From Rhizophagus irregularis (lineage: Eukaryota; Glomeromycota; Glomeromycetes; Glomerales; Glomeraceae): a DNA stretch of 64,000 nucleotides. Under the pieces are notes generated by a model, which saw nothing but the letters and a program-made list of their open reading frames with translations, was not told the origin of the DNA and did no database searches. The first letter of the stretch is position 1. Each line of letters begins with the position of its first letter. This document shows positions 1 through 64,000 of this stretch, one piece after another. The stretch is taken from contig NC_089432.1 in NCBI RefSeq assembly GCF_026210795.1, positions 4,650,001 to 4,714,000 of the forward strand. The letters run 5' to 3'. Position numbers and translations under genes: made by a program.

Positions 1-1019
1 AATAAAATTGAGCGTAAAGCTATTTTGCCCCCCAAACACGCTAAATAATTTGCAAATAATTAATAATGGTTATTATATTTAGATAGTAATTTTAATTTAA
101 CTGTTAATATTTTTTTTTTTATTAATATTAACAAAAAAATATTAATTTTTAACTCATTTTAGTACTATTGGTAAAATCATATTTATGTCAACGCGTTTTT
201 TTATTTAGGGTGCATTTTACCATGTCTATACGTAAAGTATTATAAATAGTGTATTTATTAATCAATTATTATATTGGTGAGGGGGTTTGCATCCATCCAA
301 GACGTTCATATCATCTGGTTACTGATTTATCAAGCGGTATTGACTAATTAAAACTGCTGGTTGAAAGTATGCCGGGTAAAAACTGTTATGAATGATAATA
401 GATGGAAAGGAGAATAAATTTGTATTTGTATTTTTTATAAATAAATATAATTGTGTGGTATGGTCCAAAAAAAAAAATGAAATTATTATTTAAAAAATTA
501 TCTTTCATTAAAAAAAGATATTAAATAAAATTGTTGTTTTAAAAAGTACCAAATAAAATTTTATTATGCTGTTAATGCTAATTTTTTTAAATGTAAATTT
601 TTATTTATCACAAGAAACAGATGTTGCAGTACTGTGAAATTTACAAATTCATTACAAAAACAATTTTGTATAAGTCGTTTATTGTTACATTGTTACAAAA
701 AAGTCCTTTTTTTTTTTATCTTAAAAAATCCCATTTAGCATTAAAAAAAAAAATACATTCTCTAGAAAAATATATATATATATGTATCTCACTAATTATT
801 AATATGAAAAAAAAAATCCCAGAAAAATTAATTATAATGATCTATTGGTACAAAAAATAAAATAAATAAGTAATTAATTATGTTAGTCTATTTTATTGAT
901 TTTATTGAGCTTGATACAAAAAAATATTATTATTATTATTATTAATAAGCGAATCGGGAAAAAAGGCAATTGCCGTGGCGCTGCAACATCGATCTGATCA
1001 CCGATCCAAACCTAAATGG

Positions 1020-1600
1020 TGAAAGAATGTATTCGGGAAAAAAAATTCGATTTGAAAGAAATAAAGCCAAAAAATTTTCGGATTGGAGAAAAAGCCAACC
1101 GGAAAAAAAAATCGAAAAAATAAAAACGAAAAAAAAAATTTGTTGACCAAAAAGGAAAAGAAAGAAAAAATAAAAAAAAATTGAAAGAAAAAAAAAGGAT
1201 AAAGAAAGAAAATCGGGTTAAAAAAAAATAAGTACCGAAAAAAATTCCGAAAAAAAAATGTCAATAATTCGGTCCAAAAAAATTCAAAAAAAAAATTAAT
1301 AATATGGTCTAAAAAAAAAGGACCGATAAAAATAATATAAGTTTTAAAAGATTATTTAATAAAAAAAATATTATTAATTTTTCGGTTTTGGAAAAAAAAC
1401 CAAATCTAAGCGGGAAAAGAATGAAAAAAAAACAAAAAGAAAAGAAAGAGGAAAAAAACGAAAAATTTTTAAAAAAGAAAAAAAAAGGAAAAGAAAAAGG
1501 TGTTTCGAAAGAGAAAAGAGGAAATTTTTTAAAAAAAGAAAGCACTATTTGTAAAAGATCAGTTCAAGAAAAAAAAATGATTAAAAAAATGGGGACCGAA
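1020..1600. repeat. Purine-rich low-complexity tract
   Basis: About 580 bases are mostly A and G on the plus strand, made of AAAAAA runs separated by GG or CG. Short motifs such as GGTCCAAAAAAA and GGACCGA recur near 1270-1330 and again near 1590. The apparent Phe-rich minus-strand and Lys-rich plus-strand frames are products of this composition, not genes. Confidence 0.7.
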
Positions 1601-1665
1601 AAAATTTAGACCGGTTAGACGATTAAAAATTTCATTAACCGGAATTGGATTACATGTACAACATG

Positions 1666-1790
1666 ACTTGCCGATCAAGCGGGTCTTAACTATAAAGAAT
1701 ACGGACCAGCAATTCAAAATTAATTTATACAGGCTAATCTAAACGTTAGTCACACAAACACCATTTTTTTTAATTATATAGGTAGATAGG
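1666..1790 (+). repeat. Dispersed repeat, copy 1
   Basis: The sequence runs from a CTTGCCGATCAAG block to the block GCTAATCTAAACGTTAGTC and then CACACAAACA. Both blocks, in the same order, occur on the opposite strand at 13961-14192, where about 110 more bases separate them. This copy looks like an internally deleted derivative. No coding capacity is seen. Confidence 0.7.
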
Positions 1791-2366
1791 TAGATTGATC
1801 TTATTTTAAAATACAAACTTCGATATACCGGTTCAAAATCTTACATTGTCCCGAATAATATGAAAACAGCTGTAAAACTGAACCAGATTTTCGGCCCGGA
1901 TCTGGTTCGGCTTTCGGGTTAAACCAGAACCGTTCGGAGCTTTAAACAAGATATTCTAACGTTTTTCTTTTATTATATAAAACGATATATGTTCTTATCC
2001 CCGATCGACACTAATTAATTCAGATGATTTTCTCCTATTGTTACACAAATTACGAATTAATTTTTTAAATTAACAGTTAGTATAATTTAAAAATTAAGGA
2101 AAATTCTCGCGAATTTTTCTTGATACTGCTTAATCAAATTTAGTATTAAGTTTAATTTAAAGATTAAGCAGTATCAAAGAAATTTTCGTGAATTTTCTTA
2201 ATATCATACTGCTTAATTTTAGTTTAGTACTAACCGTCACCTGTTGCTTTTCACCAATAAAATAAAAATAATTGTTTGATATTGTTTATAGTGCAGAATT
2301 GTGATCCTGAAGATCGTGATTTTTTAATATATTATTATTTATAAAGGTAAAAAAAAAATACACTTT

Positions 2367-3540
2367 TCATTCCTCTTCATCAATTTCTTCTTCCCCTTCA
2401 ATTTCATCCTTTTCAATTTCACCTGGTATTTGCATACCTGCATTTATATATATGTTCTTAAACATTTCTAATTTTGGTTTTTTCTGGTACAATTGTTTTC
2501 CATTATCTACACTAATTAGATGTTACTTTTTTTTCTTTAGCTAGTATGAATACAGCCAACTATGAACGTTGGCTCAAACTAGTCGAAACAAACAATCTAA
2601 ATCGGGAAATGCATAGATAATATTTAGATTATTACGAGAGGTAATATTAGTAGTCATCGTAGTATTTATTGTACTTTGTTCCGGAAGTTGTTCTTTATCA
2701 ATATTCTGAATATCATGTAGAAATTTAATTATATTAATAACTTTATATTAAAATTATTAGATTATTATTTGATAACTTTAATAACTTTTCCGCACGTATA
2801 GCCCTTCTTATTGTTAACGAAATATTGCTGCTTTTTATGTTTGAATGAAGTTTGTGTTCTTTGTTTGTTTGAATTATTTTTTCCAACACTACGTGACAAG
2901 TGTCACGTACGACTTTATCACGCACCCTTTTTTCGTCTCTGATTTAGTTTACAGTAAATTTCTAAATCTCTGTAATATTTTAACATTTTTAAGTGATTTA
3001 GAAATTTACATCTTCGTATAAATTCTGCTTAAAAGCTATACTGTACCGATTCATCATAAGTTTTTATAATTTTTGTTGCTAGATTTTTTATCTATTGTTC
3101 GAGTTCTTGAGGGCATTTCAATAAAGAAGCATAATCTGAATAACAAACATTTAATCAAATGAACAATTATTATTACTATTTTATTCGAAAAGAAAATTAC
3201 ATATAATAATAAATCATTTGCATTTGCATTCATTACATTGAATTACTTCGCTTTGCTTGTTTTTTTCTCTGTTTTCCTTTTTCCCCTCATTATAATTATT
3301 CATAATGTATCCAATGGAATTTCTTCCTAAATAAATAACAACTTTGAAAAGGTATTAATTAAATAAACAATCAAACATTTGAAATGTATAGTTTATATAA
3401 TATGAATTTTTGATCAACATCATCACTCGCTTGTTCTAATTGAGTAGTTATTTCATTACTTAATTCACTGATGTCGAGTGAGTGAAATATCGTATTTTGC
3501 TTTAAGAATGCATTAGAATTAAAAAAATTCGCTAATTTTT
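2367..3540 (-). pseudogene. Decayed multi-exon gene, uncharacterised
   Basis: Reading the minus strand from 3540 down, several stretches look like exons (normal amino-acid composition, splice-like ends) but do not join into one open frame. A segment around 3530-3380 carries FLKQNTIFHSLDISEL and is followed by a TTATTTATTTAG acceptor. A segment around 3150-2740 reads KNLATKIIKTYDE and later VVRDTCHVVLEKIIQ, but has in-frame TAG and TAA codons and a frameshift near 2930. A segment around 2730-2580 contains IDKEQLPEQSTINTTMTT. A final acidic exon (2511-2367) reads MQIPGEIEKDEIEGEEE and ends in TGA. These could be downstream exons of the acidic-repeat gene at 3855-5491, since strand and acidity match, or a separate dead gene. 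I do not recognise the family. Confidence 0.5.
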
Positions 3541-3854
3541 AGATGATAAATAACGAAATAGCACTTCCCAATAATGATCATAACTATTAAAATGTTGAAA
3601 ATTAACTACGGGAAAAGGAATGGGTAATTTTTATATGTGAGATAAAAGTTTAAACATTAACTCCGCCATTTTAATTGAATTAAAGCTCAATTCTGAAAAA
3701 AAGTAAAATGGATTTAATAAATGTTTCTAGTAATATAAAATTTTCAAAAATTTTTTCTTACCTTTAATTAATAACAGCTAATTTTTCAATATTCGCATAT
3801 TTGCTAGTAGTAGTATTTGAAGAAATACGTCTTTCCCATCTTTCTTGCGAAGAG

Positions 3855-5491
3855 TCATTTTCTTGAGCAATATTTGCTATCATGGATAATAATATCTCGT
3901 CCAACATTCTTCAAATCAATGTTAATAGCACCAGTGTTTTTTCTGAGACGAATATTGTCAGAATTACAGTTTATAATTAAACTGTTGTAACCAAGCTCCT
4001 TGAGTTTGTTATTCGTTTGAATAACTAGAGCAAGGAGCTCATTGTCAACTTCACGCGGTGCTTCTGTGCAAGAAAGAAAAATATCATGTAACTTTAACAA
4101 ATTAACGCGATAATTGTAAAACCGCAAATTTTTAATTACCTTTTCCATCATCATCATCATCTTCTTCTTCTTCTTCGCCATCATTATTATCATCTTTTTC
4201 TTCTTCGTCATCATCATCATCATCTTCTTCTTCTTCGCCATCATCATCATCATTTTTTTCTTCTTCGTCATCATTATCATCATCATCTTCTTCTTCGCCA
4301 TCATCATCATCATTTTCTTCTTCTTCGCTATCATTATCAATATCTTCTTCTTCGCCATCATCATCATCATTTTCTTCTTCTTCACTATCATTATCAACAT
4401 CTTCTTTTTTGCCATCATTATCATCATCATCTTCTTCTTCACTATCATTATCGTCACCTTCTTCTTCTTCGTCTACATTATCATCATCTTTTTCTTCTTC
4501 GTTATCATTATCATCAACTTTTTCTTCTTCGCTATCATCATCATCATTTTTTTCTTTTTCGCTATCATTATCAACATCTTGTTTTTCGCCATCATTATCG
4601 TTATCTTCATCTTCTTCTTCGCCATCATTATCATCATCTTTTTCTTCTTCGCCATCATTATCATCATCTTCACCATCTTCTTCTTCTTCGTCATCATTAT
4701 CATCTTCTTCTTCTTCTTCGCCATCATTATCATCATCTTCTTCTTCTTCTTCGCCATCATTATCATCATCTTCTTTTTCGCCATTATCATCATCTTCACC
4801 ATCTTCTTCTTCTTCGTCATCATTATCATCATCTTCTTCTTCTTCGCCATCATTATCATCATCATCTTCTTCTTCTTCGCCATCATTATCATCATCTTCT
4901 TTTTCGCCATTATTATCATCATCATCTTCTTCTTCTTCTTCGCCATCATTATCATCATCTTTTTCTTCTTCGCCATCATTATCATCATCTTCACCATCTT
5001 CTTCTTCTTCGTCATCATTATCATCATCATCTTCTTCTTCGCCATCATTATCATCATCATCATCTTCTTCTTCGCCATCATTATCATCATCTTCTTTTTC
5101 GCCATCATTATCATCATCTTCTTCTTCTTCTTCGCCATCATTATCATCATCTTCTTTTTCGCCATCATTATCATCATCATCTTCTTCTTCTTCGCCATCA
5201 TTATCATCATCTTTTTCTTCTTCGCCATCATTATCATTATCATCATCTTCTTCTTCTTCTTCGTCATCATCATCATCATCATCATCATCTTCTTCTTCAT
5301 TATCATAATTATCATTGTTAACATCATAATCATCATTATTATTAGTATCTTTTTCGTTAACTTTTTTAGTTTTATCATCATACGTAGATGTTACTATAAA
5401 AAAGAAATGTCAGGTATCTTTTTAAAATTACTAAACTGATTTTTTACATACATTTTTCTTCGTGTATACTATGTTCTTCAGTTGAATCCAT
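3855..5491 (-). CDS. Acidic Asp/Glu-repeat protein, three exons
   Basis: Model: exon 1 5491-5452 (starts MDSTEEHSIHEEK), exon 2 5393-4140, exon 3 4063-3855. Introns have GT-AG ends and the frame is continuous, giving about 501 residues. Exon 2 read in this frame is almost entirely Asp, Glu, Asn and Gly (GAT, GAA, AAT, GGC), in degenerate blocks of the type DDDNDGEEE. The frame has no stop across 1.25 kb but also no internal start codon, so a start-based ORF scan misses it and reports Met/Lys or Ser shadows in other frames. Exon 3 encodes an ordinary domain (EVDNELLALVIQTNNKLKEL, then NVGRDIIIHD). Near 3880 a one-base shift would continue into NIAQENDSSQERWERR down to about 3772, so the 3-prime end is either frameshifted or differently spliced. 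Polyacidic proteins often bind histones or other basic partners. That role is only a suggestion here, and the family is not recognised. Confidence 0.6.
4141..5310. repeat. Trinucleotide-based minisatellite in coding exon
   Basis: About 1.17 kb consists of plus-strand CAT/TAT/CTT/CGC triplets in roughly 24-33 base blocks, each with one GCC or GTC and runs of TTC and ATC. All length variation is in multiples of three, so all frames stay in register. This is expected if the Asp/Glu frame on the minus strand is, or recently was, under coding selection. Confidence 0.85.
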
Positions 5492-7665
5492 ATTGTTTGT
5501 AAAATAGTAGTATAAAGAAATCAAAAGATTTATAATTATATATTACAATAATATATGGAAAGAAAAATTTTGTACAAGTATGAAAAAAAATTTGTGTCTA
5601 TATATAAATTTTAAGATTGATGATTAATCATGATTCTAAAATTTTTTTTTAAGGGTTAAAATCAGGCTATTAATTAGATTGATTAATCAGTAAAATTTTT
5701 TTTTAAAACCGGGTGCATCAAGTAATCAGTAGGTATCAAATGATTATTTTAATTATTTTTATTTAAATTAATGCCAAAAAAAAAAATTGTTTTTGAATAC
5801 AAATAAATGAAATACAAATAAATGAAATATTGTTCAAACTTACTAAAGTATAAATAAAATATATATATATTTTTTTTTTTATTAAATTCTTCTATCATAG
5901 AAACGTCAAGAAGATATATATTTTATACTACACATTACCAATATTATAAAATTATACCGCTCAATAAATTTTAAGGTACATTATTAAATTTTAGTATACA
6001 TTTAATTAATTAAATAAATTTTGATTATCATCATTCATTTTTTTCATTTCGTTAATTTTTTCATTAATTTTTTCTTAAAAAAATTCTTGAGAATTTTCTT
6101 AAGAATTTAATGGAATATTTTCTTGATAACCTTATTAGAATCAGTATACCTTTGATATCAGATGAATCATCATCAAAATTCTTAATTTTTTTAGATTGAT
6201 TATTTTGGTTCGGGTTCATCAGGCCAAAAATGAAAATGTTCTAATGCTTCATAATCTTGTTATTTGATTTACTCTAAATCTTAATAAAACTCACTTGTTA
6301 ACCGTTCCACTTAATGTATCTGATTTTTACATTAATTTTAGGATTATTAAACCTAGATACAAATAAAAAATTAAAATTAAATAAAATAAATTACCACGAC
6401 ATTAAGCTGACGAATATTTTTATAGCCCTTAAATATATCAAAAAAAAAAAAAAAAAATTTAAAATGATTATACATTGTGTGTGCAAAACCAAATATTACA
6501 ACGAAATAAATGATATGTTTTTAACGAAATATATAACATAATAAATATATATATGTCTATTTTTAATCAATTAAAAAAAACTAATAATCAATAATTTAAT
6601 TTGATCATGAATTCTTTTTAAAAATAAAGTTAAATTTTATATTTACTTAATACTAGGCTTATCAGGCGAAGACATAAAACTTAAATTATTATAAATCATC
6701 GTTAATGTTAAATGATATGTAAAAGAAAAAAAAATTGTAAAACAAACCTACAACCAGTTCTGATACAACTGTATTATTAATTCAAAAATAATGTAACTAA
6801 AAAATTTCGAAATTTACTTCATGATTAAAATATTCCCAACTAATAAATATGAAACAAAAGGTAAAAATAAGAAATCGAAGAAAAGGGAGAAAAAGAAATT
6901 TCTCGCTTGTTGTCAACGAAAATCAATAACCGCTTCGGTTGCCAAAACATTCTTTATGAAGTAGTTTTCTAGCGTAATCATCTATGTTATAAAATAAGAA
7001 TCGTAAATATCATAAATCATTTTGAAGTTAAATAAAAATTAGAAATGAAAAAAAGAACTATAGTTATATTTAAATAATAAAGGTAATGCCTTGCATAATC
7101 TAGAATAATGTTCCAGAAAATACGCAACAACAACAGTATATTTGTTGAGTACACGGCCATCCAATTTTATAACTTGTTGATTTGTCAATTTTAATGAATG
7201 ACGTTATGGCGCAGTATTTGATAACGTGCTTGATTTTTCGAAATTACTCTCCCGAGAAGTTTTTAGAATTATTCTTGTCTCATTGCCGAGACTACATAAG
7301 CAAACAAAATTTTGGATTAATGCTATTTATTTCTTCTTATTATTATTTCATTCTCATTTTTGATTACATACCAATATAATATTTGTATATTTTGTTTCAT
7401 GATTTTGCTAATTTACGAGCCTTACAAAATACAATCTGCCGTGTAACTGTACAAATATGATTATGATTTGTAAAAATTACGGTAAACTAAATAAAAGCGT
7501 TACTTAAAAGCAATTTTTTTAAATAATATTTGTCATAATGTCATGACATAGAATAAAGAAACAAAAAATTAATATTTTTTTTTTACCGGGCTAAATCTTA
7601 CGGAGTTCAAATTTCTAACTAAATATATAAATAATCAACGCCTTTCCAACTATTATTTTTATGTG
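5492..7665. other. Intergenic, mostly featureless AT-rich DNA
   Basis: Apart from one coding-like stretch at 6085-6243, nothing supports a gene. Short frames at 6314-6541 and 7182-7379 lack start context, splice partners or recognisable motifs. Poly-A and TA microsatellite runs occur around 5860 and 6440. Confidence 0.5.
6085..6243 (-). other. Coding-like fragment
   Basis: The minus strand has an ATG opening MNPNQNNQSKKIKNFDDDSS with normal polar composition, followed by a possible donor (GGTATACTG). An overlapping frame upstream reads EALEHFHFWPDEPEPK before a stop. It may be the first exon or the remains of a gene; no downstream partner exons could be identified. Confidence 0.25.
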
Positions 7666-7670
7666 ACACA

Positions 7671-7747
7671 ATAGTGGCGTACTTCGTCTGAGGTATTATT
7701 TCTTTTTTTTTGGTAATACGTGATGCTGTACGACTATAATCGGGAAT
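7671..7747 (+). promoter_or_regulatory. Shared upstream block, kinase-SLR gene 1
   Basis: The core at 7711-7747 (TGGTAATACGTGATGCTGTA, then CGACTATAATCGG) matches the cores before the other six family members in this window. A distal part at 7671-7697 contains GCGTACTTCGTCTGAGG, similar to the distal parts at the genes starting near 18330 and 22413. The core ends about 140 nt before the start codon. Confidence 0.55.
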
Positions 7748-7887
7748 TATTATGTATAACTTTCAGAAAGAATTATTTTCGTGACACAATAAATTTTTTT
7801 TTACAATTTTGACCGTATAATTTTCGTTATTTTTTTTTTAAAAAAATATCTTTCGTCAAATTATTATTATTTTTTTTTTTATTCAAC

Positions 7888-10242
7888 ATGTCTGTCAATA
7901 ATATCAAAGTACAAGATACCGAAAATACAAACGAATGGATTAATTGGATTGAAGAAGCTATTGATAAAGAAAATTTGAATTATTATGAATATAAACAATT
8001 TAATAATTTTCGAGAAATTGGTTTTGGAAATTTTGGAAAAGTATATCGTGTAAGTTGGAAAAATTTAGAAAAAAATTTTGCAATAAAATCTTTTTTTAAT
8101 ATTAACATCATCACCATAAAAGAAATTGTTCGTGAGGTAATATAACATTATATAATACACTCTTTTTTTTTTTAAAAAAAAAATTATTTTTATTCTATAT
8201 TATATTTATTTCAAATTTTTAATTTTTTTTTTTTTTTTATCTAGTTAAAAATACAACGTAAAATTGATTTTCACGATAATATTATTCGTTGTTACGGAAT
8301 AACGAAATTTGAATCAGGTAGGTATTATAAAGATAGTAAAATACTATTTTATAATATACCGAGTTTTTATTCGAAAAAAAAAAAAATGTTTTTTAATAAT
8401 TACTTTTGTCTTTCTTTAGAAAATCATGATAACAATATCAATTACATGTTAGTGATGGAATATGCAGACAGTGGTAATCTTCAAAACTATCTGAAATATA
8501 ACTTTAGTAAACTAACTTGGGATGATAAGTACCTTATGGCGTATCAGTTAGCTTGCGCTGTATCATGCTTACATAATGAAGGGATTGTCCATCGAGATTT
8601 GGTAATTCATTTATTCTTATTCAATCATTCAATAATATTATTTCTCGTTACTCATTTAATACACTTTTATAATAGCATTCTGGCAATATATTAGTTCATC
8701 AACATTCAATCAAATTAGCAGATTTTGGTTTATCAAGAAGAATTGGAGAATCATCCAATTCATCCAATTTTCAATCCAAATTATTTGGAATGGTTCCTTA
8801 CGTTGATCCAATATGTTTTAATAATAATCAATCAACACAAACGTATTCATTGAATGAAAAAAGTGATGTTTACAGTATTGGAGTATTATTGTGGGAAATA
8901 TCAAGTGGGCAACTTCCTTTTTATATTGAAGGTGAGCAATATGATGTTAGTTTAGCTTTGGAAATTGGTCAAGGTCTTAGAGAAACAATTATTCCTGATA
9001 CGCCAGAAGATTACGTTAAAATTTATACCAGTAAGTAAAATTTACAAATATAATTATTACTTAAATATAATTTGATTAATCTTAAATCACATTCTTTTTT
9101 TTCTAGGATGTTGGGGTGGTAAACCAGATAATCGTCCAACTATATATCAAGTAGTTGATTGGCTAAAAGAAATTATTACAAAAACAGATGTAAAAGCAGA
9201 AATTCTTCAATCATCAAGTAAACGAGAACTTAATTTAAGTAATGCTGAGGTTCCTTTAAGTACAAGTAATTCAGAATCACAAGGTGAATTATCTCAGCCC
9301 ATTCAAAATTTTAATAAAATGAGTACAGAAGTAATTAATACTACATCATTATCAAATGAATCACAAAAGGATTTGTTATTAGAAAAAGATTTTAACAAAA
9401 TAGTTGATGAAATAAATGATTTTATTATTGAATTATTAAATAAAGGAATTGAAGGGGAATTAGTAAAAGATCAAGTTATTGAATATCTTAGTAGTAATTA
9501 TAATACAAATTCACAAGAAATTTTTGATTGGTTATCAAATAATCAAATTAATTCAAATTCCGTCTTTTTACTTGGATATTTTAATTATAATGGAATTGAG
9601 ACAAATGAAAATAATGAGAAAGCTTTTAATTTATTTCTTAATGCATCAGCAAAATATCATACATTAGCACAATATTTCGTTGCTTATTGTTATCAAAATG
9701 GATTTGGAACTATAAAAAATGATAAATTAGCTTTCAAATATTTTGAAAAAGTGGCTGATAAAAATTATGCAATGGGACAATTAGAAGTTGGTTATTTTTA
9801 TGATAATGGAATAGGAATTAAAAAAGATTTAAAAAAAGCTTTTATTTGGTTTGAAAAAGCTGTAAATAATGGTAATATAATGGCTAAATGTAATCTTGGC
9901 CTTTATTATAAAAATGGAAAAGGTATTGAAAAAAATTATAATAAAGCATTTGAATTATTTAAACAATCAGCTGAAGAAGATTATTTATATGGAATAACTA
10001 TGTTAGCATATTGTTATAGTTATGGTATTGGAACTAAACCTAATAAACAAAAAGCATTTGAATTATATGAAAAATCGGCAAATTTAGGTAGTAAAGTTGC
10101 ACAATATAATGTTGCTAATATGTATGAATTTGGTGATGGAATTATTAAGGATATAGATAAATCAATTTATTGGTATGAAAAATCTTCTAAACAAGGTTAT
10201 CAAAATGCAAAAAATAGATTAGAAACACTTCAAAAAAGTTGA
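7888..10242 (+). CDS. Protein kinase with C-terminal Sel1-like repeats
   Basis: Five exons: 7888-8136, 8245-8317, 8420-8601, 8676-9030 and 9107-10242, all with GT-AG introns and a continuous frame, giving 664 residues. After an N-terminal [14 protein letters not shown] segment comes a TKL-like kinase domain: glycine loop IGFGNFGKVY, lysine in FAIKSFF, catalytic HRDLHSGN, ADFGLS, and an activation-segment end [19 protein letters not shown] marks the end of the C-lobe. A linker of about 100 residues leads to six 36-residue Sel1 repeats plus a partial one (for example AQYFVAYCYQNGFGTIKN). SLR arrays are alpha-solenoids that bind proteins, so a signalling kinase with its own scaffold is likely; the substrate is unknown. 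All core kinase residues are present, so it should be active. It is one of seven related loci in the window and carries the shared upstream block. Confidence 0.9.
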
Positions 10243-10689
10243 TAATAATTTTTTTAATAAATTCTTATTTATTTAAATTTGTTAAAATTGTTAAAGTAAA
10301 ATTTTATTCATAAATTTATTATAAGATAGAGTTAAATAGTAAAATTTTTTTATATTACCTTATATAGTTATCATTCTTGTAATATCGGACATAAAATATA
10401 TTTAAAGAATAAAGAAATAATAGATTTAAAAATATGAACTGTGTCTTTATCATCAAGTATAAATTATAAATTTTATAAGAGAAACTTGATCGTAATTAGG
10501 AATTTCAGTCCGATCATGGTCGGTCATCGGTCGATTAATCGTAATTCGTAAAAGAAATTAATAATACAAACGTGAAAATGTCAAAGTTCTTAATATTGTG
10601 TAGCAATTTATAATTTAGATTTTTTGATTTACATATTAATTATAAATTTTTACATATTTATAGATTTATTTGATATCTGGACTTTTAGT

Positions 10690-10905
10690 AAGTCCATTTC
10701 ACTGAAAGGACATTTTGTTGAGAGCCATTCCCTATAAAGAATTTTTCAGAAAATGATCACGCAAGTTTCTTTGGAATAAAAACTAGAAAAATTTAGATCA
10801 TTTATCGGAATTTTTTTCAGAATTTTTTTTATAGGGATTGAGCCATTTCACTTAAAGACTTTTTTATTGAAGCTAGAGACCATTTCACCAAAATAGATAT
10901 TTTAA
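10690..10905. repeat. Degenerate TTTCAGTGAAATGG-type repeat
   Basis: Blocks such as CCATTTCACTGAAAGGACA, GAGCCATTTCACTTAAAG and GACCATTTCACCAAAAT recur here. The same theme is seen at 12050-12125 and, most clearly, at 45900-46065. Confidence 0.5.
10730..10836. mobile_element. MITE-like element, CCCTATAAA family
   Basis: It begins CCCTATAAAGAATTTTTCAG and ends with the near-complement, CTGAAAAAAA followed by TATAGGG. At 107 bp it has no coding capacity. Related ends occur at 13299-13406, 21892-22090, 29150-29242 and 32203-32467. Confidence 0.6.
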
Positions 10906-11249
10906 CCTTTACCGATTGTTGAAGACATCACACCTTTACCAACATCAAATGATTCATTCGATATTACAGAAAAAGATTAAATTTTTTTATCACAACTGGA
11001 CATATTCTTACGTCGTACACCTCCTCCGAATGATGATTATTTTGCCAAAAAATGTCGAATGGCATTTTTGATTAACATTTTGGTACGGCGCTGTAAACTT
11101 GTTTCTAACCATCAATCTTATACTTAATCACATTTATCTAAGATAGCATAATGATATCTAAGTAATCATGATAATCGTTAGCAGATCGTAATGTATTTGT
11201 GTCCTTATATACTTTGATTAATTTTAATTTTTTTTTTTTTTCACAGAGA

Positions 11250-11830
11250 AACATTATCGGTAACAACTGTACTTTTTCATTTCAGCCTCGTTCTCACTTT
11301 CGTTCAACAATAACGATCTCCCCTACAGTCCTACCATTAACGCTTTTACACAAGTGAACGATGTTTTAACTAATGCTTCCAGCCGGTTTGAATTCACTTT
11401 GGACGAGTTGTCTCGCTCTTTTCTCAACAAATCCGATGTTTCTTCCGCCTTCGCCAATGACAGAAGCGGACCCTAACGATCTTGCTTCTAACACCAAAAA
11501 TTGTCGACCTCACATGGAGGAACTAAGGCTCGCTGCTCTCATCTTTCGCGATTAATTGTATCTGCAAAAGGCAACAAAATTGACTTTATCGAATTTACCA
11601 TTCCACTTCTGACAGTATTTACAAGTGGCGCATTTGTATATTGTACATTTGCGAAAGACAAATACGGATACGTTTTAATAGTTATGATAGCTTTCGAGTA
11701 CAGGACTTTTTTAATTCATATTTTCTATTTCAATTCTCTCTGGTGTGTGCTTCATCGTTACGTGTAGTGCGGTCTAGCTTTACCTTTTCTCCCCTTTTCT
11801 ACCAGAGAAATGTCGCCGTTAGGTGACCTT
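11250..11830 (+). pseudogene. GC-richer decayed coding fragment, possibly retroelement
   Basis: Base composition rises sharply relative to the surroundings. One frame reads SFNNNDLPYSPTINAFTQVN and continues to NRSGP before a stop. A second frame overlaps from 11458 (MTEADPNDLASNTKNCRPH, ending ALIFRD). A third covers 11501-11767. Codons are C- and G-rich in third positions, unlike the resident genes, suggesting a mobile or foreign source. Poly-T or poly-A tracts lie at both sides (about 11230 and 11950). It is broken by frameshifts, and the family was not identified. Confidence 0.4.
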
Positions 11831-12049
11831 TTACAATATCTTCCATGTTCTACTCCACGGAATTATGTTTGATTTCCTGTAGTTCTTACTGATAATGTAT
11901 TTCTTTGCTTTGAAATGAAATAAATAAAATAAACTTTTTCATTTAGAATTTTTTTTTTTTTTTGTCCCGCATTATTTGAACTTTAATACCTGTCAAATGT
12001 CATAATCCCGGCTAATTTTCGTGGTTTTTGGTAGGGAAGTTTTGTACAT

Positions 12050-12125
12050 ATACCTCACAGTAAAGTAAAATGGTTTCAACAAAATGGGTCTCAGTGAAAT
12101 TGATTTCATGCAAAATGTACCATAA
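12050..12125. repeat. Degenerate TTTCAGTGAAATGG-type repeat
   Basis: Contains AAAATGGTTTCAACAAAATG followed by CTCAGTGAAATTGATTTCATG, closely matching the wording of the longer array at 45900-46065. Confidence 0.5.
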
Positions 12126-12699
12126 CCGATTTATTTAAAAATCATTAAAATTAGAAAAGGATGTCAACACTCTACAAGAATTTCTCCAGTTTTCGCAATA
12201 AACTTACAAATCTTTTGATATCAATTTCTTATATTACTGATAATAATAAAGTTCTAGTCTCTTATAATAAGATCTTCAAAAATCCTAATAAGAAAAAAAA
12301 ATTAATTTCAACAAAATATTGTTAAGCCAGTTCTTGTATACTTATAAAAATAAGCGTATGGGTGTATGGTAAGCAGAAGGATAATTGAATAAAATAAATG
12401 TTAAATAATATTAATGAACGCAAAGTGAAAATAACTATATGTAAATATTAGTAAATGTATCACTGTCGATCAATTTACGAAGGTTACACAATAAAATAAA
12501 ATGAAATTTCAGTCAAATGCGAATACGGTATTGCACACACGGGCATATACACTCAGACGCAATATTTGACTCACAAATATAACAAACTATAAAAATAAAA
12601 ATGAGATAATTTATTTAATAAATGCTTTTATTAAAATATAACAGAATTATCTATTATTACATTGATTTAGAACGCATGTATTTATAACAATAAATTCTA

Positions 12700-12865
12700 T
12701 GCTAATCATGTTAAGAATATTAAATAAATGCTATATATTTAACAAATGTAATATGTTAAATATGTGTTATATATTTAATATGTTGCATATGTTTAACATG
12801 TTAAACATATTAAACATTCGTAACATTTGCAACATTCGTAACATTCGTAACATTCGTAACATGAT
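12700..12865. repeat. Short tandem repeats (TTAAACATG / AACATTCGT)
   Basis: TTAAACAT-like words give way to at least five consecutive 9-bp AACATTCGT units ending at an ATGATC. The open frame through it (Asn-Ile-Arg repeats) is a by-product. Confidence 0.75.
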
Positions 12866-13298
12866 CGCCGGTCATGTGATTATTCGATTAACAATATTAA
12901 GTAAAAAAGAAACATAAGCAATATTGATCGGGGGAAAGGCTAATAAAATAAATATTATATGATTTTTTGATACTGTATGACGAATATTTTAATTTTGACG
13001 AAAACTTTCAATAAAATAGAGTAAAAAATGAAATTCGATATAACGGAACTCCGAACTGGACCTCTTTTCTGAAATCAAATCATATGTCAATACTAAATTA
13101 TCATGACTATCATTGATTAAAATTGTAAAATTTTACGTTAAGATTTTTACGCAAAATTTTAAAAGACTGTCCAATAATTAATTATGATTTCTATATTTTC
13201 TATTAATAGAAAATGGAGTTGAAATATCCATGTGCTGAGCTGGGATGGAATCGAGAAAAAATAATTCGTTAGAGGTTTGATTTATTTTGTCTTTATTG

Positions 13299-13406
13299 CC
13301 CTATAAAAAATTTTCTGGAAAAAACTCTGATGAATGATCAATTTTATAGTTTTTACTTCAGAAAAACTCGGACACGTGGTCAATTTTCTAAAAAATTTTT
13401 ATAGGG
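13299..13406. mobile_element. MITE-like element, CCCTATAAA family
   Basis: It begins CCCTATAAAAAATTTTCTGG and ends AAAAAATTTTTATAGGG. Internal ACTCGGACACGTGGTCAATT resembles a solo fragment near 13790-13815 (CTCAGACACGTGATTCAT). It is 108 bp with no coding capacity. Confidence 0.65.
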
Positions 13407-13960
13407 TCTGTATAATTGCAGATCCCTTTCAAAAATTTTAAAAAAGTGAACTATACCCAATAATTTACCATTGTAAATTATTTTATTTAGTTTTTAATAC
13501 AAATTGAATTGTTTAAAATCAATAATTCAATATTACATTTAATTTTAATTTTAATTTAAATTTCTTTATTTATAAATTAAAAATCAATATAGAATGTACC
13601 TGAAATACTTGTTGACACACGTTTTAGAATTGCTTAGGGTTAGGTATGCATAGGATTAGGTTAAGCTCTCGCTCTTGTCAACCATAGATTCCACTGACCG
13701 TATGTATGTGATATGTGAGAATTCTATATTACACTCCGCTTATTTTAGAAAAGCTCGAACAGTTTCCAGCGTATCCATCAAAAAAAAAAAAAAACTCAGA
13801 CACGTGATTCATTTGATTTGACTGTGGCTAAGTGTAGTAGTTATTCTAAACATTCCAGTCCTTATCTAACCCTAAACAACAACGTTAACTCTAAAGGTAA
13901 TCTTTCATCTAAACCAACCTTAACCTAATCCTCGTGCTCTTCTATGTTAATGATATAGTT

Positions 13961-14192
13961 CATCTATATAATTAAAAAAATTGTGTTTGTGTGACTAACG
14001 TTTAGATTAGCCCATATAAATAATCTTTGAATTGTCCAATGTGTTATTCATCTGCGCCTCTACACCTGATCTATTACGTTTTCTTATAGACATACAATAT
14101 TAATTACTAATATTGTGTAACATTTAATATGATCTATTAATGTGTTTTCGCCTGATCTATTCTTAATAGTTAAGACCACTTGATCGGCAAAT
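13961..14192 (-). repeat. Dispersed repeat, copy 2 (longer)
   Basis: In reverse complement this matches 1666-1790 at both ends: TTGCCGATCAAG and GTCTTAACTAT at one end, and GCTAATCTAAACGTTAGTC plus CACACAAACA at the other. It has about 110 bases more in the middle. No coding region is seen. It may be a nonautonomous element or a solo LTR fragment; the ends do not show clear inverted repeats. Confidence 0.7.
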
Positions 14193-16143
14193 TCATTCTA
14201 ATTACTAATGTGCAGGAAAAGGAAATTTGTATAATTCTGGCCGGAATTATACCTTTGCAATTTTCTCCCACATTATAAATTAAAAATTTTAACTGCGTCA
14301 AATTATATATTAATTGCCAAGACTTCCAAAAATTAATCAAAAATGACGATCAATCAATTTATACAACCCGATGCGGCTACTGCTAGTTTTTCTTAAAATT
14401 TTTTGACACCTTCAACTAATTTATTAATAGGACTAAATAATTTCTTTATTAGGTTGTCAAATTTTTATTTCTATAGGTTTTCATATTTTCTGCAAGTTTT
14501 GAGTTAATACCTTAGCTCCATAATAATCAAATAATGTTTTAAACCATTGTAATAGGCATCTTTTAAAATAAGCTAACTTTTTATTTTAAAAAATAATTTT
14601 GTATTCTTGGTAGACGCGAAAAGAAAACTTATTTAGTAGATCAGTTGCCAAAGTTGCAACTTGCCATAACTGCGCCGTATTAACAAAATCACATGTTCAA
14701 AACTGGGGAGGTCTATAATGGTGGCAAATAACATTATTTACACTAAAAAAAATTACATGTGTAAATATGCGGTAAATATGAAATATGAAAGAAGACGTTG
14801 CGATAACTAAAATCAACTTTCTAAGAATTTTTTATTTTATTTTTTTTTCATCTTAATTGTTGGGTTGAGAAAACTGGACATAGTGTCATACATTGATTTT
14901 TTATTATTAAAATGGGTTTTTTTAAAAAAAAAGTGGATGTTACTTAGGATTTATTTAAAAGTGAACAATATTTCGTTCATCATGATTATTAATCAATAAA
15001 TTAAATTTGTAAAAAGAGTATCATCATAATTAAACACTTTTCCTTCATGTATATTGTTAAAAAAAAAATCACTTAAAAGTTAAGAGTTCTTTGTTGATAT
15101 ATAATATTATTATTTCATTATGATCAGTTAATTTACACATATTTATGTGCTTTTATGTGCAAAATTATTAATCGGAAAATTTTAAAGCTTCAACATAAAA
15201 CATTACTTATTATTATGAGAAACCTTCAAATAGAGGTTAAAAATATGCTTCATAATGAGATAATTTTCTGATTTTTTTCAATACTCCTTTCACATCTTTG
15301 TATTTATTGTATAAATTTCATGTATAAGTGTACATAACGCCTGATTTTTTGTGATCAATTTAGACGATTTTAACGATTGTAAATTCCGAAATAGTTTTTA
15401 ATTTTGAGAATTATATAAGTTAATTTTTATTAATGTAATAATTACTGTGAAGTAAGAATATTTCATCATTATTAAATATTTATATATTTTATATTTTGAA
15501 AAATGATCATTTTGAAATTTGAATCCTACAAAGTGGCGCAAGTGGCTCTCGATCATTTATTATTGCTAACGACAACCTGTTGAAAAAAAAATTCATAAAT
15601 GAAATTATAGATAATGTACTATCAGCGAGCAAATGTAAAATTTTTATTTTGTTAAAATGTATTAAATTGATGCTTCGTAAAATTAGTTTGCAAAAAATCT
15701 GGAAGTTGACTTATTTACAAATTAACTCTCGTTATAGTATTACAGTTATAAATAAAAATTATCTTAACCTTATTTCTTATTTTAGCTTTCGATATACGTT
15801 TTTATTTATTTGTTACACTTTACAGTTTTCAATTGAGTTTATCTTATTAAATTCTATTTTATTTTATTTTTTTTTTAAAAAAATAACACTTCAAATGACA
15901 GCTCATATTAACTTTTATATGTTTATTAAATTGTAAAACTTTAAAATCATTTATTTACAGCCGAGTATTCATTTTTTCTAAATATTTCAAGATAGTGAAT
16001 ATATATAAATAAATAGTGAAATATTTACCTATTTTGTGTAATTTTCTTATATATATTTTCTTATAAAATAAATTTGTGTCTATTATTATATCATTCATTT
16101 TAAATTAAATCATCTTTCCACATCAGTAATATAATTATATAAA
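14193..16143. other. Intergenic, no gene seen
   Basis: The only long frame (15580-15936) would start at TTG and is Ile/Phe/Leu-rich, as expected of random AT-rich DNA. An imperfect palindrome GTATAATTCTGGCCGGAATT lies near 14230. Confidence 0.55.
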
Positions 16144-18330
16144 TTATTGATTTTTTTGAAGTCTTTTTAAATTATCTTTTGCCAACTCATATCCTTGTTT
16201 GGCAGATTTTTCAAGCCAATAAATTGCTTTATTGACATCTCTTGCAATTCCATCTCCATCTCTATACATTAAAGCAAAATTATTTTGTGCTACTTTATTT
16301 CCTAAATTTGCAGCATTTTGATATAATTCAAATGCTTTTTGCTTATTAATTTCGGTTCCAATACCTTCATCATAACAATATCCTAACATCATTATTCCAT
16401 TTATATTTTCTCTTCCAGCTGCTTGTTTAAACAATTCAAAAGCTTTATTATAATCTTTTTCAACACCAATTCCACCTTCATATAAAAGACCAAGATCATG
16501 CATTGCAACTATATTTCCATTATTTGCAACTTTTTCAAAATAATCAAAAGCTAATTTTTCATTTTTTATAGTCCCATATCCATAAAAATGACAATAACCA
16601 ACAAAAAGCTGTGCTAATGTATGATTTTTTTCTGATGCATTAATAAATAATTCAAATGCTTTCCCATTATTTTGACTTGTTACAATTCCATAATAATTAA
16701 AATATCCAAGAATGAAAATAGAATTGGAACTATTTTGATTATTTAATAACCAATTATAAAATTCTTGTGAATTTATATTATGGTCATTAAAATATTCAAT
16801 AACTTGCTGTTTTTCTAATTCCCAATTAATTCCTTTATTTTTTGATTTATAAATAAAATCATTTATTTCACCAACTATAATGTTAAAATCTTTTTCAGTT
16901 GAAAGATTTTCTTGTTTACTTGATATTGCCATAGAATCAATTTCTTTAGTATTCATTTTATCAAAATTTTGAATAAGTTGAGATAAATCTCCTTGTAATT
17001 CTGAATTATTACTACTTAAAGAAGTCTCATTAAGTTCTTGTTCATTTGACATTTGATGATTTTCTACTATTACATCTGATTTTGTAATTATTGCATTTAG
17101 CCAATCAACTACTTGATATATAGTTGGACGATTATCTGGTTCCCCATCCCAACATTCTAAGAAATAAATGTTAATTTAAGATTAATTAAAATAATATTTT
17201 AAATTATAAAAATATAGAATTTTAAATTTTAAATTTTACTCACTAGTATAAATTTTAACATATTCTTCAGGCGTATCAGGAACAACAGTTTCTCTAAGAC
17301 CTTGTGAAATTTCCACAGCTAAACCAACATCATATTCTTCATCCTCAACATAAAAAGGAGGTTGTCCACTGGATATTTCCCATAATAAAACGCCTATACT
17401 ATAAATATCACTTTTTTCACTTATTGAGTACATTTGTGTTGATTGATTATTACTATTTCTTCGTCTACTAAAGCTTTTTGGATCAACATAAGGAACCACA
17501 CCAAATAATTTAGATTAAACATTGGATGATGCTCCAATTCTTTTAGATAATCCAAAATCTGCTAATTTGATTGTGTTATTACGTACTAGAATATTACAGG
17601 AGTGCTATTAAAGAAACATATATATATTCAATTTTTTAAAATTAATATACAAAATTCATTATTGTTAAATAATAAATAAATTACCAAATCACGATGCACT
17701 ATTTTTTCGTTATGCAAGCATGATACGGCACAAGATAACTGGTATGCCATATTATATTTGTCATCCCAAGTAAGCTTGTTAAAATTTTCCTTTAAATAAA
17801 AACGAAGAGTACCACCGTCGGCGTATTCCATTACTAATCGATAATTATTATGATTTTCTAATGAATAAAGAAATAATTACTAAATGAAACTTTTGTAAAA
17901 TTTTGCGATTAAAAGAATATTATATTTATCAAGGTGATATTAATAATACCTGACTCCAGTTTTGTTACTCCATAGCAACGAATAATGTTATCATGAAAAT
18001 CAACTTCGCGTTGAATTTTTAGCTGAATAAAAAATAAAATATTTGAAAAAAATATATTGGATAAAATTTCATAGATAAAAAAAAAAGTATAGATTAAAAT
18101 ACCTCACGAACGATTTCTTTCATGGTGAAGTTATTAAGACTGAAAAAAGATTTTAACGCAAATAATTTTTCTGAATTTTTCAAATTTGCACGATATACGT
18201 TTCCGAAACCTCCAGTACCAATATGTTGAATATTAATAAATTCTTCATATTCATAAAATTTTAAATGTTCTTTATCAACAGCTTCCTCAATCCAATTAAC
18301 CCATTCATTTTTATTTTCGGTATTTTGCAT
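16144..18330 (-). pseudogene. Kinase-SLR gene 2 with nonsense codon
   Basis: Five exons align with gene 1: 18330-18103, 18022-17950, 17857-17685, 17604-17244 and 17156-16144. The spliced length (1848 nt) stays in frame, but exon 4 has TAA at 17517-17515 where the paralogs have CAA (Gln in the activation segment NFQSK). Nearby, the paralogs' Met before VPYVDP is GTG and the catalytic-loop HSGN is HSCN. The family's ATG is ACG at 18352-18350, so translation would begin at a Met six codons downstream. If read, the product stops after about 187 residues. The SLR part (302 residues from an ATG at 17052) is intact but has five repeats rather than six: the third 36-residue unit of the paralogs is missing. 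Splice sites are preserved, so decay is recent or the RNA is still made. A sequencing error at the stop is possible. Confidence 0.8.
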
Positions 18331-18453
18331 TTTGATATTATCGAACGTATTGAATAATAATAAGTTAACAAAAAGTTAAAAAAAAAATAAAAAAAATGAA
18401 AAGTAAAAATTGTCAAAGTTTTTATTGTGTATGCTATTATATAAATTTTTTTT

Positions 18454-18549
18454 CTCCGATATAGTCGCACAACGTACAGCGTGATTTAGTATTACCAAAC
18501 AAAAAAGTCAATCGGTCGACCTCAGCGGCTCAGCCATGGTACCGCAGTA
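18454..18549 (-). promoter_or_regulatory. Shared upstream block, kinase-SLR gene 2
   Basis: Read toward the gene: distal ACTGCGGTACCATGGCTGAG, then TTTTTTGTTTGGTAATACTA, then GTTGTGCGACTATATCGGAG. This matches the blocks in front of the six other family members, although the gene itself carries a nonsense codon. Confidence 0.6.
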
Positions 18550-18550
18550 A

Positions 18551-19037
18551 TTTCATACATAATAACGTCATTACGAATTTTTAATAAAATTGAACAAAGT
18601 GATCTCTTGGAGTTTTTTCAAAATGTGTTGCTATAAGATGAAAGTAAGAATATACTAATTTGTCAAAAGTATCTTTACAAGGTTTACATTTTTATTTATC
18701 ACCCCATTATTTCGCTTATATCACATGTTAATTATGTGATAAAATATATTTTAATTTTTTTGTGCCGTGGTGTATATATATCCTATCCTCCTAACCCTAA
18801 ACTAACCCTAAACTAACCCTAAATCTTGCACCCAACGCAACTATTGAACTACTTCAAAATTTGATAGGTTTATTGCTTTGTTGTTGCAAATATATATTAA
18901 ATTACTATAGATCCTAACCTCCTAACTCCAAACTAACTCTACTTAACGCAATTATTACTTAACGCAACTATTAAACAACTTTAAATTTTAGCACATGAGA
19001 AACATGAGAATATATAAATCTTCTAATCCTATTTTAT
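18551..19037. other. Intergenic with telomere-like words
   Basis: No gene is seen. Around 18790-18825 there are three CTAACCCTAAA units in a row, with a weaker echo near 18915. Confidence 0.5.
18790..18825. repeat. Three CTAACCCTAAA units
   Basis: The 11-bp unit contains CCCTAA, the complement of the common fungal telomere repeat TTAGGG. Only three units are present, and the phase (11 bp) is not that of a true telomere. Confidence 0.5.
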
Positions 19038-19882
19038 TTACTTCTTACATGTTCTTGCATTATGTCCTATTTCTTTACATTTACTACATACATATTCCTT
19101 TTTATTGGCATTTTCTTTACCTGAAATATTACCACTTCTTTTCTCAGAGATTTCTATACTAGATTTTACTATTTAGTTAGCAGGACGACCTTTTGCAATA
19201 TGTTCTAATAGTTCATTAATATCATCCGTTGCATATACTCTTCCATTAGCTTCAAAAACAATTTTACATTAATTTCTGCACTTCTTACATTTTTATTTAC
19301 TCCTATTTGATTCTTGCACCTCACGATTTTTTTTCTTTTTTCAATAAATTTATTTAAAAAATCTTTTAATTCATCCCCATCTTCTATTGCTAATTGAGAA
19401 GCTTTTCTTGAAATTTCTGTTAAAATAACGTACTCATTTTTTTTTTAAAAAGCTTGTCTTTGAATAGTAGGTGATTGATAGCGTAAAAATATTTATTTGT
19501 GTGAAGTCAATATCAATTAGCTGATCACTTTCAGATTTTAACATCTTGCACATTATGTTCATTACCAAGTGTAACAACTGGTGAATTATTAATTTTCATT
19601 AAATCTAATTGTAAATGTTCCTTATACCATCTTTGAATCATGTTAATATGAAATTTCGCAAAATTAGATTCCATCATTACCTTAAAATAATGGCGGCAAA
19701 TTACTCTACTATTAGCTAATAATAAACAGGTACATGCTTTTTTTAAGATTATTACATATTGACAAGAAATTGGCAGACGAGTCAATAATGATTCAACTTT
19801 CCAAATTTCACGTATGTCATCAGTATTAAATTCTTGTAAAAGGTTTTTAAGGAAGATTATTTTATCGTCATACTTATCTTGT
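19038..19882 (-). pseudogene. MULE-type transposase remnant (SWIM and CCHC fingers)
   Basis: On the minus strand from 19882, a frame runs IIFLKNLLQEFNTDD, then RLPISCQYVIILKKACTC and RVICRHYF. CxC...CxH is the SWIM zinc-finger pattern. It stops at about 19531. Further down, another frame contains TDDINELLEHIAKGRPAN, then an in-frame TAA, then YVCSKCKEIGHNARTCKK ending at 19038. CxxCxxxGHxxxxC is a CCHC zinc knuckle. SWIM followed by a C-terminal zinc knuckle is the typical tail of Mutator-like (MULE/FAR1-type) transposases. The catalytic N-terminal part is not present, and the frame is broken at least twice, so this is a dead fragment. Confidence 0.65.
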
Positions 19883-20159
19883 GATAATCATATTGTGATG
19901 AAATTTGGTTAATTTATAGTAACTATAATAACAGTTAATTTTTAAATTTCTGCTTTAATTATCTTATAAAGATCCGGTATAATAATTTTTATTATGGTAA
20001 TTATAATAAAAAAGCTATACCAAGAATGAATGTTTTATATATTTAGAAAATAACAAAGTATGATGATATATTTTAGAAACGAAAAAAGTGACTTTGATAA
20101 AATATCAAACCATACGAATCATTAGAAAATACGAAAATTCAAAAATAATTTATTTAAAA

Positions 20160-21285
20160 GATAATAGAAGATGATGAAAATTTTAATGATCAAATTAATA
20201 TAATAGATTGTTTTTTAGAAGAAAGTGAACGTAAAAATAAATGAAATTAAAAAGAGATAATGGAAGAGCAAGATATTGAAGAACTAATTTAATATGTAGC
20301 AGTTAAATAAAGGTATTAGGAAAAATATAAAATATTTAACGAAATATACACGATATAATAATTTTAGTGAAGAGGAAAGTATAATTATTGCTTTATTAAT
20401 AATTAGAAAATTTTCAAAGTATATAACGGTATGTAAACAAGTAGCTAGTATTTTAAATCACCTTGATGATTACGTAAGTATCAGAAAAAGATTAAATAAT
20501 TGTTATTATGGTAGTTAGTTTTATTAAAAATTGGATACGAAAGAAATATTAAATTGTTAGTAAATACTGTATACCAGATAACGAATAATAAATGGGAAAG
20601 AGAAGAAAAAGAGTTTAATAATTTAAAAGGAACAAGATGATTATATATTGTATGTATACGTGTTACGTTTAAATATTTGGTAACAATAGAAATTAGATTA
20701 AGAAAATGTGAAATTAAATAAAAGTATACATACTAAATTCGACGCATTTTACGCATTTTGTAATAATGTATTACAAAGGATAGATTGGAATAGAAGTTTA
20801 CGTTTTATATCTAATCTTAATAAGTACAAAAAAATGTTTACGTCACGCGAACACACATATGGACGAGCGTATAAAATAAAAATTTTATCAAGGAGCTTCC
20901 AACGTACGAAATTTTATTCAAGCATCAATTGAACATGATAGATAGTACTGCACTTTACAAGAACAATCCAAAATTTTAATTACTAACAAGGAGAGAATTA
21001 ACGCGTGGTTCATACAATTACAAATTAGATACTATCGCAAAAACTAAAGAGGAGCGAATACTCGAATAGTGTTACGAGAGTTATGGGAATATATTGCTAC
21101 AACAATATGAAAAATACATTTGGTTGTGTAGGTGTGAATTGAAAAGATAAAAGGAGGGAAAATCAGAATAAGGACAGCAACAGAGAGCAAGATACGATAT
21201 TAGACAAAGATGATAATAATAATTTTAATAATAATAATAACAAAATTAAAAAGCAAAAAAAACTTAAAAAATTAATAAATTAGCT
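20160..21285 (+). pseudogene. Decayed coding region, unknown family
   Basis: Several plus-strand stretches have protein-like composition separated by stops: IIDCFLEESERKNK (about 20200), YTRYNNFSEEESIIIALLII continuing to KQVASILNHLDDYVS (about 20330-20510), FDAFYAFCNNVLQRIDWNRS (about 20740), and a polar Asp/Asn/Lys tail near 21190-21280 ending in a stop. No family is recognised. Its position beside the MULE remnant on the other strand hints at mobile-element debris. Confidence 0.35.
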
Positions 21286-21289
21286 GGTA

Positions 21290-21890
21290 ACTGGTAATAC
21301 AATTCTAATTAATAGACCCTTTGAAACAAATAAGGCCTTATACGTATAGAGAAAAGTTGATAGGAGCAAGTATATAGTTGATAGATATTAAATTAATTTT
21401 ATGTTCAAGGTTCATAATACTGTAATAATTTTTTTTTTTTTTTTAACTACAATAACATTTTAATTTGTGTTAGTTGATAGTTTTAAATAATGTTTTAATC
21501 CTATGTATTTCTATGAATTTTTATAAAATTTAATAAAGAAATACGTATTACTAACTATCACTCACGCTGTTATTAGTCATCTGGTATTAGAAAATAAATT
21601 TATCTGTTATTGTAAGATAAACTTTTTGTACGCTTTATCATAAAACCATAAACATGGATTTTACTAATTTCACTACCATTCGGGTACTTGAGAACTGTTA
21701 CTATAGTTATTCTAATCTTGCCTCAGTTGAATCTAAATGTAATTTTAAATTTTATATTTATATTTTCTTGACTCTTATATTAGTGTTTATAATCCTTGTT
21801 AAATTTACGAATTAAAAGATTATTATAAAATAAATAAATACATATCATCTGTTTTAAACGTCATGATACACGCATTTTTATTTAAGAAAT
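21290..21890. other. Intergenic, no gene seen
   Basis: AT-rich sequence with no coding exon, motif or repeat that I can support. Confidence 0.5.
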
Positions 21891-21891
21891 A

Positions 21892-22090
21892 CCCTATAAA
21901 AAATCTGATCCGTGTTTTATCTTTCCATGCTATTTCCGTGAATGTATCATTTTAATGGAATTTATAGCCATAAATCATGGAAATTTTCATCTCGCTAACA
22001 CGGATATCCGGGAATATATCATTTTCACGGAATTTTTATGGAAGACACGGAGAAATAACGGAAATATTCGGATAAAAATTTTTTATAGGG
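21892..22090. mobile_element. MITE-like element, CCCTATAAA family
   Basis: It begins CCCTATAAAAAATCTG and ends AAAAATTTTTTATAGGG. The 199-bp interior contains repeated TTCCGTGAA/ATTTCCGT words and their complements (ACGGAAAT), so it could fold back. An ATA triplet flanks both sides, possibly the target duplication. Confidence 0.6.
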
Positions 22091-22237
22091 ATATGCATAT
22101 CCTCTACCTACCAAAATTACTATGCTAATTTACTAGTTTCGTGTAATACCTTCGGCTACCGTATATCGATAAGTATTTAAATTTTATTTCCAATAGACTT
22201 TTTTTTTATGTGTGGTACAATTTTTTGTGTCATAATT

Positions 22238-22333
22238 GCGAAATGCGGCTGAGGACTCAGGCGCCGATCAAAGATATACCTTACTATTTGTGTCTGATAT
22301 TTGTGATACTGTATGATCATAATCGGAGAAAAA
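22238..22333 (+). promoter_or_regulatory. Shared upstream block, kinase-SLR gene 3
   Basis: Distal part AAATGCGGCTGAGGACTCAG (22238-22257) followed by the core TTGTGATACTGTATGATCAT and AATCGGAGAAAAA (22301-22333). The core ends about 80 nt before the ATG. It is the most diverged of the seven, but order and spacing are kept. Confidence 0.5.
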
Positions 22334-22412
22334 GGTATAAATACTTAAAATAAATTGACGTTTCAATCAACTTTTAATATCTTTCTATCAAATTATTTTT
22401 ATATGTTCAATT

Positions 22413-24752
22413 ATGTCTATCTATAATATCGAAATGCAAGATACCGAAAATATAAATGAATGGATAAATTGGATTGAAGAATCTATTGATAAAGAACATT
22501 TGAATTATTACGAATATAATCAATTTAACAACTTTAAGGAAATTGGTGCTGGAAGTTTCGGAAAAGTGTTTCGAGCCAATTTGAAAAATTTAGAAAAAAA
22601 TTTTGCGTTAAAATCGTTTTTTAATATAAACAACGCCACTATGAAAGAAATTGTTCGTGAGGTAATTTGATATTTAATAAATTTTATTTATTTTTCAGTC
22701 TGTGGTTTTATTCTATTATATTTATTTCAAGATTTGAAACTTATTTAGTTAAAAATTCAACGTAAAGTTGATTTTCATGATAATATTATTCGTTGTTATG
22801 GAGTAACGAAATTTATGTCAGGTATTATAAAAATGATAAATATACAGTATATACTGAGTTTTATTTATAAGCGTTTTAATGGTTAATTCTTTTATTTCTT
22901 TTGTTCTATAGAAAATCATGATAATAATATTAATTATATGTTAGTAATGGAATATGCTAATAGCGGTAGTCTGCGAAATTATTTGAAGAATAATTTTAAT
23001 AAACTTACTTGGGATAACAAGTACCTTATGGCGTATCAATTAGCTTGCGCTGTATCGTGCTTACATAATGAGGGGATTATCCATTGTGATTTGGTAATTT
23101 ATTTACTAATATTCAATCATCCAATAAAAATATTGCTTTCATTACTCATTTAATACATTTATATACTTTTTAATAGCATTCTGGTAATGTATTAGTTCAT
23201 CATGATACAATTAAATTAGCAGATTTTGGATTATCAAAAAGGATTGGAGTATCCACCAATTTTCAATCAAAATTATTTGGAATGGTTCCTTATGTTGATC
23301 CAAAAAGCTTTAGCAGGAGAAGAAATAATGATAACCAAGTGTATTCATTAAATGAAAAAAGTGATGTTTACAGTATTGGAGTATTGCTATGGGAAATGTC
23401 AAGTGGGCAACCTCCTTTCTATGCTGATGGAGAAAATTATGATGTTGGTCTGATTTATGACATTTCACAAGGTCTCAGGGAAACGGTTGTTCCTGATACA
23501 CCTGATGAATATGTAAAAATTTATACTAGTAAGTAAAAATTTAAGTATAATTAAATATTTGAATATATTTTAATTTTAAATTATATTTATCTTCTTTTTA
23601 GAATGTTGGGATGGTGAGCCAGATAATCGTCCAACTATATTTCAATTAATTGATTGGTTAAAAGTAATCATTACAAAAACTGATGTAATGATAGATAATA
23701 TTCAATTATCAAGTGATCAAGAATTTAATTTAAGTAATGTTGAACCTTCTGTTAATATGCCTTTTAATATTAATAATTCAGAATTACAAGGAGAACTATC
23801 TCAACTTATTCAAAATTTTGATAAAATGAATACAAAAGAAATTGATAGTATAATAATATCAGCAAGTGAACAAAAATATAATTTATCTAAAAAAGATTTT
23901 AATATAATAATTGATGAAATAAATGATTTTATTTTTAAATCATTTAATAAAGGAATTAATGATAAATTAGTAAAACAGCAAGTTATTGAATATTTTAATA
24001 ATAATATTATAGATTTACAAGATAATTATAATTGGTTATTACAACATCAAAATAGTTCAAATTCTATTTTTTTACTTGGATATTTTAATTATTATGGAAT
24101 TGAAACAAATGAAAATAATGAGAAAGCATTTAAGTTATTTTATGATGCACACAGTAGAGATCATATATTAGCATCATATTTTGTTAGTATATGTTATCAA
24201 TATGGGTATGGAATTGATATAAATGAAAATTTGGCTTTTAAATATTTTGAAATAATAGCTAAGCAAAATTATACAATTGGACAAATGGAAGTTGGTTATT
24301 GTTATGAAAATGGAATAGGTGTTATAAAAGATGTAAAAAAAGCTTTTAATTGGTATAAACAAGCTGCAAAGAATGGAAATATAATGGCCATGCACAATCT
24401 TGGTCTTTATTATAAAGATGGAATAGGTGTTGAGAAAAATCATAATAAAGCTTTTGAATTGTTTAAACAATCTGCTGAAAGAGGATTTTTGGGTGGAATG
24501 ACTTCATTAGGATGTTGTTATGAAAATGGTATTGGAACTGAAATTAATAAACAAAAAGCATTTATATTATATCAAAAATCAGCAAATTTAGGAGACATGG
24601 TAGCACAATATAATCTTGCTTATATATATGAAAATGGAGATGGAATTACGAAGGATATAAATAAGGCAATTTATTGGTATAGAAAATCTGCTGAACAAGG
24701 TGATCAAGATGCAAAAGATAAGTTGGTATTACTCCAAATAATTTATAATTAA
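22413..24752 (+). CDS. Kinase with Sel1-like repeats; HRD altered to HCD
   Basis: Exons 22413-22661, 22749-22821, 22912-23093, 23177-23528 and 23602-24752 give 668 residues in one frame, with GT-AG introns at the same places as gene 1. The glycine loop is IGAGSFGKVF and the lysine is in FALKSFF. The catalytic loop reads HCDLHSGN, so the Arg of HRD is Cys (TGT for CGT) while the catalytic Asp and Asn remain. DFG ([10 protein letters not shown]) and GMVPYVDP are intact. This makes it a non-RD kinase: activity is possible, but activation-loop control should differ. The linker leads to six Sel1 repeats (for example VGYCYENGIGVIKDVKKAF) and a short tail. The 5-prime ATG is the family start. Confidence 0.88.
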
Positions 24753-25639
24753 AATAAATTATTTTTATTTAAATTGTAGTAAAAGAATATATTGTTTTTT
24801 TTTTCTAATTTATAAGACATGTATAATATTTTTAAATACAATCAATAAATTTTATGAATTTTTTTTTACCTATCCTTCATAATCATTCTTGTAATAGTGG
24901 AAATAAAAGATGTTTAAACGTGAAAGAAATAATAAACAATACAAAACACCTTTTACATCAAGTACCGATTTCAGAAAAATTTTTATAGGAAAAATTTTGT
25001 CGCAATATATAAAAGAAATAACATCTGTAATGTGTGTCAGGTTGTAACTCTTCAAACAATAAATTCAAGTTCATAATCATAACCATACGACGGATGGCAT
25101 TGGCGAATCGATATTATTCCGCAGGATAAATTATAATATGTATTTTTTTTCATTTTCAATCAATAAGCAAGGTATATTAAGTGCGATTACTAAAGTTTCA
25201 TAATTAAATCGCTCTTCCAATTTGAATGGATGATTTCCTCTTTTAAGAGTTGAAAAAAATTTACATTTTTTGTATTCAAATACTATTTAAAAGTGCAATA
25301 TATTAATAGTCACGAATACTGCACATTCATATACAGTATCTTTATTAATTAAGATTGCAATATTAATTAATACATCTTAAAAGCAAGTCCAAATAAGATC
25401 ACATGTATAATAAATATTATTTATAAGAAAAAAAAATACTAAAAAAAAGATTATTATAAATTCTGGCTTGACCTATAATATAAATACAGTATAACAATAC
25501 ATGTTAAATAATCAACAACTTGACTAATTAAGATAATCTTACAATCTACCAACTTACTTAAGATTCAATTTAAGAGATTATTAATTCCTAATAAGAGTAA
25601 GATAGCAATTATTTCTTAAAGGAAATTATGGAATTACAT
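24753..25639. other. Intergenic, no gene seen
   Basis: No coding exon is supported on either strand. It separates convergent genes (plus-strand gene 3 and minus-strand gene 4). Confidence 0.5.
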
Positions 25640-25885
25640 ATTTTATTGAATCTTTAACCTTGCTCATTATAATCCAAAAGATCCAGTTGTCCATGTGTGA
25701 AATTTTATTAGCCACTTTCTCATAATATTAAAAAGCTAACTTTTCATTCATTATTCATTTCGATAATATTCAATTGTGCTAATATGTGGTTCTTTTCTAA
25801 TGCATTAATGAATAAATTGAATGCTTATAATTTAAACGAACTATTTTGATTATTAATTAGTTAATAACTAATCTTAAAAATGTCG
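25640..25885 (-). pseudogene. Orphaned Sel1-repeat remnant
   Basis: On the minus strand a frame reads LINNQNSS and, after a stop, AFNLFINALEKNHILAQL. This is nearly identical to the first SLR of gene 6 (KAFNLFINALEKNHILVQ). Further on come degraded matches to NEKLAF, EKVANK and FTHGQLD, with stops and shifts. It lies just downstream of the chimeric kinase gene 4, in the position where that gene's own SLR array should be, and appears to be its discarded C-terminal half. Confidence 0.7.
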
Positions 25886-26038
25886 TGACATAAATTATTA
25901 ATTTCAATTATTTGACAATTTTCCTTAATAACAAAATTTATTATTTTAAAAATATAAAGATATAAACATACTATATAAAAAAGAAATATAAATTTTAAGT
26001 AAAACTACAAATATTCACAATACAAAAATAATATTCAT

Positions 26039-28794
26039 TTAAATATAGGGTACTTCATAACTCTTTAGACCTGAACTACATCTTTTCAATGCTGTCTCAT
26101 ACCGCTCACATAAATATTCATCAGGTTCAACTTCATCACTAGGTTTTAATTCCAGAGATTCTTCAGGTTGTGTGTATTTTTTTAATAAAATATGAATTAA
26201 TGTTTGTTGTTCCTCAGTAAAATCAATCCTTTCTATAAGTTCTTCAAATTCATCTCTAAATCGTTTAAATAATTCATCTTTTGCACAATTTGATGCTCCA
26301 ATATATGCCACAATATATGGTAATGTTTGTAATCCATCTTTTAATCCACGCGTCCTATATGGTTCATGGCGGATCTTACTAAGAAGACCATCATGTGCAA
26401 CCTAAATAAAGAGTATGTTAAAACAATAATAATATATTAAAAATATTATATTTATTACAAACCTTTAAACATGCTTTAGCATAAGAATCAATTTCTTTTG
26501 AACGTCGTAATTTTTCACCATTTAGTTTATTTAGTTTTACTAATTCACCTTTTTTATCGTTATCTGTTACAAAAAGATTACTGATCCAATCATTCTCCAG
26601 ATCTATTGCATATTTAAAATATGCAAGCGCGTACTTATATTCATCGGAGTTAACACGTTCCAACCCTTCGGTAAAATACAAAGTTATTTCTTTGTATTTA
26701 TCAAAGAATTCCACATATTCTTTAAAAGCTGGATCACATAGATATCCCGTATTCAATGAAAGAGGCTCATCCCAAGTTCCTGTCTAAATATATATACAAG
26801 GATATTCAAATTATAATGTAATTTTTTCAATGGAAAAAAAGTCCATTAGTTAACAGAATAAACTTACTAATTCACAACCAGATTCGTAATATTTATACAT
26901 TAGTGATCTAAACAAATCAATTTGTTCAAGCTTAAGACAAAATATTTCGAATCTATGAATTAATAAATATTCACATTAAAATTATCGAATCCGCTTATTT
27001 TATTACGTAATTGTTATCCCAAATCATGATATATTATGCTTACCTATTGTTGATTGTCGGATGAATGGATACTATATTTTTTTCTTGATGTTCAATAATC
27101 TCACACAGGTTTTTAAGATAATTACCAATATTACGATATGTAATAGAATTAGAATTATACGTATCTACTCGAGACGAATCACACAAAATAACGTCTTGAT
27201 TATAATCATCGTTATTATAATAATCATTATTATAATTATTAAAGTTTTCAATAGATCGTTCTTTTATTAATTTTCCCTCAATTTTTTTATTTAATAATTT
27301 AACGTTAATAATTAAATCTTTTATTTCATCAAATATTCTGTTAAAATCTTTGTTAGTTAAAGATTTTTCTTGCTTATCTGATACTGCTGTAGTATCAATT
27401 TCTTTTGTATTCGGTTTAGATAATTCTCCTTGTAATTTTGAATTATTGATACTTAAAGGGGCCTCATTAAATTCTTGATTGCTTGATAATTGAGGATTTT
27501 CTATTATTATATCTGTTTTTGTAATTATTGCACTTAGCCGATCAACTACTTGATAAATGGTTGGACGATTATCTGGTTCCCCATCCCAACATTCTAAGAA
27601 ATAAATGTAATTTAGGATTAATTAAAATAATATCTAAATTATAAAAATGTAGAATTTAAAATTTAAAATTTTACTCACTAGTATAAATTTTAACATATTC
27701 TTCAGGCGTATCAGGAACAACAGTTTCTCTAAGACCTTGCGAAATTTCCAAAGCTAAACCAACATCATATTCTTCATTCTCAACATAAAAAGGAGGTTGC
27801 CCACTGGATATTTCCCATAATAATACGCCTATACTGTAAACATCACTCTTTTCATTTAACGAGTACATTTGTGTTGTTTGGTTATTATTATTTCTTCGTT
27901 TGTTAAAGCTTTTTGGATCAACATAAGGAACCATTCCAAATGGTTTGGATTGAAAATTGGATGATTTCCCAATTCTTTTTGACAGCCCAAAATCTGCCAA
28001 TTTGATCATGTTTTGATGAACTAATATATTGTCAGAGTGCTATTAAAATGTATAATATATTAAATAAGTAAACGCAATATAGAATTTCAAACAATAATTA
28101 AATAATAATAAATAAATTACCAAGTCACGATGGATAATCCCCTCACTATGTAAACATGATACAGCATAAGCTAATTGGTACGCCATATTGAATTTGTCAT
28201 CCCAAGTGAGTTTATTAAAGTTTTTTTTCAAATAGCTTCGAAGACTACCACTGTCAGCGTATTCCATTACCAGCATATAGTTATTACCAATTTGATCTAA
28301 ATAAAAAAGAATTAAACATTAAACGTAATTTGTGAATAAAAATTAGACTATCATAATTATAATTATCAAGTAACTTTATTAATGCCTTGTAATACCTGAC
28401 TCAAATTTTGTAATTCCATGGCAACGAATAATATTATCAAGAAAATCAACTTTACGTTGATTTTTTAACTAAATAAATTCAAATATTAAAAATATTAAAA
28501 TAAATATAATTTAGATTATAAATAAAAAGAATATAATATATAAATTACCTCACAAACAATTTCCTTTATGGTGACATTGTTAAGATTAAAAAAAGATTTT
28601 AATACAAATTGTTTTTTTAAATTTTTCCAATTTGCACGATACACTTTTCCAAAAACTCCAGAACCAATTTCTTGAATATTACTAAATTGATTGTATTCGT
28701 ATAATTTTAAATGTTCTTTAACAATAGCTTCTTCAATCCAATTAATCCATTCATTTGTATTTTTGCTATCTCGCATTTCCTTATAATCAGACAT
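26039..28794 (-). CDS. Chimeric kinase: SLR array replaced by new C-terminus
   Basis: Eight exons: 28794-28549, 28468-28396, 28296-28121, 28039-27679, 27593-27044, 26952-26868, 26783-26463 and 26401-26039. All join in frame with GT-AG introns, giving 724 residues. The first four exons and the start of the fifth match the kinase-SLR paralogs: glycine loop [10 protein letters not shown], lysine in [44 protein letters not shown]. Homology continues through the linker to ENFNNYN and then stops. It is followed by an Asn/Asp/Tyr-rich bridge and about 270 residues of unknown, probably helical sequence: [47 protein letters not shown]. No Sel1 repeat is left in the protein; a degraded array sits just beyond its stop codon. 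The last three introns use good acceptors and GTAAGC, GTAAGT and GTTTGT donors. An alternative is that the last exons form a separate gene whose start was lost, but the perfect frame across three introns favours fusion. Confidence 0.8.
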
Positions 28795-28883
28795 ATTGAA
28801 TAATAATAAAGTTTATAAACGATAGTATTGAACGGTCAAAGTTTGTGGAATTTTTTTGTACGGTAACAACTTTTTTTTATACA

Positions 28884-28949
28884 GGATTTTTGTCACACAG
28901 TATCATTTAGTACACCAAACAAAAGAGCTAGCCGCAGTACCGCAGTAAT
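28884..28949 (-). promoter_or_regulatory. Shared upstream block, kinase gene 4
   Basis: Read toward the gene: distal ATTACTGCGGTACTGCGGC (two ACTGCGG copies), then TTTTGTTTGGTGTACTAAAT, then GATACTGTGTGACAAAAATC. The core ends 90 nt before the ATG. Confidence 0.6.
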
Positions 28950-29149
28950 TACATACAGCTTTTTTGGCAACAAAGAAAAAATAAAATAAATGGTATTTAT
29001 ATATATACGGTATGGTTTATATTTGAACTATATATATTTTTAAGTTATTGTGAAAGTGGTTTTAATGGGTTAAATTTAAAATTTGCTGTCATGTGATTTG
29101 CAACGCATTGTAAAATCCATATTATCAACTCGATATCAAGTAAAATAGG

Positions 29150-29242
29150 CTCTATAAAAATTTTATCCGTTATTTCTGTAAAAATTCCGTAAAAATGAGC
29201 CTTTTACAGAAAAAAGATGGAATATAAACTTTTTTTACAGGG
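29150..29242. mobile_element. MITE-like element, CCCTATAAA family (diverged)
   Basis: It starts CTCTATAAAAATTTTATCCG and ends CTTTTTTTACAGGG. Complementary words (TTCTGTAAAAATTCC and TTTTACAGAAAAAAG) lie inside. It is short and noncoding. Confidence 0.45.
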
Positions 29243-29905
29243 AGGATTTGTAAATGCATACCAATAAATCTAAGTCATGACCAAAATGTTTATTAAAAAA
29301 TAATTTAGTTTTTAAAGATGGTTACTATGAATAGAATATTAGCGAAAATAGAGTAGACTTTCACGATGTTAAAATTATTTGCAAGGGCAAAAGGATTTAA
29401 CTAAATTAAGTGTAAAATAACTGACTAAAATTATTTATTAGTCATTCTTGTTTAAACACTGATCGATCAGTCCTGAAAAATTCATCAACTTTGCTCAATT
29501 TTGAAATACATATAATGCATTTTTTTGGTCTTCTTGGATGCAGAACTTGGTAAGTGTAATTTTTCTTTTTATTTTCCTTTCCTTAAATTTTTTTTTTAAC
29601 AAAATGTTTTTTTTAGATGGCCAGTACTTGATGTTTTTTTTCTTTATTAACCAATTTAACAAACATTACTGCTAAAAATTTGGTTTCTTCCTTTTTTAGA
29701 TACTTTAGCTGCAGCAAAAATCACCACAGAAATATCAAGCCTGTCGTTCCCTAAGATGATCAACGTCATCTCAAAGATCTTCCTGTTCTGAACACCAAGA
29801 AGAACCGTTCACAAAATTATATTTAATATTATTGTTCAGTCGATTAGAATATGCGGGATTTTAATGATATGAGAATCCAATATTGAAAACATTATTAGTC
29901 TCTGT

Positions 29906-29970
29906 TATTGGATAGGGGATATCGTCATATCGGTCTCCGAACGATATCTTTTTCCCCATCCAATAACTAT
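29906..29970. repeat. Perfect-arm hairpin
   Basis: GTTATTGGATAGGGGATATCG is mirrored by CGATATC, then CCCCATCCAATAAC, with a short spacer. It could be a cruciform or the ends of a very small foldback element. Confidence 0.6.
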
Positions 29971-30817
29971 TGATTCATTGTTAACAACATATTTTCTAAA
30001 GTTTCAATGTAAATTGTTAATTAAATAAAAGATTAATTCTATCTAATATATACTGTACTACTTTATGGCTATTTAATAGTACATTGAAAATTTTGAAAAT
30101 GTATTGTATTAAAGTGATAACATCGTAACGATACTCAATGATGTACAGTACTTAATGGTAAGTGTCTCGTGGCATATTATTATAAGAATATAATCTTGAA
30201 CAATATTGATATTTTATCGATACCGTATCAGCATCATATTAACGTCGGAAAAAATTTCATAGTTTTTGCAAAGAATTGTAACATTGAAATATTATCGACA
30301 GGGAAAAAAGATTAGGTATTTTCAGGTTTTTATGAAAGTTGTTTTATTATGGAAAAGTTATTCGTTTATTATGTGATTTGCAGTAAAATTTTTTACAACG
30401 CATGTGAATTTATCATCTGAATTACATAAATTGCATATTTTGAATTAAATATACTTTAATACTGGTGACGGGATTAATTAATTATTAATCTTACAGTATC
30501 TTTTCAATTTCGCTACACTTTTACGAAAAGTCTTCTTATGATAGACAACATCAAGTGGATGATGTATAAGTCTCATTTGCTTTAAAGGCGAACGGTGTCT
30601 AAATGATGTACATTTTAGGCTACATAATAAAGAAAGAAGTGAGAAGAAAGTCGCATAAAATAGCTTATCTTACATACGTTTCTCGTTATACTTAAATTTT
30701 AATACAGTTAGTGGATTTTTTTACCTATTTCTAATTTAAATAATGTATACAGTGCAATCAGTGCATGTACTAGGAATGATTTGTAATTCATTCTTTCTTT
30801 AATCACTAAGCCATTAG

Positions 30818-30939
30818 GTCCGGAGCGTGATCAGGGGACATTTTTTCCAATCAGAAATGACGCGGCGTGACAAACGGAAAGACTCACGTGACTGATCGAT
30901 TTTTGACAAAAGTATAATGTCTTACGCTTCGTTTCGGAC
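30818..30939. mobile_element. MITE-like element, GTCCGGAGCG family, copy 1
   Basis: It begins GTCCGGAGCG and ends ACGCTTCGTTTCGGAC, an imperfect inverted repeat. It shares CTCACGTGA plus GATCGAT and the 3-prime end with the copy at 36457-36606. It is 122 bp and noncoding. Confidence 0.55.
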
Positions 30940-32202
30940 GAAACGAAATGGAACTTACGTCTCAAATGTTTATTTTATAAATATCAATGCGAATCCAGTG
31001 ATCAATACCTTCGTGAAAGAAATTCCTGATCAAGAATGTTAGTAATAAAATAATAAAGAAGAGGTAATAGCAATTCCTTCTCAATGTAATGTTTGATACT
31101 CATTTCATGCTAAGTTACAATCTCTTTTATATCTATAAAATTTCTCTACAGTTACTGTCTAGAAAAAAAAATGATTTCTTACTCATAGTGGTTTGTGCGC
31201 CATTTGTAATACCCAAGATCAAGCATGTGCTAACTGCTAAGCTTTCCTTAGAGAATTTTCTTTATTTCTGAAAAAAGGATGGAGACATCAAAAAACGCGC
31301 AATTCTGCTGGAGACGTACCCACGGACGGCGGGTCAAATGATCAGTACAAATGACGAACTGCCTGCAACTTGCATAGACACGTAGCTCTGCGTTCATGTG
31401 CGAAAAGGAAATAAAATTTTTAAATATAGATTTAAAATGAAAAAATTTATGATAACAGTCATACGAAAAATATTTTAATCTACGGTATATATACTGTAGC
31501 GTCTGAAGCATCATCAATGTATAATAAAAGTATTAACGCGTGATGTAGACAAAATCACATAACATGAAATTTATTGTCACACAATATACTAGAATATGAT
31601 AGGCATTTAAACGCGTGCAGACAGACAAGAATCCAAAATAGAGTGTACCTTATCATAATCATAAGTGCTTACGCTTCCGACAATAATTTGTTTATAAGAA
31701 TATATTAGAAAAATTTTCAACGCGTGGTTGCTCTATTAAGATAATAAAAGAGTAATTTAATATATACCATTGTTCGTTTAAAATAAATATCATGATGATA
31801 CTAAAAGGTATTCTGAATAGACATCCACCGTACATTTGGTATCAACCTATTAAAATCTGTAAAGAATCTTATTATTGGTTAATTTATTTTGCTAATTAAC
31901 AAAATTTGAAATATTTTGTTCTTTAATAGATGATTTTATAACGTGAGTTTTAATGATTAATGTTATAGTTTTTTTTATTTCATTACCTTTGCTCGTTAAT
32001 ATTTTTTTTTCATGATAAAACATGTTTTAAACTTCATCACATGTAAATGGTTCTAAAATAAAAAAAAATTAGTGTTGAAGCATCATCGCAAAAGGAATCA
32101 ATTTACTACGATAACATACTTCAAGATTATCTAAACTCACCTGAAAAACTTTCAGAAATTATTATCAGAATTCGAATTGTCAAGTTTACTTGTTTTTACT
32201 CT
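30940..32202. other. Intergenic with one coding-like patch
   Basis: Mostly featureless. Around 31274-31375 a plus-strand frame reads KKRAILLETYPRTAGQMIST before a stop. It is GC-richer than its surroundings and probably a remnant of unknown origin. Confidence 0.4.
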
Positions 32203-32467
32203 CCCTATAAAAAAAGAATGTCCGGAAATTGTTGCTAAAAACGTCCGGAAAATGTTTATTTGTCTGGAATATTTCCGGAATATTGCAATATTCCGGACGT
32301 TCGAAAATTTCCATTTTCCAGAAAATGTCCAGAAAATGTCTAGGAGGGTTCAGACCCAGCGTCCAGAAAGTGTCCGGAATATTGCAATATTCCGGACGTT
32401 TTCCGGACACACGGACATTTTCCGGATGTTTTTAGCTACAATTTCCGGACATTTTTTTTTTACAGGG
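32203..32467. mobile_element. Palindromic MITE rich in TCCGGA
   Basis: The 265-bp element starts CCCTATAAAAAAAGAATGTC and ends with the complement (GACATTTTTTTTTTACAGGG). Inverted arms of about 50 nt carry repeated TCCGGAAA words. Inside, GGAATATTGCAATATTCCGG occurs twice (about 32278 and 32369), itself a palindrome. The ends match the CCCTATAAA family. Open frames through it on both strands are products of the palindrome. Confidence 0.75.
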
Positions 32468-32954
32468 CTATATTTATTTGCAATATATATTATTATCTTA
32501 TTTTTTAGTTTAATTTCAATTTACGTGGTTTCATTCAATAAGAAAAAAAAATTATAGTCTTAACAATTATTTGAAAAAAAAATTTTAAGAACCTTAGAAT
32601 TATAAATAATTTAAATACTAGTTGTACCAGTTGTATTATACTGTATTATACTTACATAATGGAGGAATTGTTATCATTATTTGGTAATTTTTTTATATTA
32701 TTTACCATTATATATACCTCACATAGTTAATGAGGTAGTATCATTCATGCAAATTTGTACTAGCTGTAAAATTATTGGGAGTTTAGTTGTAAAATTGAAC
32801 GAAAGGTCCCGTCAAACCATATGATATTATTGGCGGATGATTAAACCAAACAATAATCAATCTAACAGTAATAGCGGCACGTAAACAAATGGAAATTATA
32901 AGAAAGCGCTCAAGACGTCGTTATGTTATGATAATACCAAGAATTAAAAAATAG

Positions 32955-33228
32955 TTAAAATATTGGCAAAAAAAAGCTGCAAATAATGGAAATAATGGAA
33001 ACAATATAGCTATGTATGATAATCTTACTTTCATGTACTGTATATGAATAAAAGATTTATTCAATTAACTATCCGATGATGACGATTCAGGTGTTAGGAC
33101 TTAGGATATGATATAATAATGGAATTGGTGCTAGTAGATAAAAATGATTCGAATTATATCATAAAGCTGCTAATTTAAGAAGTATCGCAGCTCAATATAA
33201 TCTTGCTGACTACAGTATCAAATATATA
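32955..33228 (+). pseudogene. Sel1-repeat gene remnant
   Basis: A plus-strand frame reads YWQKKAANNGNNGNNIAMYD, matching the SLR consensus YWYEKAANNGNIMAM. After stops and a shift, NNGIGASR and FELYHKAANLRSIAAQYNLA follow, matching the fifth and sixth repeats of the neighbouring genes. There are at least three stops. It is a dead fragment of the local family, next to the hAT-like element at 33326. Confidence 0.75.
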
Positions 33229-33325
33229 AAATAATCAAAAATTCATGAGTAGAGAATGGAAAGATTTACGTGGTATATTAAGGAAATTGCAATAGTGTAA
33301 TAAATTTTTAATGTCACTTTTAGAT

Positions 33326-33614
33326 TAGTGTTTGGAATCATGTAACAGTTATTCGAATAACTCGAGTATATTCGAGTATTCGAATAAGCATAGTGGTTAT
33401 TCGAGTATTCATTTAGCCAGATATAGTATAGTTAAAATTCTAATTGGGCATTAAATCCTTAAATTTAACTGAGTTAAAATCATAATTCAGGCCAAAAATT
33501 ATGTAAATCATTACTATAAAAGGAAATTTAACTTATTCGAATATTATTCGAATATACTTTATAAATTTAAATGAATACTCGAGTATATTCAAATATATTC
33601 GATTCCAAACACTA
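33326..33614. mobile_element. hAT-like MITE with 8-bp target duplication
   Basis: Terminal inverted repeats TAGTGTTTGGAATC / GATTCCAAACACTA bound a 289-bp element. Perfect 8-bp direct repeats TTTTAGAT flank it at 33318-33325 and 33615-33622. TAGTG-type ends and an 8-bp duplication are hallmarks of the hAT superfamily. The interior is full of TTCGAATA and CTCGAGTA words and encodes nothing. Confidence 0.85.
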
Positions 33615-34245
33615 TTTTAGATAAGTTAGATGATGTAACCTTAAAATAATAAGATTCTTTATTTTTAATATTCAAATAATAAATATTCATAAATAACTAC
33701 ACATTACATTTAATTTGATTATTATTGATAATTATTTCTATATTAGTTGCAATAATTTTTAATACAAAATTATAGTTTTACACGAACAATTTAGAAATCA
33801 CAGGTTATTTATTATTACTTTTAGAGATCAACCGAGCGTTTTGCTTTGATTAAATTTAAATTGAAAAATGAATTAGAAATATCAAAATGTAACGCTGTTA
33901 CCCCCACGAGAAGGTTAGTTTATAAATGCATTCACTAAAATTTATTTTATTTATTTTTATAGCTAAAACATGTTATATATAAGTATCAATGAATACTTGC
34001 ATATACCTATGTCACCTATAAGTTACTATATCGTAAAATTTTTTGAGCACATGGCCAAATAAAAATTATCATTGTTTATAAAAACTATATATTTAAAAAA
34101 AATTCTATTTAAATAAATCTTTTGTTTTTAGACATAAAAGTATTAATACTATACTATCGTCTTTCATGATCCTTACTTTCATATATACGATTATTTCATA
34201 AGGTAGTACGTACCGTCAATAAAGACAGATTGTATAAATAAATTA

Positions 34246-35367
34246 TTAATTTTTTTGAAGTATTTCTAATCTATTTTGTGCATGTTTACATCCTCGTTTG
34301 GCAGATTTTTTATACCAATAAATTGCTCTGTCTATATCTTTTGTAATTCCTTTTCCAAACTCATACATAATACCAAGATTATATCTTGCCACCATTTCTC
34401 CTAAATTTGCTGATTTTTGGTATAATTCAAACGCTTTTTGTTTATCAATTTCAGTTCCAATACCAGTTTCATAACAATATCCTAACATTGTTATTCCCCT
34501 TGAATTACTTCCTTCAGCTGATTTCTTAAATAATTCAAAAGCTTTATAACAATCTTTTTTAACGCCATCTCCATTTAAATAACATTTACCTAAATTATGC
34601 ATAGCTAAAATATTTCCATTATTTGCAGCTTTTTCATACCAATAAAAAGCTTTTTTTAAATTTTTTTTAATACTTATTCCATGTTCATAAAAATATCCAA
34701 TTTCTGATTGTCCAAGAGAGAAATTTTTATTAGCCGATTTTTCAAAATATTTAAAAGCTAATTTTTCATTTTTTGTAGTTCCATTACCAAATTCATAACA
34801 ATTTCCAGCAAAATATTGTGCAAGTATATGATCTTTTTCTGACGCGTTAACAAATAAATTAAACGCTCTTTCAGTATTTACACTTGTTTCAATTCCCCTA
34901 TAATTAAAATATCCAAGTAAAAAAATAGAATTTGAAATATTTTGATTATATAATGACCAATTATAAATTTCTTGTAAATTAATATTATGATTATTAAAAT
35001 AATCAATAACTTGTTCTTCTAATAATTGCCATTCAATTCCTTTATTTAATAATTTAAAAATTAAATCATTCGCTTCATCAACTATTATTTCAAACCCTTT
35101 TTCAGATAAAAGTTTCTCTTGTTTAATTGATACTGTTATAGGATCAACTTCTTTTATATTTATTTTGTCAAAATATTGAATATATTGAGATAATTCTTGT
35201 AGTTCTGAATTATTATTTATCTTTAAAGTGGTCTCGTCAAATTCTTGTTTGTTTGAGAATTGAGTATTTTCGGTTATATCATTTTTTGTAACGATTTTTT
35301 TTTCTTCAATCCAATTAATCCATTCATTTGTATTTTCGGTATCTTGAATTTTTTTACTACTAGACAT
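34246..35367 (-). CDS. Sel1-like repeat protein lacking kinase, copy 1
   Basis: A single exon encodes 373 residues. The N-terminus ([11 protein letters not shown]) matches exon 1 of the kinase-SLR genes up to WIEE. It then passes directly into KKIVTKNDITEN, which corresponds to WL..IITK.D...EN at the start of their exon 5. The whole kinase domain and its four introns are therefore missing at a point where both sides carry ATTGG. The linker and six Sel1 repeats (for example FAGNCYEFGNGTTKNEKLAF) are intact. The product would be a free alpha-solenoid scaffold without catalytic activity, perhaps competing with the kinase-SLR proteins for partners (inference). It shares the family upstream block. 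Confidence 0.9.
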   Translation of the reverse strand: MSSSKKIQDTENTNEWINWIEEKKIVTKNDITENTQFSNKQEFDETTLKINNNSELQELSQYIQYFDKINIKEVDPITVSIKQEKLLSEKGFEIIVDEANDLIFKLLNKGIEWQLLEEQVIDYFNNHNINLQEIYNWSLYNQNISNSIFLLGYFNYRGIETSVNTERAFNLFVNASEKDHILAQYFAGNCYEFGNGTTKNEKLAFKYFEKSANKNFSLGQSEIGYFYEHGISIKKNLKKAFYWYEKAANNGNILAMHNLGKCYLNGDGVKKDCYKAFELFKKSAEGSNSRGITMLGYCYETGIGTEIDKQKAFELYQKSANLGEMVARYNLGIMYEFGKGITKDIDRAIYWYKKSAKRGCKHAQNRLEILQKN

Positions 35368-35464
35368 ATTTGAATAATAACGGAAAAGTTTTAAAACCGT
35401 CAGGATTGAACGGACAATTTTTTATTGTAACGAAAATAACCCCCCTTTTAAGCGGATATTTTCT

Positions 35465-35763
35465 CCGAATATTGTCGCACAGCGTCAACTAGTGTCACCA
35501 AACAAAAAAGTTGTGATATTAACCAAACTAGTATCACCAGGTTATACTAATTTTCGCCCTCAGGTTCCCATTGGATCCAACGTGAAATTAGCTCGGATTC
35601 CATGTAATAACGGCAGAAGACATGGGTCCAGATGATTACAAATGATTACAAATTAAAGAATTCTAAATGTTGATCAATCGGTCCCGGTTCACTAGCCAGA
35701 GTCAATGGAAGTAGGGGCGAAAATGATAGTATCACCAAACGAAATTAACCGCAGTACCGCAGT
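35465..35763 (-). promoter_or_regulatory. Shared upstream block, SLR gene 1, split by insertion
   Basis: The core 35465-35503 (in gene sense TTTGGTGACACTAGTTGACG, then GCTGTGCGACAATATTCGG) ends 98 nt before the ATG. The distal ACTGCGGTACTGCGG lies at 35749-35763, about 245 nt further upstream than the core, against about 25 nt in the sister genes. The gap is filled by the insertion at 35540-35727. Confidence 0.65.
35540..35727. mobile_element. Small insertion inside the promoter block
   Basis: About 188 bp lie between two copies of AGTATCACCA (35530-35539 and 35728-35737). Near the ends are complementary TTTTCGCCC (35551) and GGGCGAAAA (35715). It is absent from the equivalent position of genes 40896 and 47503. 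The direct repeats could be target duplications or pre-existing promoter repeats (ACTAGTGTCACCA occurs in the core). It is noncoding. Confidence 0.5.
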
Positions 35764-36099
35764 AATCAGATTTTTTTTTTTAAGCTGGTAACACGCACTT
35801 CTTTATTGAGTAGCATACATATGATGCATAACGCAAAAAAGTATGTAGATTAAATATATGATATCTCTTGATGTTCTAATATATATTGTGCACTATCTTA
35901 CGTCCGGCACTATGGCACTATCCAACGTCCACTAAGCAGTTAGTCGAAATTATAAATGATAGGAGCTGCTAATTCTGACCATTTCCAGAATTTTTTCGGA
36001 TGGGGTGCTCGTTCTATAAACTTTTCAGTAATTAAATTTCTAGTTTGAAAATATTATAATATAAATATTTCAGACAAACAATCTTTTTTAAAATTGTAT

Positions 36100-36720
36100 G
36101 ATAAAAATTTGAAATTTTAATCAGCAGCCCATTAAATAGTAAAAATTGTATCTTTTCTTTGATAATTTAAATTCTTGATTTATTTTATAATTTATGTTAT
36201 CATTAATGAATTTTATCATTTGTTTTTATTAAACATTCTTGTAATTCAAAGAAAACAACTAAATAGATATATTCTTAATTATGCTACGAACTTTAAATTG
36301 CTTTAATCAGCCAAATGGATTTTTGTCATCGAAAAGGTTTGAAATTTAAACCTTTAAGTTAATAATCATCACTGGAATACAAAGCAGATATTTTGATTTG
36401 CATAATAATTTAGAAGATACTCTTGAAGTAATACTAGGAAACGGAAACCGTTGTAAGCCCGGAGCGAAAAAAAAAGATAAAACTCAGTTTTGCGATTTCA
36501 TTGGATGACGTCATGACCGTCATGTGAGTGATAGAGAACTCACGTGATCGATCAATTTTCATAATGCGTAGACATACCGTATATAGTCCTTCGCTTCGCT
36601 CCGGACAATTACCTTCATTCTATGATCGTGAGTACGCCGTAAAATGTGAGTATTCATTCATCAAGAATATGCGGAAGGATCACGCAGTAGCTAACATTTA
36701 AGATAAGCCAAATTTATGTT
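36100..36720. repeat. Segment duplicated upstream of SLR gene 2
   Basis: 36100-36250 matches 41140-41285 and 36260-36720 matches 45270-45560 (shared words include AAAACAACTAAA, AATATCGTAAAATGTGAGT-type sequence, TTCATTCATCAAGAATAT and CTAACATTTAAGATAA). The copy here contains the GTCCGGAGCG element (36457-36606), absent from the other. It belongs to the ancestral SLR gene duplication unit. Confidence 0.7.
36457..36606. mobile_element. MITE-like element, GTCCGGAGCG family, copy 2
   Basis: It begins GCCCGGAGCGAA and ends TTCGCTTCGCTCCGGAC. The interior shares ACTCACGTGATCGATCAATT with the copy at 30818-30939 and also has TGACGTCA. The duplicated segment at 45270-45560 lacks it, giving an empty-site comparison. 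Confidence 0.65.
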
Positions 36721-39700
36721 TCTTTCTTCTCACCTCTTTAACGTAATTTCTTGTAAAAATGGTTATTCAAATGGAAGATGAAAATAATATAATTATATTT
36801 TAGATGATGAAGGAAGTAGCATAATTCAAAATGATAACGTAAATAAAAATGAGAAGAAAATCTCTTATTTAACGGTATATTAGGTAACATATATTATCAT
36901 TTAATGGTCTCTAATTTTAATGGTTTAAGTTTTTTAATTATATGTTATTGCACGGGCGTGCAATAACAACATTAATATACGGACTAAAAATGATCATTTA
37001 AAGCTTTTTTATACTTTTTTTAAACTATTTTATACTTCTAACAGAAATTTAATGTAATGCTTAATAGCAATAAACTCTATATATAGACTTTTAAAATATT
37101 TATTATATACAGTAGACAATAAATATATAAATTTGCATTATAATAAAATTATGAGCATGTTGTATAAACATTCTGATCGTATATTTTTTGTATAGTTAAA
37201 ATTAATTTTATTGACGCTATTTATTGCTTATTGAGATTTATAAAATGTTTTAATAAAGTCTTAAACAATTTGCTTTAATTTTAATCATTTTATAAACGAG
37301 TTATCTTTAAAAACCATGACAGCAAGACGTATAAAACGCATAAAATTTAAAGTTTCACTAATTTGTTTAACCTTTATTATTGCTACCTTGATAGGAATTG
37401 AATTTATATGATAGATAATACCTAATATTGAATCAGAACTAAATCAATTTGAAAATCGGAACAAGCTTTCTGTCACTTAAAGTAGCTGAGCAATATGAAA
37501 AATAACGATATTTTGCAATTTTTAAAACGAAGCTTGAATAACATAACGATAAAACATTACGAAAACGAATTTATAAGTGTGTGATCTAAAAAGTCACTAT
37601 GGGCCAAACTTTCTCATTCAACAATTAATAAATTAAGAAAAAAGAAAATTAATATGACAAAACGCAAAAAAAAAAATACTTCTTTAATCATAATTATTAT
37701 ATTAGAGATTTTTCACAATCATAAGATTGTCAAAGAAACAATCAAATTTGCTCCTGCTTACAAATCATTTACTCCCGAAATAATGGTAATACAATTCGGG
37801 AACCTTTGCAACCAAAATATCCTGGGTGAACTTTATTAATACAAGATTTAAGTAATACAAACGGAAAATGTCATGTTAATAAATAAATAAAAAATAAATA
37901 AATAAATAAATAAGGTAAAAACAGAATGTAAAATGATGTAAAATATTACTTCAGTTCGTCCAACCAACCAATTTCTTACCTTTTTTTTTAAAAAAAAAAG
38001 AAAAATAAGAAAACAAAAAGAACAAAAAGCTCAATAAATCATCATGATTGTATTAAATTAATACTAATGCAACGCGTTCGTTAAAAATTTACCGAAATGA
38101 CGTTTTAGTCTTAAATTTTAAAAGTCACTATACTATACCAGCTGTCCGATCGAAACAATTGAAGTAACCACAACTAAAATGAAAAATAAATTCAAAATTT
38201 CAGATGATCAGGAACTGATCACTAGTTAGTCATTATCTGTTATCGAAACAAGACAAATTCAGCTTAGATTCTTGAATTCTTGAAATTTTTTGTTTATTGG
38301 GACTTCGTCCCCAAGCATTATATTTATTACAAGTATATTTATTGTACAAAAGGAAAGAATTCTCACGAATTTAGCAAGAAAATCACGAGAATTTTTCTTA
38401 TAAGCTTATTTATTTAGTGTGTTTTTTTTTGGTAATCAATTGTCCCGGTCAATCCAAATTTTTAAAATTATATTTTTTTATTCGTTACTAAAATATACAA
38501 CTTGTGAAGACTTTTTGGAAATGGTAACATCATCGAATTTTATATTTGTAAAGGTAAGAAAAATTAGCAGAAATGTTCATATTCTTTAAGCATAGATTTA
38601 TCTGCAATGAAAGGAGTCTATATACTGATATATACAATAGCTAGTGGACATTATCAAAAAAAGTAAAGAAAAAGCGATTTTTTTTTAGAAAAATTTTTTT
38701 ATTAAGAAATTAGAAAAAAGTTTTTTTATTTTTTTATTAGAAGTGTTTTTTTATCATTTTTTTATTAGAAAAAAGTATTATTTTTTCCGTTTCTTTATTG
38801 AAAAATAAGAAAAAAAAAGTATTTTTTTCGTTCGTTCATTAGAAATTAGAAAATTATTTTTTTTTGTTTCTTTATTAGAAAATTGTAAAAAAAAAATTCT
38901 TTCGCTTTTAATTAGAAAATTAGAAAAGAATTAATCTTTTTTTTCATTTTTTTTTTATTAGCAATAAATAAAATATTATTTCTAAAAAACATGATGGTTT
39001 TTAATTTGTCAATTGATCGCAAATCCCAAGTGAAGGATAAATTTACTTTGTTTTAAATTATTTCTTTTGCATAAAGCTTTATATATATTTTTTTTAATGG
39101 TATTGACTTGGCATTATTATTTTTCATTTTCTCTCATATGTACGATTATTTCATAAGTGTCAATTATTTTAAGTCAAATTAATTTTCAGAAAAAAATAAT
39201 TTCAAATTTTTAAGAGTTTCATAATCTTAGGATGACATTTTAATTTAAATGAAACACATGTCATATATGTTATGCCTCGGGTGTCAGTTTGCGTCAGTTG
39301 ATAATTGACGCGTGTCACCTGTAGTAAACATCGTTTTATTAATAAAATTATTTTTTATACAACGAATTATACATATTATGAAAATTTTATACTTATTTGA
39401 TTTATGTGAAATTATATATTGTAAAACTTAATTTCTAAATGATTTTGAACGAAGTGCTTTCCACGAGTTTGAGTCTAATCAATCCAATATTTTAGGATTA
39501 CATATTTTTAATACGATAAATAAATTTATTTAATAATAAAAATTTATTAAGACTGGAAAATTTAATCAATCTAGCGCACATCAGCTATCAACTGACACAA
39601 ATCGACACTTAAGACACAACATATATATATATATTAAAAAAAAAAATATACTTGTATAAGAATAATTATTAAACTTTAACAAGACACTTATTTGTATACG

Positions 39701-39756
39701 CTCATTTATATACTTCGGAGAACTATATTTACTAGTAAATTAGAAAAAAAAATAAT
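36720..39756. other. Intergenic, low-complexity
   Basis: No gene is supported. It contains an AAAT microsatellite (about 37885-37915) and a T-rich degenerate array (38640-38960). The frame at 37654-37839 has no supporting motif. Confidence 0.5.
38640..38960. repeat. Degenerate TTTTTTTATTAGAAAA array
   Basis: Roughly 25-45 base units of T-runs plus TTATTAGAAA recur at least seven times with drift. It is noncoding. Confidence 0.65.
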
Positions 39757-40896
39757 TCAATAATTTAATTGATTTTGTTGTTTTTGAAGTTTTTCTAATC
39801 TATATTGTGCATTTTTATATCCTTGTTTGGACGATTCTTTATACCAATAAATTGCTTTGCCTATATCTTTTGTAATTCCTTTTCCATATTCATACATAAT
39901 ACCAAGATTATATCGTGCTACCATACTTCCTAAATTTGCTGATTTTTGAAATAATTCAAATGCTTTTTGCATATCAATTTCAGTTCCAGTGCCATTTTCA
40001 TAACAACATCCTAACATCATTATTCCATCTGGAAATTGTTCTTCGGCTGATTGCTTAAATAATTCAAAAGCTTTATTATCATCTTTTTTAACACCCATTC
40101 CTTCTTTATAAAAAAGACCAAGACTACATACAGCTATTGTATTTCCATTATTTGCAGCTTTTTCATACCAATAAAAAGCCTTTTTTAAATCTTTTTTAAT
40201 ACCAATACCATTTTTATAAAAATAACCAATTCTTACTTGTCCATTTGCAAAATTTTTATAAGCCACTTTCTCAATATACTCAAAAGCTAATTTTTCATTT
40301 TTTATGGTTCCATATCCATTTTTATAACAATCACCAACATAAATTTGTACTAATATATGATTTTTTTCTAATGCATTTATAAATAAATTAAATGCTTTCA
40401 CATCATTTCTGTTTGTTTCAATTCCCTGATAATTAAAATACCCAAGTAAAAAAATGGAATTTGAACTATTTTGGTTACTTAATAACCAATTATAAATTTC
40501 TTGTGAACTAATATTATAATTATTAAAATATTCAACAACTCGTTCCTTCATTAATTTCGAATCAATTCCTTTATTTGATAATCTAAAAATTAAATCATTT
40601 GTTTCATCAACTATTATGTCAAAACCTTTTTTAAGTAGAAGTTTTTCTTGTTCATTTGATACTGTTATAGGATCAATTTCTTTTATATTTATTTTGTCAA
40701 AATATTGAATAATTTGAGATAATTCTTTTTGTAATTCTGAATGATTTGTCCTAAAAGAGGTCTCAATAAGTTCTTGTTGACTTGAGAATTGAGTATTTTC
40801 TTTTATATCTTTTTTTGTAACGATTCTTTTTTCTTCAACCCCATTAATCCATTCATTTGTACTTTCGGTATCTTGCATTTTCTTATTACCGGACAT
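39757..40896 (-). CDS. Sel1-like repeat protein lacking kinase, copy 2
   Basis: A single exon encodes 379 residues, closely related to the genes at 34246-35367 and 46379-47503. The join reads INGVEEKRIVTKKDI, the same kinase-deletion junction, so the loss came before these duplications. The linker and six Sel1 repeats (VGDCYKNGYGTIKNEKLAF, IGYFYKNGIGIKKDLKKAF and others) are intact, with a Gln/Asn-rich tail ending QQNQLNY. A cytosolic scaffold role is inferred; there is no signal peptide or membrane segment. Confidence 0.9.
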   Translation of the reverse strand: MSGNKKMQDTESTNEWINGVEEKRIVTKKDIKENTQFSSQQELIETSFRTNHSELQKELSQIIQYFDKINIKEIDPITVSNEQEKLLLKKGFDIIVDETNDLIFRLSNKGIDSKLMKERVVEYFNNYNISSQEIYNWLLSNQNSSNSIFLLGYFNYQGIETNRNDVKAFNLFINALEKNHILVQIYVGDCYKNGYGTIKNEKLAFEYIEKVAYKNFANGQVRIGYFYKNGIGIKKDLKKAFYWYEKAANNGNTIAVCSLGLFYKEGMGVKKDDNKAFELFKQSAEEQFPDGIMMLGCCYENGTGTEIDMQKAFELFQKSANLGSMVARYNLGIMYEYGKGITKDIGKAIYWYKESSKQGYKNAQYRLEKLQKQQNQLNY

Positions 40897-40988
40897 ATTT
40901 GAATAATAACAGGAAGGGAAAGTTTTAAAACCGATAGGATTGAACGGTCAATTTTTATTTTGTAACGAAAAATAACCCCCTTTATGCG

Positions 40989-41070
40989 CCGAATATTGTC
41001 GCACAGCGTCAGTTAGTGTCACCAAACAAAAATGTTGTCTATCAGTCGATATTAACCGCAGTACCGCAGT
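40989..41070 (-). promoter_or_regulatory. Shared upstream block, SLR gene 2 (cleanest copy)
   Basis: In gene sense: ACTGCGGTACTGCGGTTAAT, ATCGACTGATAG, TTTTTGTTTGGTGACACTAA, then GCTGTGCGACAATATTCGG. The core ends 93 nt before the ATG. The tandem ACTGCGGT pair lies about 25 nt upstream of the core. Confidence 0.65.
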
Positions 41071-41439
41071 TAAATAGAATTTTTTTTTTAATTGGTTACA
41101 ACGCATTTCTTTTATAGAGCCTTGTAAAAATAAATCATTTGAAATTTAATCGGCAGCCAATTAAATAGTAAATTTTGTCTTTTATTTGATCGTTTAATTT
41201 CTTAAAAATATATTTTTTATTTTATCAGAAACTGTAATATATGCTAAGGGTATGTTTATTAAACATTTTTGTGATTTAACTAGAACTGTACCACTATGGC
41301 CGCCTGGCGGCGGCCTTCAAAATAAAATTAGGTGTAACATGAGCATAAATGCATAGTCAAATAAACATTTTTTTTAAAGAACCCCTAATTGCTTTATTAT
41401 ACTTATATGATAACTGATAACATGATAATCTAGGTTTGT

Positions 41440-41569
41440 TTATGAAATAGGAAGCGGTTGTGATGCTATTTGTTCCAAGCGAGAATATTCTTTAATCACA
41501 TTTGGATCTACTTTGAATGCATCTCTATTTAAATTCATTGTTTGAATTTGATCCCATTTAGGACATCTG
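41440..41569 (-). other. Coding-like terminal exon
   Basis: After a CTGAATCAG acceptor-like end the frame reads CPKWDQIQTMNLNRDAFKVD and then VIKEYSRLEQIASQPLPIS before TAA. The composition is protein-like. It may belong to the broken gene at 42264-43579 or to another gene. The family is not recognised. Confidence 0.35.
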
Positions 41570-41639
41570 ATTCAGTTTTATTGATTTAATGTTAGTAATA
41601 AATTATTAAAAAAATTATTAGTAATCAAATTATTATGAA

Positions 41640-42245
41640 AGTTTTAATAGTTCGTATATATATGATCAGTGATCTATAACATATATTTGTAATATTATTA
41701 TTAAGGATCAACAATTAAATTTTACAATAACTTCAATTTTTTTTTTTAATAAAAAATAAATAAATATAATGTTTATTACATATAAGATATAAAAAATACC
41801 AGATAATAAAAATGAATTTTAAAAACAGTTCGTATTTGTCAGGTGATCTATGACATGCATAATAGTACGATCAGCAATTAAATTTTTCGTTGACTTCAAA
41901 TTTTTTTTTTTTTGAACTAATTATACTTTGATATAAAAATAAAATAAATGCAACTTCTTTTATTTCATTTATTTCATTGAAAAATAAATAAAGTACTTAT
42001 TACATATAAAATATAAAAAACAATAGATAATAAAAAAAGAATTTTAAAAACAGTTCGTATTTGTCAGGTGATCTATGACATGTGTAACATGATTAGCAAT
42101 TAAATTTTACGTAGACTTCAAATTTTTTTTTAAACCACTTTTCTTTGACATAAAAAATAAAATACGTTTTTTATTTCATTAAAAAAAATAAATATAGCAC
42201 TTATTACATATAAAATATAAAGAACAGATAATAAAAAAAATTAAA
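41640..42245. repeat. Tandem repeat, unit about 210-230 bp
   Basis: TTATTACATATAAAATATAA blocks occur near 41771, 41996 and 42204. Each (except the partial last) is followed by AAAAACAGTTCGTATTTGTC and AGGTGATCTATGACATG. A more diverged unit precedes them at about 41650. Three to four units in all, noncoding. Confidence 0.8.
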
Positions 42246-42263
42246 GAAAAGATTATTACTGGG

Positions 42264-43579
42264 TTACGTTAGTTCATAAACATTATTTAGTTTTTGTTTT
42301 TTTCTACCTCTTGTTGAATTTGAAATTTTTGGTGTATTATTTTTTTTTTAATATTTTCGTTTCTCTCTTCATTTTCTTATATTTTCATTTCTTTTTTCAT
42401 TTTCTTCAATATTTTCATTAATTCTTTCTTCATTTTCTTCATTTGTAATAGAAATTTCACTATCATGAATTTCATCACTTTGTTGATTTTGTAATAGCAA
42501 AGATCTTCAAAATCTGTTATAGAACAAAGAATTTCTCTCATACAACAGAATTCAACAACACAACCATCATTGTCAATGACACCAACTAAAAATAAACGTA
42601 AAACAAATATGACTAAAATAGCAGATATTTCAAGATCCTTTATTACGTGAATCAGATTTTGATTTCCATGGAACTACAATACTGTTATCTGATTCTATTT
42701 TTGCTGATACAAACTGAAATTCCAAAATTTCACAGTATAATTGATCTTTTGCAAAAAAAAATACTCCTGTTGTATGAACTGTTGAATTTTTTCTGGCTTT
42801 TGTTAACGCGTTCTTAAATCGCCCATTTGGTGGGTGAGTTAAATTTACAGTAAATGGAGTAAATTGATCCTTAGATATATAAATATGGCTTTACTTGTAT
42901 TTGTAAAGTATATCCACTTTCTGTTAATTCTGCATACCCCAAATCACTGGTAAAAAAATGGTCTATCCTACACATATCCTACACATATCTTACATATATC
43001 GGGTACTCAAAATGTAGAAAATCATACACAAATAATACACATATCATACACATATCGGGTACTTATATATATAGTATACCTATCAGATACCTGATATATG
43101 TATGATATATATATTAGTACCCGATATGTGTATGATATGTGTATTATTTGTGTATGATTTTCTACATTTTAAGTACCCAATATGTGTAAGATATGTGTAG
43201 GATAAATCATTTTTTTACCAGTGAAAGTCTTTCCAAGAAGATGTACAGTTGGTTTTATTATAGGAATATCTTCCTTATCGATAAGGAGTTGTACATTAGT
43301 TGTAATAGAGACGTTTATTGAACCATCTTGAGTTGTTGAAAATTTTCCTGTAATTAAGTATACATTTTCTGCCTTAAGTGGCGAAGTTACTTCAGATCCA
43401 TCATCTGAATCAAGGTCTGTGTTATTTATTAAGGTCATATAATTGTAAAATTTATATATTTGAAATGCATCTTCATTATCAATTCGGGAAATAGCCATGC
43501 CTTTCTGCAAGACACTATTATTAATAGTTTCATCAGTCACAGAAAGTATATACACGATGGTTGTAATGTTTGCAATCAT
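42264..43579 (-). pseudogene. Broken gene with MITE, frameshifts and micro-inversion
   Basis: The body starts MIANITTIVYILSVTDETIN and runs through NVYLITGKFSTTQDG to IKPTVHLLGKT. There a 279-bp palindromic element interrupts it (42945-43223). It resumes as LGYAELTESGYTLQIQVKPY. It shifts frame near 42875 (looks like an extra ATAT), continues as DQFTPFTVNLTHPPNGRFKN to VPWKSKSDSRNKG, and stops at 42632. The next 127 bp (42507-42633) read correctly only on the plus strand (IEQRISLIQQNSTTQ to KIADISRS). The minus-strand frame then continues as LLQNQQSDEIHDSEIS into an acidic tail with further slips and a basic RGRKKQK motif. The N-terminal half looks globular and the tail disordered, with a possible nuclear signal. 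I do not recognise the family. Confidence 0.75.
42945..43223. mobile_element. Foldback MITE inside a coding exon
   Basis: A near-complete 279-bp palindrome with ends CACTGGTAAAAAAATG / CATTTTTTTACCAGTG. The arms carry alternating TACACATATC and GGGTACT words that mirror each other around 43083. It splits the frame after HLLGKT of the broken gene at 42264-43579. The target duplication is unclear (perhaps TTT). No protein is encoded. Confidence 0.85.
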
Positions 43580-43789
43580 ATTTCGAAATTTTTTTTGAAT
43601 CTGATTATTATTAAAATGAAAAATGAATAAAAGTAAAAAAAAGTAAATGAATTACTTATATTTATAAAAAAAATTATGACTTTAATATATTTATAATATA
43701 TTTTATTTTTTAAAAAAAAGTAATAATATTACAATTATTTATTATTATTTATGATTTATGATTATTAAAAAAATGTGATTTTATTACAA

Positions 43790-44070
43790 TTTATTACAAA
43801 ATTATGATACATTTTATTTAAAACTTAAAAAAGTGGTTCATTGAAAAAATTACGATTTTATTATTTATTAATATATGAAAAATTTTGATTTTTATCAAAT
43901 TTATTAAAAAAAATGCAATTTTATTGAAAAAATTACGATTTTATTACAATTTATTGCAAAATTATGATGATTTTATTACATTTATTTAAATTTAAAAAAA
44001 AGTAGTTTTCATTGAAAAATTGCGATTTTATTATTTATTTACATTGAAAAAAAATTGATTTTATCAAAAA
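43790..44070. repeat. Two-copy tandem repeat of about 125 bp
   Basis: Both copies contain ACAATTTATTRCAAAATTAT, TTCATTGAAAAA and GCGATTTTATTATTTATT-like words in the same order. Noncoding. Confidence 0.65.
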
Positions 44071-44159
44071 TTTATTACAATTTATATAATAAAATTAATT
44101 TATTAATTTATATAATAGTTTATGATTGAAATAACATAATCTCATTAACTGTTAAATAT

Positions 44160-45010
44160 TACTTTATTAATTAAATAAATGATAAAAAAAAGGGTAATTT
44201 TATTAGAACTAATTTGTTTATAGTTACTATATGCGGCTTTAAATTTTCTAACCTGTGAATTCAATTTTAGTTTATTTTCATTGTAACGTAAATGATGATC
44301 ATCTTTCAATTTTTCAATTTGTAAATTTATTTATTTTTTATTATTAAAAAAGTGTAATAATCTGTTGAAAAAAACCACACTTTTATAATTATAGCTATAA
44401 AAAAAGGGTAACTAATTTATTTATAGTTATTAATTGCGGCTTTAGTTCTTTTAACTAATATTAACATGTGAATTTAATTGTAGATTATTTTCATTGTAAC
44501 GTAAATGATGATCATCTTTCAATTTTCAATTTGTAAATTTATTTTTTTTATTATTAATTAAAAAAACAAATAAAAAAATACAATTTTATTAATAAAAAAA
44601 GGTAGCTTCATTATAACTAATTTATTTATAGTCATTAATTGCGGGCTTTAGTTCTTTTAACTAATATTAACATGTGAATTTAATTGTAGATTATTTTCAT
44701 TGTGACGTAAATGATGATCATCTTTCGATTTTCAATTTGTAAATTTATTTATTTTTTTTTATTATTAATTAAAAAAATGTGTAATTTATGGGAAAAATCA
44801 CAATTTTTAATTTAATTAACAAACAAATAAAAAAATACAATTTTATTAATAAAAAAAAGTACCTTCATTATAACTAATTTATTTATAGTTACTATATACA
44901 AGTTTCAATTTTTATAACATGTGAATCCAATTTTAGATTATTTTTACTTACTGTGACGTAAATGATGATCAACTTCAATTCACGAAATTTATTTAAACAA
45001 CTGCTGTCCA
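44160..45010. repeat. Four-copy tandem array, unit about 205-250 bp
   Basis: Each unit contains CTAATTTATTTATAGT, ACATGTGAATTYAATT and the well-kept core TGTRACGTAAATGATGATCA. Cores lie at about 44281, 44494, 44700 and 44952. TGACGTAA resembles an ATF/CREB site. Noncoding. Confidence 0.8.
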
Positions 45011-45899
45011 AAAAACAATCAATTGATATATTGAAATTGAAATTGAAATTGAAATTCATTGCAATGAAACGAAATTTCAATTATGTTTATATATATTTTA
45101 TATAAAAACGGACCCTGTTTTGCCATATTTGCTAACCAAATTAGGACCTACTTCCTTCTTTTTTTGGAATACAACTTATTATTACAACGGCCAATCACAA
45201 TAAACAACACTATGAAATTTAGATCATCTGATTGCTAACAACTTTGTATCGTGATCTGTATATATTGATAAAAAACAACTAAAATGGACGATCTCTTAAT
45301 TAGACTAAGAACTCTAAATTACTTTAATCTTGTTGCTAAACATGGATTTTTTTGTCAACGGAAAAGTTTGAAATTTAAGCCACTGAAGTACTTATGTGGA
45401 TACTTTTGATTCAACATAATAAACTAGAGGATACCCTTGAAGTAATATCATCTTCTATAACCACGAATATACCGTAAAATGTGAGTCTTCATTCATCAAG
45501 AATATCGCAGAATGGCAGAAGGATTACGCAGTATCTAACATTTAAGATAATGCAAACTTAATTTTTAGGTTTTCATAACATAACAATTTTGAAAATGACC
45601 CGGCACCCGGCTTTCAAAAAATTTTATATGTAAAAGAAAATTTTTTTTTAACTTTTATAAAAAAAAATCTTACCCGGTATAATAATTTGTTTTTTTTTTT
45701 TTGAGATTTAAAAAAAACTAACCCGGCCGGGATATGAAAACGGAAAAATTAAGTTTATGTGGCCTAATTTTATTATTCTTTCTTTTCACCTCTTTCTTTA
45801 TTGCGTAACCTAAACTAGTAATATAATAAGAGAAAGACTGGGTCTCACCGGACTTATTTTTTATTTTCATTGCGCGATGAATATTTTTTATAAAAATGT
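45010..45899. other. Intergenic
   Basis: Contains the second half of the duplicated segment (45270-45560). A related stretch (45590-45740) has ACCCGGC and CCCGGCCGGG words like those of the element at 57156-57399, but no clear ends. No gene is seen. Confidence 0.5.
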
Positions 45900-46065
45900 T
45901 AATTCAGTGAAATGGAATTCGGCGAGATAGACGATTCGGTGAAATTGATCCGATAAAATGCACTTTCAGTGAAACGTTCTTTCGGCGAATATCCCTTCGG
46001 CAAAACATCCCTTCGGTGAAATGGTTTCAGCAAGATGGGTTTCGGCGAAATAGATTTCAGCAAAA
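45900..46065. repeat. Degenerate TTTCGGCGAAATGG array
   Basis: About ten units of 14-18 bp, such as TTCGGTGAAATTGAT, TTTCGGCGAATATCCC, TTCGGTGAAATGG and TTTCAGCAAGATGGG. The minus-strand frame through it (Ser-Pro-Lys repeats) is incidental. Confidence 0.75.
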
Positions 46066-46378
46066 TGTATTGTAACCACTTAAATTTATTTTTATGACAA
46101 AAGTATGTTATAGGTGATATATGTATATGCAAGTATTCATTGATACTTATGCATAAGTTTACTATATCGTAATATTTCTTTGAGCATAACTCATAAATAA
46201 ATAAAAAATCTCATTGTGTTAATAAAAATTATATTCTTATATTTTATTCAAAAAAATATTTCTCTTTCTCTAAATAAATCTTTTGTTTTTAGATATATAC
46301 AAAAGTATTGCCTTAATACTACTTTCATATATAAGATTATTTCATAAATTAGACTGAGACAGAATTTATATTAAATTA

Positions 46379-47503
46379 TTAATAATGTTGAAGGAATACT
46401 AATCTATTTTCTGCATCTTGATCACCTTGTTCAGCACATTTTCCATACCAATAAATTGCTTTGTTTATATCTTTTGTAATTCCTTTTCCAAACTCATACA
46501 TAATACCAAGATTATATTGTGCCACTAATTCTCCTAAATTTGCTGATTTTTGGTATAATTCAAACGCTTTTTGCTTATCAATTTTAGTTCCAACACCAAT
46601 TTCATAACAAACTCCTAACATTGTTATTCCACGTAAATATCCTCCTTCAGCTGATTGCTTAAGCAATTTAAAGGCTCTATTACAATCTCTCTTAACACCC
46701 ATTCCATTTTTATAACAACGGCCAAGATTATATACAGCCATTATATTTCCATTATTTGCAGCCTTTTCATACCAATAAAAGGCCTTTTTAAAATTTTGTG
46801 TAATACCTAATCCATTTTCATAAAAATAACCAATTTCTGCTTGCCCATGGGAGAAATTTTTATTAGCCGATTTTTCAAAATATTCAAAAGCTAATTTTTC
46901 ATTTTTTATAGTTCCATTACCAAATTCATAACAATTCCCAGCAAAATATTGTGCAAGTATATGATTTTTTTCTGATGCTTTAATAAATAAATTAAATGCT
47001 TTTTTAGTATTCACACTTGTTTCAATTCCTCTGTTATTAAAATACCCAAGTAAAAAAATGGAATTTGCACTATTTTGATTATATGATGACCAATTATAAA
47101 TTTCTTGTAAATTAATATTATGATTATTAAAATAATCAATAACTAACTCTTCTAATAACTTCCATTCAATTCCTTTACTTAATAATCTAAAAATTAAATC
47201 ATTTGTTTTATCAACTATTATGTCAAAACCTTTTTTAAATAAAAGTTTTTCTTTTTCATTTGACACTATTATAGGATCAATTTCTTTTATATTTATTTTA
47301 TCAAAATATTGAATAATTTGAAATAATTCTTCTTGTAATTCTAAATTATTGATCCCTAAAGAAGTCTCATTAAGTTCTTGTTTGTTTGAAAATTGAGTAC
47401 TAATTTCTGTTATATCTTTTTTTGTAATGATTTTTTCTTCTTCAATCCGATTAATCCATTTATTTATATTTTTGGTATCTTGCATTTTATTATTACCAGA
47501 CAT
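46379..47503 (-). CDS. Sel1-like repeat protein lacking kinase, copy 3
   Basis: A single exon encodes 374 residues, closest to the gene at 34246-35367 (shared NRGIETSVNT, FAGNCYEFGNGTIKNEKLAF). The junction reads INRIEEEKIITKKDI. Six Sel1 repeats of 36 residues follow an N-terminal linker of about 150 residues. No signal peptide or membrane segment is seen. It carries the family upstream block. It is probably a soluble scaffold; its partner is unknown. Confidence 0.9.
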   Translation of the reverse strand: MSGNNKMQDTKNINKWINRIEEEKIITKKDITEISTQFSNKQELNETSLGINNLELQEELFQIIQYFDKINIKEIDPIIVSNEKEKLLFKKGFDIIVDKTNDLIFRLLSKGIEWKLLEELVIDYFNNHNINLQEIYNWSSYNQNSANSIFLLGYFNNRGIETSVNTKKAFNLFIKASEKNHILAQYFAGNCYEFGNGTIKNEKLAFEYFEKSANKNFSHGQAEIGYFYENGLGITQNFKKAFYWYEKAANNGNIMAVYNLGRCYKNGMGVKRDCNRAFKLLKQSAEGGYLRGITMLGVCYEIGVGTKIDKQKAFELYQKSANLGELVAQYNLGIMYEFGKGITKDINKAIYWYGKCAEQGDQDAENRLVFLQHY

Positions 47504-47609
47504 ATTGAAATAATAATAATTGACAGAAAAGTTAAAAAAAATTGGAAAAATTTTATTATGTATTGAGTAACGAAAATTAACCCTTTTAAGTATTTATTCG
47601 GATTTTTTC

Positions 47610-47691
47610 TCCGAATGTTGTCGCACGGCACCGCTAGTATCACCAAACAAAAAAGCTTGACTATCAGTTGATATTAACCGCAGTACCTCAA
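47610..47691 (-). promoter_or_regulatory. Shared upstream block, SLR gene 3
   Basis: In gene sense: GTACTGCGGTTAATATCAAC (one intact ACTGCGGT), TTTTTTGTTTGGTGATACTA, then GCCGTGCGACAACATTCGGA. The core ends 107 nt before the ATG. Confidence 0.6.
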
Positions 47692-47699
47692 AAGATACT

Positions 47700-48543
47700 G
47701 CGCCAGACTTTTGCTGTACCGTTGCATGTGACGAGATTCATGTGAGTAATTTCACTGCGTCTATTGTACGCGAACTTTTTCATTAATTACGTTGGTTTAT
47801 TATATTGTTAAAATTATTATTCAAATAGAAAGTATAAAAAATTCTGAAACAATGTCGAACCAATTTTAGGTGTGGCCGAGACTCGAATTAAATTTCTCTT
47901 ATTAATACACGAATATCAAACATAGTAATACGGCAACATGGTGAAGAATATCTAAAAAAAAAGAAATTAAATAAAAAGGTCGAATAACAGAATTTTGTAA
48001 TGGTACCCACGCTATAAACAGAATGTATTATTACAATAATCGAATATTCAATCAAAGTATAATGTATTCCTTGTTAAATTGTTGTATTAAATTAATTGTC
48101 AAGAACTATTTTTAGTATTTGGATTAATTTGATATAATTCAAAAAAAAAAAATTTTTAAATGCTTATATTCTTTATAAATTTACCATTTATCATTGAGAA
48201 AAAACCCGAAAAATCAATTACCTCAAAATAAATTTCTCACTGTTAAATTATTATGGCTGAGGCTCGATTTTTAAACAAAAAAGATCATTTAATCAAGATT
48301 GATAGGCTTTTTACTCATCTTTTTAAATTAACACTACCCGTGAGTCTGGGCGTGAGAATATCGAGAAAAAAAATCACGAATTTTAACTAATCATGGGATA
48401 GTGGGATAAATGTGGTTACTTCATTGTGTAACGTTACAAATTTTAAAGCCATCGATATACATGATTATTCCTATATTAATGAACCTAAACAATAACTTCA
48501 TCGCTTTTCTTTTTTTAAAAAAATTTTTATTTAAAAAAAATAA
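47700..48543. other. Intergenic between divergent genes
   Basis: No coding exon is seen. It separates the SLR gene ending upstream on the minus strand from the BTB gene on the plus strand and presumably holds the BTB gene promoter. No family upstream block is present on the BTB side. Confidence 0.5.
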
Positions 48544-50065
48544 ATGGCAACAATTTTTCATCTTGGTTTCTCAAAAGACCTTTCCTTAATATTAGATGAT
48601 GCAGATGATTACAATGTCATTATTCAAGTTGGTGAAAACCAAAATATAAAAGAATTTCGTGCACATTCAGTAATTTTACGTGCTCGCTCTCCTTATTTCA
48701 AAAGTGCTCTTTCTAAAAATTGGATTACAAAGAAGGATAATATGATTATATTTAATAAATCAAATATTACTCCAACTGTTTTTTATATGATTTTGAAGTG
48801 AGGAATATCTATTTATTTTTTTTATTTATAAATTTTGAAATTTAAATTTATTAATTTATTATAAATATATATAATTTTTAATTAGATATATTTACACTGG
48901 TGAACTTGATTTAACTAAACAATCAGGTGAAAATATTCTTGGTTTGCTAATTGCATCTGATGAATTACTTCTTGAAGAATTATTTAGACATGTTCGAGAT
49001 TATTTAATCGAAAAACAAACCAAATGGGTTCATGAAAATTTTGTTCTTGTTCTTAATGTTGTGTTTAGACTTAATAATTGCAAGAAATTACAAGATTATT
49101 GTCTTGAATCTATCTGCGAAAATCCTCTACCATTTTTTTCATCAAAAATCTTTTCTTCAATAAATAAGGAAATACTTTTTGACTTGCTTGAAAGAGATGA
49201 CTTACAAATTAAAGAAGTTATCATTTGGGATTATTTAATTAAATGGGGTGTTGAACAAACTTCTGGTCTTGGGAATGAGAGTAGTAATAGAGCGAAATGG
49301 AATAATAAGGATTATAAAAAATTAAAGAAAACTTTAAATCAATTTATTCCTCTAATTCGATTTACGGAGATTTCTCGTGCAGATTTTTTTGACAAAGTCT
49401 GTCCTTATAGAACTATTATTCCTAATCATATTTATGAAGAAATCGAAGAATGTTATTGTAAAGATGCCTTACCTAAAACCGCAATTTTACCACCTAGAAC
49501 TGGTTATCCATTTGAAATCATCAAACCAATACTTGCAAAAATAATCGTTAATTGGATTGATAAAAAGGATACCATGTATATTCGTACTAGAAATGATCAA
49601 TCATATAGGTTTAAACTTATTTATCGTGGTAGTCGTGATGGAATTAGTAGTGAGTCATTTAGAAAAAAATGTAATGGACGAGTAGAAAGCTTAGTTTTAA
49701 TTAAAGTTAAAGATACAAATAAAGTTTTTGGTGGATATAGTTCTATTGGGTTTTGTTCATTAGGAAATGATTTTACTACTGATGGTAGTAATCATCATCG
49801 ATTTTACAACTCATCTGATAATTTTATTTTCTCATTTGAAGATAGTGAAGATACTCGACATATGAAAATAAGTCGGGTAGTAGACAAATCTCAAGCCATA
49901 TTGGATAGTGATTATAATGGATTTAATTTTGGTTGGGGTTCATTAACTATGGGCAATGTAAGTTTACATGCTAATAATTATAGCAATAATTATGAAAATA
50001 ATTTAAAGACTGATACAGTTTATACTATTGAAGAAATTGAAAGCTTTAACATATCTTATCAATAA
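48544..50065 (+). CDS. BTB-BACK-TLDc domain protein
   Basis: Two exons (48544-48797 and 48886-50065) give 477 residues. Residues about 20-100 form a BTB/POZ domain: YNVIIQVGENQNIKEFRAHS, VILRARSPYFKSAL, then across the intron YIYTGELDL. A BACK-like helical region follows (about 110-240). The C-terminal third is a TLDc domain: YRGSRDGISSESFRKKC, VFGGYSSIGF, FIFSFEDSED, HMKISRV, NGFNFGWGSLTMG. BTB domains dimerise and recruit CUL3 ubiquitin ligases, and TLDc domains occur in oxidation-resistance and V-ATPase-regulating proteins, so a substrate adaptor is a reasonable guess. This combination is abundant in Rhizophagus genomes. The donor GTGAGG ends exon 1 just before an in-frame TGA, which explains the short first open frame. 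Confidence 0.9.
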
Positions 50066-51309
50066 TTTATTATTAACAAATAAATTATAAATTATGAGGG
50101 TAAAAATATTGGTCACCCCTTAAGAGTGACTGATATGTTACCTTCCATCAATAACTGTATTATTATGCATGTATATAAATAAGCATTTTAATACTCGAGA
50201 ACGAATTAAGAATTTTATTTAACATACTAATTAACATATATTCTCATGAATACTATAAACATCTATTTGAAATAATATTTTAGTATTTTAATATATTATC
50301 CTTATGATAATTCTTTGATGAATTATGACCGATGCATTGCATGAAATATGAATCATACTAATTGTTTTACTTAAATTTGTTTCTAAATTCTCTATGTAAA
50401 TATTAATCATTGTATAAAATAACTTTAAAAAAAGATTTCTTATCTATAATATTTCAATATTTGTATCTGTAAAATTAATGTAATAAATTTAATTACGATA
50501 TTGTAATCTTTTATGTCCTAGTATCTTATTAATCATTTTCTTTATGATTTGCATTTGATTTAAAAATAAACCTGAGAAATTAACCCTATTAAGAAAGTCA
50601 CAAATAAATTAGTTTTTTGTGAATTATTATTCAATGCAAATTATTTTTACAATAACGATAATCTTACAAAGAGAGAAGAATTTTTCAGAATGTAATCTGT
50701 ATGTAATTTCATTTGCTCAACACCTTATTTAATTGAACGATTTCAAATAACAACTTCTTAAATTGATAAGTCGAAGAAATAGCTTAAAAGTTTTAAATTG
50801 AAAATTTTATACTAAAAATTGTTATTTTCAATTTATGATGTAAGATCTGATGTGAATAATCATCAGGAACTTATATTTATATAATAAATATATAGCATAT
50901 TATATAGAAGTACGTAAAAATCTTCACCCGTAGGGACCATGAACGGTGTAAAATTATGTAAAATGTTATGCAAGACTAAAGAGTATTATATATATTTATA
51001 TAGAGATTTATGTTAGCAATTTAATAAATATAAATAAATCTACACTTTTAATTATATATGAACATTTTTATTTAAAAATATGTAAAATTGCGAATAATTT
51101 TATTTAAGAATAAAAATTCAATTAGTGTTGTTACGTATTCTTATATGTTAATTTTGCTTTTTATACTTAATTCTTCTACATACTTTTATATAAATATAAT
51201 GAAATACAATGAAAATATATTAAAATATTAAAATAAGATATCTAAAGTTGGTCCATCAGTTTTAAAATAGATTTCAATTTCAGTTACAACAATTTACCTG
51301 AGTTTTCAT
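50066..51309. other. Intergenic, no gene seen
   Basis: Long AT-rich stretch; neither strand shows a coding exon, known motif or clear repeat. Confidence 0.55.
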
Positions 51310-52689
51310 TCAGAATATAGCATACAACTGCAGTGGCGAATAGACGATCAATTTCCAGTTGTTTGTGTGAAAAATTTCATCCATATATGTGTCTAGCATT
51401 ATTATACCCAAGTTTTCAAAACACCATTTTGTATTATCCAATTCCTTCCAAGCAGTAATGGCTCCTTAACTTGCATCAGAATCAATATATTCAAGTGAAT
51501 AACCAAACACTTCGATCACTTTTTGTTTAATTTTAGAAACAATACCACCATGCAATGAAGTTAGCTTAGTGATTACCTATTAATAAAAATCAAAAGTAAA
51601 GTATAATAATTGTAACATATATATTAGGAAATTAATTTGTGAATTGATAACTTACTTCCGAAAGAATACCATTCTCAATTAATAAATCCCATGCATTAGA
51701 TGCCATTATTAGTTTGATTTTTTCTGATTGAAATTTTGTTAATATTCGCAAAGAAGCTTCTTTAGCTTGTTCTTTTGTTGGATATTTATAATTTAACATA
51801 CAATAAGTCTTCAGATATATATGAAATATAAACCTATTAAATAAAATATTTATTAGTAAGACTGTAAGAGAACGTAATATGCATCACGAAAATCATTTAC
51901 CATTACTTACATCAATCCAACCATGCTCCTTTTTGTTTGACAATACTGTTTTTAAATTCTTATCACTTGATCCAATAGCATCTTTAATTTCACTTAATTC
52001 TTTTTGAAGTATTTTCTAATCCCATTACTTTGGTCGATAAAAATTTAAGATCTTTAGTTTTGCATTACAACTTCAAGGAGTTTTGTCAACATACGAGAAT
52101 CTGATGCTAAAAAGAATTAATTTTCTGGTTTAGTACATATAAATATAAAAAAAATTAAGTGGATATTATAAAATAAATACTTGTATTTGCATGTAATAAA
52201 GTTGATTCATTTTCATTTGCAGAACCTTGAGAAGATACAGTGGAATCATCAGTTTGATTACCATTATCATCATCAGAATATAATGTATTAGAGTTGATTT
52301 TAATAGTGTTTTTTAAATTAGATTGAGTTGATGAAAAAAAGTGACTTATGGATAGAAACTGATGTTGGAAGGGAAATTAATATATTTTTTTGTAAAATTG
52401 GAGCAGTAAGTGACAAATGAAAAGGTCCAGTATCATTTTGCTCTAATGAAGGTAGTTGTGATAATGTTGATTTATTTTCTTTTTGGTTTTTCTCATCATC
52501 ATCATTATCTGAATTTGATATTATTGATCTTTTATGTTTACCATCCGAAGTTCCACCATTTATAGTTTCATTCTATACTGTATCAAGACTCTTTTCGATT
52601 CGACCACGACCTCTAATTTGAATTTTACTACAATTTTGACTTTGACTTCGGCCTCTACCTCTACCTCGACCACGATTTCGTCCAGCCAT
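51310..52689 (-). pseudogene. Decayed multi-exon gene with RG-rich N-terminus
   Basis: It starts MAGRNRGRGRGRGRSQSQ, an RG-rich, RNA-binding-like segment, then a polar Ser/Asn/Asp region. TAG interrupts exon 1 at 52575-52573, and a frameshift follows near 52345. The next segments, with plausible GT-AG ends, read INSNTLYSDDDNGNQTDDST, SDSRMLTKLLEVVMQN, LQKELSEIKDAIGSSDKNLK, EASLRILTKFQSEKIKLIMA and VITKLTSLHGGIVSKIKQKV. The last exon has TAA at 51468-51466 before ITAWKELDNTKWCFENLGI. At least four defects make it a pseudogene. The family is not recognised. Confidence 0.7.
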
Positions 52690-53617
52690 ATAAAATTTTT
52701 ATTAAATATGATACACAATATTTAAATATTAGAAGTAAATAAAAGATTATATTAAAGAAGATTAATACACAAGCAAGAAGCTTTATTGTTAAAAAATTTA
52801 TAGGAATTTGATAATGGAAGTTAAAAAGTCTATAGAAAGTTTAAATTAAGCTTCGAAGATTATATTAATCAGTCGCACAGAATGTCATCCATACTACAAT
52901 CTTTTATCATATAAAAGGATTTAAATTTTTCTGAACTGAAATTAATTCTGCTAATCTAATTGGGAATATGACATTAAATCATTATTCCAATTAGTAATAT
53001 ATTATTACATATTCGTGATAGTTTATAAAAAAATTTGTTGGAAATATCTGAACTACAATGTTAATTCTGTGAGATTTTTTAAGCAAACTTTTTCTTTGTG
53101 ATAACGTAACAAATTGAAATTTATATTTAAATTTTTTAAATAACTTAAACTTTTTAAGGAAGGAATATTATTCATAAACATTTTTAATATTTCTTTTACC
53201 ACCTAAGTATATTTAGTAAGTTTACGATATGAAATAGTTTTGTTGATTTCTAAGAAGCATCTCAATTTTGTAATGAAATTGATTAATTGATAGAATTTTA
53301 CAAAATGTTGAATAATTGAAAGTTAGAAATTTTGAATTTGATGTTAAAATATTAATTCCATTCTCATTTAGAATTTTTTTTTGATTCATTTGGAAGACAG
53401 GCAATTAAAGTATTAAAATTCGAAGTATCATAATTAGAAACATTTCTCCATAAAATTCTCACTGAAACTTGACACATGAACGAAAGTAACTTTATCATCA
53501 TCATCTATATATTTAAAAATCTCGTTTAAACAATCAGACATTTTTGAAACAAAATAAGTTCACCTGTGTTACGTACATTAACTCCTGAAATATACATTAT
53601 ATTATGGCAAGCGGTAG
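52690..53617. other. Intergenic, no gene seen
   Basis: AT-rich; the 60-residue minus-strand frame at 53222-53404 has no supporting features. Confidence 0.5.
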
Positions 53618-53849
53618 TGGTCAAAAGTGCGTAGCAAAACATAGCGTGTACACGCTACAAAACATAGCGTATACACGTTATATTTCACGGTGGGTTACCC
53701 CTGTTCTGTTGGGTTAACCTGTCAATTTCAGGGGTAACCCGCCATAAAAAGCAACGTGTATACGCTACATAATTTAACGCGTATGCGCTTTATATTATAA
53801 TGGTTTATTAATTTATTTTGGACCAAATTTTAAATTATTAAGGGATCGA

Positions 53850-53977
53850 ATACCTGCCGTTTCAAATATCAGGTACCCACCGTTCTACATATCAGGTACC
53901 CGCCACTTCACATATCAGGTACCTGCTGCTTCACATATCGGGTACCCGCCATTTTACATATCGGGTACCTGCCATTT
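53850..53977. repeat. GGTACCCGCC satellite, left block
   Basis: About five units of 24-28 bp, each GGTACCYGCC plus TTTCACATATC with small changes. Same orientation as the right block at 55285-55485. Confidence 0.85.
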
Positions 53978-53999
53978 AATTTTTTTTAAAAAAAAATTT

Positions 54000-54700
54000 T
54001 TTTTTTTATTGGCTTTTTTTTATAAACAAATTTTGTAGAGAATTTTTATTTTTAATATAGGCAAAGGCTTTGTTTGATAGAATTTCATTGGGAATTTTTT
54101 TAATAAGAAGATTTTTTTTGATAAAAAATTTCGTTAGAAAATTTTTTTCATTGATAGGGACATTTCTGAGTTTTTTTTTTTTTTGATGGATAATTTCGTT
54201 AAAAACTTTTATTTGATAGAAATTTCATTGGAGAATTTTTTTTAATAAGATTTTTTTTTTTTTACGTATACTTAATTTGTTGGAGCAATTTTTTTTAACA
54301 GGAGAGATTTTTTTGATAGAGAATTATTTGAGATTTTTTTTTTTGTAGAAAATTATTTGAAGAATTTTTTTAATAGAGAAGATTTTTTTTTGATAGAGAA
54401 TTTCGTTACGAATTTTTTTTTAATTGAGGGAGTTTTCCTTGATAAAGAATTTCTTTTGAGAATTTTTTTTAATAGGTGGTAAGAATCTTTTTAATCGGGG
54501 ATATTTTTTTTGATTGAGAATTTCATTAGAGAATTGTTTGTTGAAAATTTTTTTTATTTTTTTGATGGAGAATTTTGTTTAGAAATCTAAATAGAAAATT
54601 TTATTGATAATAGTTTTTTTTTAATAAGTGTATCGAGAATTTTGGCTTGAAATTTTTTTTTAATTTTTTTTATAAAAATTGATTGAAAATTTATTGGAAA
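54000..54700. repeat. T-rich degenerate array
   Basis: About twenty drifting units of 30-40 bp built from GATAGAGAATTTCGTT, GAGAATTTTTTT and AATAAGATTTTTTT. Noncoding. Confidence 0.7.
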
Positions 54701-54729
54701 ATTTTTTATTAAATTTACAAATTTAATAA

Positions 54730-55065
54730 ATTTTTACTTCTCTTCATCTTCCCGTCACTTCTTTTCATCTCCCATCGCTCCTTTTCATCTTCCATCACTC
54801 CTCTTCGTCTACCATTACTCCTTTTCATTCTTTTCGTCTCCTATCACTTCTTTTCATTCCTCTTCATCTTCTTTTTGTCTCCCATAACTCCTTTTTATTT
54901 CTTATCACTCCTCTTTGTCTCCCATCACTTCTTTTCGTCTCCCATCACTCCTTTTCATCTCTCATTATGTCCTATTTCTCCTTTTTGTTTCCTATCACTT
55001 CTCATTACTCTTTTTTACTACCTTTCATCTTCTATTACTTTCCATTACTCCCACTGTTATTTCAT
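54730..55065. repeat. Pyrimidine-rich minisatellite
   Basis: Units of about 19-22 bp such as TCTCCCATCACTCCTTTTCA repeat some fifteen times with drift. The plus-strand Ser/Pro/Phe frame across it is incidental. Confidence 0.8.
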
Positions 55066-55284
55066 TTTTTTATTAGCATCTTTCTCCTTGATCATTGTAA
55101 TTTACTTATCCTTTTTATTTATTGTTATTGTTTCTTTTATTTTTACACTTAAATAAAAATAAATATATGGTGATTTTTTTCTTTAAAATCGTAAATGGGT
55201 GACTTAAATTTTAATATTTGCAAATAAAATTTCATTAAATAAATAATTATCATTATTGATATCAAAAGTTAATATGCTGACTGC

Positions 55285-55485
55285 CAGTTCTTATAATGGG
55301 TACCTGCCGTTTCTTATAGCGGGTACCTGCCATTTCTTATAACGGGTACCCGCCGTTTCTTATAGCGGGTACCCGCCATTCCTTATAACAGGTACCCACC
55401 GTTTCTTATAGCGGGTACCCGCCGTTCCATATAACAGGTACCCACCGTTTCTTATAACGGGTACCCATCATAACATATAACGTAT
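55285..55485. repeat. GGTACCCGCC satellite, right block
   Basis: Eight or nine 22-23 bp units (GGTACCCGCCGTTTCTTATA plus GC or AC). The unit shares the GGTACCYGCC half with the left block but has a different second half. Confidence 0.85.
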
Positions 55486-55994
55486 ATAACGCTATGAAAT
55501 ATAGCGTATTAAACGCTATTTTTTGCAACAGGTTACCCCTGAAATTGCATGTTAACAGACAAAACAGGTAACCCACCGTGAAATATAACGTATACACGCT
55601 ACAAAACATAGCGTATACACGCTATGTTTTGCTACGCACTTTTGACCATGGCGGCTTTCCATATTATATATATACTAGGGAAGTGCTATGTTGCACAAAT
55701 TATGATTGCATTTTGTACCTTTTCGTAGAAATATATCGATCTACAGATCTTTCCTTTTTGGATAATTCCAGCTGGAATTATGTATAAACTCTGGATCGGA
55801 ATCACGTGATACAAATTAAACTCAACATCGACGTGATAATTATGAGTCATCTAATAATTTGTTGATTTATAGTACTAATCGACTGATCGACTGATCGTGC
55901 ATCATAAACTTTTATACTTCCCCTCTCAACTCGTACGTTTATTGTCTAAAGAAGTATTATAGGTATTCTTAGGTAGTCTTTCGGGTACTTTTGT

Positions 55995-56295
55995 TGGAGC
56001 AGCATGATGCTATGCATGGGTGGGAGCATAGCATGCTTACTTTGTAAGCCTGTGAGTACCAGCTTTTGTTGCAGTCTCGCAGTAGGGCTGGCTGGGAATT
56101 TTTTTGGAGCGGTATAATACTATGCGAAGGGTTGGAGCATAGATGCTTGCTTTTAGTAAGCTCGTGGGTACCAGCTTTCGCTGCAGTCCCACGATAGGAC
56201 CGGTTGGTTGTGGTACGGCATGGTGCTATGCGTAATTTTCACGGGAGGAGCATAGTGCACTTCTTAGGAAGTCCCTTTGTGGTAGGGCCGTAGTA
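55995..56295 (+). ncRNA. Three tandem GC-rich units with conserved hairpins
   Basis: Units begin at about 55995, 56105 and 56214, roughly 108 bp apart, in an otherwise AT-rich region. Each has a stem CTATGC/GCATAG (56010/56026, 56120/56138, 56226/56250). Next comes a second stem CTTAC/GTAAG, CTTGC/GTAAG or ACTTC/GAAGT. Units 1 and 2 then have a seven-pair stem, CTGTGAG/CTCGCAG (56050/56076) against TCGTGGG/CCCACGA (56162/56188), with an inner CAGC/GTTG or CAGC/GCTG stem. Three of the seven pairs differ by changes on both sides. Unit 3 is shorter and ends in a CCCT/AGGG hairpin. Paired substitutions suggest selection on an RNA (or DNA) fold. It may be a structured noncoding RNA, an untranslated region or part of a mobile element. 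Strand is a guess. Confidence 0.5.
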
Positions 56296-56299
56296 CTTT

Positions 56300-57155
56300 A
56301 ATAATGATATCAATAAAAATTTCTGATTTTTTATAAACAATTATCTTTTTATTAGAAATTTTTTTATTAATAATTATTTTATTTTATTTTTTTTTTTGAT
56401 ATCCTTTATAAATAAGGAAGGATACATTTTTTCCGTTTGTTTGAGAAACATTTCTTTTACTAACAATGTATACTATTAACATAATTAAAAGTGAAGCGTA
56501 TAAATGAAATAAATAAATGATTTAATTTATATATTTAAGTGAGCTAATAGTAAGTAAATTTTTTAAAAGATATTATAATTAAATTTTTAAATTGTGTACG
56601 TCAAAATTTAAGTAATCTGGAGCTTTAAATATTATTTAATGAATTCATTCTTTTATAGACATTACAAATAATTTCTCTGGGCTCTGTAATTCTGTATACA
56701 TTATTTTATACTGTACATACAGTATATTATCGATTTAATTGTCCATTAATAATTAATAATGTTTATTATAAATATATATATATATTTTTAGCTATGATAC
56801 ATGATGCGTCATGAATAAATATTTGAAAAAACAAAGGAATATGCTGTGGTAGAATATTTCGTCATTTAATTTTTAATTTCATTTTAAAAAGGAAATTATT
56901 TCATTATTTCAAAAAGTGAAAAAATTTAAAATCCCATTTACGATCTAATATTCTAACATTACTAAATTAATACTATATTCATCTTCCAATCGTTGGTTCA
57001 GTAGATTTAGACTCCGGTAATATGGGACTAAGTTATCTTTCTTCGTTAAACAGTTTCTTTGATTTGTATATACAGTATAATTAGTTATAGTGGATATAAT
57101 AATTTATTTTATTGTTCGTCAAGCTTTCGTTCTACTTAGTTTACATTTACTATTT
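56300..57155. other. Intergenic, no gene seen
   Basis: AT-rich sequence with no coding exon or repeat that I can support. Confidence 0.5.
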
Positions 57156-57399
57156 GGCCGGGCAAAAAAAATTTTTAGATTCTCGTGACATACTGTAAAA
57201 TTTTAAAAATGACCCAGCCGGCCGGCATTTTTTTTTTATATTTGTAAAATTTTTTTATATGTAAAATTTTTTTACGCCACATTAGCCAATAACTTAAAAT
57301 CACGTGATGAAAATTTTTTATTATAAAAAAAAAATTCCCATTTTTCGAAAAACTGACCCGGCCGGGTCACGAGAATCTAGATTTTTTTTTTGCCCGGCC
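57156..57399. mobile_element. MITE with GGCCGGGC ends
   Basis: Inverted ends GGCCGGGCAAAAAAAA and TTTTTTTTTTGCCCGGCC extend to matching TAGATTCTCGTGAC / GTCACGAGAATCTA blocks. Inside are GACCCAGCCGGCCGG and GACCCGGCCGGGTC, themselves palindromic. Flanks TTACTATTT and TTACTAGAT may be a 9-bp target duplication with two changes, which would fit a Mutator-type element. Confidence 0.75.
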
Positions 57400-58080
57400 T
57401 TACTAGATATTAATTTCTAAATACTATATTCTTTTAAAACTTGACGCTTCGGAAAAAAAGATTTCAATTTATGATAAACATAAGAATAATATTCAATAAA
57501 CTTATATTAAGTTACATAGAAATGAAAGAAGTTAGTATTGTATATATATCGTATATCGTATTAAACTTAATTTGTCGTTGCGGTTTTTGAGTTTTACAAG
57601 CGAATAAAAAAAAATTATTTTTCATTTTTCGTTACGATTTTTTTTTCTCTTTTTTTTTTAAAAAAAAAATAAAATAATTCTCTAAAACATTAAACATCTA
57701 GCTATTTCAAAAGTTTACACTTGAATCGTCCCGTTAATGTTTCGCTTTTTCTCTTTAAATTTATACTTTTTTATAGTTAATTTGATAATATTCCATCAAG
57801 TTACACATAATATTTATTTTCACGTTATTTGCTAGAAATATTATCTAAAGATTGACCGATTTTAGTATCTTAAAGTTTTTAGTTCTTTCGGAAAAGTACG
57901 GGATTGCCGGATTGGTCTAAAAGGGTATTTCTCAGTGGCGATTTTTTATCCTCGGAAATGTGTGTATAATCCTAAAGAATTTGTCAAAATACATGATTAT
58001 GTTTAACATTGCACTTAATAATTAGTAAATAAACATAAGTATTTGAAAAGTAATGATCTTTTATTGAATAATGTTACTTA
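57400..58080. other. Intergenic, no gene seen
   Basis: AT-rich with A and T runs near 57610-57670; no coding exon supported. Confidence 0.5.
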
Positions 58081-58263
58081 CCTATTCCTCTAAGACTTAT
58101 AAAAAAAATAAATTAGAACTGATACTAAACATATATTTATTTTTTTGATTCAAGTTATCTGACGCACCAATATTAATCAAAATCTTGGACAAGTGTCTCA
58201 TAAGAAAAATTCGCCATATAATTTTAGCAGGTCACAAATCCAAAATCACTTATATACTAGGAA

Positions 58264-59160
58264 TTATGATATTGTGAATATAAAATATTTTCTTGTGTAA
58301 AAACTCGATGAATTTGCATTACTATCATGAATTCTATAAAGTGACTCAATTATGTCATAAGCTATAGTTTTATGCTTGATATGAGTTAATAGAAATGTAA
58401 TTTTGTAAATAAATTTAAAACATGCACCTATCAAACCAACTAAATTTCTATTAGTATTCTCAAAATTCTCCAACTTTTGAGCATTATATTCGTTTGCGTG
58501 AAGTATTTGACATTTTTTGCATCAATTTTGAAAAATACTCTATAGAATACAATATTTAAAATATGATGTATTTATCTTCATGAAACCTGTAGTCCGTTAC
58601 ATTGTCCTATTTAAAAACATTTATTAATATTTTTATCGTAGAAATGGATTTGTTAAGTGAATACAAGAGCTATTTACTACTTGACCATAATTTTCATACT
58701 TTATTTTTTACGCCTCATCCAAAGATTGGTAAGATTAATGCAAAGGTAATATGGAAGATATGGTCTCAAACTCTCAATTCAAAAAATATATCTCTTAATA
58801 TATAATTGAATAAATATAATTTACTAAGATAAAAGATAAATAATTTTTCCTTTTGTTTTAAAATTTACTTAATTTAAAATTGCATAATAAACTTTTCAAG
58901 ATTATTATTGATTTACGTATATACAATAAAATTTTCGATCCTTCAATGTTTGATGATCATCTTCATAATATTATATATCTTCTCCATACGGATAATAGTT
59001 TGAAATATCCAACATTTATTTCATTTACCATATTTACTAGACAAGGTTCATTTAACCAATCATAGTACAATATTATTATTTATCTTCCTAGCGTAAAGAC
59101 AAAAAAACTTACTGTATGTGCAAACTATAATCTGTATCCATGCCACCTTGATTTTCGTTA
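58264..59160. pseudogene. Coding-like fragments on both strands
   Basis: On the plus strand, MDLLSEYKSYLLLDHNFHTL (from 58644) reaches a possible donor AAG/GTAATATGG. Further on, FDPSMFDDHLHNIIYLLHTD runs through SFNQS to a TAG and then resumes as LPSVKTKKLTVCANYNLYPC in the same frame, ending near 59160. On the minus strand, 58473-58264 reads NRNLVGLIGACFKFIYKITF. None has a recognisable motif. The shared frame across the TAG suggests a decayed plus-strand gene. Confidence 0.3.
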
Positions 59161-59224
59161 ATTAAAAATATATTAATTAAAATTTTTATTCTAAACTAAT
59201 TTATTTTTGATATATAATTTGGCA

Positions 59225-59698
59225 TAGTGATTGTATCGGTAAGTATCCGGATAAAAAAATTCGTCACCGTTAAGGATTTTCATATCCGGATATCTGTTTT
59301 AAATAAACCGGATAACATCCGGATAGCATCCGGATAAATCCGTTAATTTCGCGGACAGCTAAAGGATTTTTTAATGGGTTTCTTAGCAGATATCTGAAAA
59401 TAATCCATCAATATCATGTATCAATTGTATAAATTTTAAAGCCAAGTAATTTAATTAGTATTATTGTTTAGTAAGAGTCAAATAAAATAAAAAAGAAATC
59501 ATTCACGAGTTAATAAAGGTTAAGTATAAGTAAGAATTAAGTCACAAACCAAAAAATTTAATTGGTAAACGGGTGAAACGGAGTGTATCCGGGTCACATG
59601 ATACTCATCCGGATACCCATCAACTAAAAAAAAATCTCCATTTTTTATCGGATATCCTTTAGCTTAACCGGATATGATGAATCTGGATACAATCACTA
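59225..59698. mobile_element. hAT-like MITE with perfect 8-bp duplication
   Basis: The 474-bp element has ends TAGTGATTGTATC / GATACAATCACTA and is flanked by ATTTGGCA on both sides (59217-59224 and 59699-59706). The interior is full of ATCCGGATA words in both orientations and contains no frame of note. TAGTG ends plus an 8-bp duplication indicate the hAT superfamily; it is a different family from 33326-33614. Confidence 0.9.
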
Positions 59699-60019
59699 AT
59701 TTGGCAATGATTTTTCTATTATAGGTTTATTGCTATTTATTTTTTTGAAAAAAAAATTATATGATCTACATTACTGAAAATAATTTTACTTCGCATTTTT
59801 CATTTTAACCATTTCGGGTTAGATTTATTTTTTTGTGATGATCAGCTGCCTCTTACGAATTTTCTTTTCACAAAAATAGTAATTTTTGTATGCAATAGTA
59901 GTACAAATAGTAATACAAATTTTTTTCTTTGCACATAATAATTCTGAAATTTATTTTGAGTAACGTAGTTATTTATTTATATAACGAAAATTAAAATTAT
60001 AATCCACAGCTCAATTAAT

Positions 60020-61901
60020 ATGGATGAAACCCCAAAAAATTTATGGAATGCTTATTCGGGTAAATATCAGGTAATGGCAATTTAATATTTTTAATAATTA
60101 TAATTATTTTATTGAATTTTTGTAGTTAAAAATATTAATAATTTTTTGTCTATTAAAAGGAACATGTTACAATTCCTACTATTGATTCAACTATTGAATC
60201 AGAAAATGTAGATGAAAGTGTAGTTTATATAGGAGATTTAGAAAAAAGAAAAAAAGCGTATGGAATATGTGGAGAATGTAAAGAACCTGGCACAGGACAA
60301 AATTGGTGTCAATCTTGTAATGCTAAAAGATTTAAAGATAACTTTAAAAATTGGACTAGTGGAAATAAAGATATTGATGAATTTATACAGCAATCACAAC
60401 TTAATGCTGTATATTGTAAAAAATATCTTGAATGGATACCTTTTGAAAAATTTCAAAATATCACTTATATTGCGGAAGGTGGTTTTGGTAAGATTTATTC
60501 AGCTGAATGGCCTGAAGGATATATTTATTATTGGGATATTGAAAATCAAAGTTGGTATAGAGATAGAAAGGACAAATATGCATTAAAAAGTTTGAATAAT
60601 TCTTCTGATATATGTTCAGATTTTTTAAATGAGGTAATTTAAACTTACTTTGTCTTATATCTAAAGATTGTTATTTGCATTTATTTATTAATAAAATTTT
60701 TCCTTTTTGATGATAATTAGATTAAATCTCATCTTCAGATTTATCTTGGAGATATTGTTCAATGTTTTGGAATTACTCAAGATCTAAATAATAAAGAGTA
60801 TATGATGGTTATAGAATATTGTGAGGATGGAAACTTGAGAAATTATTTAAATAAATCTGAAAATTATATAAATTATGAATCAAAAATTGATCAATTACAA
60901 CAAATTGCAAGAGGACTTTTAGATATTCATAATGCTGAAAAAGTTCACAAAGATTTTCATTCAGGAAATATATTATTTTCAATTGATCCATTCATAAGTG
61001 ATTTAGGAATGTGTCAACCAGCAAATATAAAGCAAACAGTTAAAGAAGAAGGAATTTATGGAGTATTACCATATATGGCACCAGAAGTTTTACGTGGACA
61101 ACAATATACAAAAGCAGCCGATATTTACTCATTTGGAATAATAATGAACGAATTTCTTTCTGAAGAAATTCCTTTTAATGATATTCCTCATAATGAATTT
61201 TTAGCTATTAAAATATGTAAAGGACTTAGACCAACAATTTATAAAGACATACCAAAGTTACTTGCAGATTTGATAATAAAATGTTGGGATGCTGAAATAA
61301 AAAATAGACCAACCACTAAAGAGTTGTATCAAACATTAAATGAATGGAGTGATGAAATTGAAGATATTAAATATAGGGCCAAAAATAAATATAGTGAAAT
61401 TTATCTTCAAACAAATGAATGTGATAAAACTAGAAAAGAAAAATTCAAGAACAGGTCAAATGAAGATAAATCCAAAAGCTTCAAAACGCATCCACAAGCT
61501 ATTTATACTAGTAGACTTTTAAATTTCAAAAATCTTCCAAAACCAGTAAATTCTTCAGATTTATCATCTTTTCAATTCAGTTCAGGTAATTAAATTTTAT
61601 TTTATTTTATCATATAATCCATTTTACATTATTAATGTATTTTTATTTTTTAATAGACACTAGTTATACTGCTCAATCAACATCAGCAAATCTAAGTAAG
61701 TATTCCATTTATTATTATAATTATTTTATTTAAATTTATTAACGTTTAAATACTATAAACAGTTTCAGAATGCTTAGATGTTCAATTAAGTGAATTAGGT
61801 AAGTTATATTATTTGTAAATTTATTGATATTCTATATCTAATTTATTTTTTTTATAGAGCTAAATGAAATTTGTCAAGATGGTGAAGATAATATTGAATA
61901 A
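60020..61901 (+). CDS. Protein kinase with zinc-ribbon-like N-terminus
   Basis: Six exons: 60020-60070, 60160-60633, 60721-61585, 61657-61695, 61763-61798 and 61858-61901. All join in frame, giving 502 residues. Residues 54-70 hold two cysteine pairs (CGEC and WCQSC) spaced like a zinc ribbon. The kinase domain begins YIAEGGFGKIYSAEW (about 125), with lysine in YALKSL. The catalytic loop is HKDFHSGN (Lys in place of Arg), DFG is DLG (SDLGM), and YMAPEVL ends the activation segment. Asp and Asn needed for catalysis are kept, so activity is plausible. The C-terminal tail is built from three tiny exons (DTSYTAQSTSANL, ISECLDVQLSEL, ELNEICQDGEDNIE). A start-to-stop scan would truncate the protein at 61593. 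This kinase subfamily is widespread in Rhizophagus; its substrate is unknown. Confidence 0.92.
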
Positions 61902-64000
61902 AGTTTCTTTTTATGTGTAAGTTGAAATTAAATAGGTTAAATATTAATTCGTGTATTGAAGTTAGTTTACTTCTATTTTTCTTTCATTTATACTTTATAA
62001 ATTTTTAGTACATATAGATTTATCGGATTTTATATTTAAGAATATTCTATATAAATAAAGATTTAAACATTAATCTGTAATACAGTAAGTGCAAATATTC
62101 CGCTCAATGTATCTTTATTCTCGATGATAATTGTTACAAATTCTTAGTGAAATTTCATTTGATTATCATTTTATGGGTAATAAATGGTTAATACTTAAGG
62201 TAGTTAGATCAAAATTCATTTTTTTTTTATTTATGTTTATATTTTATACAAAAATGGCTAAATGGAATACATGAAATACTACTTCTGTTTACGCCATAAT
62301 CTGCAAAAGAGGACAAATCAAATTTGAAAATTGGATTATATAAGCGGATCATCATCGGCTAAATTTTATAGTTCGGTAGTTCGGTAACAAATTTTCGTGT
62401 GAGAGCATCGTTTTAACATACTGTATCTTAAAATTTTATGATAGATAGGCTTTTTAATATAGATAGATGTACGATACCAACAAAAGTTCAAAAAATAAAT
62501 TAAATAGTTTATTATTTTAATTGTTAAAATTTTTCATAACTTAAAATCAAAATAATTCGTTAGAAAAGAAATAAATTCAATAACATGAATTTATTGTGTA
62601 AATTAATAATTCAGGTATATTTTTTTCGCTAAACCGGATGGTTATGTAATACCAAAATAGAATTTTTGGTCAGAAATGACATATCATTACAAGAAAAATT
62701 TTTTTATGGTTCGAACAAATAATTATTAAAAGAATAAAAACACCATCTTAATATAAAGATAAATTTATTTAATTAAATTCACTTAAAACTGAAATTTTTT
62801 TCCAATATTTTTTATTTTTTTTTCGGATTTTTTTTTTCACCATTTTTTTTTACTAATATAGTTTTTTTTTTAAAACTAATTTTTTTTAAATTTTTTTTTA
62901 GTTTTTTTTAAAAAACTGATTTTTTTTTAATTTTTTCGTTTTTTTCAGTTGATTTTTTCTAAAACCAAAAAAAAATTTTCGATTTGGTTTTTTTGTAAAC
63001 TGATTTTTTTTTTCCTTTTATAATATATTAATTTTTTTATTTAGACTTGAATCTAGATCAGAATGACGTTGCAGTATTACAGTAAGCGCCTTTTTTTAAT
63101 AATAATTTTTTTCTAATTATTATTTTGCATATTTTTTTTTCATTCTTTTTCAACTTTTAAGTTTGAATCAGTGATTGAATTGATGATGCGATGCTATATC
63201 AAGTGTCTTTTACTAATTTTTTTTAATAATAATATTTTTTTTTTCTAATTATTTTTTTACTAATTTTTCTTCCTATTTTTTTTTTTTTGTTCTTTTACCT
63301 TTTATGTTTGGATTAAAGTTAAGTGCTGTAATATAATCAAAATATATATACATATATATTATTTAAATAAATTTAGTTAAAATAAATATATTTTTTTACT
63401 TAATAAAAAAGTCTTTAATTCCTATATATTAAGAAATAGTCCGCATTTATTTTGATATTCAGTTCACTAACAGTAACTAATAAGTCGATTTATTTATGAT
63501 AATATAAATTGACTATTTGCAGTACAATTTGTTTTGATTAATTCATTCCTTTAAACTTGTTATCATTAATCTCTGTTAAAGTATACTTCATTATAATATT
63601 CTATCGCGGGTAATAAACGTTGATTTTATATAAATGTAAATATTCGTTCGCCTATAATTAAACAAAAATCAAAAATAATTAATATTTACAATAAAATAGT
63701 ATTTAAACTGTATTAAACTAATTAAAAAATAATTTTATCATTAATTTTATTATTTTAAATAAATTACAAAATATTATTACCTCTTTCATTTAGATTCAAT
63801 AATACTATCTATATTGACAAATCTTATTATTTTTTTTCATTAATACAATGAAATACCTCGATCTCCTAAATCTATCCAATGATTCCGAATATATTAAATA
63901 TATTACGATATCCAAATTTGGAAATAAATTCAAAGTTTTTTACTTAGATAAAAAATAAAAAATAAAAATTTCAATTAAAAAAAAAAGTTATATTTGTAAG
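61902..64000. other. Gene-poor AT-rich end of window
   Basis: No coding exon is seen. It contains a T-rich low-complexity block (about 62800-63340). Confidence 0.55.
62800..63340. repeat. T-rich array with a two-copy unit
   Basis: T-runs with GATTTTTT and AACTGATTTTTT words. From about 63085 a roughly 130-bp unit (AATAATAATTTTTTTCTAAT followed by a C/T-rich stretch and a TTTAWGTTTG word) appears twice. Confidence 0.6.

Follow-up and report, generated by a model that had tools for sequence, protein, structure and literature searches.

The window analysed here is a stretch of 64,000 nucleotides, corresponding to positions 4650001-4714000 of contig C4 in an assembly of Rhizophagus irregularis, an arbuscular mycorrhizal, root-symbiotic fungus; genome searches were performed on 32 contigs, for a total of 146.7 Mb. 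On the minus strand, between 28794 and 26039, a gene model was predicted, which consists of eight exons separated by seven GT..AG introns and contains a single open frame of 724 amino acids followed by a stop codon. Its components, and the sequences lying immediately beyond the stop codon, are reported in Table 1.

Table 1. Features of the chimeric kinase gene and of the sequences following it, in window coordinates.
Feature	Position	Strand	Basis
Predicted exons	28794-28549, 28468-28396, 28296-28121, 28039-27679, 27593-27044, 26952-26868, 26783-26463, 26401-26039	-	Spliced open frame from ATG to stop
Kinase half and linker	27236..28794	-	Four first exons and first part of 27593-27044; PK_Tyr_Ser-Thr match, linker rows
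Asn/Tyr/Asp-rich bridge with 5' junction	27193..27240	-	Low-complexity sequence
Acquired tail, about 305 aa	26039..27192	-	Exon parts 27192-27044, 26952-26868, 26783-26463, 26401-26039; amino acid and DNA alignment to donor
Copied donor 3' UTR, at whose end the copied block stops	25861..26038	-	BLAST block, window 27400-25861 = L009 5742-4110
3' junction zone	25834..25860	-	Between end of donor similarity and start of SLR similarity
Remnant of the original SLR array (array start)	25685..25833	-	Similarity to paralogs; stops in three frames, indels

The kinase half gives profile matches to PK_Tyr_Ser-Thr (PF07714, 4.8e-47) and to Pkinase (1.6e-42), and inspection of its translation by eye found the G-loop, Lys, HRD and DFG motifs all in place. 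It is constrained, with dN/dS values between 0.24 and 0.39 against nine paralogs. The 119-aa linker of the family was detected in at least 103 genome rows (150 of 526 candidates scored), with a best non-self identity of 72%; open frames of at least 300 aa surround 88 of the 103 listed rows, and in the paralogs inspected the linker is followed, in frame, by the SLRs. The match of kinase half and linker to neighbouring family members, claimed in the original prediction, is confirmed by the kinase profiles and the linker rows, and the break from the family sequence, predicted at about 27235, was placed at about 27240. Linker, bridge and tail are all contained within exon 5, in a continuous frame and with no splice between them. 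An in-frame C-terminal SLR array is absent from the window gene, whose frame ends in the tail, an SLR piece being located beyond the stop. Elsewhere in the genome, kinase-SLR loci with frameshift-broken, pseudogene-like SLR arrays were observed at C10:2961000-2963800, C29:2546500-2549500, C4:4478500-4481500 and C4:4171000-4174500. In L015 (C4:4574721-4578092), the nearest locus by linker among the listed rows, the SLR array is frameshifted near an A-run, by either decay or assembly error.

A search for a donor gene elsewhere in the genome, proposed along with the original prediction, led to a USP25/28-type gene, of the deubiquitinase family, on contig C13: the tail, searched as 307 residues, matches one other genome place only, C13:3307789-3309027 (eight rows, falling in two places including the window; 10 of 10 candidates scored). 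Only the window copy is attached to a kinase, which, within this genome, speaks against an old kinase-plus-tail architecture, the case that the prediction had named against itself. The DNA alignment of window and donor covers the common coding exons and the three introns between them, and continues for about 175 bp past the stop, ending at 25861. Amino acid identity, exon by exon, is 88, 73, 61 and 53%, and the divergence of the tail from the donor amounts to 11% of coding sites and 19% of noncoding ones. The portion of the BLAST block above about 27240 pairs low-complexity sequence with the kinase linker, and was left out of the copied extent. The donor's own Asn/Tyr/Asp-rich bridge sits before its tail and, judging from the alignment, part of it was copied along with the tail; the low-complexity bridge noticed initially is present, but some or all of it derives from the donor, and it contains the junction. 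The three introns predicted downstream of the bridge were also recovered, while the unrelated residues, about 270 in the prediction, are about 305 when counted from 27192. A long low-complexity stretch of Asn/Tyr type, giving many BLAST matches to the donor bridge, was observed at 4000-5600 of the window.

The open exons that precede the tail on C13 code for a USP domain (PF00443, 31.6 bits, cut-off 23.9). The best matches of the donor among solved structures are USP28 (9.6e-14), then USP25, and its USP alignment includes an inserted helical stretch as in these two proteins. In an ungapped alignment, a Gly occupies the column of the catalytic Cys; this stretch alone scores 2.4 bits, and the column assignment is likely. 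Read in this way, the alignment suggests that the donor is perhaps a pseudo-deubiquitinase. At the donor N-terminus, UBA_4 was found below cut-off (E 0.16), and a UIM-like stretch was noted by eye only. The exon with Gly for Cys, near 7700-7470 of the donor stretch (L009, C13:3303500-3313400), has only a self-match in the genome. Compared exon by exon, the donor is absent from 39 PF00443 rows of the genome. An active USP25/28 paralog was considered as donor and rejected, the Cys-region exon of the donor finding only itself; the 39 PF00443 rows elsewhere are taken together, whatever their USP type. The donor locus is still whole on C13, and the copied block begins downstream of its USP domain, which is absent from the chimera. 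For the tail itself, comparison with Pfam gave nothing above cut-off and comparison with PDB sequences a best E value of 0.47; single-sequence AlphaFold models of two tail exons (mean pLDDT 48.6 and 41.8) were helical, with no usable fold.

Beyond the 3' junction zone, similarity to the kinase-SLR family resumes. The remnant is 78.4-87.2% identical to the start of the SLR array in nine paralogs, and covers approximately the first repeat and half of the second. The region 25870-25330 matches 37 other genome places, with E values from 9.6e-25 to 7.4e-8, the three best of which are located 110-118 bp downstream of kinase linkers; in tblastn, the remnant gave 4e-4 against a small test database. 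With seven paralog stretches, the region 25900-25300 gave local alignment scores of 144-212; the anchor used to cut the L015 stretch was incorrect, and L016 and L019, without anchor, were excluded. In 200 shuffles against L012 the maximum was 112, versus an unshuffled score of 197. A decayed remnant had been predicted at 25640-25885, right after the stop codon: its existence is confirmed, with limits corrected to 25833-25685, and the sequence which does follow the stop, 26038-25861, is donor 3' UTR.

The distance from linker end to SLR, 110-118 bp in three paralogs, is 1,401 bp in the window. The insertion of about 1.3 kb, as originally estimated, is upheld, with a size of about 1.38 kb which includes the donor 3' UTR; by these alignments, this gain was accompanied by the loss of about 110 bp of the kinase gene and of most of the SLR array. 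The remnant contains stops in all three frames, and its gap events average 5.1, compared to 2.6 among paralogs. Its substitutions are like those of the paralogs (mean identity 0.831 versus 0.838 over 36 paralog pairs), and its decay is visible only in indels and stops. The rest of the SLR array, beyond the remnant, is not recognisable. Since the remnant is situated beyond the block, the kinase-SLR gene is identified as the target and the USP-type gene as the source. Donor comparison and remnant together support the earlier proposal that a new C-terminus was supplied and the old one released from selection; by this comparison, the old SLR array was left without function.

Tail and donor were compared over 300 codons by NG86, obtaining a dS of 0.286, a dN of 0.086 and a dN/dS of 0.30 (bootstrap 0.19-0.47), which, in this two-sequence comparison, represents both branches together; for a copy neutral since duplication, a value of at least 0.5 is expected, if both branches are equally long. 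None of five coding indels shifts the frame, versus eight of twelve noncoding ones, in a control of 386 noncoding bp derived partly from intron 2, where adjacent gaps may be one event. By this rough control, zero frameshifts on a neutral copy branch have a P of about 9e-5. In simulations of a neutral copy, likewise rough, a frame free of stops has a P of about 0.005-0.03 for a divergence of 0.08-0.14 changes per site, and occurs in 11.5% of cases at 0.05. The tail has no stop and no frameshift, and all its splice sites are kept. Because of the dN/dS of 0.30 and of the lack of stops and frameshifts, selection probably keeps the tail, and purifying selection appears to act on both copies. The dS of the kinase half to the nine paralogs (0.341-0.577) is always above the tail value of 0.286, from which that of the nearest paralog, L013 (0.341, three of four blocks aligned), hardly differs. 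These values fit a fusion later than the split of the kinase from its nine compared relatives.

Of the 103 linker rows listed, 15 have frames shorter than 300 aa, including the window gene, and the other 14 were all inspected. SLR sequence, whole, shortened or decayed, was found in 11 of them (L015, L021, L027, L028, L030, L031, L033-L037), and was absent from the fetched stretch in two (L024 with L032; L029), which resemble broken kinase pieces. The remaining one, L022, carries a foreign tail. The rows inspected singly are those with short frames, and the count of replaced ends is thus a minimum. In L022, the tail that follows the linker row C4:3305183-3305476 matches C4:3291521-3291727, about 13.7 kb away (87% over 55 of 69 residues), and DNA similarity to the donor again extends past the stop. 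An SP-RING-type zinc finger (zf-Nse 27.7 bits, cut-off 27; zf-MIZ 30.3, below the cut-off of 33.5) is encoded near this donor sequence, and the tail frame follows about 400 bp downstream; the two presumably belong to one gene. The 3.5 kb retrieved at the L022 locus contain no trace of SLRs. The tail of this second kinase (C4:3305183-3305665, L022/L025; donor L026) has an internal repeat, with an early stop in the second copy. The existence of a second case suggests that the capture process is more than a single accident.

The window gene is very likely a chimera, formed by partial DNA duplication from a USP25/28-type donor into a kinase-SLR gene. At the level of DNA, comparison of the loci demonstrates the copied block, its donor, the common introns, the remnant and the direction of transfer. 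Because introns and 3' UTR are common to both loci, the block is a DNA copy and not a retrocopy. In the proposed mechanism, a double-strand break would have occurred in the linker of the kinase-SLR gene, and about 1.38 kb from the 3' end of the USP25/28-type gene would have been copied in as templated filler during repair, with the junction of the two sequences falling within low-complexity codons rich in AAT/TAT. With the three introns, the stop codon and the 3' UTR all retained in the copy, the kinase frame would run into the tail and stop there, and the SLR array, left behind the new stop, would have been thrown out of frame and largely lost. Such an insertion, templated during break repair, appears to be the best mechanism, as it would account for introns and UTR, for the small loss at the target and for the intact donor. 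A 12-nt sequence, AATAATTATAAT, occurs in the window, in two copies in the donor bridge and, among nine kinase linkers, at the corresponding position of L012 only; it might represent microhomology, a faint hint given the low complexity of the sequence.

Other explanations were weighed against the same evidence. The insert might be recent and its fused tail unused, either because transcripts end early or because the gene is a pseudogene in the making. Kinase-SLR genes do decay in this genome, as exemplified by the frameshifted SLR array of L015, the nearest by linker, and the substitutions in the remnant are about as many as those among paralogs; a neutral copy at a dS of 0.286, however, should hold stops and frameshifts, of which the tail has none, with its splice sites all kept, and an unused tail is considered unlikely. 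A transposon-borne piece, captured in a Pack-MULE-like manner, would be in line with the adjacency of R. irregularis high-copy genes to Mutator-like elements and with the capture by Pack-MULEs discussed in PMC8647823. Around the block, however, there is no convincing terminal inverted repeat (best 25 of 32 pairs): the only spanning pair among those listed, of 22 nt (25891-25912 / 27280-27301), is AT-only and 77% complementary, and has one arm within the copied UTR and the other within the kinase linker. Any target-site duplication would be masked by the low complexity of the junction. In addition, the donor of the second case is on the same contig, at 13.7 kb, and transposon capture is judged quite improbable.

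The 5' junction falls in a run common to the donor and to some kinase linkers, as unequal crossing-over or reciprocal translocation at this low-complexity run, instead of insertion, would produce. Such an exchange is largely refuted by the SLR remnant, which resumes beyond the block, and the donor is whole on C13; it is retained as a very remote alternative. Finally, the data derive from a single assembly, and an artefact, or a gene model wrongly joining two genes, might be suspected. The divergence between tail and donor indicates that the window does not contain a misjoined copy of the C13 locus, and the frame is unbroken across exon 5; an error of this type is deemed extremely improbable.

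Under partial duplication by templated insertion, the chimera is presumably translated. Human USP25 recognises substrates through its C-terminal domain. By analogy, the tail is probably a binding or docking module in the donor, and in the chimera it may direct the kinase to the proteins that interact with a USP-like, possibly inactive, protein, instead of to SLR partners. A broader hypothesis, possible but doubtful at present, is that the kinase linker is a recurrent landing place for 3' ends, complete with stop and 3' UTR, and that, by exchanging their docking ends, the fungus directs kinases to new targets; the tails of both cases derive from ubiquitin/SUMO-pathway-type genes. If this were true, USP25/28-like and SP-RING tails would wire kinases to ubiquitin and SUMO pathways.

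An expanded kinase repertoire, with 2,533 members, is described for R. irregularis in PMC10234402. Kinases are expanded and SLR genes numerous in this fungus, and the locus illustrates one route to new architectures in the kinase family, with parents, junction, UTR and discarded end all legible. Compared to the kinase-Sel1-repeat genes of R. irregularis, the window gene has the same kinase half, exon layout and linker, but carries a USP-family tail in place of the C-terminal SLR array. With USP25 and USP28, the relation is through the donor, which supplied the tail and whose USP domain has the inserted helical stretch; the donor differs from them in the Gly aligned to the catalytic Cys, and the chimera in having no USP domain. 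A limited literature search found no description of this kinase-USP-tail chimera, which is not proof of unpublished status. Chimeric genes formed by partial gene duplication or exon shuffling are reported, in the sections consulted, for Drosophila yakuba (PMC5460883) and, as fusion genes, for Oryza (PMC9199173). For the window gene, two parents were found, with a DNA-level copy including introns and one frame. This is a well-resolved chimeric gene, of a kind already known and apparently new as an example. As in the Drosophila yakuba and Oryza cases, to the extent that those sections describe them, DNA duplication has fused the 5' part of one gene with the 3' part of a second one; unlike them, within the same extent, the donor, the junctions, the copied UTR and the stranded remnant are here still readable.
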